Source: Methylomonas sp. LL1 (lineage in GTDB: Bacteria > Pseudomonadota > Gammaproteobacteria > Methylococcales > Methylomonadaceae). From it: a stretch of DNA of 64,000 nt. The notes beneath the pieces are model-generated. The model worked only from the letters and a program-made list of their open reading frames with translations, did no database searches and was not told where the DNA came from. Position numbers and translations under genes: made by a program. Numbering within the stretch: the stretch's first letter is position 1; every line of letters begins with the position of its first letter. The stretch is taken from assembly GCF_015711015.1 (NCBI RefSeq), contig NZ_CP064653.1:3162001-3226000 (forward strand), written 5' to 3'. Below, one piece after another: positions 1-64,000 of the stretch.

Positions 1-287
1 CCATGCGCCAGTATGCCGAACGCACCGCGATCAACGCGCCGATGCAGGGCACGGCGGCCGACATCATCAAGCGAGCGATGATAGGCTGCGACGCCTGGAT
101 TCGGAACAGCGGCGCCGATGTCAAGATGATCATGCAAGTGCATGACGAGTTAGTGTTCGAGGTGGCGGAGCCGCAATTACAGGACAACACGGAAACGATA
201 CGTGACATTATGTCCGGCGCAGCCGAGTTGCGGGTGCCTCTGCTGGTGGAAGCCGGTTGCGGCGAGAATTGGGATCAAGCGCATTAA
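1..287 (+). CDS. polA: DNA polymerase I, C-terminal end (partial)
   Basis: Only the last ~94 residues are in the window; the gene enters from the left edge with the frame starting at base 3. The segment matches the end of the family A polymerase palm/fingers: the [17 protein letters not shown] helix and the catalytic motif C as [10 protein letters not shown], which carries a metal-binding Asp. Pol I fills gaps during Okazaki fragment maturation and excision repair. The stop codon lies 17 bases before the next gene on the same strand, which may be read through from polA. The family assignment is firm. The 5' to 3' exonuclease and proofreading domains lie outside the window and cannot be judged. 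Confidence 0.97.
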
Positions 288-304
288 TTGAGGAATAGAG
301 CCTT

Positions 305-1147
305 GTGACGACTATAAACGACGACCAATTGCTGACCTTTGTCGACAAAATGCCGGCTTTTCGCGGCAGTGTTCAACGATTGTTGCAGTTGGCGGCGGAT
401 ATCAATGCCGACAGTCGCGAAATTGTACAGGTGATCGAAACCGACCCGATCATGACGGTAAAAGTCCTGAAAGTGATCAATTCGCCATTTTATGGGCTGG
501 CGCAAAAAATTAGTTCCGTGCAACGAGCAGTGGTGCATCTGGGAATCAACACCGTAAAAAACATGGCATTGTCGGTAGCCGTAATGGGCGTACTGCCGGC
601 GCAAAATCAGGCCGGCTTCGATAATCGGGCCTTTTTGTTGCATTCCTTAACCAGCGCGGCAATCTGTAAATTATTGGCGGAACGGTTGAAAGTGGCTCCG
701 ATTCAAGGTAGCGATTATTTCGTCGCCGGTTTATTGCATGATTTCGGCAAAATCGTGTTTGCCGAATTTGTCCCGGCCACCTATAAAACCGTACTCCAAA
801 CCGCCAGTGAGCAAGGCATGGCACTGAATCAAGTAGAAATCGATATATTGGGGGTTGACCACAGCCAGGCCGGCAAATTGCTGGCGGAACATTGGGGGCT
901 GGGGCCGGGATTGATAGAGGCAATAGACCACCACCACAGCGACCATCAACGCTCGGCGCTGAGCGATTGCTTGTTTGCCGCCAACCAAATCAGTAAAAAA
1001 CTCGAATTTGGTTTTGCCGGCAATTCGGTGATAGAGGAGTTGCCGCCCGAGACCGAGCAATGCTTTGGCATGGGCCTGGATGGGCTGATTGCCGATTTGG
1101 GCGATATAAGCCGAGTAAAATCAGAAGCCATGGCGTTTATTGACTAG
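305..1147 (+). CDS. HDOD domain protein (280 aa)
   Basis: Stand-alone HDOD protein with a GTG start; a GAGG sequence lies about 11 bases upstream. The HDOD fold is visible from the DPIMTVKVLKVINSPFYG helix through GLLHDFGK to the EAIDHHH region. Here the HD pair is intact (LLHDFGK), with a second DHS motif downstream, unlike the three HDOD proteins at the right end of the window. HDOD proteins are usually signalling or regulatory helpers linked to c-di-GMP, stress or cell-cycle control, and most have no demonstrated enzymatic activity. It sits between polA and an MBL-fold hydrolase, 12 bases from the latter, so the two are probably co-transcribed. The specific role is unknown. Confidence 0.88.
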   Translation: MTTINDDQLLTFVDKMPAFRGSVQRLLQLAADINADSREIVQVIETDPIMTVKVLKVINSPFYGLAQKISSVQRAVVHLGINTVKNMALSVAVMGVLPAQNQAGFDNRAFLLHSLTSAAICKLLAERLKVAPIQGSDYFVAGLLHDFGKIVFAEFVPATYKTVLQTASEQGMALNQVEIDILGVDHSQAGKLLAEHWGLGPGLIEAIDHHHSDHQRSALSDCLFAANQISKKLEFGFAGNSVIEELPPETEQCFGMGLDGLIADLGDISRVKSEAMAFID

Positions 1148-1159
1148 GGATATGCGGCA

Positions 1160-2047
1160 ATGAAATTCAAATTTTGGGGCGTAAGAGGTTCAATTCCCAC
1201 ACCGGGCGCCAGTACAGTCAAATACGGCGGCAATACCACCTGCATTGAAATTCGAACGGTAGACAATGATTTATTGATTTTGGACGCCGGCACCGGCATC
1301 CACGCCTTGGCGCAAAGCCTGCTTGGCCAGGCGCCGCTGGTCGCGCATATCTTGATTACCCACACCCACTGGGACCACATACAAGGCTTGCCGTTTTTCC
1401 TGCCCTTTTTCGCGCCCGATAGCCATGTGCATGTTTATGGCGGACTGGACCCCGTTACCCAGCAAGGCATAGAGCGAGCCTTAAGCGTACAGTTACAATA
1501 CAGTTACTTCCCGATCAGCGAAGCCCAACTCAAGGCACGGGTTCACTACCATACCCTGATGCCGGGGGAAACCGTGCGGATAGGCAGCGCCAAGGTTACT
1601 CCGACGGTGCTGAGCCACCCGGTCCTGAATTTCGGCTATCGGGTGGAGGATAGCGATGGACGCTCGCTGTTTTTCACCGGGGACTACGAAATGACGCAAA
1701 ACCCCTATCGGACCGATGACCCCGACTTCGCCTCCAACCAGCAATTTATCGATGACAAACGGCTTGAAGTGCAGGCCGCGATGCGGAACGTCGACGTGCT
1801 GATAGCCGATTCGTCTTACACCGACGCCGAATACGCCGCCAAAAAAGGCTGGGGGCATAGCACTTACGGCGCGGCCATGCAGTTAGCCGAACAAGCCAAG
1901 GTTAAAAAACTGTTTTTTACCCATCATGAACCGACCCGTAGCGACAGCCAACTGGAAACTATTTTTCAAGATGTGTGTTTACACGCCGCGAATCCGGATT
2001 TTGAGATGTTTCTGGCTCGAGAAGGTGATGAATACCAAATACCATAG
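1160..2047 (+). CDS. MBL-fold metallo-hydrolase
   Basis: A 295-residue metallo-beta-lactamase fold protein of the RNase Z/PhnP-like group. The N-terminus FWGVRGSIPTPG and the metal motif THTHWDHIQG (HxHxDH, around residue 75) are clear. Later ligand candidates are the His in LSHPVLNFGYR, the Asp in FTGDYE and the His pair in FFTHHEP. All expected metal-binding positions seem present, so it should be an active dinuclear hydrolase. Proteins of this group often accompany HDOD, adenylate cyclase or response regulator genes, which fits the upstream HDOD neighbour. The substrate cannot be told from the sequence; a phosphodiesterase is the best guess. Confidence 0.88.
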   Translation: MKFKFWGVRGSIPTPGASTVKYGGNTTCIEIRTVDNDLLILDAGTGIHALAQSLLGQAPLVAHILITHTHWDHIQGLPFFLPFFAPDSHVHVYGGLDPVTQQGIERALSVQLQYSYFPISEAQLKARVHYHTLMPGETVRIGSAKVTPTVLSHPVLNFGYRVEDSDGRSLFFTGDYEMTQNPYRTDDPDFASNQQFIDDKRLEVQAAMRNVDVLIADSSYTDAEYAAKKGWGHSTYGAAMQLAEQAKVKKLFFTHHEPTRSDSQLETIFQDVCLHAANPDFEMFLAREGDEYQIP

Positions 2048-2171
2048 ATGCAACCTCTTGCACGCCAATTATCGGCCTCTTGGCTCCTTGCCCCAGGAGC
2101 CTACAGAGCGCTTATCCACATGATTTTAATAGGTTTATTTATAAATCCTGGTGTTTTACGCAAAAAGCAGC

Positions 2172-2202
2172 AAATAAAAACCTATAAACCATTGTGATGG
2201 TT
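2172..2202 (-). terminator. Possible rho-independent terminator of the DUF2797 gene
   Basis: On the minus strand a 6-bp stem (AACCAT/ATGGTT, loop CACA) lies 23 bases beyond the stop of the DUF2797 gene. It is followed by TTATAGG and a T-rich tail. The stem is short, so the call is tentative. Confidence 0.4.
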
Positions 2203-2225
2203 AAAACTTCAAGTCAAACAGGCTC

Positions 2226-3041
2226 CTAGCACGATACTTCAATTTCATAGCCGGTAAACTTGCGGATATTGATCACGCCGCTATCCAGCAGCAGATACTG
2301 GCCCTTGATTCCTTGCAATACGCCGGACACGACGGGGTCTTTATCCAGATTGAAGGATTTGACCTTGGTGGGGTATTGCAATACCGGATAGTGAATATCC
2401 AGCATTTCGGCATCGGCCAAAAGCTGCAACGCCTCTCCACCGAATTGTTCGGCAATAAGTGCTAGTCTATCGCTGCATTTTGCCAGCAGCTGATCGCGCA
2501 ATGCCGGTAAATCCAATACCTGAACATTGTTTTTCAACATCTGCTGCCAGCTGGTTTTATCACTGACATGCGCGGCTAACGCCACCTCCACTAAACCCGA
2601 AACATGCCGGGAAGCGACTCTAAACACCGGCAGGGCCTGCACGGCGCCCTGATCGATCCAGCGCGTCGGAATTTGTGTTTGCCGGGTAATGCCGACCTTG
2701 ATTCCGGATGAATTGGCCAGATAGACGATATGCGGCTGAAAACAAAATTCCTCGCCCCAACTCGGCTCGCGGCAAGTGCCGGCGGCATAATGGCAGGTTT
2801 CCGGCTTCATGATGCACATGTCGCATTGCGCCAGCTTGATGAAACACGGATAGCAATAGCCTTGGTTAAAACTTTTGGCGGTCTTTTTTTGGCAATGCAC
2901 ACAAAAAATCCGGCCGCTGTAGCGCAGCTCCAGCCTTTGTCCCAACAGCGGATTCAATTCCAATTCGGCATCCCCTACTGGTAACCGGTATTGCACCGGC
3001 TCCGCCAGTTGCGTCGTCATTTTTTCTAAACTGCCCAGCAC
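2226..3041 (-). CDS. DUF2797 zinc-ribbon-like protein
   Basis: 271 residues. The middle of the protein is rich in paired cysteines (FCVHCQKK, GYCYPC, CDMC, then ETCHY, GTCREP and EFC) and is followed by a conserved segment IVYLANSSGIKVGITRQTQIP that resembles a GIY-YIG-like core. This layout is that of DUF2797, a family of unknown function. The GTG start is preferred because GAGG lies 8 bases before it on the minus strand; an ATG seven codons in is the alternative. It is transcribed away from the lytic transglycosylase gene, with which it shares a 193-base divergent intergenic region. A nucleic-acid role is likely by analogy only. Confidence 0.85.
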   Translation of the reverse strand: MLGSLEKMTTQLAEPVQYRLPVGDAELELNPLLGQRLELRYSGRIFCVHCQKKTAKSFNQGYCYPCFIKLAQCDMCIMKPETCHYAAGTCREPSWGEEFCFQPHIVYLANSSGIKVGITRQTQIPTRWIDQGAVQALPVFRVASRHVSGLVEVALAAHVSDKTSWQQMLKNNVQVLDLPALRDQLLAKCSDRLALIAEQFGGEALQLLADAEMLDIHYPVLQYPTKVKSFNLDKDPVVSGVLQGIKGQYLLLDSGVINIRKFTGYEIEVSC

Positions 3042-3234
3042 ACTCTTAACCTCGGTCTCGTTAAATCAGTCGGCTATAATGACAGTGTTTTTTATTTGCA
3101 CAAGGCAGAAGTTCATGTCGTTTCTACTTGCTAGCCGTCTATTTCGTTACCCGATCAACGATGTTGCGAGCCCTACCGATGCGCGCTGCTCGAATTGCGC
3201 GAATCCTCGCAAGTCAGACCAGGGGTCTTAGACC

Positions 3235-4359
3235 TTGGCCATCAGCCCGAAACCCTCTGTATCCAGACCGAAACCCGCCGCGCGCAACGCCTCGAAGCCG
3301 GGCAAGCCGCGCCTACAACCGTCCGCAACCGGCAACAAACCTCGCAAATCCCCTGCCCGCAAACGCCAGCCCTCGTCTCCGTTCTGGAGCCGGAAAAATC
3401 TGTCGCTGATGACGCTGGAAGTGCTGGGCTTGGCAATCAGCGCCCTGCTGGGAACCATGCTGGCACTGGGCTCTTCGGCCCACACATTCTCGGGTTCGAA
3501 TTTTTTTGCCAATTTGTTGCCGTTTGCCGCCGGCGTGGCCATTTGGGTAGTGGTAGCCGCCGGTCTGCTGTTGGCCTGGATTAAACTGCGTGGCCCAATT
3601 CGCCAGCGTTGGACCGGATTTCCGGCCCTATTGGCTGTCGGTCTGAGCTGCGGGCTGATTTGGTTTGTGTTTCATGACGGCTACATTCCGGTCTTCACCG
3701 ATTTACGCAGCCTGGTGGGCGGCAAGCAACAGGCGGCCAGAACCACGCTGGCGCATCAGGTGTATGCCGCCTACCGGCGCCATGGCACCTCTCAACTGCG
3801 GAAACTGATTGAACGCGCCGAAGCATACAATCCGGATATTCAACAGGCGGCCGAAGCCTTTAAAGTGGACATCAACCTATTGCAAGGGGTTGCCGCGGCC
3901 GAATCGTCCTTCATGCCGCGCACCAGTCACGATGGCGGCCAGGGCTTGTTCCAAATTACCGCCGTGCCCAAGTTTATCCTGCAACAAGCTGGTGAAGCAC
4001 TTGGCGTCGACAGTCCGGATGTCGCCAATCCGCGCCACAATGCCTTTATCGCCGCAGCCACTCTGAAACATTATTTGGCCGAAATGAAGGACGATTTATT
4101 CCTGGGCCTGTTGGCTTATAACATCGGCCCACGCAACGGCGGCCTACGCTTTATCATGCAGCAATACGGCGCCGACGACTTTGTCAGCTCACAGCCCTAT
4201 CTGCAACAATTGCCGCGCGATTATCCGATCCGGGTTTTAGCCTATGCGCTGGCGTTCAAACTCTGGCAACAAGACGGCAAATTGCCGGCTTACGAGGAGG
4301 GCGATAATGCCGTTTATATTCAACGCCTGGGTATTCCCGGTTTTGCGCCTGCATTTTAA
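3235..4359 (+). CDS. Membrane-anchored lytic transglycosylase, SLT domain
   Basis: 374 residues from a TTG start that directly follows an in-frame TAG at 3229. The first ~58 residues are basic and proline-rich, followed by three hydrophobic segments (about 59-80, 93-115 and 128-147) and then a periplasmic SLT domain. The catalytic Glu is residue 223 in AAAESSFMP, with the typical GGQGLFQIT and LLAYNIGPRNGG motifs downstream. Such enzymes cleave peptidoglycan glycan strands with anhydro-sugar formation. The start is uncertain: a TATAAT-like box at 3075-3080 and a good AAGG before an ATG at 3115 suggest that transcription and perhaps translation begin further upstream (see findings). Confidence 0.85.
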   Translation: MAISPKPSVSRPKPAARNASKPGKPRLQPSATGNKPRKSPARKRQPSSPFWSRKNLSLMTLEVLGLAISALLGTMLALGSSAHTFSGSNFFANLLPFAAGVAIWVVVAAGLLLAWIKLRGPIRQRWTGFPALLAVGLSCGLIWFVFHDGYIPVFTDLRSLVGGKQQAARTTLAHQVYAAYRRHGTSQLRKLIERAEAYNPDIQQAAEAFKVDINLLQGVAAAESSFMPRTSHDGGQGLFQITAVPKFILQQAGEALGVDSPDVANPRHNAFIAAATLKHYLAEMKDDLFLGLLAYNIGPRNGGLRFIMQQYGADDFVSSQPYLQQLPRDYPIRVLAYALAFKLWQQDGKLPAYEEGDNAVYIQRLGIPGFAPAF

Positions 4360-7300
4360 ACCTCGAATTTAAATGCCTCCGCCGCCACCGGCTGGCTGAA
4401 ATAAAAGCCCTGATAAAACAAACAGCCCTTGGCTCTCAGGAAATCCACCTGGGCCTGATTTTCCACGCCTTCGGCAATCACGTTCAGCCCCAGGCTTTTG
4501 GCCATCATGATGATGGTTTCCACGATGACCGCCGAGTTCGGATCATCGATATGCCTGACAAAGCTTTGGTCGATTTTTAGCTGACTCAAGGGCAGACTCT
4601 TCAGATAGGACAATGAAGAATAGCCTATGCCGAAGTCGTCGATCGAAATTCTGACGCCCATCTTCCGCAGAGCCTGCATTTTGGCGATGGTGTCATCGAT
4701 ATTCTCGATCACACAGCCTTCGGTCAACTCTATCACCAACCTTTCCGGATTCAAGCCGGCATCCATCAAGGTTTGTCTGACTTGCTGGACAAAATTGGCT
4801 TGGCGAAATTGCCTCGAACTGACGTTCACCGCGATATGGCCGATCGCATGGCCCTGGCTATCCCATATTTTGATTTGGCGACAAGCTTCCCGCAAAACCC
4901 AGCCCCCTATCGGCAAAATCAATTGAGTATCCTCGGCCAGCGGGATGAATTCCAACGGCGAAATCATGCCTTTGCGCGGATGTTGCCAGCGAATCAGGGC
5001 TTCGGCGCTGACTACCCGGTAAGACTCATCCATTTGCGGTTGGTAGTACAGAACAAACTGATTTTCCTGTAAAGCCACTCGCATTTCTTTTTCCAGGGTC
5101 AGGCGGCGATCGGCGGTTTCCTGCATCGACGGACGGAAAAAACTGATGCTGTTGCGGCCGCTTTCCTTGGCCCGATACATGGCGGTATCGGCTTGCTGGA
5201 TAACCTCTTCCGGCTGCTGCACCGTTTCCGGGTACAGGGTAACGCCGATACTGGTGGAAAAATGGTGTTCGTTGCCTTGCACCACAAAGGGCTGATTGAT
5301 GGCCAGTAGGATTTTTTCGGCCAGCATCGCCGCATGATTGGTGGCCTGTTGCAAGCTCGGGTATCGCACCGGCACCATCACGATGAACTCATCCCCTCCC
5401 AAGCGGCAGGCGGTATCTTCATCGCGGATGATGGATTTCAAGCGTTGCGCCACCTGAACCAGCAACTCGTCCCCCACCTGATGGCCACGGGAGTCGTTAA
5501 GATTTTTGAAATGATCCAGGTCCAAAAAAAACAACGCCCCATAACTCAACTGGCGTTTGGCCACGGCAATTTCCTGTTTCAATCGGTCCAGCATCAGGCG
5601 CCGATTGGGTAAATTGGTCAGCGGATCGTAAAAGGCCAGATTATGGATTTCCTTTTCGGCGGCTTTCTGAGCGCTGACATCGGAAAAAATCGCCACATAA
5701 TGGGTCAGGCGATGGTGTTCGTCGCGCACCCCGGTTACCGTCAACAGTTCCGGGAAGACTTCACCGTTTTTACGCCTGTTCCATATTTCGCCCTTCCATT
5801 GATTTTTTTTCGCAAGTTCCTTGTACATTTGCTGATAAAACTGCTTGTCATGATAGCCGGACGACAATATGCGCGGATTTTTGCCGATGGCTTCCTCGGC
5901 GCTGTATCCCGTTATTTCGCTGAAGGCTTTATTGACCCGCAAAATGATGCCATTGGGATCCGCCACCACTATGGCTTCATGCGATTCGAAAGTGGTCGCG
6001 GCCACTCGCAGTTCGTTTTCCTGCTGCCTGCGAATTGCGATTTCCTGATTCAAGGCTTCGTTGATACGCGATAAATCCAGGGTGCGAACCGCCACCAAGT
6101 CTTCGACGCGCGCGGTGCGCCCAGTCAACAACAGCAAGCCGAAACCGCTGAGTCCGCATAATATCAAGCCGCCCAGCAACATCCACCAGGACACCACGGA
6201 TTGTTGTTGATGGAAAAATTCGGCCGCCGGCAAATAATGCAGTTGCCAGCCGCGGCCGGCGAAATCGATAGTCCGGGTCTTACCCAGGTTTGAAAACTGC
6301 AAACTCCGGTGATAATCGGCCGGCAGGTTGCTGTAGATCAGGTTGCCTTGATCGTAAATAACCAGCAACAATTGCAGCTGCTCGGCGCCCAACCAGTTAA
6401 AAATCGCCCGAATATCGGCCTCGACCCGAAAAACGCTGGCGACAAAACCGGAAAAAGCCGCCCGTTTCTCCTGCACGCTATTCAATGGCTGATGCTTACG
6501 ATAGACCGGCGAATAAATCACCGTGCCGACCTGGTAGCTAACGTCCTGAATCAGCTGAATAGGTCCGGTGGCCAAGGTTTCCCCGCTATCGATGGCCTTG
6601 AAAATCACGGGGGCAATTTGCGGATTGCTGCTGATGTCATAGCCCAAGGCTCGTTCATTGCCGGCTTCCGGCACCATATAGCTTACCGGGAAATAAAAAT
6701 CCTTGGATTCGGCCGGCAGCAAATCCCTCTCGCCGCTTAATCGGCGGATAGGCGCATGGTTCATAGCCTGCCAAGCCAAGCGTTCGGCTTGACTGACGCG
6801 CGGCGTCCACTCCAGAACACCGCTGCGCTGGTTGCGAATAGACTCGGCAAAACGGATAAACTCTTCGCGCTCCACGCCTTCCGAACTGTCGAACAACGCC
6901 TTTAGTGTCGCTACGGTCGCCATATGATCATGTAAGTGCTCATCGATCGAGCTATGCAACAACTCGACCTGGCGCTCGAACAAACTTTGTATCCGCTGGT
7001 TTTCCTGATAGCGGCTAAATTCAAACGCCGCCACAACCAGTAAAACCACCAGTAACATCGGATAGAACACGAAGCGCCGCCTGGCCTGCCAAATCGCCTT
7101 CGGTTGCCCGATAAAAAGCAGTAATAACGGGGTAAAGATAGTTGCGCCTATCATGTCCCCCACCCACCAGGTTCCCCAGCTACCTATGATGTCCGATAAA
7201 CCGATGACGCCGCGAACATACAAGGACGCCACGCCGACCGTAGCCGCCACCAGGCAACTGACGGCGATCAAGACAAAGAAGCGCAGAATTTTCCTATCCT

Positions 7301-7652
7301 CGATCAATGCATCGTGCGGCCCAACCCAGCGATTGATCAGTTGCATGCCTATCCAGGCCTGTAAACAGGAGCCGATGCCGGCCAATGTTCCCACGCCCAA
7401 CGATTCCGGAATTTTTGCGAAACTCGATGCGTCGAGAAAGGCGTAGACCTGGGCAACCAATGCCCCAAGGAAAATGCCCGGTATCACCGATTCCCCAAAC
7501 GCCAAGGTAAGTGCCAGCGCGACACCGGCCGCCGGCCAGATCGGGCTGGCATTACTGGGCGGCGTGGCCAACAAGGTTCCCAGCCAGCCGCCAACAAAAT
7601 AGCCGGCCCCGGCCATCAGATTCAAAAAAATCAGTGTTTGCGGGTTTCGCAT
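4356..7652 (-). CDS. MASE1-CHASE-PAS-GGDEF-EAL c-di-GMP signalling protein
   Basis: 1098 residues. Order of parts: an N-terminal MASE1-type membrane sensor with about eight segments (1-230), a periplasmic CHASE domain (about 240-460), another membrane helix near 490, a PAS domain (about 555-660), GGDEF (about 690-845) and EAL (about 855-1095). The cyclase signature RLGGDEF is intact, as is the phosphodiesterase signature (EALIRW, later DDFGIGYSSL), so both making and breaking c-di-GMP are possible. Start: the ATG at 7652 begins MRNPQTLIF, 13 bases after the preceding gene's stop. An upstream ATG-like start would overlap that gene by 70 bases. The gene is the last of the yajD-tag-HugZ-like run. 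Its 3' end overlaps the transglycosylase end by 4 bases. Confidence 0.95.
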   Translation of the reverse strand: MRNPQTLIFLNLMAGAGYFVGGWLGTLLATPPSNASPIWPAAGVALALTLAFGESVIPGIFLGALVAQVYAFLDASSFAKIPESLGVGTLAGIGSCLQAWIGMQLINRWVGPHDALIEDRKILRFFVLIAVSCLVAATVGVASLYVRGVIGLSDIIGSWGTWWVGDMIGATIFTPLLLLFIGQPKAIWQARRRFVFYPMLLVVLLVVAAFEFSRYQENQRIQSLFERQVELLHSSIDEHLHDHMATVATLKALFDSSEGVEREEFIRFAESIRNQRSGVLEWTPRVSQAERLAWQAMNHAPIRRLSGERDLLPAESKDFYFPVSYMVPEAGNERALGYDISSNPQIAPVIFKAIDSGETLATGPIQLIQDVSYQVGTVIYSPVYRKHQPLNSVQEKRAAFSGFVASVFRVEADIRAIFNWLGAEQLQLLLVIYDQGNLIYSNLPADYHRSLQFSNLGKTRTIDFAGRGWQLHYLPAAEFFHQQQSVVSWWMLLGGLILCGLSGFGLLLLTGRTARVEDLVAVRTLDLSRINEALNQEIAIRRQQENELRVAATTFESHEAIVVADPNGIILRVNKAFSEITGYSAEEAIGKNPRILSSGYHDKQFYQQMYKELAKKNQWKGEIWNRRKNGEVFPELLTVTGVRDEHHRLTHYVAIFSDVSAQKAAEKEIHNLAFYDPLTNLPNRRLMLDRLKQEIAVAKRQLSYGALFFLDLDHFKNLNDSRGHQVGDELLVQVAQRLKSIIRDEDTACRLGGDEFIVMVPVRYPSLQQATNHAAMLAEKILLAINQPFVVQGNEHHFSTSIGVTLYPETVQQPEEVIQQADTAMYRAKESGRNSISFFRPSMQETADRRLTLEKEMRVALQENQFVLYYQPQMDESYRVVSAEALIRWQHPRKGMISPLEFIPLAEDTQLILPIGGWVLREACRQIKIWDSQGHAIGHIAVNVSSRQFRQANFVQQVRQTLMDAGLNPERLVIELTEGCVIENIDDTIAKMQALRKMGVRISIDDFGIGYSSLSYLKSLPLSQLKIDQSFVRHIDDPNSAVIVETIIMMAKSLGLNVIAEGVENQAQVDFLRAKGCLFYQGFYFSQPVAAEAFKFEV

Positions 7653-7665
7653 AACAGGCTCGGCA

Positions 7666-8154
7666 TCAATTTGTCGTCGGCCACTGCAAGCCGCCTTGGG
7701 CATCGACGGCAAAAGCTTTACCGAAACCGGCGACAAACTGGCCTCGCTCCGGTGTCAAGGCAAACAAATGAAAGTCGGGCAAGCTCCGCAACAAGTTAAC
7801 GGTCTCGCCAAATTTCGCCGCCATGCCGTCCAGAATTTGGCCATGGGCCGGATCGTTTTTGTTGATTTCCCGAACCCGGCAATCAAAGGTCAAACGCCGG
7901 CGCGCGAACGGATTGGCCGCCTCGGTTTCCGGCTCTATGAATAGCACCGAGGCTTGCGGATAACTCAGCAGGTTTTGGGTGTGTCTGGCCAACTGGCTGA
8001 CAAAAATATAAAAATCGTCACCATCCCGCAGATAGGGCGCATAGCTAATGTCGGCCTTACCCTGTTCCGAGCGGCTGGCCAATAGCAGGCTTTGCTGGTG
8101 CTGGATTAAGCCGTCGCACGCACGTTGCAGGCCGTCGCGTTCGGATTCGGTCAT
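7666..8154 (-). CDS. HugZ/pyridoxamine 5'-phosphate oxidase-like FMN-binding protein
   Basis: 162 residues with an FMN-binding split-barrel pattern: SLLLASRSEQGKADISYAPY near the N-terminus, then FVSQLARHTQNLL and SVLFIEPE, and a C-terminal GFGKAF motif. These are typical of the HugZ/PNPOx-related family, which includes heme-degrading enzymes and stress flavoproteins. The ATG at 8154 overlaps the stop of tag (ATGA), which fixes the start. No long C-terminal heme-binding extension is present, so heme oxygenase activity should not be assumed. It sits within a coupled run yajD-tag-this gene. Confidence 0.82.
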   Translation of the reverse strand: MTESERDGLQRACDGLIQHQQSLLLASRSEQGKADISYAPYLRDGDDFYIFVSQLARHTQNLLSYPQASVLFIEPETEAANPFARRRLTFDCRVREINKNDPAHGQILDGMAAKFGETVNLLRSLPDFHLFALTPERGQFVAGFGKAFAVDAQGGLQWPTTN

Positions 8155-8717
8155 GATGTAGCCAGTTGGGGATGGCGATAGCAATCGGTGGTATGGTCAT
8201 TCACCATGCCCACCGCCTGCATGTAGGCATAGCAAATGGTTTTGCCGACGAATTTGAAGCCGCGCTGCCGCAAGTCTTTGCTCATCTGTTCGGATTCAGG
8301 GCTAAAGGCCGGTAACTGCTCATGGGTCCGCCAACTATTTTGCATGGGCCGCCCCTCGACAAACCGCCAGATGTAGGCATCGAAACTACCGAATGTTTGG
8401 CTGACATCCAGAAATGCCCTGGCATTGACCACGGCGGCCCGGATTTTCAAGCGGTTGCGGACGATGCCCGTGTTAGCCAACAAGGTATTGATCTTGTCTT
8501 CGTCATAAGCCGCGATTTTTTCCGCGTCGAAGTTGTCGAAGGCGGCGCGATAAGCCTCCCGCTTATCCAGAATAGTACGCCAGCTCAATCCGGCCTGCGC
8601 GCCTTCCAACAGCAGAAACTCGAACAACCCATGATCGTCATGCAACGGCACGCCCCATTCGTTGTCGTGATAGCGCTCTTCGCTGGCACTGGCCAAGGCC
8701 CATCGGCATTTGATCAT
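8151..8717 (-). CDS. tag: DNA-3-methyladenine glycosylase I
   Basis: 188 residues, the usual length of Tag. The enzyme removes 3-methyladenine from alkylated DNA in base excision repair. The zinc ligands of the family are all visible: Cys4 (IKCRW), His17 (ERYHDNEWG), His175 and Cys179 (NDHTTDCYRH). The family motif QAGLSWRTIL and the KFVGKTICYAYMQA helix are intact. Its start overlaps the yajD stop by 4 bases, and its stop overlaps the next start by 4 bases, so the three genes are translationally coupled. Confidence 0.96.
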   Translation of the reverse strand: MIKCRWALASASEERYHDNEWGVPLHDDHGLFEFLLLEGAQAGLSWRTILDKREAYRAAFDNFDAEKIAAYDEDKINTLLANTGIVRNRLKIRAAVVNARAFLDVSQTFGSFDAYIWRFVEGRPMQNSWRTHEQLPAFSPESEQMSKDLRQRGFKFVGKTICYAYMQAVGMVNDHTTDCYRHPQLATS

Positions 8718-9076
8718 TCGTCTTTTTGCAGCATTTTTTTCAAATCGGCAAACGGATTGAAGGTCGCTTGCGGCCCCTTGGATTCGCCACCGGCCTTGCC
8801 GCCAAAGCGGGTTTGCTCTTCGTAACGCTGATGTTCGTTATCGTGGCAATAAAGGCACAACAACTCCCAGTTGCTGCCATCGGCCGGGTTATGGTCGTGA
8901 TTGTGATTGGTGTGATGTACGGTCAATTCGCGCAGATTTTTATGATCGAATTCGCGGGCGCAACGGCCGCAAATCCATGGAAACAGTTTTAACGCCTGTT
9001 CCCGGTAACCTTTTTCGCGCTCTTCTTTCTGACGCCGGGCTTCGGCAACGATTTGATGGGCTTTGCTGTGTGACAT
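8714..9076 (-). CDS. yajD: YajD-like HNH nuclease
   Basis: 120 residues. The HNH/zinc region runs from WICGRCAREF (CxxC) through LTVHHTNHNHDHNP to LLCLYCHDNEH (second CxxC). This is the E. coli YajD pattern. The N-terminus is a charged helix (MSHSKAHQIVAEARRQKEE) typical of the family. It is the first gene of the overlapping yajD-tag-HugZ-like set and starts 17 bases beyond the moaA stop. The biochemical role of YajD is not established. Confidence 0.9.
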   Translation of the reverse strand: MSHSKAHQIVAEARRQKEEREKGYREQALKLFPWICGRCAREFDHKNLRELTVHHTNHNHDHNPADGSNWELLCLYCHDNEHQRYEEQTRFGGKAGGESKGPQATFNPFADLKKMLQKDE

Positions 9077-9093
9077 GGCTTTCTCCGCTTGCG

Positions 9094-10101
9094 TTAGCCG
9101 CCGGTGGCGCTCATATGGCGCAAGATGACCGGCTGTTCATGGATGTTGAATTCGTGCTTTTCGGGTTTGATCCGCATCGCGGTTATGATAGCCTGCTTCA
9201 ATGCCTCGATGTCACCGGGATATTGCCTGACCACGGCTTTCAAATCGACCGAATGTTCATTGCCCAGACACAACAGCAAGCGGCCTTCCGCCGTCAGCCG
9301 CACCCGGTTACAACTGGCGCAAAAATTGGCGCTGTGGGGTGAAATAAAGCCCACTCGGCTATCACTGCCCGACACCTGAAAATAATCCGACGGCCCCCCG
9401 GTTTTATCCGGCACAGCCACTAAATCAAAACGCTGCTGTAAATCCTGTTTGATCAACTGGCTGGGGTAATAGGCGTCGGCCCGGTTATGGCTGTCCACCG
9501 TGCCCAGCGGCATTTCCTCGATAAAACTGATGTCCAACCCGCGATCGACAGCAAATTGCACTAAATCGGCAACTTCTTGATGATTGCGGTTTTTTAGAAT
9601 CACCGCATTGATCTTGATACGCTCAAATCCGGCATCTCGGGCCGCATTGATGCCTTTCAGCACATTCTCCAGGTCACCGGTGCGAGTCAACACCTTGAAT
9701 TTAACCGGGTCCAGCGTATCGAGGCTGATGTTGACGCGCTTGACCCCGGCGGCTTTCAGATCGTCGGCCATCCGCGCCAGCTTTGAGCCATTGCTGGTCA
9801 TCACCAACTCCTGCAACCCCGGAAGTTGCCCTATCTGTTGCAACAAACCCAGCGCGCCCTTACGCACCAGCGGCTCGCCGCCGGTAATCCGGATTTTGCC
9901 CACGCCCAGTTCGACAAATGCCCGGCAGATGAATTGAATTTCTTCCAGACTCAAAATCTGTCCGCGAGGCAAAAACACCATGTCTTCCGCCATGCAATAG
10001 ACGCAACGGAAGTCGCAGCGATCGGTAATCGAAACGCGTAAGTAATTGACTATGCGACCGAAACGATCGACCAGCCGTGTAGTGTGCGGAAAATCAGTCA
10101 T
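9094..10101 (-). CDS. moaA: GTP 3',8-cyclase, molybdenum cofactor synthesis
   Basis: 335 residues from ATG 10101; a TTG nine codons upstream is possible but has no better ribosome site. MoaA is a radical SAM enzyme that starts molybdopterin synthesis from GTP together with MoaC. The N-terminal [4Fe-4S] motif is Cys29-x3-Cys33-x2-Cys36 (CDFRCVYC). The C-terminal cluster ligands lie in FCASCNRVRL and LLLCLGN. The chain ends in the conserved Gly-Gly tail. No other moa genes are nearby. It is followed 17 bases later by yajD. Confidence 0.97.
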   Translation of the reverse strand: MTDFPHTTRLVDRFGRIVNYLRVSITDRCDFRCVYCMAEDMVFLPRGQILSLEEIQFICRAFVELGVGKIRITGGEPLVRKGALGLLQQIGQLPGLQELVMTSNGSKLARMADDLKAAGVKRVNISLDTLDPVKFKVLTRTGDLENVLKGINAARDAGFERIKINAVILKNRNHQEVADLVQFAVDRGLDISFIEEMPLGTVDSHNRADAYYPSQLIKQDLQQRFDLVAVPDKTGGPSDYFQVSGSDSRVGFISPHSANFCASCNRVRLTAEGRLLLCLGNEHSVDLKAVVRQYPGDIEALKQAIITAMRIKPEKHEFNIHEQPVILRHMSATGG

Positions 10102-10452
10102 GGCTATGCTTAAAAAATTGACCCGCAAATGGTAACACAGCCCGGCCCGACTGCTGATTGGCTATCTCGGCCGGCGACACGAGGAATCGCCCATCGATTT
10201 TTTGTCACATTTTTCGTTTATGTTGTCAGGATGTTGAGCCGCTTGCATATTTAACTCTTAGCATTTTTTATGCTGAAAGATTACCGCCGCCAAATATGGT
10301 CTTATTGCCCATTCCCCGCGGAATTTAGCCCTTATGAAGGCCGCAATCGATGGAAAAACAACCCGGACTAAAACAAAACACCTCAACAGATTGCAATTTT
10401 CAAACTATAGGCTAAACCTTAATACATCCTAAATTTGTACGGGAGAAAAATC
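10102..10452. other. 351-base divergent intergenic region
   Basis: Lies between the 5' ends of moaA and of the small secreted-protein gene, so promoters for both should be here. I see AT-rich patches, a short AGCAT-N5-ATGCT palindrome near 10260-10274, and GGGAGAA as the ribosome site of the downstream gene. I see no coding frame, RNA gene or repeat I can defend. Confidence 0.5.
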
Positions 10453-10794
10453 ATGAAAACCGTTGATTTTTTTTGTCTGAACAGCCACGTCATCCAATGT
10501 TTTTTCGTTGGCGTTCTAATCTGCCACGCCGGCTCAACCCTAGCCGAACCGCCCGCGCTGGAGGCTTTTAGCCAATCTTCGGATTTGGTACTGACGCTTT
10601 CGGATAAATGGCTGGAGTCCGACACCAACTCGGCGGATGAATTCCATAAACCGACCCGGAATTTGATTACAGCGAAGTCAAAACCCAAGCCCGCCAATAT
10701 CGGTTGCGGCATGGATGTCAACTCTCTGCCTACTGACGATGACTCCATAGCCAGTCGGGTCGAAGGCAAATGTAACTTCAACTATCATTACTGA
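10453..10794 (+). CDS. Small secreted protein of unknown function (113 aa)
   Basis: The start ATG at 10453 is preceded by a strong GGGAGAA ribosome site 5 bases away; the codon six positions upstream lacks one. A hydrophobic segment (FFVGVLICHAGSTLAEPP) looks like a signal peptide cleaved after STLA around residue 32. The mature part is about 80 residues, acidic then basic, with two cysteines (IGCGMD and GKCNFNY) that could pair. I do not recognise a family. It opens the accessory stretch of exported proteins that runs to about 15.2 kb. Confidence 0.6.
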   Translation: MKTVDFFCLNSHVIQCFFVGVLICHAGSTLAEPPALEAFSQSSDLVLTLSDKWLESDTNSADEFHKPTRNLITAKSKPKPANIGCGMDVNSLPTDDDSIASRVEGKCNFNYHY

Positions 10795-11077
10795 GTACCG
10801 TTGAAAAAGGACTAGTCAACCGACTTAGACTCGGTAGCCGATTAAGCCGGGAATGGTGGAAATCCTACCCCAAAGCCACCGTTCACAGAACAGCACCCCG
10901 ATCGTCCGTTCCATCGTAGCTAAAACTAAACTAACACTAATGTGTTCATTGTGCTTATTAAAGGCACCCAAAAAACGCAGAAAGGCCTTGATAGCTTCAC
11001 ACGCTCCATCACGTTCAATCCGACAAAAACCATAATCGACAACAGCAACCAAAACAAGTAAAAGCGATGGTATCAAA

Positions 11078-11866
11078 ATGAGGATGACTATAAAGAGTGG
11101 AAGAAAGTACCTACGCGCGATTGTGGCGACAGCAGGCATCACTGCCATGCTCACGGTGCGGGCAGAGTTGAGCAATCAGGAACTTGCCAAGATGACTCAA
11201 AACCCGGTCAGTGAAATGATCAGCCTGCCCTTCCAGAACAATACCGATTTCGACACCGGTCCACGTAAAGAGACAAAAAACATTCTGAACATTCAGCCCA
11301 TTATTCCCCTAACAAGCAACGGCGACTGGAAAATCATCACTCGCACAGTCTTGCCGATCATTTCTCAACCGCGAGAGTGGCGCGGACAGGACTCAAGGGT
11401 CGGTCTGGGTGATACTCAATTCAGCGTGCTTTTATCGCCTGCCAACCAAGAGGGACTCATTTGGCGTATGGGAGCCGTGACCCAAATCCCCACAAATACG
11501 GATATTCGGTTTGGTAACGACAATTGGGGACTGGGCCCCGCATTTGTGATGATACATGTCGAAAAGGGAGATCCCTGGGTATACGGTGTGATCCTGAACA
11601 ATATCTGGTCCGTATCCAACGACAGACCAGGAGGTAGCTACAACAGCGGCCTAGTCCAACCTATCATTAACTACAATTTCCCGGGTGGTACCTATCTGAC
11701 CTCGTCACTGATGAACACAGTGGACTGGAAAACTGACAGTAGTCAGCGTTGGACCGCGCCAATCGGCGGCGGAATTGGTCACGTATTTCGTATTGGCAAA
11801 CAACCAGTAAATGCGCAGCTATCCGCCTATTACAACGTCGTCCATCCAGACGACGCCCCGAGTTAG
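11078..11866 (+). CDS. Outer-membrane barrel protein, truncated by an amber stop
   Basis: 262 residues up to the first stop. An N-terminal signal sequence (to about LTVRAEL) precedes a mature part that begins NQELAKMTQNPVSEMISLPFQNN, with repeating amphipathic strands such as VGLGDTQFSVLLSP and WGLGPAFVMIHVEKG. This is the pattern of transporter-like outer-membrane beta-barrel proteins common in proteobacteria. The frame stops at TAG 11864-11866, but the same frame continues with QLRAQVQFLFPE to a TAA at 11903-11905. As I recall the family, members end in a similar strand after a DW pair, so the TAG looks like a mutated Trp codon. The final membrane strand is therefore lost unless the stop is suppressed. 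Function unknown. Confidence 0.75.
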   Translation: MRMTIKSGRKYLRAIVATAGITAMLTVRAELSNQELAKMTQNPVSEMISLPFQNNTDFDTGPRKETKNILNIQPIIPLTSNGDWKIITRTVLPIISQPREWRGQDSRVGLGDTQFSVLLSPANQEGLIWRMGAVTQIPTNTDIRFGNDNWGLGPAFVMIHVEKGDPWVYGVILNNIWSVSNDRPGGSYNSGLVQPIINYNFPGGTYLTSSLMNTVDWKTDSSQRWTAPIGGGIGHVFRIGKQPVNAQLSAYYNVVHPDDAPS

Positions 11867-11905
11867 CAACTACGGGCTCAGGTTCAATTTCTGTTCCCTG
11901 AATAA
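11864..11905 (+). pseudogene. Residual C-terminal strand after the amber codon
   Basis: In the frame of the preceding barrel gene, TAG is followed by 12 sense codons ending in QVQFLFPE and a TAA. The alternating aromatic/hydrophobic pattern is that of a last outer-membrane beta-strand, the part read by the BAM assembly machinery. This supports a recent nonsense change rather than a natural end. Confidence 0.6.
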
Positions 11906-11961
11906 TTTATTTGGATTTATTCACTGATACCGCCAGGCTGAAATCCATCACTCGGGTGAGT

Positions 11962-13833
11962 TTAAAAACTGACGTTCAAACCTAACTCACCACCATAGCT
12001 TATTACTTGCGGATTGAAAAAAACCGATGAAAGTGATCCACGTAGCATCACCTGCGAGTTAAGCTTGTAGGAAGCACCGACCGATGCATTGGCCCAATCC
12101 GAAGCCACTTGGGCTGCATCGACGCTGTAGGATGGGGCGGCAACTGAGGTAAGCGAGGCTGTTACCATGCGATCCTTATCAGCCCACTCATGGTTCCACT
12201 TCGCTTCAACGAACGGTTGCCAATTGTCCAGGTCCGCCAATACCCGCCAGCCGAACTGGCTGACAAGCGAATCCCGTGTCTGGCTGCCAAACGACAAAGC
12301 CGTGACACCACTGGTGCCGGTTTCAGTGAAGCTATTGAGATGGACTTGTTGCATTACTACGCCAAACACTGGGCCGGTGGTAATTTGCCCTAGCTTGAAA
12401 TCGCCGCCAACGCGAAACGCAAACAACGGAGACTCGCCACTGGTGTTGGCATTGTTATTGTCCGTGAAGATACCGAGTTGCACTTGCCGTGAGATCTCGT
12501 CCTGAAACAACCCATAGGTTGCCACCGCGCTCCCCCATACAGGCCCAACCTTATAGGCGGCATAAAGGCTAGGCGCTTCATCCACCTGATCAAAATGGCC
12601 TCCCGAGGAGAAATCCTGTGTCTGACTGCCCGCTGTAAACGCCGCGCCCACGATAACCCCACCAGACGTCCGATAATCCACCCCCACCGTCCCCCCGAAA
12701 GGCGTGCCGGAGCTGTCGGAGAAGCCCGAGGTATTTTCCACCTTCAATGTATTGGCCCCAGCACTGGCCCAGACGTTGATACCGTTTGGTCCCCTATGTT
12801 GGCCAGAAAGATCAAGTTGTCCCTCGATGGTGGCAACGCGCGCCAAACCAACCTGCACGGCGCTTTCCGCCACCAGGGAAATCTGGCTCGGCGCGATGAG
12901 CAGGCTGTAGGTGTAATCCGCTTCGATTGTCTGGCCTGCCGTGGTGAAGTGTGGGCCGGCGAGGAACAGAAAATTCTGTTGTTGGGCTGGGCTGGCAACG
13001 GCGAGAATGGCTGGGAACACTGCCCCCGACGGAGCATTCGCTGGCAATACCGAAGCGGGGGTGAATCCGAAAAGAGTCGGATTTTTCACAACGAATCTGA
13101 ACAGGCTGTCGTTATCTGCCGGAATGAAGTGCACGCCCGCAGCGGTCAGGCTTGCCCACTCACTTGTTCCGAGCGCCACCGTACGCGCATAAGCGGCGGC
13201 ATTGTCAGGGGGTATGTCGCCGCCCAAACCAGCAAAATAGGCGGAATCATAAGAATTCCGCACCACGATGGTTCTTGCGCCAGCGGCTTGCAGACGCGCG
13301 ACTTCCACGGCCAGGGCGGCTGCCCCGTCGCTAAGGTAGTTGGGGTTCGTAGCGCGAAAAGCGGCGCCTTGATTGGTATAATAGGTCGCGTCGTTGTCGC
13401 CACTCTTGATTACATAAAGCGCGTTGGGATTGGCGACGCCGTTGACTGAAGAGAGGTAATTCTCAATCTGCTGAATAGTGGTCACATTCGTGGCTACGAT
13501 CGGTGCGTTGTTGGGCACAGTGGTTGTGCCGCCATTGGCATAGTTGGTCCCGCCACCACCGATAGGCGCTGCGCTCAGGCCAAACTTTCCGGCCAGTATT
13601 GTGGTATTCATGACCCCATTCCCGGCCCAACCGCCGGTGGCACCTTGACTAATGGCGATACTGATATCTCGATCTAATGCCGCGTCTCCCGTTGTGTGAT
13701 AGCGGAAATATCCGGTATCCAGGGTGCTGTCGCCAAATGCGATGAACTGATTGAACCCTTCGGCGTTGGCCACTCCGGATATGCATGAAGCGATAAAGGC
13801 AAGAAATGCAGCTAAAAAAGTAGGATGTTTCAT
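11962..13833 (-). CDS. Autotransporter with GDSL/SGNH hydrolase passenger
   Basis: 623 residues from ATG 13833, chosen because GGAGAAG lies 7 bases upstream and because it begins directly with a signal peptide (MKHPTFLAAFLAF to VANAEG). The passenger starts with FIAFGDSTLDTG; Ser36 is the expected nucleophile. Later SGNH blocks include GGTNYANGG and VIKSGDNDATY. The C-terminal ~270 residues are glycine/aromatic strands typical of an autotransporter barrel, and the chain ends in Phe (LGLNVSF), as outer-membrane proteins do. The last catalytic block reads LAGPHFTTAGQ, with Ala where Asp of the usual DxxH would be. Relatives include surface esterases such as EstA. Substrate unknown. Confidence 0.88.
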   Translation of the reverse strand: MKHPTFLAAFLAFIASCISGVANAEGFNQFIAFGDSTLDTGYFRYHTTGDAALDRDISIAISQGATGGWAGNGVMNTTILAGKFGLSAAPIGGGGTNYANGGTTTVPNNAPIVATNVTTIQQIENYLSSVNGVANPNALYVIKSGDNDATYYTNQGAAFRATNPNYLSDGAAALAVEVARLQAAGARTIVVRNSYDSAYFAGLGGDIPPDNAAAYARTVALGTSEWASLTAAGVHFIPADNDSLFRFVVKNPTLFGFTPASVLPANAPSGAVFPAILAVASPAQQQNFLFLAGPHFTTAGQTIEADYTYSLLIAPSQISLVAESAVQVGLARVATIEGQLDLSGQHRGPNGINVWASAGANTLKVENTSGFSDSSGTPFGGTVGVDYRTSGGVIVGAAFTAGSQTQDFSSGGHFDQVDEAPSLYAAYKVGPVWGSAVATYGLFQDEISRQVQLGIFTDNNNANTSGESPLFAFRVGGDFKLGQITTGPVFGVVMQQVHLNSFTETGTSGVTALSFGSQTRDSLVSQFGWRVLADLDNWQPFVEAKWNHEWADKDRMVTASLTSVAAPSYSVDAAQVASDWANASVGASYKLNSQVMLRGSLSSVFFNPQVISYGGELGLNVSF

Positions 13834-14084
13834 TAGGTGCTTCTCCAGAGTTGTGTTCGCCATCTTAATAGAGGCGGAGTTGAGTCGCGTGAAATTCAAT
13901 GAAACAAATGGCGAAAATGTTTCATTGAATTTCTTGAATCATCAGGCCTGTCAAGGCTTTCGAGCAGGTTTTAGCCTCTAATTCGCGTAAGTTCCAAACG
14001 AAAATTGAGGAACAGCAATCAGTGACACTGTTCCTGAGTCATAATCTCAATGAAGGCATACAAGAAACCTAAACTATCAAACAG

Positions 14085-14501
14085 TTACTCCTTCGCCATT
14101 TCACGGCAAGCCGCTACCCGAAAGGTTGGGCTCGCCTCGGTGTAACACAGTTCTAGCTTGTTATCCATCAAGGTACCGGTATAGACTCCGTTTTCGTCGC
14201 TCATCAGCAGGGTTTTGCCATCGCCGCGGATCACGCCCACCACATCCTCGCACTTGTGTTGACTGCACCAACGCGCATGGAAGGAGCGATTATCTTGCTG
14301 CTCCACGGTTAGCGTAAAGCTCAGATCGGCATTAGCCGCGTAACGGTCGCCATCTTGGCCTCCGTGGCTTGAAATACCAGCTTTAGCACCATGCCGGCTT
14401 CCTTCGATTTCCACCCACTTTCCGACTAGATTCCCATCAGCCAGTCCGGTATTACTAACCATTAAAAGCCCAACTGTTAGAGTAACTCCGATGTTATTCA
14501 T
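14085..14501 (-). CDS. Small periplasmic protein of unknown function (138 aa)
   Basis: ATG 14501 is preceded by AGGAGAAAAGC, a good ribosome site, so the longer upstream frame is not used. A signal peptide (GVTLTVGLLMVSNTGLADG) is followed by a beta-rich segment beginning LVGKWVEIEGSRHG. Mature cysteines occur in WCSQHKCEDV and LELCYTEA plus AACRE, enough for two disulfides. The GKW...MSDENGVYTGTLMDNKLELCY pattern recalls small lipocalin-like periplasmic proteins, but I cannot name a family. It is transcribed toward the autotransporter's upstream region, with no close operon partner. Confidence 0.62.
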   Translation of the reverse strand: MNNIGVTLTVGLLMVSNTGLADGNLVGKWVEIEGSRHGAKAGISSHGGQDGDRYAANADLSFTLTVEQQDNRSFHARWCSQHKCEDVVGVIRGDGKTLLMSDENGVYTGTLMDNKLELCYTEASPTFRVAACREMAKE

Positions 14502-14648
14502 TAGCTTTTCTCCTATTACAAGGCATTCAGGAGGATTAGATAAGAGTTTCAACCACATTTCCAATCCAGTTTTAGGCAAGCTCGGAATTTACGCTGATTT
14601 TTTTGATAAGACAATTTTATTACTCACGAATCAATGCTCTTGCTCACT

Positions 14649-14722
14649 GTGTCCATGTAACTCCAGTTGATTAATGAATAGATAAATATCTTTTCATTAA
14701 TCAACTGGAGTTACATGGACAC
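14649..14722. repeat. Perfect 30-bp inverted repeat with 14-base loop
   Basis: Arms 14649-14678 and 14693-14722 are exact reverse complements over all 30 bases; the outer end begins GTGTCCATGTAACTCC. The loop (14679-14692) is AT-rich. No T-run follows on either strand in the way an intrinsic terminator would need. Such a long exact palindrome suggests head-to-head transposon ends, a recent duplication or a protein-binding/cruciform site. Confidence 0.9.
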
Positions 14723-14923
14723 CATCAATGCCGAAACGGAGGCTGATGATGCATCCCTCCTCGTAAGACATCAAGACCACGGGATTGGTGAAATCGGCGA
14801 CTGGCTTGCTCAATATTGGTAAAAGTGATTTTGAAGTGATTGCCCCCTCTGTGAGGGATCAAAATATCAGCAAGAAAGAAGTGATCAGCCTCGCCTATCA
14901 AGGCGTAGATATTTTCAAGTAGA
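14715..14923 (+). pseudogene. Broken reading frames beside the inverted repeat
   Basis: From an ATG inside the right arm (14715) one frame gives MDTINAETEADDASLLV and stops after 33 codons. The +1 frame then carries KTTGLVKSATGLLNIGKSD and continues to KKEVISLAYQGVDIFK before its own stop. The two pieces look like one protein split by a frameshift, possibly the N-terminal remnant of a transposase. I could not confirm the family, so the call is tentative. Confidence 0.3.
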
Positions 14924-15286
14924 CCACGAAAAAGGGACTAGAAGTCAACATTCAGGCAAAAAAAGCCCACTATGCCTTTTCAACCAGGCATTCCAGATAG
15001 ATATGCGAACTTCCGCTTAGGGGTCGAAGCCTAGCCGTCGCGCTCCATCGACCTAGAGCCTGCTCGGAATGAACGTAAGCAGTTAACTGTGTCTGGGTAC
15101 CCGCGAATAGACTCCTCGCCAACAGCCCACCAAGGCTTTTTACCACGGCAGCAGCCATCACCCGAAAATAATCGATACTTGCCTGCACAAGTTGTTTTTC
15201 TCCGGCCATCCCGACAAACATTCTCGCTTCGAGGCCGGCTGCGCTAAAATTGGCCTTTGCATAATCAAAATAGGCAAGGCTCCACG

Positions 15287-16252
15287 ATGAATCCGACTAT
15301 TCTGTTGTTAATCTGTTTTACGCTATTTTCTAAACTTGGCATCAGCGCCGAAACACCCACTATTCGGCTGGGCGTCATGACTTCCGGCACACTGGCCTGG
15401 GAATTGGCGGCGATGAAAAACGAGGGGTTATTGGAAAACGCCGGCTTTACGCTCGAAACCGTCGCCCTCACCAATCAACAAGCCGGCAAAGTGGCCTTGC
15501 AGGCCGGCAGCGTCGATATGATCGTTTCCGACTGGATTTGGACATCCAGCATGCGCGCGGCGGGCAACGACTACACTTTTCATCCTTATGCCGACACCTC
15601 GGGCGGACTGCTGGTGCCGGCCAATAGCCCCATTAAAACCCTGGCCGATCTGAAGGGTAAGAAACTGGGTGTCGCCGGCGGAGAGTTGGACAAAAACTGG
15701 CTGTTACTACAGGCACTGAGCCAGCAACAAGGTATTGACCTGAACAGTTCACTGGAAAAAGTTTACGGCGCTCCGCCGCTGTTGAATCAGCAACTGGCCA
15801 GCCAACGCATCGACGCGCTGTTAACCTACTGGCAATTTGCCGCCCGCCTGGAAGCGCAAGGTTACCGGCAATTGCTGAGCGGCGAGGACATTGTCCGCCA
15901 ACTGGGCATCACCGAATCGGTGCCGAGTCTGGGTTATGTGTTCAAGCAAAGCTGGGGCGATCACTATAAACCGGCTCTACAGCAATTTCTGAAAACCGCG
16001 CAAGCCGCCAGGGACAAACTGTGCAACTCGGATCAATCCTGGCAAAAAATCGCCAATCTCACCGAAACCGACGATGCAGGCACCCAGCAGCAATTAAGAA
16101 CCCGCTACTGCCAGGGCCGCGTCGAGCGCTGGGGCGAAGCAGAGCAAAAGGCCGCCGAAAAAATTTACCAAATGCTGCACCAACTGGGCGACAACAAACT
16201 CACCGGCAAAATTGAGCAATTGCAACCGGGCACTTTCTGGCCCTCAAATTGA
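15287..16252 (+). CDS. ABC importer substrate-binding protein (NitT/TauT type)
   Basis: 321 residues from ATG 15287. A signal peptide (MNPTILLLICFTLFSKLGISA) precedes an SsuA/THI5-like periplasmic domain. Typical stretches are TIRLGVMTSGTLAWEL, GSVDMIVSDWIW, LADLKGKKLGVAGG and SQRIDALLTYWQFAA. The family binds nitrate, sulfonates, taurine, thiamine precursors or similar small ligands; nothing here decides which. Its stop overlaps the permease start by 1 base (TGATG), so the three importer genes form one unit. Soluble periplasmic protein rather than lipoprotein, as no lipobox is visible. Confidence 0.87.
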   Translation: MNPTILLLICFTLFSKLGISAETPTIRLGVMTSGTLAWELAAMKNEGLLENAGFTLETVALTNQQAGKVALQAGSVDMIVSDWIWTSSMRAAGNDYTFHPYADTSGGLLVPANSPIKTLADLKGKKLGVAGGELDKNWLLLQALSQQQGIDLNSSLEKVYGAPPLLNQQLASQRIDALLTYWQFAARLEAQGYRQLLSGEDIVRQLGITESVPSLGYVFKQSWGDHYKPALQQFLKTAQAARDKLCNSDQSWQKIANLTETDDAGTQQQLRTRYCQGRVERWGEAEQKAAEKIYQMLHQLGDNKLTGKIEQLQPGTFWPSN

Positions 16253-17010
16253 TGCGATCGACCGGATTTTATCGGAGCCACCTGCCGGCGGTTTTATCGA
16301 TAGCGCTGTTGCTGGCGATCTGGCAAATATTGGCGTTTGCCTTACAAAGCCCGACCTTGCCGGCTCCGGCGCGGGTCGCCGTCGTGTTATGGCAAGCCAC
16401 GCTTTCGGGCGAACTGCCCTATCATTTGGGCGTGACCCTGTTGCGCCTGTTGGGTAGTTTCAGCGTGGCCATGCTGCTGGGCTGCGCGATAGGCATCGTG
16501 CTGGGTAAAAACAAAACCCTGAATGCTTTTTTTGACAACTGGCTGGTGATTTTCCTGAACATCCCCGCCCTGGTCACCATCATCCTGTGTTATGTCTGGT
16601 TTGGCCTGGTGGAATCGGCGGCGATACTGGCGGTGGTAATCAATAAGCTGCCCAATGTAATCGTCACCATCCGCGAGGGCGCGCGGACATTGGACCGAGA
16701 CTTGCTGGAAATGGCGCAAAGCTACCGTTTCAGCCGGCGTAAAACCTTTCTGCATGTGATCTGGCCGCAATTGCATCCGTTTGTGATGGCGGCCACCCGC
16801 TCCGGCTTGGCGCTGATCTGGAAAATCATTCTGGTGGTGGAATTACTGGGCCGTAGCAACGGCATGGGTTATCAACTGCACATCTTTTTTCAGTTGTTCG
16901 ATGTCGCCAGTTTGCTGGCCTATAGCTTTGCCTTCGTGGCGGTGATTCAGCTGATTGAAGTTATGCTGTTAAAACCTCTGGACAGAAAAACCCTAAGGTG
17001 GCGGCGATGA
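16252..17010 (+). CDS. ABC importer permease (NitT/TauT type)
   Basis: 252 residues with about six membrane segments, beginning HLPAVLSIALLLAIWQILAF. The cytoplasmic coupling helix of binding-protein-dependent permeases is seen as REGARTLDRDLLEMAQSY followed by HVIWPQLHPFVMAATRSG. It starts on the TGATG overlap with the binding-protein gene and ends on an ATGA overlap with the ATPase gene. It should work as a homodimer with the neighbouring ATPase. Confidence 0.9.
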   Translation: MRSTGFYRSHLPAVLSIALLLAIWQILAFALQSPTLPAPARVAVVLWQATLSGELPYHLGVTLLRLLGSFSVAMLLGCAIGIVLGKNKTLNAFFDNWLVIFLNIPALVTIILCYVWFGLVESAAILAVVINKLPNVIVTIREGARTLDRDLLEMAQSYRFSRRKTFLHVIWPQLHPFVMAATRSGLALIWKIILVVELLGRSNGMGYQLHIFFQLFDVASLLAYSFAFVAVIQLIEVMLLKPLDRKTLRWRR

Positions 17011-17750
17011 GCGACATTCGCATCCGCATAGCCAACAAAACCTATGTCTTGGAGCACGATACCGCCCAGCGCCATCATGCGATTGCCGGACTCGATTTTA
17101 CCGTGCACCCCAATCAGTTTGTCTGCCTGGTCGGCCCCTCCGGCTGCGGCAAAACCACGTTGTTGAACATGATCGCCGGCCTGGACCGGCATTACGATGG
17201 CCAGATCAACATGGGCCGCCCCGACAAAGTTCCTGCTATCGGCTACGTTTTTCAAAATCCTCGACTTTTGCCCTGGCATACCGTCAGACAAAACATCGAA
17301 CTGGTTTTCGAGGATCAGCCGCCTGCCGCGTTGATAGACAGCCTGCTGGACAGCATGCAATTGCTGGATGCTCAGCATCAATATCCGGAGCGGCTGTCGC
17401 TGGGTATGCAACGCCGGGTAGCCATCATCCGCGCCTTTGCCATCAATCCCGACATATTATTGATGGACGAGCCTTTTGTGTCGCTGGATGCGCCAACCGC
17501 CCGTCAGGTTAGGAGCCTTTTATATTCGCTATGGCAACAGCGGCCTCATACTGTGTTGTTTGTCACCCACGATTTACGCGAAGCCATCGCCTTGGCCGAT
17601 AGGCTGATTTTTCTGTCGCCATCGCCGATGCGGATAGTCAGCGACATCAATGTAGCGATTGCCCGCGAGCAACGCCACGACGAAAGCCGCATCGACGCTT
17701 TTCGCGAACAATTGCTGCAACACCACCCGGAAATCAGCGGACTGTTGTAA
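17007..17750 (+). CDS. ABC importer ATPase (NitT/TauT type)
   Basis: 247 residues from ATG 17007, which overlaps the permease stop (ATGA). Walker A is GPSGCGKTT, the Q-loop is YVFQNPRLLPW, and the signature is LSLGMQRRVA, a variant of LSGGQ as often seen in this subfamily. Walker B is ILLMDEPF, and the switch His is in VTHDLREA. All parts needed for ATP hydrolysis are present. It energises uptake by the preceding permease and binding protein. Confidence 0.93.
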   Translation: MSDIRIRIANKTYVLEHDTAQRHHAIAGLDFTVHPNQFVCLVGPSGCGKTTLLNMIAGLDRHYDGQINMGRPDKVPAIGYVFQNPRLLPWHTVRQNIELVFEDQPPAALIDSLLDSMQLLDAQHQYPERLSLGMQRRVAIIRAFAINPDILLMDEPFVSLDAPTARQVRSLLYSLWQQRPHTVLFVTHDLREAIALADRLIFLSPSPMRIVSDINVAIAREQRHDESRIDAFREQLLQHHPEISGLL

Positions 17751-17751
17751 G

Positions 17752-18312
17752 GTGAAAATCGTCGTAAAAACCCGCGAATACGAGGAGACTATCAAGAAAT
17801 CCCGCTTCATCGGTATTATCAGTCCCTGCGCATCTGAACGCGAAGCTTTGCTGCTGCTGAAAAAACTGCATGACCAGCATCCCAACGCCAACCATATCGT
17901 CCATGCCTACCGGATTCAGTCGCCGGACGGTTTAATCCGCCGCTTTCACGATGCCGGCGAACCGAGCGGCACCGCCGGCAAACCGGTCTTTCAGCATCTG
18001 GAAGGCAAACAATTGATTAACCTGGTTGTGGCGGTAATCCGCTATTTTGGCGGCATCAAGTTGGGCGCGGGCGGACTGACACGAGCCTATGGCAATATTG
18101 CCAAACAGGTGATCGAGTGCGCGGAAATCATCGATTACATCGAAATGGCCGATGTGCGGTTAACCTTGGACTACAGCCAGCTTCAAATGCTGGACTATCA
18201 ACTCAAAAAACTGGACGGTGAAGTTCTGCAACAGGATTTCGCCGAACAGGTTCACACCGTGATCAAAATCCCCAAACAAAATCTCGAAGCCTTGCGGCTT
18301 ATCTTCCAATAA
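17752..18312 (+). CDS. yigZ: YigZ/IMPACT family protein
   Basis: 186 residues from GTG 17752, one base after the ATPase stop; longer upstream starts would overlap that gene heavily. Family motifs are KSRFIGIISPC, HIVHAYRI, DAGEPSGTAGKPVFQHLE and VVAVIRYFGGIKLGAGGL, the last two being the IMPACT signature. E. coli YigZ is about 200 residues, so the length is normal. The family is tied to translation or stress control in eukaryotes; the bacterial role is unclear. Its closeness to the importer suggests co-transcription rather than shared function. Confidence 0.93.
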   Translation: MKIVVKTREYEETIKKSRFIGIISPCASEREALLLLKKLHDQHPNANHIVHAYRIQSPDGLIRRFHDAGEPSGTAGKPVFQHLEGKQLINLVVAVIRYFGGIKLGAGGLTRAYGNIAKQVIECAEIIDYIEMADVRLTLDYSQLQMLDYQLKKLDGEVLQQDFAEQVHTVIKIPKQNLEALRLIFQ

Positions 18313-18394
18313 TCCGGCAGCCTACTAAAGAACTGTGACAGATTCATGACTCATTGTTCTTTATTTTGAAACAAAGCATGCACAATTAACCTTA

Positions 18395-18422
18395 TTGTAA
18401 ATAAAAAAATAAGCGTTATAGT
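18395..18422 (+). promoter_or_regulatory. Predicted sigma70 promoter of the 53-residue gene
   Basis: TTGTAA (18395-18400), a 16-base spacer and TATAGT (18417-18422) lie 46 bases before the ATG, in a very AT-rich stretch. Confidence 0.5.
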
Positions 18423-18468
18423 TAAGCCGTCTTCATTGAATTGACTGAAATCAGTCTAGGAGCTTCAA

Positions 18469-18630
18469 ATGAACAAATCCAGCAACCTATATAGAGACAT
18501 TGTTACCGGCATTTTTTTTACAACCGGCGTGTTCGGTTTTATGTCCGGTGAGTTCATTCTTTCCACTATGTTGTTCGGCGCGGCCACTATCTCGAGCAAT
18601 CTCGATTTTACCGGCTCGTTTAAAGCTTAA
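18469..18630 (+). CDS. Small membrane protein of unknown function (53 aa)
   Basis: ATG 18469 is preceded by TAGGAGCTTCAA, a good ribosome site, and by a plausible promoter; an intrinsic terminator follows at 18692-18720. The unit is thus a complete single-gene transcript. The protein begins MNKSSNLYRDIVTGIFFTTG and has a continuous hydrophobic/small-residue middle with a possible second segment (FILSTMLFGAATISS). No family is recognised. The surrounding expression signals are what make it credible. Confidence 0.6.
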   Translation: MNKSSNLYRDIVTGIFFTTGVFGFMSGEFILSTMLFGAATISSNLDFTGSFKA

Positions 18631-18691
18631 GTTTTTTGTCGCACTTCCCTCGTTGTTAAGTAACAGTCAATCAAGCGCTGTTAACTACTCT

Positions 18692-18720
18692 GCCCCGCAG
18701 TTAGAAGCGGGGCTTTTTTT
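18692..18720 (+). terminator. Rho-independent terminator
   Basis: A 7-bp GC stem (GCCCCGC/GCGGGGC) with an 8-base loop is followed at once by seven T residues on the plus strand. It ends the transcript of the 53-residue gene and may be partly bidirectional toward the GT9 gene ending at 18751. Confidence 0.85.
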
Positions 18721-18750
18721 GTTTTGCTCATAGCCGCTTCAAACACTCTC

Positions 18751-19833
18751 TTACATACAAGCTTTTAAAGCCCTGAATTCAGTCATTATCTCGCCGGGCT
18801 GAATCTGGTTGACAGCGTTTTTCCGCTCTAAAACCCTGGTAAATTCGGCATAAGGCCGCCAATAGACCTGATGCCCCATGCCGGAAAGCACAATTACCCC
18901 CAATCCCAGCGCACCGGCTATATGCGCGCTACCACCCTCGGCGCTGATCACCCATTCGCACTGGGAAACTTCCCGAATGAACTCTTCGACATTTTGAGTC
19001 GAACACCATTGGGCACCGTATTGTTCCAATTCCCGATAAACGCTGCTTGCATTTTCGGTAAACAGTATGACTTTGTTAACCTCGTTGTTGCTCAACAATT
19101 CGGTTACGACTTGGGCATACTGATTTATCGCATATCGGCTTTCCATTCTCTTAACGTCGGGACAAATCGCCAACCAATTATCCTGTTTGAGGCTATTGCC
19201 GACCATCCGCGTATACGGCAATGGATCCGGCAACGCCAAGCCGGCATTGCGCGCGATATGCGCCATATCGTCGACATGATGCTTGCCATCCATCACGAGT
19301 TCATGCACGCCTTTATCGAAGGCCAGGTCATACAACGTGCCTTTTTTGGACAACATCCCGACGTTATATTTGCCTTTTACCCAAAAAACCAATTGCGCTA
19401 AAACCGAGGAATAGCCGCCAAGCCCAATAACCAGATCAAACGACTCGCCACGCAAACTCAGCAACAACGGGTGCATGAATAAACTGAGTTTCCCGAGCAG
19501 CCATTTTTCGTCAATCCGATGAACTTTATCCACATACGGGCTATGCTGAAATATCACTGCATTGTATTGACTAGCCAGAACATGTATTTCGATTCGGGGC
19601 TGGCATTGTTTGATACCTTCAATAACCGGCAACAGATTAACCGCATCGCCCAGACGATTCCGCCTTATCAATAATATTTTATTGACAGGCGCGGGATACT
19701 CTCTAGTCCTTACTATTTTTGCCAAACATTTATAGATAACAAATGAAATCGCCCGTTCAAAATCCAACCAAGGCTGCTTGATAATATCAACCGGCTTTTT
19801 TATTCGACATCTATACATGCTGAAGATATTCAC
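18751..19833 (-). CDS. Glycosyltransferase family 9 (heptosyltransferase-like)
   Basis: 360 residues. GT9 signatures are the N-terminal ILLIRRNRLGDAVNLLPVIEGI and the C-terminal WVISAEGGSAHIAGALGLG, which contacts the nucleotide sugar; most relatives have D-x-G-x-x-H there. Such enzymes add heptose or related sugars to the LPS inner core at the inner face of the cytoplasmic membrane. It is the last gene of the minus-strand part of the LPS cluster. The Asp to Glu change (AEGG for TDTG/SDSG) may alter the donor. Confidence 0.85.
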   Translation of the reverse strand: MNIFSMYRCRIKKPVDIIKQPWLDFERAISFVIYKCLAKIVRTREYPAPVNKILLIRRNRLGDAVNLLPVIEGIKQCQPRIEIHVLASQYNAVIFQHSPYVDKVHRIDEKWLLGKLSLFMHPLLLSLRGESFDLVIGLGGYSSVLAQLVFWVKGKYNVGMLSKKGTLYDLAFDKGVHELVMDGKHHVDDMAHIARNAGLALPDPLPYTRMVGNSLKQDNWLAICPDVKRMESRYAINQYAQVVTELLSNNEVNKVILFTENASSVYRELEQYGAQWCSTQNVEEFIREVSQCEWVISAEGGSAHIAGALGLGVIVLSGMGHQVYWRPYAEFTRVLERKNAVNQIQPGEIMTEFRALKACM

Positions 19834-19920
19834 CTTTGATATATTCCTAATCTGTTAACAATCCGAATCCTATTGACTCTACAGCACAAAACTTAAAGTA
19901 TTTTTCCGCCCCGGCATCAG

Positions 19921-20859
19921 TTATATTCCATGCTTTTCTAATGCACCAATTGCATTTAACAAACTACGAGCGCGATTTGAATAAGTGTGATCACTAATTA
20001 CTCGATTATAGGCGGCTTCAGCAACTACTCTAGCTTGATCAAAATGAGATAGGTAATGTCTAATTTTGCTAACACACTCATCCATATCACCAAAGTCGAT
20101 CCATTGTGTATTCAGATCAAAATCTAATGCCGCATGTTGGCGACGGTCAGATAATAGAAAACCTCCACACGAAGGAATACCATAGCATCGTTCGGGCAAA
20201 CCCCAGCTTATTTCACCATTATTATCGGCGGCAGCGGAATAATTAAGATTTATCCGGCTATGCTGAATTATTTCGACTTGATCTTTGACTTTCATATTTT
20301 CACTTTCAAATATAGCAATATTAACCCCAAAAACATGCAACTTAGCTTTTAATTGATTTAAAAAATCTAGCCTTTTTCTATGTTCAGGATATCGGTCTGC
20401 ATTGATATTACCTATGAACGACACATCATATATGTAGCCACCGGAATATCTTAAAGATTCTAAAGTACGTCCATATAGATGATATTTTTCTATCCAAGCA
20501 GCATTTGGCAGATATAAAGACTGAGCAAAGCGATTCGATTCCTGGATGGAATGGGATGCATAAATATCCAATAGCTTCAGTTTTGACATTAACCAAAGCT
20601 TATGCCGTTTAACGCCTTTATGCCAAGGAGCATCCCTATCTATCCCAATTAAAATAGTTCCCGATTTACGTGAATAGCGATTCATTTGCCATAGGCGTTT
20701 TATGTGACGCGCACTATCACAAAAATCCACCAGACATGCGTCAAAGCCTTCTAATCCAAACTGTTCCCAATTGTAATCCCTGACAATTTCACAACCCTCA
20801 ACAAACAATGCTTGTTCAAGAGCGACGAATGGCTTACGAAAGTCAATAAATATTCGCAT
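19921..20859 (-). CDS. CgeB-like glycosyltransferase family protein, AT-rich
   Basis: 312 residues with the features of CgeB/spore-maturation-type glycosyltransferases: an N-terminal Rossmann part (MRIFIDFRKPFVALEQAL) and a C-terminal donor-binding part (WGLPERCYGIPSCGGFLLSD) followed by a DECVSKIRHYL helix. The gene is visibly AT-richer than its neighbours, as is often seen in horizontally exchanged surface-sugar genes. It lies between two GT9 genes, 87 and 42 bases away, so a role in the same LPS chain is likely. Donor and acceptor are unknown. Confidence 0.78.
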   Translation of the reverse strand: MRIFIDFRKPFVALEQALFVEGCEIVRDYNWEQFGLEGFDACLVDFCDSARHIKRLWQMNRYSRKSGTILIGIDRDAPWHKGVKRHKLWLMSKLKLLDIYASHSIQESNRFAQSLYLPNAAWIEKYHLYGRTLESLRYSGGYIYDVSFIGNINADRYPEHRKRLDFLNQLKAKLHVFGVNIAIFESENMKVKDQVEIIQHSRINLNYSAAADNNGEISWGLPERCYGIPSCGGFLLSDRRQHAALDFDLNTQWIDFGDMDECVSKIRHYLSHFDQARVVAEAAYNRVISDHTYSNRARSLLNAIGALEKHGI

Positions 20860-20901
20860 TGATCACATTCCAAAGACACATTTATTTAACAGATAAGCTA
20901 A

Positions 20902-22083
20902 CTAAGTATAATCTCGCAAACCACTACGACCTTGCATAAGATCAATGACACTTTTATAAACCAAATCAACCGAAATTTGATCCATGCATATATTTTGCTG
21001 ACATTCCCTGGTTGTCCGGTTGCAACGCCTTACCCAGAAAACCGGTCGTTTGAACAATAGATTTTGATCCCTGCAAGGAATGTTGTCTACAATGATCGCC
21101 TTATAAAAACGATGATTGTTAAAGAACGAACCCTTGCCAAACAAAACATCCGAACCCTGCCCAAATAATACGATGACCGGCGTATCGGTTATCTTTGCCA
21201 AATGCGCAACACCGGTATCCGGGCATATCACCAATATTGCATGCTCGATCAAATCCCATAATTGGGGCAAACTTAAATTGGAATAGGCTGTAAATTTGTG
21301 CAGTGGATCGATTTGTTCAATGATTGCTTTCTCCTTATAACTGGCGGTCCAAACCACTTGATAACCCAAAGCATCGAGTTTGTTAGCCAAATCGAACCAT
21401 TTTTCGCTTTGCCAATACTTAAGCGGGGTGGAAGCGCCCACATGCAAAATGACATAATTCTCGGGCCTTGGATAGGCTTCAAAAGAAGGTGCCGGCCAAT
21501 CTTTCTTATTATATAAAACAACTGATTTTTGCTTATCGGGCTGCTTGGAAGCGGAATTAATCAACTGTAAGTTCATATCCTCCCAATTGATAGCTTCCTT
21601 GGGCAAAGGCACAAACTCATCCACAAACAAGTTTTTCAAACCGCTACCCGGCACATCTTCAAATGCCACAATCCATTTTGATTTGAGACTATAAGCCAAC
21701 ATCGAAAAGCGGTTATCGCCGGGAATAAAAGCTATATCGACCTGTTTGATAACCTTTTTTAGATTATCAAAAGAGTTTGGAATTCGTGGATCATAGCCGA
21801 TTGCCCTAACATTATAGGGCGACTTTTCATACAACCCGGCAAACTGTTCCGAAACCAAAAAATACATGACGGAATCGGGATATAGATTGCGCAAATTCGC
21901 CAACATGACCGTCAGCATTAGGGTATCGCCCAGCAATAAATGATGGGCAATCAGAAAATAGCGGGGTTGTCTGGGCCGACAACGCTTTTTAAAAATGTTA
22001 ATCAAAAAGTTATATAGCGCATGAACAAAAACCAACACCCTGAAATAGAATCGTCCATTTTTTTTATTATTCATTTTTACCAC
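20902..22083 (-). CDS. Glycosyltransferase family 9 (heptosyltransferase-like)
   Basis: Up to 393 residues; the start may be GTG 22083 or the ATG three codons later. After an N-terminal basic and hydrophobic stretch the GT9 core begins YFLIAHHLLLGDTLMLTVML, followed by YVILHVGASTPLKYW and the donor-site motif LVICPDTGVAHLAKITDTP (Asp-Thr-Gly-x-x-His present). The C-terminal CNRTTRECQQNICMDQI is rich in Cys, as in several LPS heptosyltransferases. It lies 45 bases downstream of msbA, probably in the same transcript. Confidence 0.86.
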   Translation of the reverse strand: MVKMNNKKNGRFYFRVLVFVHALYNFLINIFKKRCRPRQPRYFLIAHHLLLGDTLMLTVMLANLRNLYPDSVMYFLVSEQFAGLYEKSPYNVRAIGYDPRIPNSFDNLKKVIKQVDIAFIPGDNRFSMLAYSLKSKWIVAFEDVPGSGLKNLFVDEFVPLPKEAINWEDMNLQLINSASKQPDKQKSVVLYNKKDWPAPSFEAYPRPENYVILHVGASTPLKYWQSEKWFDLANKLDALGYQVVWTASYKEKAIIEQIDPLHKFTAYSNLSLPQLWDLIEHAILVICPDTGVAHLAKITDTPVIVLFGQGSDVLFGKGSFFNNHRFYKAIIVDNIPCRDQNLLFKRPVFWVRRCNRTTRECQQNICMDQISVDLVYKSVIDLMQGRSGLRDYT

Positions 22084-22128
22084 TAACTTTTTGAACTCAA
22101 GAACAACATAAAATAGGGTTCCGTTAAA

Positions 22129-23880
22129 TTATTCCATCGTTTGAAATTGCATATTATGCAACTTCGCGTAAGCCCCGTTAAGCGCCAACAGCTCTTGATG
22201 CGAACCACTCTCGATAATTTGGCCTTTATCCATCACTAAAATCACATCGGCGTTTTCTATCGTGGACAGGCGATGAGCTACCACCAACGTGGTGCGGCCT
22301 TTCATGACCCGACTCAATGCGGCCTGAATATAGCGCTCCGACTCGGTATCCAGCGCCGATGTCGCCTCGTCCAGAATCAAAATCGGCGCATCTTTCAACA
22401 AAGCGCGCGCCAAAGCCAAGCGCTGGCGCTGCCCGCCGGATAGTTTGACGCCATTTTCGCCGATTTGAGTATCCAAGCCTTGCGACATTTTGCCGATAAA
22501 CTCCATCGCATAGGCATCGGTTGCCGCCTGCTCGATTTGGTGACGTTCGGCATCTTGCAAGGCACCGTAGGCAATATTGTTCGCAACCGTGGTATTGAAC
22601 AGGGTGACATGCTGAGTGACCAACGCGATCTGCTGCCTCAAACAATCCATTTTATAATGTTTCAATTCGATGCCATCGATCAAAATCTCGCCGTCAACGT
22701 AATCGTAAAACCGGGGCAATAAATTGATCAGCGTGGTTTTCCCACCACCGGAGGCGCCCACCAAAGCCACGGTTTTTCCAGGCTCGATAGTCAGATTAAT
22801 ATTATTCAAGGCTGGGGTATCGCTACCCGGATAGGTAAAACGAAGGTTCTTGAATTCAATCCGCCCCTGGCAACGCTGAACCTGATGCGTTCCCTGATCA
22901 ACTTCCACCGGTTGATCCAATACTTCAAATAACGATTCGGCGGCGGCTATGCCGCGCAATATCTCGGCGTTGGCATCGCTAAGCTGCCGAATGGGTTTCG
23001 GCAGCATGAAGGCGGCGGTCAAATAAGCCACGAATTCGCCGGCACCGGCATCCTTCATCAAAATTAGAGCCAGATACATCATGCCGGCCAGTGCCAGCGA
23101 AATGATCAACTGCATCGTCGGGTTATTGATCGACACAGTCATGATTAGTTTTCGATACTGTTTACGGTTCTCCAGGCTGCAGTCCCTAAAGCGCTGGCGC
23201 TCGTAAGCCTCGCCGCCAAAGCCCTTGACGATGCGGTTACCCATCACCATTTCCGAGGTGATATGAGTCAGATCACCCACCGTGTCCTGCATGTTGCGGC
23301 TCAAGCGCTTCATGCGCCCGCCCACATATTTGACCATCAAGGCCACTACCGGCGCTATCGCCAGAAACACCAGGGATAACTGCCAGTTGGTATAAGTCAG
23401 ATAGATCAACAAACCGGCCGCGGTAAATCCTTCCCGGACAAACGAACGCACCGAATCGGTGGTGGCGCGAGTCACTTCGCCGATATTATTGGTGATGCGG
23501 GAAATCATGTAACCACTGTTGTTGGCATCGAAATATTGCACCGATAGCCGCGTGTAGTGATTGAAAATCTCACAGCGCAATTTATGAATCACATTACCCG
23601 AGATCCGGGCCAGATAATAATTGCCTAAAAACGAGCCGACGCCCCTGACCACGAAGAGTCCTACAAACAGCAAGGGCAAATAAGCAATGTCCTTTTTATC
23701 CTGACTATTCAAGGTATCGATAATATGTTGAATAATCATCGCGAATATTGGCTGAGTGCCGGCATATATCGCATAGCCGATACTGCTGATAATGAACATG
23801 CGCCAATAAGGCAGCACGTAGCGCATTAAGCGTTTATATACGGCCGTATTCGACATGCCCGAATGTGTCACTTTATTCAA
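22129..23880 (-). CDS. msbA: Lipid A export ABC transporter MsbA
   Basis: 583 residues, the normal MsbA length: six membrane helices (about 25-320) joined to an ATPase. Walker A is GASGGGKTT, the signature is LSGGQRQR, Walker B is ILILDEATSALD and the switch is VVAHRLSTI. MsbA flips lipid A-core across the inner membrane, which fits the surrounding LPS genes. Start: the codon at 23880 is TTG but has AAAGGTGA 5 bases upstream; the ATG eight codons later has no ribosome site, so the TTG is preferred. Confidence 0.93.
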   Translation of the reverse strand: MNKVTHSGMSNTAVYKRLMRYVLPYWRMFIISSIGYAIYAGTQPIFAMIIQHIIDTLNSQDKKDIAYLPLLFVGLFVVRGVGSFLGNYYLARISGNVIHKLRCEIFNHYTRLSVQYFDANNSGYMISRITNNIGEVTRATTDSVRSFVREGFTAAGLLIYLTYTNWQLSLVFLAIAPVVALMVKYVGGRMKRLSRNMQDTVGDLTHITSEMVMGNRIVKGFGGEAYERQRFRDCSLENRKQYRKLIMTVSINNPTMQLIISLALAGMMYLALILMKDAGAGEFVAYLTAAFMLPKPIRQLSDANAEILRGIAAAESLFEVLDQPVEVDQGTHQVQRCQGRIEFKNLRFTYPGSDTPALNNINLTIEPGKTVALVGASGGGKTTLINLLPRFYDYVDGEILIDGIELKHYKMDCLRQQIALVTQHVTLFNTTVANNIAYGALQDAERHQIEQAATDAYAMEFIGKMSQGLDTQIGENGVKLSGGQRQRLALARALLKDAPILILDEATSALDTESERYIQAALSRVMKGRTTLVVAHRLSTIENADVILVMDKGQIIESGSHQELLALNGAYAKLHNMQFQTME

Positions 23881-24097
23881 TAGTTCACCTTTTTTAAAAT
23901 TGTACTGTCCGACTCCGGTTCGCAGCCCCGGTAACCCCCGGCCAAGCCTTGCATTCCGCTATCGGTGGCAAGATACTGTTCAATCCGCTAGAATCAGCGA
24001 GAATCGGATTATTCTTGGTGCTTGCCTAAATTATTCCAAGAAACTAACCAACATTTTTTGCCAGCCGGAGTCATCTTGCCCGGCAAGCCCAACATCC

Positions 24098-24853
24098 ATG
24101 CCCAATCAAAATCCCAAACTTAGCGTCATTATCATAACCCTAAACGAGGCGGAAAATATCCGCGCCTGTCTGGAATCGGTTAGTTGGGCCGATGAAATTA
24201 TCGTGGTCGACGCCGGCAGTAGCGATGAAACAGTAAAAATTTGCCGGGAGTTGGGAGCAAAAGTGCTGATTAATTCGGACTGGCAAGGCTTCGGTTTTCA
24301 AAAAAACCTGGCCCTAAAACAAGCTACGGGCGATTGGGTGTTGTCGCTGGATGCCGATGAACGCATCAGCCCGACTCTGAGACAGTTGATCCAAAATATC
24401 CTGGTTGCACCCAGCGCCGACGGTTACCTATTACCGCGTCTGGCCTTTTTCCTCGGGACGGCCATGCACCATGGCGGTTGGTGGCCCGATTATGTGCTGA
24501 GACTATTTCGGCGCGAGCTTGGCGAATTTAGCCCGGTGCTGGTACACGAAACCGTGTTGCTTCAAGGAAAAGTCGAAAAACTGCAAGAACCGATTATTCA
24601 TTACAGTTATGTCAGCCTCGAGCAATTACTCGAAAAAATTAACGCCTATTCATCCGCCGGCGCCAGCCAAGCGCACGGCAAACAAAAGCGAGGAGGCCTG
24701 GCCAAGGCCCTGGCCAGAGGCGGCTGGGCCTTCTTTAGGGCCTATTGTTTACGCGCCGGTTTTCTGGATGGCTCCGCCGGCTTAATAGCCGCGATCAGCA
24801 AGGGTGAAGAAACCTATTACCGTTATCTCAAATTAAGTTTCCTAGCCAAATAA
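24098..24853 (+). CDS. Glycosyltransferase family 2, LPS core (WaaE/KdtX-like)
   Basis: 251 residues from ATG 24098. The GT2 fold is evident: LSVIIITLNEAENIRACLES, the DAGSSDETV motif and the DxD-type LSLDADERIS. Then come HHGGWWPDYVLRLFRR and HETVLLQGKVEKL, which match the WaaE/KdtX beta-glucosyltransferase branch acting on LPS inner core. The gene starts 217 bases from the divergent msbA and overlaps the next gene by 1 base (TAATG). I infer a role in core decoration; the sugar is not determined. Confidence 0.9.
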   Translation: MPNQNPKLSVIIITLNEAENIRACLESVSWADEIIVVDAGSSDETVKICRELGAKVLINSDWQGFGFQKNLALKQATGDWVLSLDADERISPTLRQLIQNILVAPSADGYLLPRLAFFLGTAMHHGGWWPDYVLRLFRRELGEFSPVLVHETVLLQGKVEKLQEPIIHYSYVSLEQLLEKINAYSSAGASQAHGKQKRGGLAKALARGGWAFFRAYCLRAGFLDGSAGLIAAISKGEETYYRYLKLSFLAK

Positions 24854-25947
24854 TGCAAAGCTATCTGAAGGATAAAGTCGACTTTTCCCAAGTACAACGG
24901 GTACTGGTGATTAAGTTGCAACATCTGGGCGATGTACTACTGACCTCTCCGGTATTTTCGACCCTGAAACGGCAATATCCGCATCTGGAAATCGACGCCT
25001 TAGTCTATGCTGATACCGCCTGCATGCTGGAAGGCAACCCGCATATCTCAAAAATCCTGACTATCGATAGAGCTTGGAAAGAACAGACGCTGCAAAAAGT
25101 TATCCAGGAATTCCGCCTATATCGTCGCTTAAAACAACGGAATTATCAGTTGCTTATCGGCTTGACCGACCGCATGCGCGCGGCCTGGTTGGCACGTCTG
25201 CTTGGCCCTACCTATAGCGTGGCGCAAAAATATCCGCACAAACGCGGTGAGTTTTGGCGCAACAGTTTTTCGCATGTTTACAGCCAACCGCAAACCCCGC
25301 GTCATACGGTGGAAACTCATCTGGATGCCTTGCGCCGTATCGGTCTCTACCCGCTAGCTGAAAACAAACCATTGCTGATGCCGATTAACACCGTCGCGGT
25401 GAACAAAATCAGCAGCCTCCTCGAATCGGAGAACCTGCAAGCCGGCCACTACATCGTTATTCATCCCGCTTCGCGCTGGATGTTTAAAAGCTGGAATACC
25501 CGCGGTTTTGCCAAAGTGTTGCAGGCATTGACCTCGCGCAACATTGCCACGGTCATGGTTTCCGGCCCCGATGCCGCCGAATGTAATTATGTGCAAACCA
25601 TCCTTCGACATCAACCAAATACTGCAATCGACTTATCGGGACAATTAAGCTTGCCGGAGCTTGCTGCGTTGATTGCCAAGGCCCGCTGTTTCATCGGCCT
25701 GGACTCGGTAGCGATGCATATCGCCGCCGCCGTTGATACGCCCTGTGTCGCCTTGTTTGGCCCCAGTAGCGAGCAATCCTGGCACCCCTGGCACGTACAT
25801 CATCGTATCCTGACCAGCCCCTTCAGTTGCCGGCCTTGCGGCCTCGACGGCTGCGGTAACGGCAAAATCAGCGATTGCTTACAAGCGATTCAGGCTGATG
25901 CTGTGATCCAGGCGACTCTGTCGTTGATAGGGGAACCCAGGGCTTGA
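24853..25947 (+). CDS. LPS heptosyltransferase, GT9 (WaaQ-like)
   Basis: 364 residues. The GT9 N-terminus is VLVIKLQHLGDVLLTSPVFST, and the donor site is CFIGLDSVAMHIAAAVDTP with GPSSEQSWHPW following. This is close to the RfaQ/WaaQ (heptosyltransferase III) branch. A Cys-rich tail, CRPCGLDGCGNGKISDC, is typical. It is coupled by overlap to the GT2 gene before and, via TTGA, to the GT4 gene after. Confidence 0.9.
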   Translation: MQSYLKDKVDFSQVQRVLVIKLQHLGDVLLTSPVFSTLKRQYPHLEIDALVYADTACMLEGNPHISKILTIDRAWKEQTLQKVIQEFRLYRRLKQRNYQLLIGLTDRMRAAWLARLLGPTYSVAQKYPHKRGEFWRNSFSHVYSQPQTPRHTVETHLDALRRIGLYPLAENKPLLMPINTVAVNKISSLLESENLQAGHYIVIHPASRWMFKSWNTRGFAKVLQALTSRNIATVMVSGPDAAECNYVQTILRHQPNTAIDLSGQLSLPELAALIAKARCFIGLDSVAMHIAAAVDTPCVALFGPSSEQSWHPWHVHHRILTSPFSCRPCGLDGCGNGKISDCLQAIQADAVIQATLSLIGEPRA

Positions 25948-27062
25948 AGATCGCCATCATCCGCCAGCGCTACAACCCTTATGGCGGAGCCGAACGCTTC
26001 GTCAGTCGCGCACTATCGGCTCTGAGCCAGCGGCGTGGTGTCACCTTGCATTTAATCGCCCGAAAATGGGAGCCCATCGAAGGCATACAATTTCATGCCT
26101 GCAACCCGTTTTATCTGGGCCGTCTGACACGGGACTTGGGATTCGCCGTTTTTGCCTGTAAAACCGCCGAAAAGCTGGATGTGGATTTAATCCAAAGCCA
26201 TGAACGGCTGTGCTGCTGCGATATTTACCGAGCCGGCGACGGTGTCCATCGTGAATGGCTGAAACAGCGTTCGCGCCAGATGAATAGCCTTATGGGCTTT
26301 CTGCTGCAAGCCAATCCGTATCATCTGTATCTAAAGCTGGCCGAACGAAAAATGCTCGAAGGTGGTAGATTGCGAGCCGTGATATGTAATTCGGACATGG
26401 TCAAGAACGAAATGCTGGGCTATTTCCGGATTGCGGAACATAAAATCCACGTCATTCCCAACGGCATCGATACTCAAGCATTTCATCCGGGTTTAAAACA
26501 GGAGCGAGACCAACTACGCCAACAATGGCGGATTCCGGCCGATGCACCGGTTTATCTGTTCGTCGGTTCCGGCTACCAGCGCAAGGGACTGAAACAAACG
26601 TTGCAAGCCTTCGCTTTGCAGCAACAAGGTTACCTGCTGGTTGTCGGCCACGACAAACACGAACAGCGCTATCGGACTCTCGCTAAGCAGTTGAATATAG
26701 GCGAGCGGGTTTTATTTTTCGGCTCTCAACAAGACGTAAAGCCGTTTTATGGGCTGTCGGACGTGTTTGTGCTTCCCACGCTTTACGATCCTTTTTCGAA
26801 CGCGGTATTGGAAGCCATGGCTAGCGGATTACCCGTCATCACCAGTCTAAAATCCGGCGCGGCCGAGATTTTGACCAACGGCGTGAACGGCTTTGTTTGC
26901 GATGCGCTGGATATTCAACAGCTGGCTGATTCGATGCAAAAACTCAGCGATCGCCAACTGGCTCACGACATGGGCCTCCTAGCCAGAGCCAGGGCCGAAA
27001 GCCACGACTGGAGCATTATCGGCGACGCGCTGACCCATTTATATCAATCATTAGGCGTATAA
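25944..27062 (+). CDS. Glycosyltransferase family 4, LPS core (WaaG-like)
   Basis: 372 residues from a TTG that overlaps the previous stop. The N-terminus KIAIIRQRYNPYGGAERFVS and the central VIPNGIDTQAFHPG are those of WaaG-type LPS glucosyltransferases. The donor-binding E-x7-E motif is seen as DPFSNAVLEAMASGLPV. WaaG adds the first outer-core hexose to heptose II. The context (WaaQ-like before, another GT4 after) supports a core role. Confidence 0.9.
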   Translation: MKIAIIRQRYNPYGGAERFVSRALSALSQRRGVTLHLIARKWEPIEGIQFHACNPFYLGRLTRDLGFAVFACKTAEKLDVDLIQSHERLCCCDIYRAGDGVHREWLKQRSRQMNSLMGFLLQANPYHLYLKLAERKMLEGGRLRAVICNSDMVKNEMLGYFRIAEHKIHVIPNGIDTQAFHPGLKQERDQLRQQWRIPADAPVYLFVGSGYQRKGLKQTLQAFALQQQGYLLVVGHDKHEQRYRTLAKQLNIGERVLFFGSQQDVKPFYGLSDVFVLPTLYDPFSNAVLEAMASGLPVITSLKSGAAEILTNGVNGFVCDALDIQQLADSMQKLSDRQLAHDMGLLARARAESHDWSIIGDALTHLYQSLGV

Positions 27063-27065
27063 ATA

Positions 27066-28163
27066 ATGAAAATAGTGCATACCGAAGCTTCAATGGGCTT
27101 TGGCGGACAGGAAATGCGGATTCTAACCGAAGCCTTGGGACTCAAAAATCGTGGGCATCAGCTGACCTTGCTGTGTCCCCGCCATGCTGAAATCTACAGC
27201 ATCGCCCAAACACGCGGCCTTGATGTGGTTGCCCTGCCGATAGGCAAAAAACGCCTAGCCGGACTGTGGGCAATCTATCGCTGGTTGAGCGCCAATCGTC
27301 CGGACGTGGTCAACACCCATAGCTCCACCGACAGCTGGCTAACGGCTCTGGCGGCAAAACTGATGCCTAATCCACCCGCCATTGTCCGCAGCCGGCACAT
27401 TTCCGCGCCCATTGGTGACAATGCATTCAGCCGCTGGCTGTATACCAAGGCCAGCCGGCATATCGTCACCACCGGCGAAAAACTGCGCCGCACCTTAATC
27501 GATACTAACGGCTTTCCGGCCGAGCAAGTCAGCTCGATCCGCACCGGCATCGATCTACAACGCTTCAAACCCGGCGACAAACAGCAGGCGCGGCTTCAAC
27601 TGAATTTACCTAGCGATAAAACGATCATCGGCATTGTCGCTACTTTGCGCAGCTGGAAAGGCCATCGCTATCTGCTGGAAGCCTTTGCAGCATTACCGGA
27701 ACGGGAAAATTTACACTTATTGATTGTCGGCGATGGCCCGCAATGGGATGCCCTGCATGAACTAGTCAAACAATTGAATCTGGTGAATAACGTCAGTTTT
27801 GCCGGGCGCCAAAACAATATTCAAACTTGGCTGCAAGCGCTGGACATCTTTTGTCTGCCTTCCTATGCCAACGAAGGCGTCCCTCAAGCGTTAATGCAGG
27901 CTCAGGCCTGCGGTATTCCCGCCGTGACCACCTTGGTCGGCAGTATCGATGAAGCGGTTTTAGCGGGTGAAAGTGCGCTGATCGTCAGTCCAGAAAACAC
28001 CGCTGAGTTGCAACAAGCCCTGGCCGCTTTAATCAATAACCCGGATAAACGCCGGCAAATGGGCGCCAAGGCGGCTGAATTCGCGGCGGAAAACTTCTCC
28101 GATAGCGCGATGCTGGATGCGATGGAACGGGTTTTTATGAATGCCTGCGCCCAATCCCGATAG
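27066..28163 (+). CDS. Glycosyltransferase family 4
   Basis: 365 residues. N-terminal KIVHTEASMGFGGQEMRIL is typical of LPS-associated GT4 enzymes; the central IRTGIDLQRFKPGD and the E-x7-E region NEGVPQALMQAQACGIP complete the fold. It begins 3 bases after the WaaG-like stop and ends 29 bases inside the convergent WaaL-like gene. Probably adds an outer-core sugar; the donor is unknown. Confidence 0.9.
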   Translation: MKIVHTEASMGFGGQEMRILTEALGLKNRGHQLTLLCPRHAEIYSIAQTRGLDVVALPIGKKRLAGLWAIYRWLSANRPDVVNTHSSTDSWLTALAAKLMPNPPAIVRSRHISAPIGDNAFSRWLYTKASRHIVTTGEKLRRTLIDTNGFPAEQVSSIRTGIDLQRFKPGDKQQARLQLNLPSDKTIIGIVATLRSWKGHRYLLEAFAALPERENLHLLIVGDGPQWDALHELVKQLNLVNNVSFAGRQNNIQTWLQALDIFCLPSYANEGVPQALMQAQACGIPAVTTLVGSIDEAVLAGESALIVSPENTAELQQALAALINNPDKRRQMGAKAAEFAAENFSDSAMLDAMERVFMNACAQSR

Positions 28164-29388
28164 CGCTATTGCGTTGATCCAGACCAGCCCACCACAACCC
28201 AATCAATAACAGCGTTAATAGTCCGTGCTCGGTATGCAGCGTGGTGTTGAGCAGACCGTTGACCAACACGACTTGAATGGCTCCGAAAGCAGCCAGCCAA
28301 CTGCACCAATAGCTATTCGAGTCAGCTAACCTGGGGCGATTTTTGTACAACAAAAACCCAATTCGCCCCAATACCAGCAAGGTGATGCTGAAGCCAAACA
28401 CCCCCTGCTCCGCCAACGTGGATAGATAAAAGTTATGCACATGCGCACAGGCTAAATATTGCCCTTCCACGAAGGCTTTACCTTCGGCACTCAGCCATTC
28501 TGATTGCAATTCCACAGTCGCTTGGCCAAAGTTTTTGATCCCTAGACCGAAAACGGGGAACTGACGCCAAGCCAGCAGACTACTGTTCCAAATTGCCTGC
28601 CTCTCCCCCAGATAAGGGCCTTGTGATGTTTGTTGAACATGCTTCTGCACCACTTGGGCATCTTCAAAATACAATCCAGCCACAGTTGTGAAAATACTTA
28701 ACAGTAAAACCAACAACGGCCATTTACTCCGTTTCAACCATGTCAGCCCAAATGACATCGCAATAACGGCAATAGTGAAAATAGTGGCTCGGCTATTGGA
28801 AAGCACTACACTGGCCGCAGTGATCAGCAGACAGAAGATCACAAAGGCTTTCGAGGAAATTGAATCGGTTTTTTTTAATGTCAGACTCATCGCCAATGCC
28901 AACGCAAAGTTCAGTCCCAGATAAATGGCCGAATGGTTAACATGACCGACCGAGTTTAACTCCAACGCTGACTGTTGCTTGGTAACAAACAGTTGCCAAA
29001 GCCCCGCAGCCGTGGCTAACAAAGTGGATAATATAATAACCATGGAAACGGTTTGCCTGAGCCTTTCACTCAGTGAAATATTTTTTAAAACCAACAGAAA
29101 CAATGACAGCTTTAAAATCCCAGTAGCCCCATCCCATTCCTTATGCTGAATACCGGCAAACCAAGCCACCACAAAACCGCTCAACATCCAAAACACTAAC
29201 AATGTATCGTCGTGTTGCCAGCGATGACTTTCTCTATTTTTCCATATTGAATAGATGCCCAATAGATAAAATAAACATAAAAAGACCGTTTTCGGCGTTT
29301 CAAATACGGGTAGAACCAGAATAAACGCCAAAAGGCTCAACACAGGCGCTGCCTGCCATTTTTCGAAAACCGGCTTGAATACTTGCAT
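28135..29388 (-). CDS. O-antigen ligase family protein (WaaL-like)
   Basis: 417 residues with about twelve hydrophobic segments. The Wzy/WaaL domain shows VVLSNSRATIFTIAV (the conserved Arg) and the large periplasmic loop ending FGLGIKNFGQA, plus CAHVHNFYLSTLAEQGVFG with the catalytic His region. WaaL joins O-antigen to the lipid A-core on the periplasmic side. No O-antigen polymerase or flippase is in the window, so an O-chain role is inferred from the family. The 3' end overlaps the convergent GT4 gene by 29 bases. Confidence 0.85.
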   Translation of the reverse strand: MQVFKPVFEKWQAAPVLSLLAFILVLPVFETPKTVFLCLFYLLGIYSIWKNRESHRWQHDDTLLVFWMLSGFVVAWFAGIQHKEWDGATGILKLSLFLLVLKNISLSERLRQTVSMVIILSTLLATAAGLWQLFVTKQQSALELNSVGHVNHSAIYLGLNFALALAMSLTLKKTDSISSKAFVIFCLLITAASVVLSNSRATIFTIAVIAMSFGLTWLKRSKWPLLVLLLSIFTTVAGLYFEDAQVVQKHVQQTSQGPYLGERQAIWNSSLLAWRQFPVFGLGIKNFGQATVELQSEWLSAEGKAFVEGQYLACAHVHNFYLSTLAEQGVFGFSITLLVLGRIGFLLYKNRPRLADSNSYWCSWLAAFGAIQVVLVNGLLNTTLHTEHGLLTLLLIGLWWAGLDQRNSAIGIGRRHS

Positions 29389-29418
29389 TAATTTTTAAAT
29401 ATAAATAGATAGGGGCGT

Positions 29419-29868
29419 TTATCGCCCATGTAATCGAACCAACAAAACCGCCTCATCACGAGTTAAACCGCAACTTTTCACCAACTCTTCGACATTGGCA
29501 CCTCGACGTATTTTTTCTATGGCCAGTTGGTAGCCTTGATCGTGGTGATCGTGATCCTGATCTTGCTCTTCGTCATGCTGAACGGCCTCTTCATAGCGGG
29601 CTTGCGATGATGATTGAGGCTGGAAGCTGATGCTATCGAGTAAGTTACTTAGCCGCGACTCGTTGGCGGCTAAGCGCTTGTCTACGGCAACGGCCGCCGA
29701 ACACAAGCCGGCAATGTCATCGTTGCCACGCTGAAGTTGCGAGGCCAGAGTTCGCACATCCCGTATAAGCTTTTTTTGTTCGCGCCAAAGCCGAATCAAG
29801 CCGATAGCCAACAATGTAGACGCCAACGCTAAAACACCCGCAATACCTGGCAATAAAAGATCATTCAT
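29419..29868 (-). CDS. DUF2802 protein at the end of the chemotaxis block
   Basis: 149 residues from ATG 29868, which shares a base with the preceding stop (TGATG). An N-terminal membrane helix (PGIAGVLALASTLLAIGLIR) is followed by a coiled-coil-like charged region, a His/Asp/Glu-rich spacer (DEEQDQDHDHHDQG) and a C-terminal helix-turn-helix-like domain (AIEKIRRGANVEELVKSCGL). This is DUF2802, found at the same place after cheW in Pseudomonas-type flagellar clusters. Function unknown. Confidence 0.86.
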   Translation of the reverse strand: MNDLLLPGIAGVLALASTLLAIGLIRLWREQKKLIRDVRTLASQLQRGNDDIAGLCSAAVAVDKRLAANESRLSNLLDSISFQPQSSSQARYEEAVQHDEEQDQDHDHHDQGYQLAIEKIRRGANVEELVKSCGLTRDEAVLLVRLHGR

Positions 29869-30044
29869 CACACAATTTCATCAATATGCCGAGCGGGCTG
29901 ATCATTTCGAGTCGGCTGTTTGCCTGCCGACGTATCATCCTTGGATTGTTGTTTACTCTTGTCACTGTTCCGCTCTTTCTCGCGCTCGACTTTATGCACC
30001 ACCGGCAGTGGCGGACTAGGCGGTATCGGCATGATTTCCGACAT
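29868..30044 (-). CDS. Small conserved-position protein after cheW (58 aa)
   Basis: ATG 30044 to TGA 29868. It begins MSEIMPIPPSPPLPVVHKVE, is then highly charged (EREKERNSDKSK) and ends ARHIDEIV. It lies 27 bases after cheW and overlaps the DUF2802 start by 1 base. A proline-rich head and a HIDExV-like tail match, to my recollection, the tiny proteins annotated as hypothetical at this position in other polar flagellar clusters. Low complexity suggests a disordered linker or adaptor. The frame is short, so position and overlap carry the call. Confidence 0.65.
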   Translation of the reverse strand: MSEIMPIPPSPPLPVVHKVEREKERNSDKSKQQSKDDTSAGKQPTRNDQPARHIDEIV

Positions 30045-30071
30045 AGCTCAGCACCAAAATTACAAGCCAAA

Positions 30072-30545
30072 TTAGAACATGTCCAACTCGGCTTTTTCGT
30101 CCTCGCTGAGGAATTTATTTAAATCGACCAAAATCAGCAACTTGTTATCACGACTGGTCACGCCCTGGATGTATTTGGAACTTTCCTCGTTACCGACATT
30201 CGGCGCGGTTTCGATTTCCGATGCCCGCATTTCCACCACTTCAGCAACACTGTCGACCAAAATACCGATAATATGCCGGTCGGTTTCGATAATCACCACC
30301 CGCGAGGCATCATCGGTTTCCTTTGAAGGCAAGCCGAAACGATTACGGGTGTCGATTACCGTCACCACGTTGCCGCGCAAATTGATAATGCCCAGCACAT
30401 AGGACGGCGCGCCAGGAACCGGTGCGATTTCAGTGACCCGCAGTACCTCCTGTACCTGCATCACATTGATACCGTACTTTTCTTCACCCAGACAAAAAGT
30501 CACCCACTGCATGATGGGGTCGCTTTGTTTTCTATCTTCGCTCAT
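30072..30545 (-). CDS. cheW: Chemotaxis coupling protein CheW
   Basis: 157 residues from ATG 30545; an ATG three codons upstream is possible, but a GGAT box is better spaced for 30545. The CheW core is clear: WVTFCLGEEKYGINVMQVQE, VLGIINLRGNVVTVIDTR and GILVDSVAEVVEM. It links receptors to the CheA kinase at the pole. It is the classical single-domain version; the gene just upstream encodes a second, longer CheW-domain protein. Confidence 0.95.
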   Translation of the reverse strand: MSEDRKQSDPIMQWVTFCLGEEKYGINVMQVQEVLRVTEIAPVPGAPSYVLGIINLRGNVVTVIDTRNRFGLPSKETDDASRVVIIETDRHIIGILVDSVAEVVEMRASEIETAPNVGNEESSKYIQGVTSRDNKLLILVDLNKFLSEDEKAELDMF

Positions 30546-30569
30546 GTTTTTCATCCAAAAGGGTTAGAT

Positions 30570-31280
30570 TTATGTTCTTCGATGCGGCACCAACTCTTGC
30601 AAGTCGATTATAGCGGTCAATTCCTCAATCACGGTGCCGATCAGCCAGGGTCTTTTTTGCCGGCTAGTACGCCATCTGACCTTCTCTGGCTTTAGCTTAC
30701 CTATCGACAAGATTTCGTCGCAAGCCAGACCCCAACGTTTATCCCGCGTAATCAGAAGGTTTGTAAATGGCTTGCTTTCCAAGTCCCGCTGACTGCCGCG
30801 ACTTTTGCCAAAAATCAATTGCCCGGTGTCCAATACTCCGATGCGGCTGTCATGTTCATCCAACAATCCCATGAACCAAGACGGCTGGCCAGGTATTTTG
30901 CCGGGTTTACGCCCAATTTTGATGGTTCTGGACAATTCGACCAGAGGTGTGGCCAAAATCAAATGCTCAACTTTAAAAAACAAGGCTTGAAATTCGTGCT
31001 GAGCCCAATCGGGCATCACGGAAAGTGGATGTAGTTTAGCCGGATTTTCGAACGCTACAAGCTGGTTTTGCAAGGGTTCGATCAGGGGCTTGGCGCTAAT
31101 GACCGGCTTGGGTGATTGTGTCACCGACTTCGGCGGATGTTTTGCCTCCGAGGCCAAGCCAAGCGGCGCCTGATCGTCTATCGGGGTAACCTCCGGAATT
31201 TCATCCAATAAGGTTCTCAGGTAGGCATCCAGGGCCAGTTGCTGATGAACGATACGCTGCGGGGGTTTTGCCTGATTCAT
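30570..31280 (-). CDS. CheW-domain protein with N-terminal extension
   Basis: 236 residues: a ~95-residue proline/lysine-rich linker, then a CheW-like domain (FFKVEHLILATPLVELSRTI, SWFMGLLDEHDSRIGVLDTG, WGLACDEILSIGKL). The Pseudomonas cluster has a similar extended CheW-like protein next to cheW, where it may link ParA/ParC localisation with CheA arrays; that is known for Vibrio ParP. ParP-like function is therefore a reasonable inference. Its start overlaps the parA stop by 4 bases. Confidence 0.86.
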   Translation of the reverse strand: MNQAKPPQRIVHQQLALDAYLRTLLDEIPEVTPIDDQAPLGLASEAKHPPKSVTQSPKPVISAKPLIEPLQNQLVAFENPAKLHPLSVMPDWAQHEFQALFFKVEHLILATPLVELSRTIKIGRKPGKIPGQPSWFMGLLDEHDSRIGVLDTGQLIFGKSRGSQRDLESKPFTNLLITRDKRWGLACDEILSIGKLKPEKVRWRTSRQKRPWLIGTVIEELTAIIDLQELVPHRRT

Positions 31281-32080
31281 GTCCGGTTCGCCAAGGGTTT
31301 GTCGCCGGCTTTATCAAGCAATAACAGTTCCAATAATTCCGAATAAGCTTCGACGGCCTTGGCGCTTTTATCAAACAGCGGTAAAGGCACGCCAACCCGA
31401 CTGGCATCTCGCACCTTGGTATCGACCGGAATAACCGAATCCCAGACATTCGCCGGATACTGTTGATGCAGGGCCACCAAACTTTCTCGCGCCGCCTTGG
31501 TTCGTTTGTCGTACATGGTGGGTACGATGGTAAATTTGGGCGGTGTTTTGCGCGAATGGAATACCATGTTGATGGTATGCACCATTCTATCCAGCCCTTT
31601 TAGAGCTAAAAACTCGGCCAATACCGGAATGATCAAATGATCACACGCCGCCAAGGCATTGATCATCAACACCCCCAACATCGGAGGGCTGTCGATGATA
31701 GCGTAGTCATATTGGTCTTTTAATTTAGCCAGTGCGCTGGCAACCACCAAGCCCATGCCGCCCATTTGCGCCACCTGGCGGTCCAAGGTCGCGATAGCGG
31801 TCGACGCCGGCATCACTGCCAGCCCATCAAATTCGGTCTTAGCCAAATACAGTTCGGGGTCGACGTTTTTCCTTTTCTCGCCGGTATCGCGAAACAGGTT
31901 ATAAACGCCGAACTCGACTTCGTCGGGATTCATTTTGAAATAACTGGTCAACGAACCATGCGGATCCAGATCAACTAACAGAGTTCTAAAGCCCCAGGAA
32001 GACAACAGCCCTCCCAGCGTCACCACCGAGGTGGTTTTACCCACTCCGCCTTTTTGGTTGGATACAGACCATATTTTCAT
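31277..32080 (-). CDS. ParA-family ATPase of the chemotaxis cluster (ParC-like)
   Basis: 267 residues. The deviant Walker A is QKGGVGKTT at residue 9, with VDLDPHGSLTSYF and DSPPMLGVLMINAL as the switch regions. Located between motD and the CheW-like genes, it corresponds to the ParC-type ATPase that places chemotaxis arrays at the cell pole in Vibrio and Pseudomonas. It overlaps both neighbours by 4 bases (ATGA), suggesting coupled translation. Confidence 0.9.
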   Translation of the reverse strand: MKIWSVSNQKGGVGKTTSVVTLGGLLSSWGFRTLLVDLDPHGSLTSYFKMNPDEVEFGVYNLFRDTGEKRKNVDPELYLAKTEFDGLAVMPASTAIATLDRQVAQMGGMGLVVASALAKLKDQYDYAIIDSPPMLGVLMINALAACDHLIIPVLAEFLALKGLDRMVHTINMVFHSRKTPPKFTIVPTMYDKRTKAARESLVALHQQYPANVWDSVIPVDTKVRDASRVGVPLPLFDKSAKAVEAYSELLELLLLDKAGDKPLANRT

Positions 32081-32961
32081 AATTGAGCCGGGGCATCCGG
32101 CGCCTTTTCAACCGGTTCCGGTTGTTGAGTTTCGGTTTGCGGCGCCAATTTTAACGCTTTGGCGCGCTCGATATCGGTCATGCCATAGCGCGCAAATGCT
32201 TGCGACATCAGCACCAACACCACGCGCCGATTTTTGAATCGGCCCGCTTCGTCCTTGTTATCGGCAATCGGATGAAACTCGCCAAAGCCGACGGCCGATA
32301 ATCGGGTCGGTGGAATGTTATTTTTGACCAATTCCTTGACCACGCTGGTGGCGCGAGCCGAAGACAAATCCCAGTTGGATGGATAAATTCCGGTCGAAAT
32401 CGGCACATCATCGGTATAGCCTTCGACGTTAATCACATTCGGCACGTCGCGTACCACCTCGGCTACTTTTTCCAGAACCGGAATCGCCTTGCCCGACAGT
32501 TCGGCCTTGCCGCTGGCAAATAACAATTCGCTATTCATTTCCAGTTCCACCCAAAAGTCGTGTTTTTTGATGCCGACCAACTGGCTTTCGACAAAAGGCT
32601 GCAGCGCGCGTTGGAACTCATCGGACACTTCATTCAAGCGGCGTTTTTCTTCCATGATTTCCTCGCTCAACTGATGCTCTTCCTGGGTTACCGTAATCAG
32701 ATTGGGCAATTCAATCGGCTGGATGCGCGTCGGAATGGTTCCCACCTGAATCGGCTCGACCTCCCTTAACACTTTTTCACTGTGAAACAAGGCTTTATCC
32801 AGAGACTCGGAAAATGTCTCGTACTTACCCTTGTTCACCGAAGATATCGAATACATCACCACAAAAAACGCAAACAACAAGGTGATGAAATCGGCGAAAG
32901 ACACCATCCATCGATCCTGATGCTCAGCTTCCTCGATAACTCTTTTTCTGCGCCTGGCCAT
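32077..32961 (-). CDS. motD: Flagellar motor stator protein MotD (MotB-like)
   Basis: 294 residues from ATG 32961. After a basic N-terminus (MARRRKRVIEEAEHQDRWMV) there is one membrane helix (FADFITLLFAFFVVMYSISS) with the proton-binding Asp in ADF, then a plug/linker and an OmpA-like peptidoglycan-binding domain (NVEGYTDDVPI, SSARATSVVKELV, GFGEFHPIADN). With MotC it forms a proton-driven stator unit. It is 15 bases downstream of motC. Confidence 0.93.
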   Translation of the reverse strand: MARRRKRVIEEAEHQDRWMVSFADFITLLFAFFVVMYSISSVNKGKYETFSESLDKALFHSEKVLREVEPIQVGTIPTRIQPIELPNLITVTQEEHQLSEEIMEEKRRLNEVSDEFQRALQPFVESQLVGIKKHDFWVELEMNSELLFASGKAELSGKAIPVLEKVAEVVRDVPNVINVEGYTDDVPISTGIYPSNWDLSSARATSVVKELVKNNIPPTRLSAVGFGEFHPIADNKDEAGRFKNRRVVLVLMSQAFARYGMTDIERAKALKLAPQTETQQPEPVEKAPDAPAQL

Positions 32962-32976
32962 GGTCAATGCCGGAAT

Positions 32977-33723
32977 CTATTTTTCCAGCAGAAAGCCGGA
33001 CAATTTCAATTCGATATTGCGCGGATTTTCACCCTCCGCAATCGAGGAAATACCTTCAACTATCATTTCCCGAGCCTGCGTGGCCTGAAAAATGTGCGCT
33101 TTTAATTTATTGGCGATCGGAATGAATAGCAGATTGGCCAAACCGACACCGTAAATGGTTGCGACAAAGGCCGTGGCAATGCCGCTACCCAGTAATTCGG
33201 GTTTGGCCAGGTTTTGCATCACATGAATCAGACCGATCACCGCACCGATAATGCCTATCGTCGGCGAATAGCCACCCATCGCATCGAATACTTTAGCCGC
33301 CTGTAAATCCAGGTGTTCCTTGGTAGACAGTTCCACCTCCATGCAGTCGCGAATCACTTCGGGCTCGTTACCATCCACCAAAAGTTGCAAACCTTTCTTG
33401 GCAAAGCTGTCTTTTTCACCGTCGATAACGGTTTCAAGCCCCAGCAAGCCTTCTTTTCTGGCCATCGTACTCCAGCGCACAATTTTATCGATCTGCTTGT
33501 TCAGCATCAGCTTTTCCGGCTTAACAATCCAGACCACGATTCGTAAGCCGCGCAAAAAGACCTTGGGTGGAAATTGCAACAAGGTTGCGCCCAGAGTACC
33601 GCCCACCACAATCACAAAGGCATGCAAATTCATCAAAGAGCCTAATTCGCCACCCGCCATCAGGTTACCGCCGATGATGGCGGAAAACCCCATAAGAACT
33701 CCGATGATGCTTAAAATATCCAT
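32977..33723 (-). CDS. motC: Flagellar motor stator protein MotC (MotA-like)
   Basis: 248 residues from ATG 33723; a TTG one codon earlier is less likely. Four membrane helices are visible, two at the N-terminus (ILSIIGVLMGFSAIIGG, HAFVIVVGGTLGATLLQFP) and two near the C-terminus (GYSPTIGIIGAVIGLIHVM, IATAFVATIYGVGLANLLF), joined by the cytoplasmic loop that meets FliG. The pairing with motD and position after cheA match MotCD of Pseudomonas. Confidence 0.93.
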   Translation of the reverse strand: MDILSIIGVLMGFSAIIGGNLMAGGELGSLMNLHAFVIVVGGTLGATLLQFPPKVFLRGLRIVVWIVKPEKLMLNKQIDKIVRWSTMARKEGLLGLETVIDGEKDSFAKKGLQLLVDGNEPEVIRDCMEVELSTKEHLDLQAAKVFDAMGGYSPTIGIIGAVIGLIHVMQNLAKPELLGSGIATAFVATIYGVGLANLLFIPIANKLKAHIFQATQAREMIVEGISSIAEGENPRNIELKLSGFLLEK

Positions 33724-33869
33724 CAACTCAACTTGTTAAATGCGTTGGCAAATTCACCCAAGCTTTGGTAGTTTGACAGCGACAATCGCAATATCAATTA
33801 TGCTTGGCTCTTTTTCGCGCCGCTGCCGGCCCGGCCTAAGGCAATTTCCCGCGAAACATATAGCCGGCA

Positions 33870-36077
33870 TTAGCAGGCATATTTTTTCATCAATCCCGGC
33901 ACATCCAGAATCAGCGCAATCTTGCCGTCACCGGTAATGGTTGCTCCGGACAATCCCTCCAGACCATGCAGCTTGGCGCCTAAAGCCTTGATGACCACTT
34001 CCTCCTGGCCGACCAGCTGGTCGACCACGAAACCGACTTGCCTACCGCCGGCGTTAACCACGACCACATGACTACTGGAGGACTTTTTATTGACGTTGTA
34101 ATAAGGATCATTGACCAGCCATTCGCTTAAATAAAACAAAGGCAAGGCTTTGTTTCTGACCATCACGACCAGTTGGTTATCGACTTTGTTGGTTTTATTC
34201 AGATCAAGATCAAGAATTTCAAGCACATTGGCCAAGGGTAAGGCAAATGCCTGCCCGCCCAGTTTAACCATCAGCGTCGGCATGATGGCCAAGGTCAATG
34301 GTACTTTAATGATGATATTACTGCCCCGTCCCTCCACCGAATCGATTTCGACCACGCCGTTCATTTGGGCAATACGGGTTTTCACTACATCCATGCCGAC
34401 CCCCCGGCCGGACACATCGGAAATCTCGGTCTTGGTGGAGAAACCCGGCATGAAAATCAGATTGTAGCATTCCTTATCATCCAGTCTGGCCGCGGTTTCT
34501 TCATCCATCAGACCCTTTTCGACCACCTTGGCCCGCAACAGATCAGGGTTCATGCCCTTGCCATCGTCCTGGATGGAAAGCTGGATATGGTCGCCTTCCT
34601 GAGAAGCCTTCAGTATCACCACTCCTTCGCGTGGCTTACCTTTTGCCTCGCGCTCGTCGGGCATCTCGACACCGTGATCGACCGCGTTTCTGACCAAATG
34701 CACCAATGGATCGGCCAGCGCCTCCACCAGATTTTTGTCCAGATCGGTATCTTCGCCGATCAATTCCAGCCGGATTTCCTTTTTCAAATTGCGGGCTAAA
34801 TCGCGCACCACCCTTGGAAAACGGCCAAATACTTTTTTGATCGGCTGCATCCGGGTTTTCATCACCGCCAACTGCAAATCAGCCGTTACCACATCCAGAT
34901 TGGAAATGGCCTTGGATAATTGCTCGCCGGCTTCGGAATTCGCTTTCAGGGTTTGGAATCGGTTTCGCACCAGCACCAGCTCGCCGACCATATTCATAAT
35001 GTCGTCGAGTATCTGAGTATCGACACGTACTGTAGTATCGACTTGCGGCGCGGCGGCCTTGGCTTTATCAGCGGAAGTATCCGGGACGCTGGCTTTATTG
35101 ACGGCTCTTTCCGGCTCGCTCGGTGCTAGGGCCTCCAACGCAGGCTTTTCGACCGGCTCGGGTTTAGCTTTGGGCTTTATCGGCTCCGGCTTGGCGGGAG
35201 CAGGAGGCTCAATCGGCGCATGTTCCATGGCTTTTTGGGCAATACTGGCGTCGAATTTACCTTTGCCATGCAATTGATCCAGCAGTTGATCGAACTCTTC
35301 CTCGGTGATGTCGCCCGAATCGGCCGAAGGCTGTGCCGGAGAAGCAGGCGCTTTGAACTTGCCCTTGCCGTGCAGTTCATCCAACAGGTTTTCGAACTCA
35401 TCCTCGGAAATCTCGTCGTCCTCCACCACGACGTCGTCAAGCGGTTTTTTGGCCGTGGGGGAGCCGCCTTTTCCATGCAGGGCATCCAGCAGATCTTCAA
35501 ACTCCCGCTCGGTAATTTCATCGGTTTCCGAACCGGGTTCGGAACGGGCCAGCAATTCGTCCGCATCCAGCATCGCATCGAATTCCTGAGCCACCAGATC
35601 TTGCGGGGAAGGGCTTTGGCTGAAATGTTCCTCGACTTCAGGCTCAACCGTCGCGGGCGCCATTTCTATCTGAGCTGGCCCCGCACTGTCGGCGCTGGCA
35701 AAGGCTTTTACCCTGGCCAGCAAATCCGCGGGCGCCGCCGCCGGTAAATTTCCGGCGCGCACTGTGGCAAACATCTCGTTGACAATATCCAACACCTGCA
35801 GGATAACATCCATTAACTCGGGAGTAACCCGGCGATCCCCCTGTCTCAGGACATTGAATACATCCTCGGCGCTATGACAAATTTCGACCAAAGCATGAAT
35901 GGCTAAAAACCCGGCACCACCCTTGACGGTGTGAAAACCACGAAAGATCGCGTTAAGCAAGTCGAAATCATTGGGCGATTGTTCAAGCTCAACCAGTTGC
36001 TCACCTAGCAGCTCAATAATTTCTCCGGCTTCAACCAAAAAATCCTGCAGAATTTCGTCGTCCTGATCGATCGTCAT
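33870..36077 (-). CDS. cheA: Chemotaxis histidine kinase CheA
   Basis: 735 residues. HPt domain (1-105) with phosphorylatable His49 in FRGFHTVKGGAGF. A long acidic linker contains three copies of an LHGKG motif (EFEDLLDALHGKG near 192, EFENLLDELHGKG near 227, EFDQLLDQLHGKG near 261). Then come the dimerisation helix pair, the HATPase (LVRNAVDHGVEMPDEREAKG, DDGKGMN, GFSTKTEISDVSGRGVGMD) and a C-terminal CheW-like domain ending GLMKKYAC. No P2 CheY-binding domain is obvious; the repeats sit in its place. It transfers phosphate to CheY in response to receptor signals. Confidence 0.96.
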   Translation of the reverse strand: MTIDQDDEILQDFLVEAGEIIELLGEQLVELEQSPNDFDLLNAIFRGFHTVKGGAGFLAIHALVEICHSAEDVFNVLRQGDRRVTPELMDVILQVLDIVNEMFATVRAGNLPAAAPADLLARVKAFASADSAGPAQIEMAPATVEPEVEEHFSQSPSPQDLVAQEFDAMLDADELLARSEPGSETDEITEREFEDLLDALHGKGGSPTAKKPLDDVVVEDDEISEDEFENLLDELHGKGKFKAPASPAQPSADSGDITEEEFDQLLDQLHGKGKFDASIAQKAMEHAPIEPPAPAKPEPIKPKAKPEPVEKPALEALAPSEPERAVNKASVPDTSADKAKAAAPQVDTTVRVDTQILDDIMNMVGELVLVRNRFQTLKANSEAGEQLSKAISNLDVVTADLQLAVMKTRMQPIKKVFGRFPRVVRDLARNLKKEIRLELIGEDTDLDKNLVEALADPLVHLVRNAVDHGVEMPDEREAKGKPREGVVILKASQEGDHIQLSIQDDGKGMNPDLLRAKVVEKGLMDEETAARLDDKECYNLIFMPGFSTKTEISDVSGRGVGMDVVKTRIAQMNGVVEIDSVEGRGSNIIIKVPLTLAIMPTLMVKLGGQAFALPLANVLEILDLDLNKTNKVDNQLVVMVRNKALPLFYLSEWLVNDPYYNVNKKSSSSHVVVVNAGGRQVGFVVDQLVGQEEVVIKALGAKLHGLEGLSGATITGDGKIALILDVPGLMKKYAC

Positions 36078-36087
36078 CTGTTGTTCC

Positions 36088-36813
36088 TCAGAAGCCTAGA
36101 CTGGACAACAAATCATCGACATCCACCTGACTGGTAGCCACATCTCCATCCCTGTCGTCCACGCCCGGCACCACGGGTCCCGGCAGCTCATGCGGGGCCT
36201 GCCCCCCTGCCCTGCCCGTGCCGGTTTTTTGCCCGGAAATACTGATCAACTTGACCATGCTGATTTCCAGTTCCTGTACCAATTCGATCACTCGACGAAT
36301 AATTTGCCCGGTAATATCTTGAAAACCCTGCGCCATCAGTATGTCGTTCAAGCCGGCTTGAACCTGCTCCAACCCACCCTTCGATTCCTTGAAATGCCGC
36401 GAAATCTCGACACTCATGGCCTTAAATTCCTCCAGCGGCATTTCCCGATCCAGAAAGCGCAACCATTTGCCGGCTAATTGCTCGACTTGGTCGTTCAATG
36501 TTTGCGAAATAGGCAGCAGGTTTTCGACCGCCGTCAAGGTTTGATCGGCCGCTTGCTCGGTCATCGTAATCACGTATTGCAAGCGCTCCTTGGCATCGGG
36601 AATATCGTGCTCGGTCATCGCCGCGATTTTGGCATCGACGCTAAAACTGACCATGGTGTCGTGCAGTTGCCGGGTCAAGCGGCCAATTTCCTTGAATAAC
36701 TGAGTCTCGCGTAAGCCCGCCAACTCATCCAATAAGGCATCGGCGACCACCTCGTCCCCTTTCTCCAGCGCGGCAACCAAGTCTTTGGCCAAGCTCAGAA
36801 GATCTTCATTCAT
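36088..36813 (-). CDS. cheZ: CheY-P phosphatase CheZ
   Basis: 241 residues. A long helical hairpin holds the catalytic region MAQGFQDITGQIIRRVIELV (Asp and Gln of the QDxTGQ motif). The C-terminal tail DVDDLLSSLGF is the CheY-binding helix of the family. CheZ speeds loss of phosphate from CheY-P. It lies between cheY and cheA, 10 bases before cheA. Confidence 0.95.
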   Translation of the reverse strand: MNEDLLSLAKDLVAALEKGDEVVADALLDELAGLRETQLFKEIGRLTRQLHDTMVSFSVDAKIAAMTEHDIPDAKERLQYVITMTEQAADQTLTAVENLLPISQTLNDQVEQLAGKWLRFLDREMPLEEFKAMSVEISRHFKESKGGLEQVQAGLNDILMAQGFQDITGQIIRRVIELVQELEISMVKLISISGQKTGTGRAGGQAPHELPGPVVPGVDDRDGDVATSQVDVDDLLSSLGF

Positions 36814-36829
36814 CTTTCAATCCCCTAAT

Positions 36830-37204
36830 TTAGCCTTCAATACGTTCAAAGATTTTTTCGATTTTTTCTTTCAGGGTCGCTGCGGTAAAGGGCTTGATCA
36901 CATAACCGTTCACGCCGGCCTGTGCCGCCAAAATAATCTGCTCCCGTTTAGCCTCGGCCGTCACCATCAATACCGGCATGTTGGCCAAATTTGGATTGGC
37001 CCTGACGGCTTTCAGCAAGTCTATCCCGGTCATGCCCGGCATATTCCAGTCTGTAATCAAAAAATCGATACCGCCTTTTTGCAATATAGGCAATGCAGTC
37101 TTGCCGTCATCGGCCTCGACGGTATTGGTAAAACCCAGGTCTTTTAACAGGTTTTTTACTATTCTCCGCATTGTCGAAAAATCGTCGACAATCAGAATCT
37201 TCAT
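36830..37204 (-). CDS. cheY: Chemotaxis response regulator CheY
   Basis: 124 residues from ATG 37204, giving the usual [15 protein letters not shown] start; a TTG four codons upstream is less likely. The acidic pocket is IVDD, the phospho-acceptor Asp is in [11 protein letters not shown], and the switch Thr and Lys are in MVTAEAKR and [10 protein letters not shown]. CheY-P binds FliM/FliN to change flagellar rotation. Close match to the Pseudomonas CheY. Confidence 0.97.
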
Positions 37205-37304
37205 GTTTTTATCCAAGGATAATCTCCACCCAGATTACTTTATCATTTAGGAACGAGCCCTCATTCGCCGCCAAAACCGGATAAAAATCAGTAGTCACGG
37301 CAAA

Positions 37305-38051
37305 TCAACCTCTTGCGCCATTATCTTTCCGATCCAACCAATCCGCAAGCCTGGCCCGGAGCCGCAACATGGCCTGACTGCAAATCTGGCTGACTCGGGA
37401 CTCGCTGACATCCAGTACCCGGCCTATCTCGCGCAAATTCAATTCGTCATCGTAATAGAGCGACACCACCAAGCGCTCCCTTTCCGGCAATTCGGCGATG
37501 GCCTTGGCCAAGGCTTGGTGAAAATTCTGCTGTATCAGTTGTTCTTCGGGTTGATAATTGGTATGGACATCATCAATGATGCTGTCTTCTCCCTGAATCA
37601 ACTCCTCGACACTAAAGGTTTTACAAGACACGGTGTCCTGTAGGATCTGGCGGTATTCCTCCAGCCCTATTCCCATTTTACTCGCCACTTCGCTATCCTT
37701 GGCATCGCGGCCGACTTGATTTTCCACTTCACGTATCGCTTCGGCGACCATCCGGGCTTTTTTATGCACCGAACGCGGCGTCCAGTCGGCTCGGCGTAAT
37801 TCATCCAACATGGCGCCACGAATGCGGATGCCCGCATAAGTCTCGAAACTGGCACCCTGGCCGGCATCATAATGCTTGATGGCTTCCAATAATCCCAGCA
37901 TACCGGATTGAATCAGATCATCGATCTGAACGGTATCGGGCAAGCGCCCCATCAGATGGTAGGCAATGCGTTTGACTAACGGTGCATGCTGAATCACCAA
38001 CTTATCGGTGTTTTCGGCCTGCACCGCGGCATACATTGCCGCTTTATTCAT
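37305..38051 (-). CDS. fliA: Flagellar sigma factor FliA (sigma 28)
   Basis: 248 residues from ATG 38051, overlapping the fleN stop (ATGA). Region 2 is seen as LVKRIAYHLMGRLPDTVQID and IQSGMLGLLEAIKHYD, then SFETYAGIRIRGAMLDELRR. Region 4 is the C-terminal YYDDELNLREIGRVLDVSES with RVSQI. It directs late flagellar and chemotaxis transcription. Confidence 0.96.
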   Translation of the reverse strand: MNKAAMYAAVQAENTDKLVIQHAPLVKRIAYHLMGRLPDTVQIDDLIQSGMLGLLEAIKHYDAGQGASFETYAGIRIRGAMLDELRRADWTPRSVHKKARMVAEAIREVENQVGRDAKDSEVASKMGIGLEEYRQILQDTVSCKTFSVEELIQGEDSIIDDVHTNYQPEEQLIQQNFHQALAKAIAELPERERLVVSLYYDDELNLREIGRVLDVSESRVSQICSQAMLRLRARLADWLDRKDNGARG

Positions 38052-38920
38052 GCAACATCCTCGCGGGTGCTGTATTGAATCATGCGTTCGACGAAAAATT
38101 CCAAATAACCGCCGGCCTTGAGTTTGATCGGCCAATGATCTATTTTGCGCGCCAGATTTCGAATCGCCAGCGCGGACTTGCTCTGCGGAAAAGCTTCGAC
38201 CACCGGAGTTTGTTTCTGCACGGATTTTTTCAAGTAGTCATCCTGGGGAACCGCGCCGACAAACTGTAAAGTCACATCAAGATAACGATCGGTCACCTTG
38301 CTTAATTTATTGAACAGGGCCTGACCGTGTTCGGCGGATTGCACCATATTGGTAATAATATGAAAACTGTTCAACCCGTAATCCCGATTCAGCAATTTGA
38401 TGTAGGCATAAGCGTCGGCCAGTGATGTCGGCTCATCGCACACCACGACAATGATTTCCTGGCAGGCGCGGGCAAAATTTACCACGCTCGCCGAAATACC
38501 GGCCGCGGTATCCACGATAAGCACATCCAACTCCTTGTCGATTTCACTAAATGCCCGAATTACCCCGGCCTGCTCGGCATTGCTTAAATCCGACATACGT
38601 TGGATACCGGAAGATGCCGGAATAATTTTCACCCCGGCCGGTCCGGTCATCATGATTTGCTTCAAGGTTTTTTCGCCGCTCAGGACATGCGACAAATTAA
38701 ATTCCGGAAACATGCCCAACAAAATGTCGACATTGGCCAAGCCCATATCGGCATCCAGTATCGCCACGCGCCGACCGACCTTGGCCAATGACACGCCGAT
38801 ATTGACCGATAAATTAGTCTTGCCGACCCCACCTTTGCCGCTGGTCACGGCTATCACTCGCACGGGTTTCATGTTTCTCATCTGTCTTATTCCAGTTGCC
38901 TGGTCGAATGATTTATGCAT
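38048..38920 (-). CDS. fleN: Flagellar number regulator FleN/FlhG
   Basis: 290 residues from ATG 38920, which overlaps the flhF stop by 8 bases. It is a MinD-type ATPase with deviant Walker A TSGKGGVGKTNLSVNIG, then DADMGLANVDILLG and IVDTAAGISASV. FleN/FlhG limits flagellar number in polar flagellates by acting on FlhF and the master regulator. Position flhF-fleN-fliA matches Pseudomonas and Vibrio. Confidence 0.95.
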   Translation of the reverse strand: MHKSFDQATGIRQMRNMKPVRVIAVTSGKGGVGKTNLSVNIGVSLAKVGRRVAILDADMGLANVDILLGMFPEFNLSHVLSGEKTLKQIMMTGPAGVKIIPASSGIQRMSDLSNAEQAGVIRAFSEIDKELDVLIVDTAAGISASVVNFARACQEIIVVVCDEPTSLADAYAYIKLLNRDYGLNSFHIITNMVQSAEHGQALFNKLSKVTDRYLDVTLQFVGAVPQDDYLKKSVQKQTPVVEAFPQSKSALAIRNLARKIDHWPIKLKAGGYLEFFVERMIQYSTREDVA

Positions 38921-40310
38921 GGCTTTCGGCCATCCAATTGTCATAATTCATAGTATCAGCGTACTGGTCTTCATCTTCCAACTGCATGCACTGCTGAATT
39001 AATGAATCCGCCTCGGGCGCGTAAATATCCTCGGGTACTTGTTGACCGTCGGTAATGAATGATAATGGCATACGCCGCTCAATCAATGCCGACAAGGCCG
39101 ACGCTTTTGTGACCGCCTCATCAAACTTAGTTAGTATAGTGGCTTGTGGCTCAAGAATCTGGAATGCATCCATAATTTCCAGCGCGGCCTTGTATTGCGT
39201 GGTTGCCGACATCACCAAATAGGATTGGATCGGCAGGTCGCCATGCTGCAAGGTTTTCAGTTGCTCGGCAAGCCGCAAGTCGCGTTGACTCATGCCGGCG
39301 GTGTCGATCAGGATCAAGCGCTTGTCGGAAAAACTATGAATATGCTGATGTAATTCTTCGGCATCGCCAGCCACCCGTACCGGCACATCCAGAATTTTAC
39401 CGTAAGTGTTGATTTGCTCGTGAGCACCGATCCGGTAATTATCGGTGGTAATCAAGGCAATCTCCCTTGAACCGTGTTTCAGGATAAATTGCGCCGCCAA
39501 TTTGGCGATAGTCGTGGTTTTACCCACGCCGGTTGAACCGACCAAGGCCGCAATACCGCCCTGTTCCAACAGGCGGTCGTCGGCGATCGGCATCACTTTG
39601 CTCAGCATTTCCCGCGACTTAGCCAAGGCCGTTGCAAGTTGTTTATGGCTACCGAGACGATTGACGATTTTGCCGGTAAGCGTTTTGGAGAAACCACAAT
39701 CGACTAGGTGTTCCTGCAGCTCATGCCGGACCGGTTGTTCGTTTGACTGGGGCAACAGAGCGATACTGGACAACTTGGTATCCAGCAACGTCCGCATGTC
39801 CTGCATTTCCTTGCGCATTTCGTCGATGAATTTATCCGTGGTGGGTGACTGTACCGGTTTGGGAGCCTCGGTTACCGGATTACGCTTGACCTCGGCGGCG
39901 GCCCAGGCCGGCTTTTCCGCCACCTTTAATTTCTCGGAAATTTTTTGAGCGTTGACGCTGGCCAACTGCACTTTTTCCGCATAACCGATGTACTGGTCCA
40001 GATTCCGACGCACGGGGTTTTCAGCTTCATTGCCTTTTTTGCGGGCGCTACTAAGTAAATGCGCCGGTTTATTGTCGCCGGCAAACTCGGGCAAATCGTA
40101 TTTTTTCAGACGTTTTGCCACCACTTCCTCTTCATGCTGCTGCTTCAGGTTTTTATGAATCACCTGCTCGTCGAAATCGCGTGCCGCCACGATCTCGACG
40201 CCACCATCAACGGAGCGATTGGACATAATCACCGCATCGGCGCCCAGTTCCTCTTTAACCATGCGCATGGCTTGGCGAATATCTGCTGCAAAAAAGCGTT
40301 TAATTTTCAT
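38913..40310 (-). CDS. flhF: Flagellar placement GTPase FlhF
   Basis: 465 residues. An N-terminal B-region begins MKIKRFFAADIRQAMRMVKE and is followed by a long basic linker. The SRP-type NG domain has P-loop LVGSTGVGKTTTIAKLA, then TTDNYRIGAHEQI, LIDTAGMSQRD and TKFDEAV. FlhF recruits the first flagellar parts to the pole. It starts 20 bases after flhA. Confidence 0.96.
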   Translation of the reverse strand: MKIKRFFAADIRQAMRMVKEELGADAVIMSNRSVDGGVEIVAARDFDEQVIHKNLKQQHEEEVVAKRLKKYDLPEFAGDNKPAHLLSSARKKGNEAENPVRRNLDQYIGYAEKVQLASVNAQKISEKLKVAEKPAWAAAEVKRNPVTEAPKPVQSPTTDKFIDEMRKEMQDMRTLLDTKLSSIALLPQSNEQPVRHELQEHLVDCGFSKTLTGKIVNRLGSHKQLATALAKSREMLSKVMPIADDRLLEQGGIAALVGSTGVGKTTTIAKLAAQFILKHGSREIALITTDNYRIGAHEQINTYGKILDVPVRVAGDAEELHQHIHSFSDKRLILIDTAGMSQRDLRLAEQLKTLQHGDLPIQSYLVMSATTQYKAALEIMDAFQILEPQATILTKFDEAVTKASALSALIERRMPLSFITDGQQVPEDIYAPEADSLIQQCMQLEDEDQYADTMNYDNWMAESHA

Positions 40311-40330
40311 CGCTTGTCCTCGTTAAACAT

Positions 40331-42436
40331 TTAAGCACGCTGTCCGACCGTCGAAATCACCCGGATTTGCCTATCCTGAGGAATTTCGTTATATGCCAGC
40401 ACATGCAAACCGGGTATCGAATGACGAACGAAGCGTGCCAGCCAGGGCCGGATGAAGGAGGAAACCAGCAATACCGCTGCTTGCCCTTCCATTTCCATCC
40501 GTTGCGCACTTTCTTCCAGAGATTGGTGCATTTGTTCCGCTAAACCAGGCTCCAATCCCGCACCACCGTCGCTCGCCGTCTGCAAGGATTTATGCAATAT
40601 CTGTTCCAGGCTTGGATCCAACGTAATCACGGGAATCTCCATCCGTACCCCATTGATTTCATGGATAATTGAGCGCCCCAGCGAGGCCCTGACCGCCGAG
40701 GTCAAGATGTCCGGATCTTGACTCTTAGTCCCGTACTCCGCCAAAGTTTCGGCGATAGTGCGAATATCGCGAATCGACACCCGCTCCAACAATAGGTTTT
40801 GCAGCACTTTGACTACCACGCCCAACGGCAAGGTCTTCGGCACCAAATCCTCCACCAACTTAGGCGCAACCTTGGCTAAATTATCCATCAGTTGCTGAGC
40901 TTCCTCATAACCGAATAAATCATGCGCATTACTTTGCAAAATATGACTAAGATGAGTCGCCACCACGGTACCAGGATCGACCACGGTATATCCCAGGGTT
41001 TGAGCTTGGTCTTTCTGCGATAACTCGATCCACACCGCATCCAGTCCAAAGGCGGGATCCTTACAGGCTACGCCCTGCACGGTGCCGAACACCCGCCCAG
41101 GATTGATCGCCATTTCCTTGTCGGGCATGATTTCGGCTTCACCCACCGAAACCCCCATCAACGAAATACGATAGGCTGTCGGCGATAAATCCAGGTTATC
41201 CCGAATATGCACCGAAGGAATCAGGAAACCCAAATCTTGCGACAGTTTCTTCCGCACGCCCTTGATCCGGGTCATCAACTGCCCACCCTGATTCCTATCC
41301 ACCAACGGAATCAAGCGATAACCTACTTCAAGGCCGATCGTATCCACCGGCATCACATCATCCCAGCCCAATTCCTTGATCTCGGCCTTGGCCAACTGCT
41401 GTTGCGGGGTGACGATGCGTTCCATTTCCAGGGCTTTTTCTTCCTCCAGCTTACGCCGGCGATCGATTAGATAAGCCGCCCCCACCAACGCCAGCGACAA
41501 CAGGATAAACACCATATTCGGCATGCCGGGAATGATACCCAGCAAGCCCATCACCGCCGCAGTCACCAGTAAGGTTCTAGGATCCTCGAATAATTGGGCC
41601 GAGACTTGCTGACCTAAATCCTGCTTACTGCCTCTGACTCGGGTCACGACCATCGCCGAAGCCACCGACAATAACAAGGCCGGAATTTGCGCCACCAGAC
41701 CGTCACCGATCGTCAACAGTACATAGACATTGGCCGCGTCGGCAAAACTCATTCCATGCTGCCCCACACCTATCGCCAAGCCACCGATCACGTTGACGAA
41801 TAGAATGATGATGCCGGCCACGGCGTCGCCACGCACGAATTTGCTGGCACCGTCCATCGAACCGTAAAAATCAGCTTCGGCCGCTACTTCCTCGCGCCTT
41901 GCCCGGGCCTGGTCCTGATTGATCAAGCCTGAATTCAAATCGGCATCGATCGCCATCTGCTTGCCCGGCATCGCGTCCAAGGTAAAACGGGCACTCACCT
42001 CGGCCACCCGGCCGGCACCCTTGGTGACCACCACAAAGTTGATCACCACCAAAATGGCGAACACAACGATACCCACGGCAAAATTGCCGCCGATCACAAA
42101 CGATCCGAAAGCCTCGATCACCTTACCCGCGGCATCGCCTCCCTCATGCCCCATCATCAACACCACCCGGGTAGAGGCGACATTCAGCGCCAAGCGAAAT
42201 AGGGTCGCTACCAGGATCACGGTCGGAAACGAGGCGAATTCCAGTGGCTTCAGGGTATAAATCACCACCAGCAGGATGATCAACGAAAAAGCGATATTGA
42301 AGGTAAAAAACAAATCCAGCAGGAATGCCGGCAATGGCAGTACCAAAAGAGCCAGCAGCATGATGATGGCAAGCGGAGCCCCCAGTCCCATGCCTGTCAG
42401 TGATTTCAATGCGTTTATGATTTTTGCAAAATCCAT
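40331..42436 (-). CDS. flhA: Flagellar export gate protein FlhA
   Basis: 701 residues, typical FlhA length: about eight N-terminal membrane helices, the FHIPEP-type cytoplasmic loop (ASAMVVTRVRGSKQDLGQQV nearby) and a large C-terminal cytoplasmic domain (LEVGYRLIPLVD, GVSVGEAEIMPDKEMAINPG). The family motif AVAGIIILFVNVIGGLAIGV is clear. FlhA is part of the flagellar type III export gate and docks chaperone-substrate complexes. Confidence 0.97.
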   Translation of the reverse strand: MDFAKIINALKSLTGMGLGAPLAIIMLLALLVLPLPAFLLDLFFTFNIAFSLIILLVVIYTLKPLEFASFPTVILVATLFRLALNVASTRVVLMMGHEGGDAAGKVIEAFGSFVIGGNFAVGIVVFAILVVINFVVVTKGAGRVAEVSARFTLDAMPGKQMAIDADLNSGLINQDQARARREEVAAEADFYGSMDGASKFVRGDAVAGIIILFVNVIGGLAIGVGQHGMSFADAANVYVLLTIGDGLVAQIPALLLSVASAMVVTRVRGSKQDLGQQVSAQLFEDPRTLLVTAAVMGLLGIIPGMPNMVFILLSLALVGAAYLIDRRRKLEEEKALEMERIVTPQQQLAKAEIKELGWDDVMPVDTIGLEVGYRLIPLVDRNQGGQLMTRIKGVRKKLSQDLGFLIPSVHIRDNLDLSPTAYRISLMGVSVGEAEIMPDKEMAINPGRVFGTVQGVACKDPAFGLDAVWIELSQKDQAQTLGYTVVDPGTVVATHLSHILQSNAHDLFGYEEAQQLMDNLAKVAPKLVEDLVPKTLPLGVVVKVLQNLLLERVSIRDIRTIAETLAEYGTKSQDPDILTSAVRASLGRSIIHEINGVRMEIPVITLDPSLEQILHKSLQTASDGGAGLEPGLAEQMHQSLEESAQRMEMEGQAAVLLVSSFIRPWLARFVRHSIPGLHVLAYNEIPQDRQIRVISTVGQRA

Positions 42437-42454
42437 GTTAGGCTCGTTTCGCTT

Positions 42455-43579
42455 TTATTGCCTGAATTCGTCGGGAACGTCTACATCACTCGGCGGCACT
42501 GGCTTTACCCAGCCTTGTTGGGACGCCGCCCTGAGCTGAAAAACGTAGGCCAGCACTTGCGCCACCGCCAGAAACAACCCCCGCGGAATCTCTTGATTCA
42601 GTTCCGTCGAATAATACAGAGCCCTGGCCAGAGAGGGTGCCGCCACCAGCACCACTTTATTGGCCAACGCCAGATTACGGATCTGGGCCGCCACCAAATC
42701 CGTACCCTTGGCCACCAGCACCGGGGCGCCGCCGCCATTTTGGTCATATTTTAATGCCACCGCAAAGTGTGTGGGATTGGTCACGATCACATCCGCGCTG
42801 GGCACAGCCTCCATCATCCGCCTTTGCGCGGCCTGCATCTGCATTTGCCGGATTTTGCCCTTGACTTCCGGACTACCCTCCGACTCCTTGGCTTCGTCGC
42901 GGATCTCCTGCTTGGTCATCTTCAACTGGCGCTGGTGATTCCATAACTGGTACGGCACATCGATCAACACCAACAATATAAAGGTCGCACTCAATACCAG
43001 CACGGACATCACAATGATTTCGCCAACCCGAAAGATACCGGCCTCGAGCGTTAACCTGCTCAAACTCATGAAATCATCGAAATAGACTTTGAACAGGTTC
43101 CAGGCCACGAAGCCGATCAATATCACCTTGATAACGGCCTTGACCAACTCCATCACGCCTTGAATGCCGAAAATCTTTTTGATGCCTTGCAGCGGATTAA
43201 GTTTGGAGAATTTGGGTTCGAAGGCTTCTTCCGAAAAATTCCAGCCTCCCATCAGCAACGGCGTCAATAAATCGGCGATCATCAGAATAATCATCAACGG
43301 CAACACGACCGAATAACCTTCAACCATAGCCATTTTGAAATGCATGACCGGCGTGATGGGGTCAAAGATGGTATCCCGCGACAACTGAAACTGATGTTTC
43401 ATCATCTTCAGCAAGCCCTGTACCATGTACTGTCCCGTATAAAAAAACAGCGCGGCGCTGACAATCAACGTCACAAAGGTATTGAGTTCCTTGGAACGCG
43501 GTACCTGACCTTTCCTGCGCGAGTCAGCTAACCGCTTACCAGTGGGCTCTTCGGTTTTGTCGTCGGCATCTTCCGCCAT
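42455..43579 (-). CDS. flhB: Flagellar export switch protein FlhB
   Basis: 374 residues. N-terminal DKTEEPTGKRLADSRRKGQVPRS and four membrane helices lead to the cytoplasmic domain with the self-cleavage site NPTH (VTNPTHFAVALKYD). FlhB switches export from rod/hook to filament proteins. Its start and the fliR stop share a base (TGATG). Confidence 0.97.
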   Translation of the reverse strand: MAEDADDKTEEPTGKRLADSRRKGQVPRSKELNTFVTLIVSAALFFYTGQYMVQGLLKMMKHQFQLSRDTIFDPITPVMHFKMAMVEGYSVVLPLMIILMIADLLTPLLMGGWNFSEEAFEPKFSKLNPLQGIKKIFGIQGVMELVKAVIKVILIGFVAWNLFKVYFDDFMSLSRLTLEAGIFRVGEIIVMSVLVLSATFILLVLIDVPYQLWNHQRQLKMTKQEIRDEAKESEGSPEVKGKIRQMQMQAAQRRMMEAVPSADVIVTNPTHFAVALKYDQNGGGAPVLVAKGTDLVAAQIRNLALANKVVLVAAPSLARALYYSTELNQEIPRGLFLAVAQVLAYVFQLRAASQQGWVKPVPPSDVDVPDEFRQ

Positions 43580-44355
43580 CAGCTCATCCTCAACATTTCA
43601 CTGATCAGGACAAAACCCGCGTGCAACCAATCGCTAAAGCCTTCCAGCATGGTAGCCAGCCCGACCCAAATCAGCGCCATTCCTAATAAAATAGTGATCG
43701 GAAATCCGACGCCAAACAGTTGCAATTGCGGCGCCGCTTTTGAAGCTACGCCGAAACTGATGTTGACAAACAACAAGGTCGCCATGATAGGCAGGGACAG
43801 CAACACGCCACCGGCAAATATCTGACTACTCCAAGCTATCATGCGCCACAGGTCGGACTTGTCCAAACTGTCGGCAGCCACCGGCAAAGTGCTAAAACTC
43901 TGTGCCAACATCTCGATCAGCAACAAATGCCCGTCAACGGCCAAAAACAACAAGCTGGATCCGATCACAAAAAGCTGCGCAATCACCGGGGTTTGCACGC
44001 CGGTTGCAGGATCGACCAGCGAGGCAAACCCCAATCCCATGCCGTAGGCAATCGTCTGACCGGCAAATAGCATGATCGAAAATACCATTTGCAGAATAAA
44101 GCCGGTCGAAATCCCCAACATGACTTGCTGTATGGTCACCATCAACCCCTCGGGACTGAATAAAGCAACCGCCGGCATCGGCGGCAAGGTGGGCACCACT
44201 GCAAACGTAATCAATAGACTCAGCATCATTTTCAATCTGGCCGGCACACTATTGACGCTAAAAACCGGAATTGAAATGAACATTGAGCTTATCCGCATGA
44301 ATGGCCAAACAAATGAGGCGAGATAGGCTATGAGTTCGTCTTCTCGAAAGTTCAT
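43579..44355 (-). CDS. fliR: Flagellar export channel protein FliR
   Basis: 258 residues with about six to seven hydrophobic segments. Typical stretches are FVWPFMRISSMFISIPVF and GFILQMVFSIMLFAGQTIAYG with GLGFASLVDPATG following. FliR caps the FliP-FliQ-FliR export channel. It is coupled to fliQ (ATGA overlap) and flhB. Confidence 0.96.
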   Translation of the reverse strand: MNFREDELIAYLASFVWPFMRISSMFISIPVFSVNSVPARLKMMLSLLITFAVVPTLPPMPAVALFSPEGLMVTIQQVMLGISTGFILQMVFSIMLFAGQTIAYGMGLGFASLVDPATGVQTPVIAQLFVIGSSLLFLAVDGHLLLIEMLAQSFSTLPVAADSLDKSDLWRMIAWSSQIFAGGVLLSLPIMATLLFVNISFGVASKAAPQLQLFGVGFPITILLGMALIWVGLATMLEGFSDWLHAGFVLISEMLRMS

Positions 44356-44621
44356 CCTATCAAGGTAGGAATTTCACGCATCAAATCGTGGAAATAATCG
44401 ATCAACATTTGTAGCATGCCGGGACCGGCAATCATTAATACCACAATAATCGTTGCCAGCTTGGGTATGAAGGACAGAGTCTGTTCCTGTATCGAGGTGG
44501 CGGCCTGAAACATCGACACCAGCAAACCTACCGCCAACGAAGACAACAAAATCGGCCCCATCAGTTTCAAAGACACCAATACCGTTTCCTGCGCTATATT
44601 CGATATGGTTTCCGGAGTCAT
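44352..44621 (-). CDS. fliQ: Flagellar export channel protein FliQ
   Basis: 89 residues, the usual size, with two membrane helices (PILLSSLAVGLLVSMFQAAT and LATIIVVLMIAGPGMLQMLI) and the motif SIQEQTLSFIPK between them. Four copies assemble in the export channel. It lies 15 bases after fliP. Confidence 0.96.
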   Translation of the reverse strand: MTPETISNIAQETVLVSLKLMGPILLSSLAVGLLVSMFQAATSIQEQTLSFIPKLATIIVVLMIAGPGMLQMLIDYFHDLMREIPTLIG

Positions 44622-44636
44622 TTCGGCATCGTTAGC

Positions 44637-45392
44637 TTAGACATAAAAACTGGCGGCCAGCATTTCCAACACTAGCGACCACCCGTCCGCCAGTACAAAC
44701 AGCATGATTTTGAAGGGCAGTGACACGATCATCGGCGACAACATCATCATGCCCATCGACATCAACACGCTGGCCACCACCAAGTCGATCACCAAAAACG
44801 GCAAAAAAATCAGAAACCCTATTTGAAAGGCGGTTTTGAGCTCACTGGTTACATAGGCCGGTAACAACAGCGAAAAAGGCACGTCCTCGGGTTTATCGAT
44901 ATTTTCCTTGCCGGAAATCCGGATAAACATATCGATATCCGCCTCGCGGGTCTGCTTCAACATGAATTGCTTGAGCGGTTCCGATGCATTGTCTATGGCC
45001 GTGGTCACATCGATCTTTTCCTCCAAATAGGGCTGCACCGCCGTTTCGTTGATCTTTTCCAGAACCGGCATCATGATGAATATGGTCAGAAACAAGGACA
45101 ATCCCAACAATACCTGATTACTCGGCGCCTGCTGCGCGCCTAAAGCCTGTCTCAACAAACTCAGCACGATCATGATTCGGGTAAACGAAGTCATGGTTAA
45201 CAACAATGCCGGCAATAGCGTCAGCATGGTCATGAGGGCCAAAATTTGAATCGTCACCGTATAGCTTTCCCCGCCCTTGGGGTTGCTGGTAACGGTAATG
45301 GCTTCTATGCCCGGCACGGCGGCCCAGGCCCCCTCCGGTAACAACAGGTTCAAAACGACAAGCCCGAATAAAACCAGCGTGGAATTAAACAT
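44637..45392 (-). CDS. fliP: Flagellar export channel protein FliP
   Basis: 251 residues from ATG 45392, which overlaps the fliO end by 8 bases. A signal peptide ([20 protein letters not shown] to AWAA) and four helices are present. Family motifs are [24 protein letters not shown] and [20 protein letters not shown], plus [18 protein letters not shown]. Five copies form the core of the export channel. Confidence 0.96.
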
Positions 45393-45825
45393 CGGCCTTG
45401 CCCTGCAAGACTTGTTGCAACTTTTTCGCAAACAAACCGCTATCGTTATCGCCCGGTTGCTCTTGAAACAAGCGTGATTCACCTTCTAGTTCCAGCAATT
45501 TATCCACTCGCCCAGGCGTTACCCCCAGCAACAGCTGTTTCTCGCCGACTCTGACCAACACCAGCTTCTCCCGCATGCCTAACGACAAACCGGAGATTAC
45601 CGCTAATTGACTCTTTCCGGCAAAAGACAAGCCGCCGGTTTTGCGTAACAACCAAATTAACAGCCCAAAAATTGCCAGCACCAAACCCAAGGCCAATACC
45701 CATTGCAAAACATCGGCATAGGAGACGATTTTTGCCGCCTGCCTTTGCGCGTCAACCTCTTCGGCATGCGCGGCAAAGGTATTCAGTAACCCCAGGCCAA
45801 AAACAATCGAACATTTTTTGTTCAT
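45385..45825 (-). CDS. fliO: Flagellar biosynthesis protein FliO
   Basis: 146 residues with a signal-like N-terminus ([19 protein letters not shown]), one membrane helix ([20 protein letters not shown]) and the cytoplasmic FliO/MopB domain ([20 protein letters not shown]). FliO helps assemble FliP into the channel. It overlaps fliN (TGATG) and fliP. Confidence 0.93.
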
Positions 45826-46265
45826 CAGCCCAGCTTTCTAACCCGTTCCGACGGACTGATAATATCGGTCAAACGAATGCCGAACTTGTCGTTTACCACG
45901 ACCACTTCGCCATGCGCCACCAAGGTTCCGTTCACCAACACATCCATCGGCTCCCCGGCAAATCGATCCAATTCCACCACCGAACCCTGATTGAGCTGTA
46001 GCAAATTCCGAATATTGATTTTTGTCCGACCGATTTCCAAGGAGACAGTGACCGGCACATCCAGAATCACATCCAACTTGACTTCATCGGAATTCGTATA
46101 GTTTTTCTGTTTCAGATCTTCCAGATTAGGGAACTCGGCCGCCGCATAACCGCCCGCCGGATTGGCGCCCGCTTGCTGCTCCTTCATCGCCTCACCCCAA
46201 TCGGCCCCGGCCTGCTCGTTCAGGGCATCCGCCCAGTCATTACCTATTTCGTCGTTCTCGCTCAT
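45825..46265 (-). CDS. fliN: Flagellar switch protein FliN
   Basis: 146 residues. An acidic, Ala/Gly-rich N-terminus is followed by the SpoA domain: LDVILDVPVTVSLEIGRTKI, LQLNQGSVVELDRFAGEP, DVLVNGTLVAHGEVVVVND and RLTDIISP. FliN builds the C-ring with FliM and FliG. Position between fliM and fliO is standard. Confidence 0.97.
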   Translation of the reverse strand: MSENDEIGNDWADALNEQAGADWGEAMKEQQAGANPAGGYAAAEFPNLEDLKQKNYTNSDEVKLDVILDVPVTVSLEIGRTKINIRNLLQLNQGSVVELDRFAGEPMDVLVNGTLVAHGEVVVVNDKFGIRLTDIISPSERVRKLG

Positions 46266-46286
46266 ATTTTTGGCCCGTCTAATCCG

Positions 46287-47264
46287 TCACATATTGTCCA
46301 GCGATACCTTTTCCACTATTTCGATTGCATAATTGCCATCGGATAGCCCCAGCTTGCCCTTAAAAACCGGCACATTTTCGACTTCCAGCAATACGGTTTC
46401 CGGCATATCGATAGGAATCACATCGCCCTTCTTCAGCTCGATTACTTCACTGATAGACATTTCCTTCTCTATCAATTTGCTGTTTAACATAACCTCGCTA
46501 CGCATGATTTCCGCCCTCAGCGACTCTTGCCAGCGGCCATCGACTTCCCCTCGATCGCTGGTCACCGCATCCAACAACTCCCGGATGGGTTCTATCATGG
46601 TATAAGGCATGGCAATGTTGATATCGCCACCACCGCCCTCCAACTCAACGTGGATAGTCGAAATCACCACGATTTCGGAAGGACTCACAATATTGGCAAA
46701 CTGGGGATTAACCTCGGAATTGATATATTCAAATTCCACATCCATCACCGGCTTCCAGGCCTCGGACAAGTCCTTGAAAATCATATCGAGAATCAAGCGG
46801 ATGATCCGCATTTCCGTCGGAGTAAACTCGCGGCCTTCCACCTTGTTATAAAACTGGCCGCCCCCGCCAAAAAAGTTATCTACCGCGGTAAACACCAAGC
46901 GTGGCTCCATCACGATTAACGCCCTTCCTCGCAACGGCGACATCCGAATCACATTCAAATTGGTCGGGACGAACAAACCCTGAATAAACTCGGAAAATTT
47001 TTGGACCTGAATTCCGGATACCGAAATCTCCGCGGCCCGCCTCAGAAAATTGAATAACGCAATCCGGAAATAGCGGGCAAAGCGCTCGTTGACCATTTCC
47101 AGCGTCGGCATACGGCCACGGACAATGCGTTCCTGGCTGTTGAAATCATATAATCTGGCGCTCTTGACCTCTTCATCATCATGAACGGTTTCAACATCGC
47201 CATCATCAACACCATGCAGCAGGGCATCGATTTCATCCTGGGAAAGTAGGTCCGCAGTTGACAT
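46287..47264 (-). CDS. fliM: Flagellar switch protein FliM
   Basis: 325 residues. The N-terminal CheY-P-binding peptide is DLLSQDEIDALLHGV. The middle CheC-like domain contains PLRGRALIVMEPRLVFTAVD and FFGGGGQF, and the C-terminal SpoA domain has IPIDMPETVLLEVENVPVF. It binds CheY-P and reverses the motor. It ends 21 bases before fliN. Confidence 0.97.
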   Translation of the reverse strand: MSTADLLSQDEIDALLHGVDDGDVETVHDDEEVKSARLYDFNSQERIVRGRMPTLEMVNERFARYFRIALFNFLRRAAEISVSGIQVQKFSEFIQGLFVPTNLNVIRMSPLRGRALIVMEPRLVFTAVDNFFGGGGQFYNKVEGREFTPTEMRIIRLILDMIFKDLSEAWKPVMDVEFEYINSEVNPQFANIVSPSEIVVISTIHVELEGGGGDINIAMPYTMIEPIRELLDAVTSDRGEVDGRWQESLRAEIMRSEVMLNSKLIEKEMSISEVIELKKGDVIPIDMPETVLLEVENVPVFKGKLGLSDGNYAIEIVEKVSLDNM

Positions 47265-47783
47265 TTATTGCAGTACAAATTCAGTAAAGTAAACATCTTT
47301 AGCTGTGTTTTTCCCAGCCATTTTCTCCATCACCTTGCCTATCTCGTTCAGCATCATCGCCTGCAACTCCTGTTTACCTTCCAATGTTTTGGCCTTGTCG
47401 GCACCAATCGAACTGATTGCCATCAATAAATTATTTCGAATCATCGGTTCGTGCTTTTTAAGAACACCCACGCTTGCATCGCTCTCAACCAATACGGACA
47501 AAGATACTTTGATGATCTTAGCGCTGGATCCGGGCGGAAAATTGACCAGTAGAGGGGCTGCCAAATCGTAATAAACCTCCGGAATGATTTCAGCCGGCTT
47601 AGCAGCTTCATTCTTGCCCCCCTCGCCATCCGTTACTTGGCCATGCGCCGTTTCGGACGACTGCTTCATAAAAAAGAAATAGCCCGCGCCCCCTCCGGCC
47701 AACAATAGTAGCAGCGCAGCCAACACTATGATTATGATCAATTTAGTAGATATTTTTTTTTCGCTCGGTTTCGTTTCAGCCAT
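47265..47783 (-). CDS. fliL: Flagellar basal body protein FliL
   Basis: 172 residues with one N-terminal membrane helix (LIIIIVLAALLLLLAGGGAG) and a periplasmic domain (YYDLAAPLLVNFPP, AKIIKVSLSVLVES) ending YFTEFVLQ. FliL associates with the stators. It is the first gene of the minus-strand motility block; its stop adjoins the fliM start. The 274 bases upstream should hold the promoter, but I see no clear sigma 54 or sigma 28 box. Confidence 0.94.
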   Translation of the reverse strand: MAETKPSEKKISTKLIIIIVLAALLLLLAGGGAGYFFFMKQSSETAHGQVTDGEGGKNEAAKPAEIIPEVYYDLAAPLLVNFPPGSSAKIIKVSLSVLVESDASVGVLKKHEPMIRNNLLMAISSIGADKAKTLEGKQELQAMMLNEIGKVMEKMAGKNTAKDVYFTEFVLQ

Positions 47784-47974
47784 GCCTTACCTTTACAATT
47801 TTTATGCACGAAATAAGCCATGATGTAAACCCATCAATGCTCCGTGTTATTAATCCACTCATCGTTATTGATAATACAAGAAAAAACATTGTATTAGAAG
47901 AACAGCCCGAATGCCGGCGAAATCCAGATACTCCGGAAAAGCGGCGATAATTTGCAGAATATGTTTTGACGTGA

Positions 47975-48004
47975 TTGCACCAGTCAAAGTTTTGACTGGT
48001 GCAA
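47975..48004. repeat. 14-bp perfect inverted repeat between fba and fliL
   Basis: Arms TTGCACCAGTCAAA and TTTGACTGGTGCAA are separated by two bases. It lies 54 bases past the fba stop and 192 bases before fliL. No U-run follows on the minus strand, so it is either a stem that protects the fba mRNA end or a protein-binding site, rather than a classic terminator. Confidence 0.7.
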
Positions 48005-48057
48005 CAAAGAGCGAGGACAGTCAAGAAATGTAGATTCTTTACCGTCTCCTTATTGAT

Positions 48058-49137
48058 TTACAACGAATTTACCGCATTTAACTCTTGGAATGCTTGCTCT
48101 AAACGAGTCACCATACCAACCTGACCCGCACGTTGCCAAACGCGTGGATCGTAGTATTTTTTGTTTGGTTTGTCGGCGCCTTCAGGGTTGCCGATTTGAC
48201 CTTGCAGATAACCTTCATTTTTCTTGTAAAACTCCATCACACCCGCCCAACTTGCCCATTGGGTATCGGTGTCGATGTTCATTTTAACCACGCCATAACT
48301 GATGGATTCCTTGATTTCTTCTGGAGAAGACCCGGAACCGCCGTGGAATACGAAGTTCAATGTGTTATGCGGCAAACCGAATTTTTCGGAAACATATTTT
48401 TGTGAATTTGCCAGAATGGTCGGAGTCAATTTAACGTTACCTGGCGAATAAACGCCGTGAACGTTGCCAAACGACGCCGCGATGGTGAATCGGTGGCTGA
48501 TTTTGCTCAATTGCTCGTAAGCGTAAGCCACGTCTTCCGGCTGGGTGTACAACGCCGAGTGATCCATGCCGCTATTGTCAACGCCGTCTTCTTCACCTCC
48601 AGTGCAGCCCAACTCGATTTCCAGGGTCATGCCCATTTTCGACATGCGCTCCAGATATTTGCCGCAAATTTCGATATTTTCTTCCAGGCTTTCTTCGGAC
48701 AAATCCAGCATGTGCGAGCTGAATAAGGGTTTACCGGTCGCCGCAAAATGTTTCTCGCCCGCATCCAATAATCCGTCAATCCATGGCAGCAGTTTTTTCG
48801 CCGCGTGATCGGTATGCAAGATGACTGGCACGCCATAATGCTCGGCCATCAGATGCACGTGTTGAGCACCGGAAATGGCGCCGACGATAGAACAACCTTG
48901 GCCTTCCAGTTTCAAACCTTTACCGGCAACGAACGCCGCGCCGCCATTTGAAAACTGAATCACAACCGCCGATTTTACTTTCGCGGCTGCTTCCAAAACC
49001 GAGTTAATGGTATCGGTGCTGATCACGTTGACCGCTGGCAACGCAAAATGGTTTTCCTTGCAGATTGCAAAGATTTTTTGTACATCTTCGCCGGTTACGA
49101 CACCGGGTTTAACAACATCTAAAATTTTTTGTGACAT
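48058..49137 (-). CDS. fba: Class II fructose-bisphosphate aldolase
   Basis: 359 residues from ATG 49137, the same length as E. coli FbaA and very close to it in sequence. Zinc and substrate motifs are intact: YGVPVILHTDHAAKKLLPW, LEIELGCTGGEEDGVDNSG, NFVFHGGSGSS and KMNIDTDTQWA. It cleaves fructose 1,6-bisphosphate, the exit of the RuMP cycle to trioses. It lies downstream of tal with a strong hairpin between. Fba of this subclass in methanotrophs can also act on sedoheptulose bisphosphate; that is family knowledge, not seen here. Confidence 0.97.
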   Translation of the reverse strand: MSQKILDVVKPGVVTGEDVQKIFAICKENHFALPAVNVISTDTINSVLEAAAKVKSAVVIQFSNGGAAFVAGKGLKLEGQGCSIVGAISGAQHVHLMAEHYGVPVILHTDHAAKKLLPWIDGLLDAGEKHFAATGKPLFSSHMLDLSEESLEENIEICGKYLERMSKMGMTLEIELGCTGGEEDGVDNSGMDHSALYTQPEDVAYAYEQLSKISHRFTIAASFGNVHGVYSPGNVKLTPTILANSQKYVSEKFGLPHNTLNFVFHGGSGSSPEEIKESISYGVVKMNIDTDTQWASWAGVMEFYKKNEGYLQGQIGNPEGADKPNKKYYDPRVWQRAGQVGMVTRLEQAFQELNAVNSL

Positions 49138-49203
49138 GCAATGAGTCCCGCTGAGGAATCGGATTGCCGATAAAAACAATCCGAACTAAATCGAAATTGG
49201 AGC

Positions 49204-49231
49204 GTGCGCGGAGACTAAAGACTCCGCGCAC
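49204..49231. repeat. GC-rich hairpin between tal and fba
   Basis: A perfect 10-bp stem (GTGCGCGGAG/CTCCGCGCAC, 8-base loop) starts 8 bases beyond the tal stop. On the plus strand it is followed by AGTCTTTTT, but both genes run on the minus strand, where no T-run follows. An mRNA-stabilising or processing stem between the two cistrons is likely. Confidence 0.7.
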
Positions 49232-49238
49232 AGTCTTT

Positions 49239-50225
49239 TTATGCTTCCAGGCTAGCCAAACGATCCGACAACAATTTTTCCAAGGTTTCCAACGCTTTGG
49301 CGAAACCGTCGATACCTTCCGCCAATTTATCCTTGGCCATGCGGTTCTCTTCGTGCATACGTTCGAAAGTCGCTTTGTCGACAGAAATTTTCTCGATGGA
49401 GGAAGTTGCTGCTTTTGCTGGGTCCAATTTACGTGGCAGATCGCCTTCAACGGATTGCAGTTCGGCCAACAGAGATGGAGCGATGGTCAATAAATCGCAA
49501 CCGGCCAGTTCGGTGATTTCGCCAATGTTTCTGAAGCTGGCGCCCATAACTTCGGTTTTGTAACCGAATTTTTTGTAATAGTTGTACACATCGGTAACCG
49601 ACAATACACCCGGATCTTCTGCTGGTGCATATGAATCGCGACCGGTGTCTTTTTTGTACCAATCCAGAATACGGCCCACGAATGGCGAAATCAGGGTAAT
49701 GCCGTTTTCCGCGCAAGCGATCGCTTGGTGCATGCCGAACAGCAAAGTCAGATTACAATGAATGCCTTCTTTTTCTAAAACAGCGGCGGCTTGAATACCT
49801 TCCCAGGTCGCGGCAATTTTAATCAGCACGCGATCTTTAGAGATACCGGCGGCTTCGTATTGCGCAATCAGGTCACGACCTTTTGCAATGGAGCCTTCGA
49901 CATCGAAAGACAAACGCGCGTCGACTTCGGTTGAAACTCGACCTTCGATGATTTCCAAAATTTTCAGACCAAAAGAAACCGCCAAACGGTCGAAAGCCAA
50001 GGAAACAACTTCGGCCGCTGATGCATCCGCGCCCAGAGTCGCTCTTGCACCTTTCAAGGTATCGTCAACAATTCCTTGATATTGCGGCATTTGAGCAGCG
50101 GCGGTAATCAGGGAAGGGTTGGTGGTTGCATCTCTCGGCTTAAATGTCTCAATCGCCTGAATGTCGCCTGTATCCGCGACAACGACTGTCATTTCGCGGA
50201 GTTGTTCAAGTAAATTTCTTGCCAT
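49239..50225 (-). CDS. tal: Transaldolase
   Basis: 328 residues, TalB type. The N-terminal substrate loop is [12 protein letters not shown], the Schiff-base Lys is in [12 protein letters not shown], and [18 protein letters not shown] with [13 protein letters not shown] follow. It moves a three-carbon dihydroxyacetone unit between sugar phosphates in regeneration of ribulose 5-phosphate. It is between the TGVxKYL-repeat protein and fba. Its long leader (291 bases) contains nested stems (see 50362-50430). Confidence 0.96.
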
Positions 50226-50361
50226 GAAAATATCCTCGTTATGTAAATTAAATTTAAATCTGTATTCGACATTTCCGCCTAGACTTCGGTCGAGACGGAA
50301 TGTTTCCGTAAGAAGTGACTGAAAACAATTTTTTCGATTGTTTTAGGTATTTGACTTTAAG

Positions 50362-50430
50362 AGCAAAATCGCCACTCCTTGCAACCTTAGCCTACACAGG
50401 GCAGTCAACTAAGGCGCAACTTGTGGCGAT
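50362..50430 (-). terminator. Nested stem structure in the gap before tal, terminator or leader
   Basis: On the minus strand three co-axial pairings occur: outer 8 bp (ATCGCCAC/GTGGCGAT), middle 4 bp (TTGC/GCAA) and inner 6 bp (CCTTAG/CTAAGG), spanning 50368-50430. A TTTTGC tail follows. It lies 87 bases beyond the repeat-protein gene and 137 before tal. It could end the upstream transcript or act as an attenuator for tal-fba. Confidence 0.55.
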
Positions 50431-50516
50431 CTGGTCTAGCAATATCGTTTGTATACTAAATGTACAGTGCCCCAAACTTGAATCGAATTTTCAGTAAGCG
50501 CCACCCAATAGAGCTA

Positions 50517-51197
50517 TTAGCCTTTATCGCGCAAATATTTTTCAACACCGGTAGCGCGCGCCGCTGCGGCTTCTTTGTCCTTGACGATCTGCTTGGCCAT
50601 ATATTTTGCCACGCCCGTAGCGGGATTAGCTGTTTGTTTTTCCAAATATTTAGCCACGCCGGTTTTATTGGCACCAATTTTTTCCAGGTACTTTTCAACC
50701 CCAGTCGCACCAGTCGAAACCGCATAATCCTCCGCCGCCGAGCCAGCAACCGATTTGGCGGATTTTTTGTTATAAACAAAAAATCCAGCTACAGCCAACA
50801 GAATCAAACCGATATATGAAAAATCGGAAGAAGCTGCCTTTTCATTCTGGATGACATCTACCGCTGCTTCCGCGGAAGTTGCGGAAGCGGACGATGTTGA
50901 AGAAGAGCCAGCGCTTGGAGCCGACGCGCTGTGTTTATACGCGGGGTCACTGTACAGTACTTTGGGTTGGAAGTTTGTCGCCGGATAAGCTGGATCCGCT
51001 TCGACCTCGGTTGCTGTCTGTTTCACAGCCGCAGTAGGTGCGGACTCTGATTTAGTTTCAGACGCTTTATAATCAGGGTCGCTATAAAGCACTTTAGGCT
51101 GATAGTCCGACGCGGGATAGTCAGACTCAGCCATTACCGAAGAGCTGGCAAGTACCAATGCAGCCAAGATGGCTTTAGTCAATTCATTCTTTTTCAC
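50517..51197 (-). CDS. Repeat-rich membrane protein in the RuMP block (TGVxKYL repeats)
   Basis: 226 residues from GTG 51197, chosen because AGGTGA lies 5 bases upstream; a GTG three codons earlier lacks a site. A signal peptide (to SSVMA) precedes two near-identical 18-residue repeats (about 27-44 and 71-88, core FQPKVLYSDP or YQPKVLYSDP). Then comes a Ser/Ala linker, one membrane helix (about 127-143, YIGLILLAVAGFFVYNK) and four C-terminal copies of TGVxKYLxK (about 165, 179, 194 and 216). The second and third differ slightly (KYLEK, KYMAK). I know no function for this architecture. It sits between tkt and tal, 65 bases from the tkt end. Confidence 0.82.
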   Translation of the reverse strand: MKKNELTKAILAALVLASSSVMAESDYPASDYQPKVLYSDPDYKASETKSESAPTAAVKQTATEVEADPAYPATNFQPKVLYSDPAYKHSASAPSAGSSSTSSASATSAEAAVDVIQNEKAASSDFSYIGLILLAVAGFFVYNKKSAKSVAGSAAEDYAVSTGATGVEKYLEKIGANKTGVAKYLEKQTANPATGVAKYMAKQIVKDKEAAAARATGVEKYLRDKG

Positions 51198-51262
51198 GTT
51201 TATCACCTATGATTCGTTGAACCCTATTGAGGCTTGGTATAGCAAGCCTCAATTTGTTATTT

Positions 51263-53275
51263 TTACAGCACTGCTTCCACGTTGGCTACGACATTTTCCA
51301 CGGTAAAGCCGAACTCCTTGAACAGCTGTCCGGCTGGCGCGGATTCGCCGAAGCGGTCTAAACCTACGATTTTGCCATTGCTGCCGGCATATTTCCACCA
51401 ACTATCGGTGACGCCAGCCTCAACCACCACGCGATTGCCGATGCTAGGCGGCAATACGCTGTCTTTGTAAGCTTGGTCTTGCGCTTCGAACACGTTGGTC
51501 GACGGCATGGACACCACGCGGATTTTCTTGCCTTTGGCAGCCAAGGCTTCCGCGGCTTTCACGGCCAGCTCGACTTCGGAGCCGGTGGCGATGATGATCG
51601 CATCCGGTGTACCGTCGCTGTCTTTCAAGATGTAGCCGCCTTTGCCGATCGCGTCGATCTGCGCTTGGCTGCGTGCCATGTGCGGCAGGTTTTGACGCGA
51701 GAAGATCAGAGTGCTTGGGCCGTCTTTACGTTCGATGGCGGCTTTCCAGCTAACCGCAGACTCGACCGCGTCGCAGGGGCGCCAGACTTGCATGTTGGGA
51801 ATCATGCGCAAGGTAGCGGTTTGCTCGATCGGTTGGTGAGTCGGACCGTCTTCGCCCAGACCGATGGAGTCGTGGGTGTAGACGAAGATGGTCGGTGCTT
51901 TCATCAGTGCCGCCATACGCAGGGCGTTACGGGCGTATTCCGAGAACATCAGGAAGGTGGCGCCGTAAGGCTTGAAGCCGCCGTGCAGCACGAGGCCGTT
52001 CATGATGGCGCTCATGCCGAATTCACGGACGCCGTAGTAGATGTAGTTACCGTCATGACCGGGGGCGCAGACGTCTTTGCAGCCTGACCACAAGGTCAGG
52101 TTAGAACCGGCCAGGTCGGCGGAGCCGCCCAGCAGTTCCGGCAACAACGGGCCGAAGCCGTTCAGGGTGTTTTGCGAGGCTTTGCGGCTGGCGATGGTTT
52201 CGCCTTTGGCATTGACTTCGGCGATGAAGGCATTGGATTTTTCCGCCCAATCGGCTGGCAGTTCGCCGGCCATGCGGCGTTTAAATTCCGCAGCCAATTC
52301 GGGGTGAGCGGCTTGGTAAGCAGCAAATTTGTCGTTCCAGGCACTTTCCAGACGTGCACCTTTGGCATTGGCATCCCAAGCCGCTTTGATGTCGGCGGGG
52401 ATTTCGAACGGCGCATGCGGCCAGCCCAGTTGTTCGCGGGTCAGTGCAATTTCAGCTTCACCCAGCGCGGCACCATGACACTCTTCCTTGCCTTGTTTGT
52501 TCGGCGAACCGAAACCGATGATGGTTTGGCAGCAGATGATGGTCGGTTTGTCGCTGACTTTTTTGGCTTCTTCGATGGCTTTTTTGACTGCATCGGGGTT
52601 GTGGCCGTCGACTTTGGGGATGACGTGCCAGCCGTAGGCTTCGAAACGTTTCGGAGTGTCGTCCAGGAACCAGCCGTTAACGTTGCCGTGACCACGTACT
52701 TCGCCGTCGATGGAAATGTTGTTGTCGTCGTAGAAGGCGATCAGTTTGCCCAGTTTCATCGAGCCGGCCAGTGAGCAGGCTTCGTGGGAGATGCCTTCCA
52801 TCAGGCAGCCGTCACCCATGAATACGTAAGTGTGGTGATCGACGATGTCGTGACCGGGACGGTTGAATTGACCGGCCAGGGTGCGTTCCGCCAGGGCGAA
52901 ACCCACGGCATTGGTGATGCCTTGACCCAGAGGACCGGTGGTGGTTTCAACGCCGTCGGTATAACCGTATTCAGGATGGCCTGGGGTTTGTGAGTGCAGT
53001 TGGCGGAACTGTTTCAATTCTTCGATCGGCAGGTTGTAGCCGGCCAAATGCAACAAGGAATAAATCAGCATGGAGCCGTGACCGTTGGACAGGATGAAAC
53101 GGTCGCGGTTGGCCCATTTTGGGTTGCTAGGGTTGTGTTGCAGAAAATCGTTCCACAATACTTCCGCAATGTCAGCCATCCCCATCGGGGCTCCAGGGTG
53201 TCCTGAGTTGGCTTTTTGTACGGCGTCCATGCTGAGTGCGCGGATGGCGTTCGCTAAGTCTCGGCGCGAAGGCAT
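51263..53275 (-). CDS. tkt: Transketolase
   Basis: 670 residues, normal length. Thiamine diphosphate motif [13 protein letters not shown] and N-terminal [19 protein letters not shown] are clear; the middle domain shows [19 protein letters not shown], and the C-terminal domain ends [16 protein letters not shown]. It moves two-carbon units in the sugar rearrangement branch. Start ATG has AAGGAGA 6 bases upstream. A terminator separates it from phi, so tkt probably has its own promoter within 53276-53414. Confidence 0.97.
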
Positions 53276-53414
53276 GTTAGTCTCCTTTTTATTATGTTTA
53301 GGTTCGACGTTTGCTTATCCAAACATCGTTATGGCTGAGGCTTGATGAATTGCAAGGACAACCAACACCACACTCTCGTTTTCAGACTGCTGGAATCGGT
53401 AACACCTTGACACC

Positions 53415-53455
53415 CAAAAAAGTAAAAGACCCGCGACCTCAAACGGCCGCGGGTC
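53415..53455 (-). terminator. Rho-independent terminator after hps-phi
   Basis: On the minus strand an 8-bp stem (GACCCGCG/CGCGGGTC, 12-base loop) is followed by TTTTACTTTTTTGG. It begins 8 bases after the phi stop and ends the hps-phi transcript before tkt. Confidence 0.85.
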
Positions 53456-53462
53456 AAACGCT

Positions 53463-53996
53463 TTACTCTAAGTTAGCGTGTCTTGATCTCATCTCTTCTT
53501 CCGGAATGCCCTTGTCATGAATCACATGAGAAATAGTGGCTTCCAGGAAAAACAATGTTGACAGTTCAAACACAGTACCCATGGGCATGCCTTTGACTTT
53601 GCCATATTGCTCTGCTCTGCCGATTTGCAGGGTAACATCAGCCATATCGCCAATAGTCGAATCATCTTTTGCGGAAATCAAGCAGATTTTAGCGCCGATT
53701 TCCTTAGCTTTTTTGGTGAATGCCACAAGCTGTTCAGTTTCACCGGAACCGGAGATGATGATCAACAGATCCCCGGCTTTGATACTGGGCGTAACGATTT
53801 CACCAACCACGCTGACATCGTAGCCGCTGTGCATCAGGCGCATGGCAAAAAAACGACCAATCAAACCTGAACGGCCGGCGCCGGATACGAATACCCGCTT
53901 AGCCTGATCCAGCATATCGGTCAAAACTTTGTCGTACGAATCAGGAGTTGCTTCCAGAATACCGGAAATTTTGTCAATAATTAACTGCTGATGCAT
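53463..53996 (-). CDS. phi: 6-phospho-3-hexuloisomerase
   Basis: 177 residues, a single SIS domain: RVFVSGAGRSGLIGRFFAMRL, LIIISGSGETEQLVAF and CLISAKDDSTIGDMAD, with HANLE at the end as in methanotroph homologues. It converts hexulose 6-phosphate to fructose 6-phosphate, the second step of formaldehyde fixation. It starts 3 bases after hps, in one operon. Confidence 0.97.
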   Translation of the reverse strand: MHQQLIIDKISGILEATPDSYDKVLTDMLDQAKRVFVSGAGRSGLIGRFFAMRLMHSGYDVSVVGEIVTPSIKAGDLLIIISGSGETEQLVAFTKKAKEIGAKICLISAKDDSTIGDMADVTLQIGRAEQYGKVKGMPMGTVFELSTLFFLEATISHVIHDKGIPEEEMRSRHANLE

Positions 53997-53999
53997 GAC

Positions 54000-54647
54000 T
54001 TATACCGCCGCTGCGTCAACCAGTTCACGAATTTCACGTGCAGCTTCAGCAGGTGATGGAGCGCCGTAAATAGCCGCGCCAACCACGATAATGTTTGCAC
54101 CGGCCTCAACGACTTGTTGAACGGTTGCGGGTTTGATACCGCCGGCAACGGAAATGCGAACACCCAGACCCAGACGAGCGATGTCATTCAAGTCGCCGAA
54201 TGGTGTTTGGCCGGCTGCTTGTGCATCCAGACCGGTGTGAATACCGACGATTTGCGCGCCCAATTTTACAGACTCTCTAGCGCATTCTGCTTTGTCCGCA
54301 ACATTGATTAAGTCGATTTGGGTTTCAGCAGCGTATTTTTTCGCGGCTTTGATCACGCCAGCGATAGTAGCCAGGCCTGATACGCCCAATACGGTACAGA
54401 TGTCAGCGCCAGCGGCATAGAACGCACCGGCTTCGTATTCGCCAGCGTCCATGGTTTTCAGGTCAACCAACAACAGTTTGTCTGGAAAGCGTTGTCTCAA
54501 TTCTTTAACCAGATTGATACCGTTGTATTTGATGCAAGGGGTACCAATTTCAAAAATATCAACATAAGGCGCTACTTGATCAGCCAATGCTACGGTTTGG
54601 TTGAAGTCCAGTGAGTCCAACGCCATTTGAATTAATGGTCTTGCCAT
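54000..54647 (-). CDS. hps: 3-hexulose-6-phosphate synthase
   Basis: 215 residues from ATG 54647 with GGAG 8 bases before it; the upstream extension is not used. Family motifs are IQMALDSLDFNQTVAL, DIFEIGTPCIKYNG and LLVDLKTMDAGEYEA (the DxKxxD metal/phosphate site), with RISVAGGIKPATVQ and IIVVGAAIYG for phosphate binding. It condenses formaldehyde with ribulose 5-phosphate, the defining step of the RuMP cycle. This pair is the main reason to call the organism a RuMP methylotroph. Confidence 0.98.
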   Translation of the reverse strand: MARPLIQMALDSLDFNQTVALADQVAPYVDIFEIGTPCIKYNGINLVKELRQRFPDKLLLVDLKTMDAGEYEAGAFYAAGADICTVLGVSGLATIAGVIKAAKKYAAETQIDLINVADKAECARESVKLGAQIVGIHTGLDAQAAGQTPFGDLNDIARLGLGVRISVAGGIKPATVQQVVEAGANIIVVGAAIYGAPSPAEAAREIRELVDAAAV

Positions 54648-54718
54648 GTGATGTGCTCCGAAAGTTTTAATTTTTAGTAATAGCCGATTTTGCCAACTGC
54701 CGCAATCCGCTAGGCTTG

Positions 54719-54732
54719 TCACATACTTGTGA
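54719..54732. promoter_or_regulatory. Palindrome TCACA-N4-TGTGA at the hps start region
   Basis: A 14-base interrupted palindrome just downstream of the predicted hps -10 box, near the expected transcription start. The position and symmetry fit an operator. The regulator is unknown. Confidence 0.4.
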
Positions 54733-54742
54733 TGCGTCTGTA

Positions 54743-54772
54743 ACTGTAAGATAGAAATGGGATGCCTGTCAA
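54743..54772 (-). promoter_or_regulatory. Predicted sigma70 promoter of hps-phi
   Basis: On the minus strand TTGACA (54772-54767), an 18-base spacer and TACAGT (54748-54743) lie about 95 bases before the hps ATG. The -35 is a perfect consensus. Confidence 0.6.
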
Positions 54773-54872
54773 TGCCTGCGATTCCACACTAACCCAGCAT
54801 TTCTGATTGAACCCGCTGCTGGCGAACCCAAGCGTCATCCAGCAGTTATTTACTCATGAAGTCGTTTGATCG

Positions 54873-54903
54873 GGGGGCATGGCCCAGGCCGGACAATGCC
54901 CCC
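54873..54903 (-). terminator. GC-rich hairpin after the comEA-like gene
   Basis: An 8-bp stem (GGGGGCAT/ATGCCCCC) enclosing a further GGCC/GGCC pairing starts 13 bases beyond the comEA-like stop on the minus strand. No U-run follows, so termination would be weak or Rho-assisted. Confidence 0.4.
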
Positions 54904-54916
54904 GTCATTCTAACTG

Positions 54917-55246
54917 CTATTGTTTGGTTTTTTTGGCGGTATCTTCCTTCTTGGCTGGCTCAGCCACTTTTTCCACCGGCCGGCTTTCAGCGGAATTCCC
55001 GGTAAACAAAATGTCTTTTTCATTGGCTTGAATGGTTTTTTCACCTATGCCGCTGACCTTCTCGAGATCTTTCAACGATTCAAAATCTCCGTGTTCTTTT
55101 CTATATTGAACAATGGCTTCCGCTTTCTTAGGCCCTATCCCGGTTAAGGCTTTCGAAATGGTTTCCGGATCTGCCTGATTAATATTAACCGGCTCCGCCA
55201 AAACATGCAGCGGGCACAAAAGCAGAATAAACATGAACTTTTTCAT
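54917..55246 (-). CDS. ComEA-like helix-hairpin-helix DNA-binding protein
   Basis: 109 residues. A signal peptide (MKKFMFILLLCPLHVLAEP) precedes a pair of helix-hairpin-helix motifs: VNINQADPETISKALTGIG and FESLKDLEKVSGIGEKT. The tail is Lys/Glu-rich and disordered. This is the short periplasmic ComEA type that binds incoming DNA during natural transformation. No other competence genes are here; whether the strain is competent is open. Confidence 0.9.
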   Translation of the reverse strand: MKKFMFILLLCPLHVLAEPVNINQADPETISKALTGIGPKKAEAIVQYRKEHGDFESLKDLEKVSGIGEKTIQANEKDILFTGNSAESRPVEKVAEPAKKEDTAKKTKQ

Positions 55247-55322
55247 GGAATCTCTCCTAAATTATGGGGTTATGAATAACACAGGCCCAGGAAAGTCCCT
55301 TCCCCCCAAGAAAAATCCACCG

Positions 55323-55356
55323 AACCCGACCACTAGCTTAGACCGGGTTGATTTTT
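55323..55356. terminator. Possible bidirectional terminator between cmoB and the comEA-like gene
   Basis: A stem AACCCG/CGGGTT with 15-base loop is flanked by GATTTTTTT on the plus strand and, after eight bases, by a T-rich stretch on the minus strand. It most likely serves cmoB, which ends at 55381. The long loop lowers confidence. Confidence 0.35.
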
Positions 55357-55380
55357 TTACAATCCTTGCTTACCACACAA

Positions 55381-56352
55381 TTACTCGACACTGGCAATAA
55401 TAATCGCCCTAACCGGCGCCGGCAGCCCTTCGCAAGTCAACTCATCATTTGTGGGATCAAGAAAATCCCGCAACGAATTAAATCGCATCCACTCCGTGCC
55501 ACGCTGCTCTTGCACGGTTGTTTTAGAAACATCACACAGCCTGACGTTTTTAAAGCCGCAGCGCCGCATCCATAGCATCAAGGCTTCGATACTCGGCAGA
55601 AACCATACATTACGCATTTGGGCATAGCGCCTCTCGGGCAGCAATACCGTAGAGGCATCACCCTTGACCACCAAGGTTTCTAGAACCAACTCACCACCCG
55701 CGCGTAAACAACCTTTCAATTCCAGCAGATGATCGATTGGCGAGCGCCTGTGATACAAAACTCCCATTGAAAATACAGTATCGAAAAACTTCATCTCAGC
55801 CGGCATTTGCTCAATACCCAATGGCAGCAAGTAGATCGCCGCATCCCCGTACAATTTGCGCAAAGCCTTAAACTGCATAATATTGAGCAACGTCGGATCT
55901 ACCCCAACAGCCAACCGCGCCCCGGCCCCCAGCATGCGCCAGCAGTGATATCCGTTTCCACACCCGACATCCAGAACCGCCCGATTATGCAGCGGCGAAA
56001 TATGATTTTTCAATCGATCCCATTTCCAATCCGATCGCCATTCGGTATCGACATCAATTCCAAATACCCGATAAGGACCTTTACGCCACGGATGCAATTG
56101 TTGCAAACTTTCCCGTAACCGCGAACGAAGTTGGTCCGACAAATCCTCGCAGTTACCGATCCGAACCGACTCGAGTAAATCGACACTGCTTGGAGACAAG
56201 TTAGGCAAGCCATCCACTACCTTTTGCCAACGAGCCAAATCGCCGTGCGATTGCTGATCGAAAGCGATCTCGACCTGTTCGGAAATCCACTTGACCCAAG
56301 CAGCCCCGCCGGCCTGTTCCAACACCTGGTAAAACGGGCTGTAATCCATCAT
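55381..56352 (-). CDS. cmoB: tRNA U34 carboxymethyltransferase CmoB
   Basis: 323 residues from ATG 56352 (the next ATG is equally possible). The Rossmann SAM site is VLDVGCGNGYHCWRMLGAG, and conserved stretches are HPWRKGPYRVFGIDVDTEWR, FDTVFSMGVLYHRRSP and ELVLETLVV. CmoB uses carboxy-SAM made by CmoA to form cmo5U at the tRNA wobble position. Its start overlaps the old cmoA stop (TGATG), as in an intact cmoAB operon, but cmoA itself is wrecked here. CmoB looks intact and full length. Confidence 0.95.
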   Translation of the reverse strand: MMDYSPFYQVLEQAGGAAWVKWISEQVEIAFDQQSHGDLARWQKVVDGLPNLSPSSVDLLESVRIGNCEDLSDQLRSRLRESLQQLHPWRKGPYRVFGIDVDTEWRSDWKWDRLKNHISPLHNRAVLDVGCGNGYHCWRMLGAGARLAVGVDPTLLNIMQFKALRKLYGDAAIYLLPLGIEQMPAEMKFFDTVFSMGVLYHRRSPIDHLLELKGCLRAGGELVLETLVVKGDASTVLLPERRYAQMRNVWFLPSIEALMLWMRRCGFKNVRLCDVSKTTVQEQRGTEWMRFNSLRDFLDPTNDELTCEGLPAPVRAIIIASVE

Positions 56353-56572
56353 TTCAACGCCATCATCGAAGCGAAATGAAATACTGAAACCAGATTTCCG
56401 CGCCAATGAAGCCCGCAATTAAAAAACGTTGCCGATGCACCGAGAACGATTCCGCCAACAACCCTATCGCCGAGATTATGTTCGGAAACACATTGACTAC
56501 GAATTCATCAAATTTAACTGTCGCGATTTCGCCAAGCGGGTTGGCATGAAGAGAATCTTTGTGAAATGACAT
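56349..56572 (-). pseudogene. cmoA: Remnant of carboxy-SAM synthase gene cmoA
   Basis: The reading frame starts like CmoA (MSFHKDSLHANP..., FDEFVVNVFPN), lacks the usual ~10 residues between VFP and IIS (IISAIGLLAESF), then jumps to the CmoA C-terminus (HRQRFLIAGFIGAEIWFQYF). About 180 internal residues, including the whole SAM-binding core, are missing. After TATTTC one base is lost; read in the restored frame the end is FASMMALK-stop, matching normal CmoA tails, and this stop overlaps the cmoB start. At least three lesions, so this copy cannot be functional. Confidence 0.85.
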
Positions 56573-56581
56573 AAGGGATTG

Positions 56582-56607
56582 CGTCCCGGCTCGTTAAAAC
56601 CGGGACG
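56582..56607. repeat. Hairpin between mlaC and the cmoA remnant
   Basis: A perfect 8-bp stem (CGTCCCGG/CCGGGACG, 10-base loop) starts 13 bases after the mlaC stop. It resembles a terminator without a T-run and may have ended mlaC transcription, or may be left from the rearrangement that destroyed cmoA. Confidence 0.55.
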
Positions 56608-56620
56608 TGGAACGGGGAAA

Positions 56621-57262
56621 TTATGAATGGTTGTTGCCGGCCAGGGCTTCGTTATTGCGTTTAGCCAATTGATTGATCACTTCCTGCAAGGAACCGGTAC
56701 GCTCGACTTCGTTTTTGAAGCTGGTTCTATAGTTTGTGACCAAACTGACCCCTTCGATCAAAATATCGTAAACCTTCCATTCGCCCTTGTTGAACAACAT
56801 CCGGTAGTTCACCGCGATAGGTTGCAAACCAGGCTGCAATATTTCGGTTTTGACCATCACCTTACGCTCGTCTTCTTCGGGGTTGATCGGCAAAAACCTG
56901 ACATTCCATTCCTTGAATTCGACAAATGCCCTAGAGTAGGTTCTGATCAATAAGGTTTGAAACTCTCTTTTAAACGCATCTTTTTCCGATAAAGACGCTT
57001 CTTTCCAGAGCTTACCCAGCACCAACGAGGAAATCAGATCGAAATCCGCGCGCGGATAGATTACTGAATGTACAAACTCGGTAATCTTGCGAAAATCCTT
57101 GGTAAACCCGGGATCCTGCATCCGCACTTTTAACTGACTGGATGCATCTTCGATCAGCTTTTGCGGCTCGATTAAATCAGCAGCACTGGACTGGGCCACC
57201 ACCAGAACGTTTGCAAAAAAACTAAACAACAAAATTAGTACTACTTTTAAATAACGTTTCAT
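56621..57262 (-). CDS. mlaC: MlaC/Ttg2D family phospholipid-binding protein
   Basis: 213 residues. A signal peptide (YLKVVLILLFSFFANVLVVA) is followed by the MlaC-type domain: VIYPRADFDLISSLVLGKLW, AFKREFQTLLIRTYSRAF, NYRMLFNKGEWKVYDILIEG and VSLVTNYRTSFKNEV. Such periplasmic proteins carry phospholipids between the membranes. The rest of an mla operon is not here, so the symbol marks the family; the HpnM branch of hopanoid transport is an alternative. Divergent from hemB with 132 bases between. Confidence 0.8.
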   Translation of the reverse strand: MKRYLKVVLILLFSFFANVLVVAQSSAADLIEPQKLIEDASSQLKVRMQDPGFTKDFRKITEFVHSVIYPRADFDLISSLVLGKLWKEASLSEKDAFKREFQTLLIRTYSRAFVEFKEWNVRFLPINPEEDERKVMVKTEILQPGLQPIAVNYRMLFNKGEWKVYDILIEGVSLVTNYRTSFKNEVERTGSLQEVINQLAKRNNEALAGNNHS

Positions 57263-57337
57263 GATTGTTATAACCGCCTAAGATGACGTATCACCGGCTA
57301 AATTCAAGCTGCCGGAATCGATACACTGTTACAATAA

Positions 57338-58417
<1,080 letters not shown>

Positions 58418-58428
58418 GGTAAACAATT

Positions 58429-58995
58429 ATGCATGTACCCGATTCCGACGAATTCGAAGACGAACAACCCCTTCCCTCCCGCCGCCACTTTGGCATCGAA
58501 GAAGGGGTCTTTATCTTACTGATCATTTTGTCGCTACTGGGCATCATCATTACCGACTTTTCCGTGCACGACGGCTACGGCTACTGGCTGTTGATGGTGT
58601 TTGTGTTTAGCTTGCTCTCGCTATTCGTATCCTGGTTGCAAGCCAAAACCAGGGAAGAAGACTTTGGCCAAATCGTCAAACAGCAAGGGCTGCACTGGCT
58701 GCATACCTTGATCATTGTCGGCGCGGCGTCGCTGCTGAATAAATCAGGGCAACTGTCTGAGATCGGCGCCACCTTGGTTATTTTGCTGATACTGGCATTA
58801 TCCACCATGCTCGATGGCGCCCGCATCGGTTGGCAGTTCAGCCTGCTCGGTTTTTTCCTGGCGGCCTGCGCCATCATCGTCGCCTACGTCCAGCCCTTTA
58901 TCTGGGCCTGTGTATCGCTAGCCATCGTTGTCGTAATCGGCAGTTTTTTATGGGGCTATTGGGCTAGTAAATACCGTACCGAAGATGAAAGTTGA
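58429..58995 (+). CDS. Five-to-six-helix membrane protein of unknown function
   Basis: 188 residues. An acidic N-terminus (HVPDSDEFEDEQPLPSRRHF) is followed by hydrophobic helices such as GVFILLIILSLLGIIITDFS, WLLMVFVFSLLSLFVSWL, ATLVILLILALSTMLDGARI and LAIVVVIGSFLWGYW. I recognise no family. It begins 11 bases after hemB and overlaps aroE by 11 bases, so all three are likely in one transcript. Confidence 0.75.
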   Translation: MHVPDSDEFEDEQPLPSRRHFGIEEGVFILLIILSLLGIIITDFSVHDGYGYWLLMVFVFSLLSLFVSWLQAKTREEDFGQIVKQQGLHWLHTLIIVGAASLLNKSGQLSEIGATLVILLILALSTMLDGARIGWQFSLLGFFLAACAIIVAYVQPFIWACVSLAIVVVIGSFLWGYWASKYRTEDES

Positions 58996-59830
58996 CGCCT
59001 ATGCCGTTTTCGGCCAACCGATTACACACAGTAAATCGCCGCGCATACATCAGTTGTTTGCCGAACAAACCGGGCAAACCCTGAGTTATATTGCCCAGGA
59101 AGTATCCGCCGACGCCTTCAATTCAGCCGCCGACAAGTTTTTCAGTCAAGGCGGCAAAGGCCTGAACTGTACCGTCCCGCTGAAGGAACTGGCTTGGCGA
59201 TACGCCGATAACCTCACCGAACGCGCCCGTCTAAGCAAGGCCGTCAACACCCTAGTCCTGCAAGACGACGGCGGCATCCTCGGTGAAAATACCGACGGCA
59301 CTGGCTTGGTCACGGATTTGACCATCAACCACGCGATAAAATTATCGGGCCGACGGATTTTAATTCTGGGCGCGGGCGGCGCCACTCGCGGCATCCTTGC
59401 GCCAATGCTGGAACACCACCCGGAGCAAATCACCATCGCCAACCGCACTCTAGGCAAAGCCGAAATCATTGCCGCCGAATTCGCCCATTTAGGTGAGGTG
59501 ATCAGCAGCGATTATCCCAACCTGGATCGACAACGGTTTGACTTGATTATCAACGCTACTTCCGCCAGCCTGAACGGTCAATTACCGCCGCTAGCCGACA
59601 ACCTGCTATCCGAACAAGGTTGCTGTTACGATCTGGCTTACGGCAACGAGCCAACGACATTCGTACGCTGGGGTATTGCACAACATGCCCGCCTGAGCCT
59701 TGACGGACTGGGCATGCTGGTGGAACAAGCGGCCGAAGCATTCGCGTTATGGCGAGGTATCCGGCCTCAAACAAGCGCAGTCATCGAACTGCTGAATAGC
59801 GAACGCGGTAAAACCCTTCCGTCCGCCTGA
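58985..59830 (+). CDS. aroE: Shikimate dehydrogenase (NADP+)
   Basis: 281 residues. Substrate-binding N-domain: VFGQPITHSKSPRIHQLFA (Ser pair) and GGKGLNCTVPLKELAW with the catalytic Lys. The Rossmann half has ILGAGGATRGILAPM with NRT for NADP, and the C-terminal DGLGMLVEQAAEAFALWRG closes the active site. It reduces 3-dehydroshikimate in aromatic amino acid synthesis. All key residues are in place. Confidence 0.96.
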   Translation: MKVDAYAVFGQPITHSKSPRIHQLFAEQTGQTLSYIAQEVSADAFNSAADKFFSQGGKGLNCTVPLKELAWRYADNLTERARLSKAVNTLVLQDDGGILGENTDGTGLVTDLTINHAIKLSGRRILILGAGGATRGILAPMLEHHPEQITIANRTLGKAEIIAAEFAHLGEVISSDYPNLDRQRFDLIINATSASLNGQLPPLADNLLSEQGCCYDLAYGNEPTTFVRWGIAQHARLSLDGLGMLVEQAAEAFALWRGIRPQTSAVIELLNSERGKTLPSA

Positions 59831-59909
59831 CTATTGACCCAGGCTGTGGGCACTGGGAAAATCGCCAATAACCACGGCCTAGATTCAATGCGACAAAATC
59901 AGGAAAGAA

Positions 59910-61178
59910 ATGGCTTCAATCAAAGGTTTTTTTGACAAACTCTCTTCATCCGAGCCTCGTTTCGGTGAAAAGATTTCGCCCGAAGTACTTGCACAGCTTT
60001 TTCCGATTCGAAATCTTAGCGAAGAAATCCGTCAAAGCTTTGCGATGGAAAATCACGTTGAGCTGATCGCCGCCGGCACCACCTTGTTCAAGATCGACAC
60101 CCCGTCCGATTGCGCGATTTACCTGATTAGCGGCAGCATCAACGTTACCGATCAGAACGGCCGCAGTTATACGGTTGAAGCCGGTAGCGCCCAGGCCAAA
60201 TTCCCGATTTGTTGCTGCACCAAACATCCCACCACGGCGGTTGCACTATCCGATATCGGCATACTGCGGGTATCGCTAAATATCATGTCCGTCAGCAACC
60301 GTTTCCAGCATAAAGCATTGGAAATACCGGAGAAACTACGCGACAACCAAGTCTTGGCATTATTCGCCGACCACTATCAAAACCATGAACTGGAAATACC
60401 CTCGCTACCCAAGGTAGCGATGCGTTTACACCAGGCAATCCAACAAGATGTCAACCTGGAAGATGCGGTAAAAATCATTCAACTCGATCCGGTCATTTCC
60501 GCCAAGCTGATCGAAGTAGCCAATTGCCCGCTTTACCTGACCGTGGTCCCGACCCGAAACTGCCTGGACGCCGTCAACCGCATCGGCCTTAACGCTACTC
60601 GCAGTTTGGTCATAGCGCTCAGCATCAAACAGATTTTCACCAGCAACTCCCAAGTCATCAAAGAGCGCCTGGAAAAACTGTGGCGACAAAGCCTGTATCT
60701 GTCGGCCTTATGTCATGTTTTGGCCGCATCCAGCAAGCAGGCCAATCCCGAAGACGCGCTATTGGCGGGCCTAGTCTGCGACATCGGCGCAATACCCTTC
60801 CTCAGTTTTGTCTCCAACCTACCCAAGGAATTCATCATTGAAGAGGAAATTAAGCAGGCCATGCCGGTTGTGGTTGGCGCGGTGAGCGCCACCGTGCTGA
60901 ATGAGTGGAAGTTCGCCGATGAATTCATCCACGTAGCCTTGAACTCCAGAAACTGGTATCAAAACAACAGCGAAACACTGTCGTTGACCGACATCGTCGT
61001 ACTATCGCGTTTACATGCCCTGATCGGCAAAAAATCCACCAACGAATTGCCGTCCATCACCGCCATCCCGGCCGCCGGCAAGTTGAAAAACATCGCTCTC
61101 TCGCCTGAAAATACCTTGTCCATACTGCATGATGCCAAGGCTAAAATTCATGCCGCATTGACTTTATTTGCCGGCTAA
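59910..61178 (+). CDS. cNMP-binding-like plus HDOD protein, first of three
   Basis: 422 residues. The N-terminal ~150 residues look like a cyclic-nucleotide-binding-type cupin (LIAAGTTLFKIDTPSDCAIY, LISGSINVTDQNG), with an unusual FPICCCTKHP stretch. The C-terminal HDOD domain begins LEIPSLPKVAMRLHQAIQQD and contains DPVISAKLIEVANCPLY and IGLNATRSLVIALSIKQIF. The HD pair is replaced by CD (AGLVCDIGAIP), so phosphohydrolase activity is unlikely. Next to two paralogues of the same build. Likely signalling role; the ligand is unknown. Confidence 0.85.
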   Translation: MASIKGFFDKLSSSEPRFGEKISPEVLAQLFPIRNLSEEIRQSFAMENHVELIAAGTTLFKIDTPSDCAIYLISGSINVTDQNGRSYTVEAGSAQAKFPICCCTKHPTTAVALSDIGILRVSLNIMSVSNRFQHKALEIPEKLRDNQVLALFADHYQNHELEIPSLPKVAMRLHQAIQQDVNLEDAVKIIQLDPVISAKLIEVANCPLYLTVVPTRNCLDAVNRIGLNATRSLVIALSIKQIFTSNSQVIKERLEKLWRQSLYLSALCHVLAASSKQANPEDALLAGLVCDIGAIPFLSFVSNLPKEFIIEEEIKQAMPVVVGAVSATVLNEWKFADEFIHVALNSRNWYQNNSETLSLTDIVVLSRLHALIGKKSTNELPSITAIPAAGKLKNIALSPENTLSILHDAKAKIHAALTLFAG

Positions 61179-61185
61179 CAAGCCC

Positions 61186-62481
61186 ATGTTCTGGAGCTTT
61201 TTAAAAAAATCCCCAAAAAAAACAGAGACGAGCGTCCGCGCGCCGACAACCGCGCCATCAACCCTGCCCTTGGATTTTTTACAAAAACTGATTCCGGTGG
61301 GGGATTTACCTATCACCGAACTGCAAACGCTGCCTGTCACCCAGCGCCATTTCAAGCCCGGACAACTCATATTCAATCGCGGCGAAAGCGCGGACAGCTT
61401 GATATACCTACATTCCGGCCAGGTATTTCTGGAAGCCGCCGACGGCAACGGCTACAGTGTCGACGACACCACCTTTAAAGCCTGTTACCCTTTATCCACC
61501 CACACCGAACATCATTTCAGCGCGATAGCCCAATCGGCGGCCAGTATCATCTACCTGCCGCTATCGGCCTTGCAACGTGGCGCCAAGGCGGCTTTTATCA
61601 ATAATCCGCTGATCAATCCGCAAGACATTCCGCCGGATTTGGTCAACAGCGACTTTTTTCATGGCTTTTGCACCGCGTTTCGACAGGATAATCTGCGAGT
61701 CCCCAGCTTACCGGATGTCGCCATAAGACTAAGAAGCGCCCTGCAAAAAGAAATCAGCGTCGCCGACGCGGTAAAAATCATCAATCTGGACCCGGTGATC
61801 TCCTCGAAACTGATTCAAGTCGCCAATAGCCCGTTGTACAGGACGGTAAACCCCGCCGCCAAAAGCCACGATGCCATTAATCGCCTAGGATTGAAAACCA
61901 CGCAGAACTTGGTCACCAGTATCAGTCTGCACAACTTGTTCCGTAGCGGCAATAAGCATCTAAACCAGCGCGTGCAACAACTGTGGAAGCAAAGCATACA
62001 AATCGCCAGCCTCAGTTACACATTGGCCAGCCTGACGCATAAAATCAATCCCGACGAAGCCCTGCTGGCCGGGCTGATTCATAATATCGGCGCATTGCCC
62101 ATCATCACCCATGCCGAAACCCTGAAAGACGGCCAATACACTGACCTGGAACTGGATCGGACCATTGCGGTTTTACAAGGCTTGGTCGGAGTATTCATAT
62201 TGAATAAGTGGCATTTTCCCGAACACTTGTTGCAAATCCCCACTCAAACCGGCAATTGGTATCACGACGAAAAGCCGGCGCTACAAATGAGTGATATAGT
62301 GTTGTTGGCCCGTTTTCACGCCCAGCTCGGCGGCGGCCAAAGCCACAATCTGCCGCCGCTCAATACCTTGCCGGCATTTCTAAAGCTTGGAGAAAGCAGA
62401 CTGACGCCAGACATGTCGCTGCAGGCATTACATGAGGCTAAACAACAAATTACCGAAGCCATGGGTTTTTTCAGGGCCTAA
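61186..62481 (+). CDS. cNMP-binding-like plus HDOD protein, second of three
   Basis: 431 residues from ATG 61186; an upstream TTG would overlap the first copy. N-domain: FKPGQLIFNRGESADSLIYL then LHSGQVFLEAADGN, a recognisable nucleotide-binding-like jelly roll. HDOD part: RVPSLPDVAIRLRSALQKE, DPVISSKLIQVANSPLYRTV and LGLKTTQNLVTSISLHNLF. The HD pair is HN here (AGLIHNIGALP). Starts 7 bases after the first paralogue; the order and length are the same, pointing to tandem duplication. Confidence 0.85.
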   Translation: MFWSFLKKSPKKTETSVRAPTTAPSTLPLDFLQKLIPVGDLPITELQTLPVTQRHFKPGQLIFNRGESADSLIYLHSGQVFLEAADGNGYSVDDTTFKACYPLSTHTEHHFSAIAQSAASIIYLPLSALQRGAKAAFINNPLINPQDIPPDLVNSDFFHGFCTAFRQDNLRVPSLPDVAIRLRSALQKEISVADAVKIINLDPVISSKLIQVANSPLYRTVNPAAKSHDAINRLGLKTTQNLVTSISLHNLFRSGNKHLNQRVQQLWKQSIQIASLSYTLASLTHKINPDEALLAGLIHNIGALPIITHAETLKDGQYTDLELDRTIAVLQGLVGVFILNKWHFPEHLLQIPTQTGNWYHDEKPALQMSDIVLLARFHAQLGGGQSHNLPPLNTLPAFLKLGESRLTPDMSLQALHEAKQQITEAMGFFRA

Positions 62482-62484
62482 GTC

Positions 62485-63846
62485 ATGAATTGGTTTACAA
62501 ATTTGTTCGGCAAGTCGGTTTCGGACGACTCCGGGGAGACACAAGCGGCCAATCGCGTTTCCACGCCGATTGCCCGCCCCGTGCGTCCTGGCCCTTCTCA
62601 AGCATTAGTCGAGTGCCAGCAAAACCTGAGCGTTGAACAATTAAAAAAATTCGCCCCTTTACGCGACATTGACCCACAAATAGTCGCAACCCTTGCCCAT
62701 ACCAGCTTGCTGTATCCCAAGGACGCCATCATCTTTGAACACGACCAGCCATCCGATGGCGTTTACTATCTACTGGAAGGCGAGCTTAGCTTACATCCCG
62801 ATAGCGAAAACCATTACGAAGTCCGCGAAGGCACGACTCTGGCCGCACTACCGCTGAATAGCGGTAAAAACTTCGGCGCCACGGCCCATGCGCTGACCGA
62901 TGTCACCATTCTAAAGCTATCTTCCGAAATCAATCTGCTATGGGCCAAACAGTGCCACGAACAAGTATCCTGCGTGGAACTGCTGGATATTCAATTACCC
63001 GAAGAAATCAGCAACCGGCAGTTTTTCGATAGTTTTACTCACGCCTATCGAGAAAACAAATTACGCCTACCCTCGCTGCCGAACGTGGCCTTGAAACTGA
63101 AGCAGGCCATGAACCGCGACATCGGCATCAAACAAGCGGTAGACATCATCCATATCGATCCACCCATCGTCGCCAAACTGATTCAGGTTGCCAACAGCCC
63201 GCTCTATGCATCGGCCATACCGATCAAAAACTGTCTGGATGCCGTCAATCGGATAGGCCTGAATGCCACGCGCAAATTAGTATTAGGTATCAGCCTGAAA
63301 CAACTGTTCAACTGCAAGAATCCCGAACTGATGAAAGGCATGCAACAGTTGTGGAAAGACAGCCTGTATGTTTCCAGCCTCAGTTTCGTTCTGGCTCTGG
63401 AATGCAGCAACATAGACCCCGAAGACGCCCTGCTGGCGGGCCTGGTCTGCGACATCGGCGCGATTCCGTTGTTGCATTTTGCCGAACAGTTCCCGGACAA
63501 AAGTCCCAATCTCGCCGAGCTGCAATCCTCGCTGCCCTACCTAAGAGGCCCGGTCGGATCATTGGTGCTGCATACCCTGGGCTTTTCGGCCGAACTCTGC
63601 AACATCCCTTATCTGGCGGAAAACTGGCTGTACGATGGCGGCGACCAGCTAACCCTGCCCGACATTGTGATTCTTGCCAAACTGCACAGCTACTTCGGCA
63701 CCCGAAAATCCACGGGGCTACCCTACATAAATTCGATCCCGGCCTACTCGAAAATCAATGAAGGCAAACTCAATCCGGATTTCTCGCTATCCATTCTGCA
63801 CCAAGCCCAAAACCGCATTCATGCGGCCATGCAACTGTTATCCTAA
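62485..63846 (+). CDS. cNMP-binding-like plus HDOD protein, third of three
   Basis: 453 residues. N-domain: LLYPKDAIIFEHDQPSDGVY and YLLEGELSLHPDSENHYEV. HDOD: LRLPSLPNVALKLKQAMNRD, DPPIVAKLIQVANSPLYASA and IGLNATRKLVLGISLKQLF; HD is again CD (AGLVCDIGAIPLL). It begins 3 bases after the second copy and is closest to the first in the HDOD part, so the first and third may share a more recent ancestor. Ends 27 bases before prlC. Confidence 0.85.
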   Translation: MNWFTNLFGKSVSDDSGETQAANRVSTPIARPVRPGPSQALVECQQNLSVEQLKKFAPLRDIDPQIVATLAHTSLLYPKDAIIFEHDQPSDGVYYLLEGELSLHPDSENHYEVREGTTLAALPLNSGKNFGATAHALTDVTILKLSSEINLLWAKQCHEQVSCVELLDIQLPEEISNRQFFDSFTHAYRENKLRLPSLPNVALKLKQAMNRDIGIKQAVDIIHIDPPIVAKLIQVANSPLYASAIPIKNCLDAVNRIGLNATRKLVLGISLKQLFNCKNPELMKGMQQLWKDSLYVSSLSFVLALECSNIDPEDALLAGLVCDIGAIPLLHFAEQFPDKSPNLAELQSSLPYLRGPVGSLVLHTLGFSAELCNIPYLAENWLYDGGDQLTLPDIVILAKLHSYFGTRKSTGLPYINSIPAYSKINEGKLNPDFSLSILHQAQNRIHAAMQLLS

Positions 63847-63873
63847 CGTTTATTGACCCTATAAATAACCGAC

Positions 63874-64000
63874 ATGACCAATCCCTTGCTCGAAAATACC
63901 GAACTTCCCCAATTTTCCCAAATTCTGCCCGAACACGTGGAACCGGCCATCAACCAGCGACTGTCAGACGCCCGGCAAACCATAGAAAGATGCTTGCAAG
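63874..64000 (+). CDS. prlC: Oligopeptidase A, N-terminal end (partial)
   Basis: Only 42 codons are present before the window ends. The sequence MTNPLLENTELPQFSQILPE followed by HVEPAINQRLSDARQTIE is the typical start of oligopeptidase A (M3 zinc metallopeptidase), which degrades small cytoplasmic peptides. The HExxH motif lies beyond the window. Confidence 0.88.
   Translation, partial: MTNPLLENTELPQFSQILPEHVEPAINQRLSDARQTIERCLQ

Follow-up and report, generated by a model that had tools for sequence, protein, structure and literature searches.

The closest described system is the canonical CmoA-CmoB pathway to cmo5U34, encoded in E. coli by cmoA (b1870) and cmoB (b1871). The window (the whole 64-kb stretch of Methylomonas sp. 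LL1 DNA that was analysed, 64,000 nucleotides) shares with this pathway a CmoB with the carboxy-SAM site and an ancestral locus of the usual overlapping cmoA-cmoB form, but differs from it in that the native cmoA is a stub and the putative cofactor maker is a diverged CmoA encoded some 200 kb away. Xenologous gene displacement, in which a gained homologue stands in whilst the native gene decays, is a known evolutionary process, and the present case resembles it in that a horizontally gained homologue would replace a decaying native cmoA; it is unlike it in involving several lineages, one gene of a two-gene step and stubs at different stages, and in that the donor module here has another partner.

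Dedicated partners other than CmoB form a second point of comparison; TglF, MccB and CmoX are soluble enzymes, and TglF is itself CmoB-like. The pairs TglE/TglF and MccS/MccB (in the available text of PMC10491745) and the phage pair CmoA/CmoX (in that of PMC12783734) each combine a CmoA homologue with a partner that is not CmoB. Like these homologues, the diverged CmoA is encoded beside a non-CmoB enzyme; unlike theirs, its neighbour is a predicted PEMT/ICMT membrane methyltransferase that is only a candidate for the use of carboxy-SAM.

We consider it highly probable that the window genome represents a xenologous displacement in which a transferred, diverged CmoA replaced the native cmoA, cmoB was kept and carboxy-SAM is supplied in trans. 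The apparently broken pathway is then a natural experiment: if this is true, a non-orthologous enzyme provides carboxy-SAM in trans, and annotation from adjacent cmoAB genes misses such strains. Displacement itself is a known process, and interest is raised by its recurrence and by the different partner of the donor module. A literature search returned nothing relevant on a cmoB pseudogene combined with horizontal transfer, or on cmo5U in Methylomonas.

The native cmoA locus

On the minus strand a gene that we take to be mlaC-like is followed by the cmoA stub, by cmoB and by a small gene, presumably ComEA-like (Table 1). The remnant is placed at the native locus because the mlaC-like gene precedes cmoA-cmoB in relatives too. 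An earlier sequence-only reading had described a decayed cmoA here, and its coordinates, strand and overlap of the old stop with the cmoB start proved correct, whilst the alignment to relatives' cmoA that it proposed as a check bears out the identity of the remnant as CmoA.

Table 1. Features of the native cmoA-cmoB locus, in positions of the window
Feature	Position	Strand	Remarks
Native cmoA remnant, original start to original stop	56349..56572	-	224 of about 732 bp kept
Point of 33-bp in-frame deletion (11 codons)	56473..56474	-	DNA alignment, position hand-counted
TTGTTGGCGG, junction of ~474-bp in-frame deletion	56452..56461	-	DNA alignment
Single missing base, frame shift near 3' end	56377..56378	-	DNA alignment, position hand-counted
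New stop of 69-residue remnant frame, just upstream of cmoB start	56363..56365	-	
Old cmoA stop, overlapping cmoB ATG	56349..56351	-	cmoB start at 56350-56352
Intact cmoB, 323 aa from ATG at 56352	55381..56352	-	TIGR00452 482 bits vs cut-off 275
Presumed mlaC-like gene ahead of remnant	56621..57262	-	precedes cmoA-cmoB in relatives' loci read

DNA alignment against four intact cmoA genes of the genus accounts for the length of the remnant (732 - 33 - 474 - 1 = 224 bp). Missing from it are two in-frame segments, of 11 codons and of about 158 codons from the core (the R199 region among them), and a single nucleotide close to the 3' end. The block of ~10 residues and the single base of the sequence-only reading thus stand, and its estimate of ~180 core residues falls to ~158 codons. 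The larger deletion fuses two LLA-coding stretches via TTGTTGGCGG, and both intact relatives inspected have LLA codons at residues 49 and 207; the presence of such stretches at both ends suggests that this loss arose between short direct repeats. The exact 10-mer TTGTTGGCGG was present at both places in neither of the two relatives searched.

The 69-residue remnant frame matches the N-terminal part of the two NCBIfam CmoA models (NF011995, E 1.4e-6; TIGR00740, E 9e-4), and no Pfam model matched it. When 11 canonical CmoA proteins were compared with the 400 nt upstream of cmoB (tblastn, a small database of 36 stretches), the remnant was recovered with E 2.5e-16, and along its length it differs from relatives at many bases. 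Both pseudogene tests gave positive results, with CmoA homology at the native place upstream of cmoB and loss of the catalytic core, and the remnant is a real decayed native cmoA.

The CmoB of the window keeps Lys91, Tyr200 and Arg315, which make up the carboxy-SAM site and are conserved in the aligned CmoB rows (K91 in 62/62, Y200 in 61/62 and R315 in 62/62). In the available text of PMC4482062 these residues are proposed to recognise the carboxymethyl group, Lys91 being critical, and SAM is described as usable by CmoB only weakly, the lysine disfavouring it. With this site intact a switch of CmoB to SAM was rejected, and the earlier suggestion that CmoB works on a different donor finds no support. 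In the CmoB tree (57 of the 62 aligned rows, the duplicate L010 as well as L047, L157, L162 and L163 having been dropped) the window CmoB falls in a starred clade (21 rows) that contains every genus row in the tree, along with G077 and G116 (98/85, the bootstraps of this tree and of the CmoA tree being not quite settled), and its named relatives are mostly Methylomonas. An open frame of 462 codons encodes TrhP, with 62% identity to the E. coli protein, and the one stop counted in the match is, by its coordinates, the last codon. No full-length TrhO was detected in this genome; in E. coli deleted for trhO, TrhP carries most of the hydroxylation, according to the available text of PMC6599085.

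The full-length CmoA of the same genome and its origin

One full-length CmoA over the TIGR00740 cut-off is encoded at C2:3016434-3017150, ~200 kb from cmoB (L034 9428-10156), and scores 249.7 bits along its full length against a cut-off of 193.3; neither a second CmoA over this cut-off nor a canonical cmoA elsewhere was found in the 2-contig, 100% complete genome. We label the predicted product a diverged CmoA, and claim no orthology to E. coli CmoA, because it misses the stricter NF011995 equivalog cut-off (174.3 vs 285 bits, the canonical CmoA of G036 reaching 326.9). It matches the E. coli CmoA structure 4gek over its whole length (E 3e-47) and keeps Y39, D62, D117, E164 and R199, the last of which is Arg in all 72 rows tallied (the window genome included) and in E. 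coli, and Ser in two CmoA-like outsiders. Arg199 of CmoA binds the carboxymethyl group and holds its carboxyl, as given in the available text of PMC3663124. Two reported contact positions are altered, A70 to Thr and N132 to Cys, the latter position being Cys in 29/30 other class-2 rows and Ile in one. Synthesis of carboxy-SAM is the putative activity of this protein.

One explanation offered in the sequence-only reading, that another cmoA exists elsewhere, therefore holds, in that the genome search found this full-length gene, and the tree and the AU test indicate that it is not a moved native copy. In the CmoA tree of 73 proteins (one genome, G014, being contained twice, as L040 and L010), one side (100/100) unites E. 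coli CmoA with the family's canonical proteins. The CmoA of the window genome groups with Methylobacter (98/81, 100/93) inside a methanotroph clade (99/94), and this clade branches among Bacteroidota rows with modest support (81/85, midpoint root). Forcing the diverged protein together with the canonical CmoA of the genus costs 324 log-likelihood units (AU test, p 8.2e-39), by which a moved native cmoA is ruled out as the source of the intact gene. Among the matches listed, its nearest named relatives are Methylobacter proteins (84-88% identity); an unnamed metagenome protein is 89% identical, and the Bacteroidota relatives are about 70-77% identical.

The diverged cmoA shares an overlap with the gene downstream of it, which encodes a PEMT/ICMT-like membrane methyltransferase (the pair spans G000:C2:3016428-3017869; L034 9428-10869). 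GC content is 42.6% in the pair and 52.4% over what remains of its 19.9-kb locus; of 313 slices of equal length from the 64-kb window, 3.2% go as low as the pair. Among the 37 genus genomes a full-length membrane partner was found only in this one (E 1e-10), with two partial matches of 35-38% elsewhere. Judged from its sequence, the diverged CmoA is a horizontally acquired homologue, and the tests for displacement returned an incongruent CmoA tree, a congruent CmoB tree and a remnant of the native gene.

Under the displacement proposed here, the lineage would have gained the diverged cmoA together with its downstream membrane methyltransferase gene, most likely from a Methylobacter-like methanotroph, the module being ultimately related to the Bacteroidota one. 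The foreign CmoA would supply carboxy-SAM and so make the native cmoA redundant, with decay by three deletions, and the retained cmoB would use carboxy-SAM made in trans to make cmo5U. We infer the donor, the order of gain before loss, the synthesis of carboxy-SAM by the foreign CmoA and its use by CmoB for cmo5U; the source and the order of events depend on the midpoint-rooted tree, and we infer the direction of transfer likewise.

In G030 the native cmoA has indeed moved: mlaC-cmoA lies beside def, and cmoB stands alone. Among the fetched loci, genes that we take to be def-fmt-rsmB adjoin cmoA only in the window genome and in G030, and they were not found beside relatives of the diverged cmoA. 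The foreign pair of the window genome and the unrelated native mlaC-cmoA of G030 (L046 9144-10588) both lie directly upstream of def-fmt-rsmB, where insertion may be favoured. A possible second case of diverged CmoA in the genus is P0097, a class-2-like CmoA with 79% identity to that of the window genome, from a metagenome-assembled genome that bears the name Methylomonas sp.

The membrane neighbour of class-2 CmoA

The partner (L034 10156-10869) resembles isoprenylcysteine/PEMT/LmtA-like methyltransferases in passing PF04191 (PEMT; 42.7 vs cut-off 25) and in the matches of its 27-sequence profile to the ICMT structures 5v7p (E 3.8e-10) and 4a2n (E 2e-7). It is unlike them in falling below the cut-offs for ICMT (PF04140, 22.2 vs 24), for isoprenylcysteine (NF040696, 47.9 vs 160), for LmtA (TIGR04571, 82.6 vs 325) and for MddA. 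The partner alignment shows invariant RNPLY-GN and EE stretches, and the predicted structure is all-helical (pLDDT 84.4, pTM 0.81, low at 64-77). By the membership test applied, it counts as a PEMT/ICMT superfamily protein and a predicted membrane methyltransferase.

Its association with class-2 CmoA was examined in a locus set that comprises the best 80 of 540 found and is biased towards similarity to the query. In this set cmoA is followed by the membrane gene, in the same orientation, in 65/66 non-methanotroph loci (Chitinophagaceae, Sphingobacteriaceae, Hymenobacteraceae, Spirosomataceae, unranked Bacteroidota and two labelled Sphingomonadales) and in 8/14 methanotroph loci, the median gap from cmoA being 10 nt between matches and the maximum 523. 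The exception among the 66, L055, is labelled candidate division KSB1 and encodes a CmoA 87% identical to the query. Also present in this locus, as in Methylobacter, is a divergent homologue of the membrane gene, and the contig is probably mis-binned Methylobacter. In L053, L054 and L056 (Methylobacter luteus, M. marinus and BlB1) a homologue of the membrane enzyme, 35-37% identical, lies divergently upstream of the class-2 cmoA and replaces the usual downstream one, and in the methanotroph loci L059, L063, L091 and L191 no homologue was found in the fetched stretch. CmoB was detected in 8/8 methanotroph and in 0/29 non-methanotroph class-2 genomes tested (E 1e-20; 37 of these best 80 of 540 loci given), and the genomes of L059, L063 and L091 (G041, G075 and G078) contain it.

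A phylum sample of 247 genomes around Pedobacter sp. BS3 (G232, L078) held eight with CmoA over the cut-off. Two of these, G232 and G236 (L085), have a close membrane partner beside CmoA, both known beforehand, so that the sample added no new pair; in the other six CmoA is nearer the canonical query (by similarity, not by tree) and cmoB lies directly downstream in 6/6. Within this small sample, then, the identity of the partner goes with the type of CmoA. A 36% identical membrane-gene homologue occurs in G346 and G440, which have no CmoA at E 1e-30, and for the CmoA-like proteins below the cut-off in G413, G471 and G482 the fetched stretch showed no CmoB and no close membrane partner, beyond one weak match (24%).

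Within the methanotroph family the membrane gene (E 1e-25) occurs in 34/80 genomes with only non-canonical CmoA vs 2/109 with canonical CmoA (G116, which has both kinds, and G204), a difference with Fisher p 3.9e-13 that the relatedness of the genomes causes to be overstated; it occurs also in 1/12 genomes in which no CmoA was found. It lies near class-3 CmoA in 4/15 loci and in 0/48 fetched canonical cmoA loci, several genomes being counted twice there and most loci having 1.5-kb flanks only.

Canonical-like CmoA goes with CmoB, in contrast to the class-2 clade, which goes with the membrane enzyme, and this gene neighbourhood suggests that the usual neighbour of class-2 CmoA may use carboxy-SAM, making it a candidate new user of this metabolite. 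We tentatively put forward, as a possibility that falls somewhat short of an even chance, that the module of CmoA and PEMT/ICMT-like enzyme works without CmoB in Bacteroidota, that the partner is a carboxymethyltransferase embedded in the membrane, with a lipid or a membrane-bound molecule as its substrate, and that in methanotrophs carboxy-SAM also feeds CmoB in trans, freeing the native cmoA to decay. If this is true, carboxy-SAM is a shared metabolite and one half of a tRNA-modification pathway can be swapped repeatedly. A literature search gave nothing relevant on CmoA with isoprenylcysteine enzymes, or on carboxymethyl or carboxy-SAM with Bacteroidota.

Recurrence and alternative explanations

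Canonical CmoA is present in 33 of the 37 genus genomes and adjoins cmoB in 32/33, with G030 as the exception and with G029, whose cmoB is cut by a contig end, counted among the 32. The window genome (G000) and G010 carry diverged CmoA of two different classes, 45% identical, and no CmoA over the cut-off was found in G024 or G035, both 83% complete. Across the family sample of 201 genomes CmoA occurs in 189 (180 with exactly one, E 1e-30) and CmoB in 186. For rows listed with both places, canonical CmoA adjoins cmoB in 84/85 and diverged CmoA in 0/31 (class 2, 0/13; class 3, 0/18), counts which leave out 34/150 CmoA rows with no listed cmoB place and in which classes are set by bit score, such that truncated canonical genes may account for a few of the low-scoring rows.

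Stubs of the native cmoA were found beside 5/36 solo cmoB genes (G000, G041, G067, G089 and G157; tblastn, 400 nt upstream, E 1.6e-6 to 6e-20), and a sixth, very short stub in G010, comprising the last few cmoA codons, was recognised by eye. On the CmoB tree these six carriers fall into four lineages (three or more if starred branches alone are counted), and the switch between canonical and non-canonical CmoA needs 9 changes on that tree (bootstrap 8-10; at least 3 by starred branches). The G157 stub reads through cleanly, with 45 residues between the old start and the old stop, and those of G041, G067 and G089 carry internal stops. In the 30/36 solo cmoB loci where none was found, displacement fits only if the losses are old. 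Possession of an intact canonical cmoAB plus a diverged cmoA makes G116 an expected intermediate of displacement. A match beside cmoB in L141 (E 0.11) was dropped and read as the tail of mlaC.

These data also bear on other accounts of the locus. That the remnant is an assembly or consensus error, a deletion in the assembly having been entertained in the sequence-only reading, is barely credible, given three separate lesions, a remnant that differs from relatives at many bases, a complete two-contig genome in which no canonical cmoA was found at another place, and similar stubs in other genomes. Decay of wobble-U34 modification in this lineage, with cmoB next to be lost, was also raised in that reading and could draw on the one dead pathway gene at the native locus and on the full-length TrhO that was not found; we hold it to be very improbable, since cmoB is intact and both CmoA and CmoB are present across the family sample at the frequencies given above, and the pathway is probably intact because the foreign CmoA with R199, the intact CmoB and TrhP are all present. 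It is improbable, if less so, that the foreign CmoA serves its membrane partner only, with CmoB making low-level mo5U from SAM or idling. The regular downstream membrane gene of class-2 loci and the weak use of SAM by CmoB are in keeping with such a division, but CmoB retains the lysine that disfavours SAM, the three loci L059, L063 and L091 lack the membrane gene in the fetched stretch and belong to genomes that have CmoB, and carboxy-SAM is shareable, host CmoA feeding phage CmoX in E. coli in the available text of PMC12783734.

A further account, unlikely on present evidence and compatible with displacement, holds that the stub persists as a short leader whose frame couples translation to cmoB. 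The cmoA 3' end with its overlapping stop is kept in 6/6 stubs, although this may only reflect the need to spare cmoB, and both large deletions here and the deletion of G157 are in frame, although the additional 1-bp deletion closes the frame early in the window and the stubs of G041, G067 and G089 have the internal stops already mentioned. Pairing of canonical cmoB with the anti-Shine-Dalgarno sequence is slight (median 0.3 kcal/mol, 18 genes including that of E. coli), which counts in favour of this account, but the medians do not separate the groups, being -0.4 for the six stub carriers and 0.55 for 28 stubless genes.

In G024 (L047 2101-3789) mlaC adjoins cmoB with no cmoA between and no stub found, and the CmoA of this 83% complete genome may be unassembled. 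Two weak CmoA-like proteins, in G013 (L037) and G024 (L038), were left out of consideration, being below the TIGR00740 cut-off and having Ser at the R199 position. By eye, that of G013 (L037 9340-10068, 147.9 bits) lies within a cluster of sugar-/asparagine-synthetase-type genes, and it is probably a different enzyme, belonging to a cluster for a surface glycan or a natural product.
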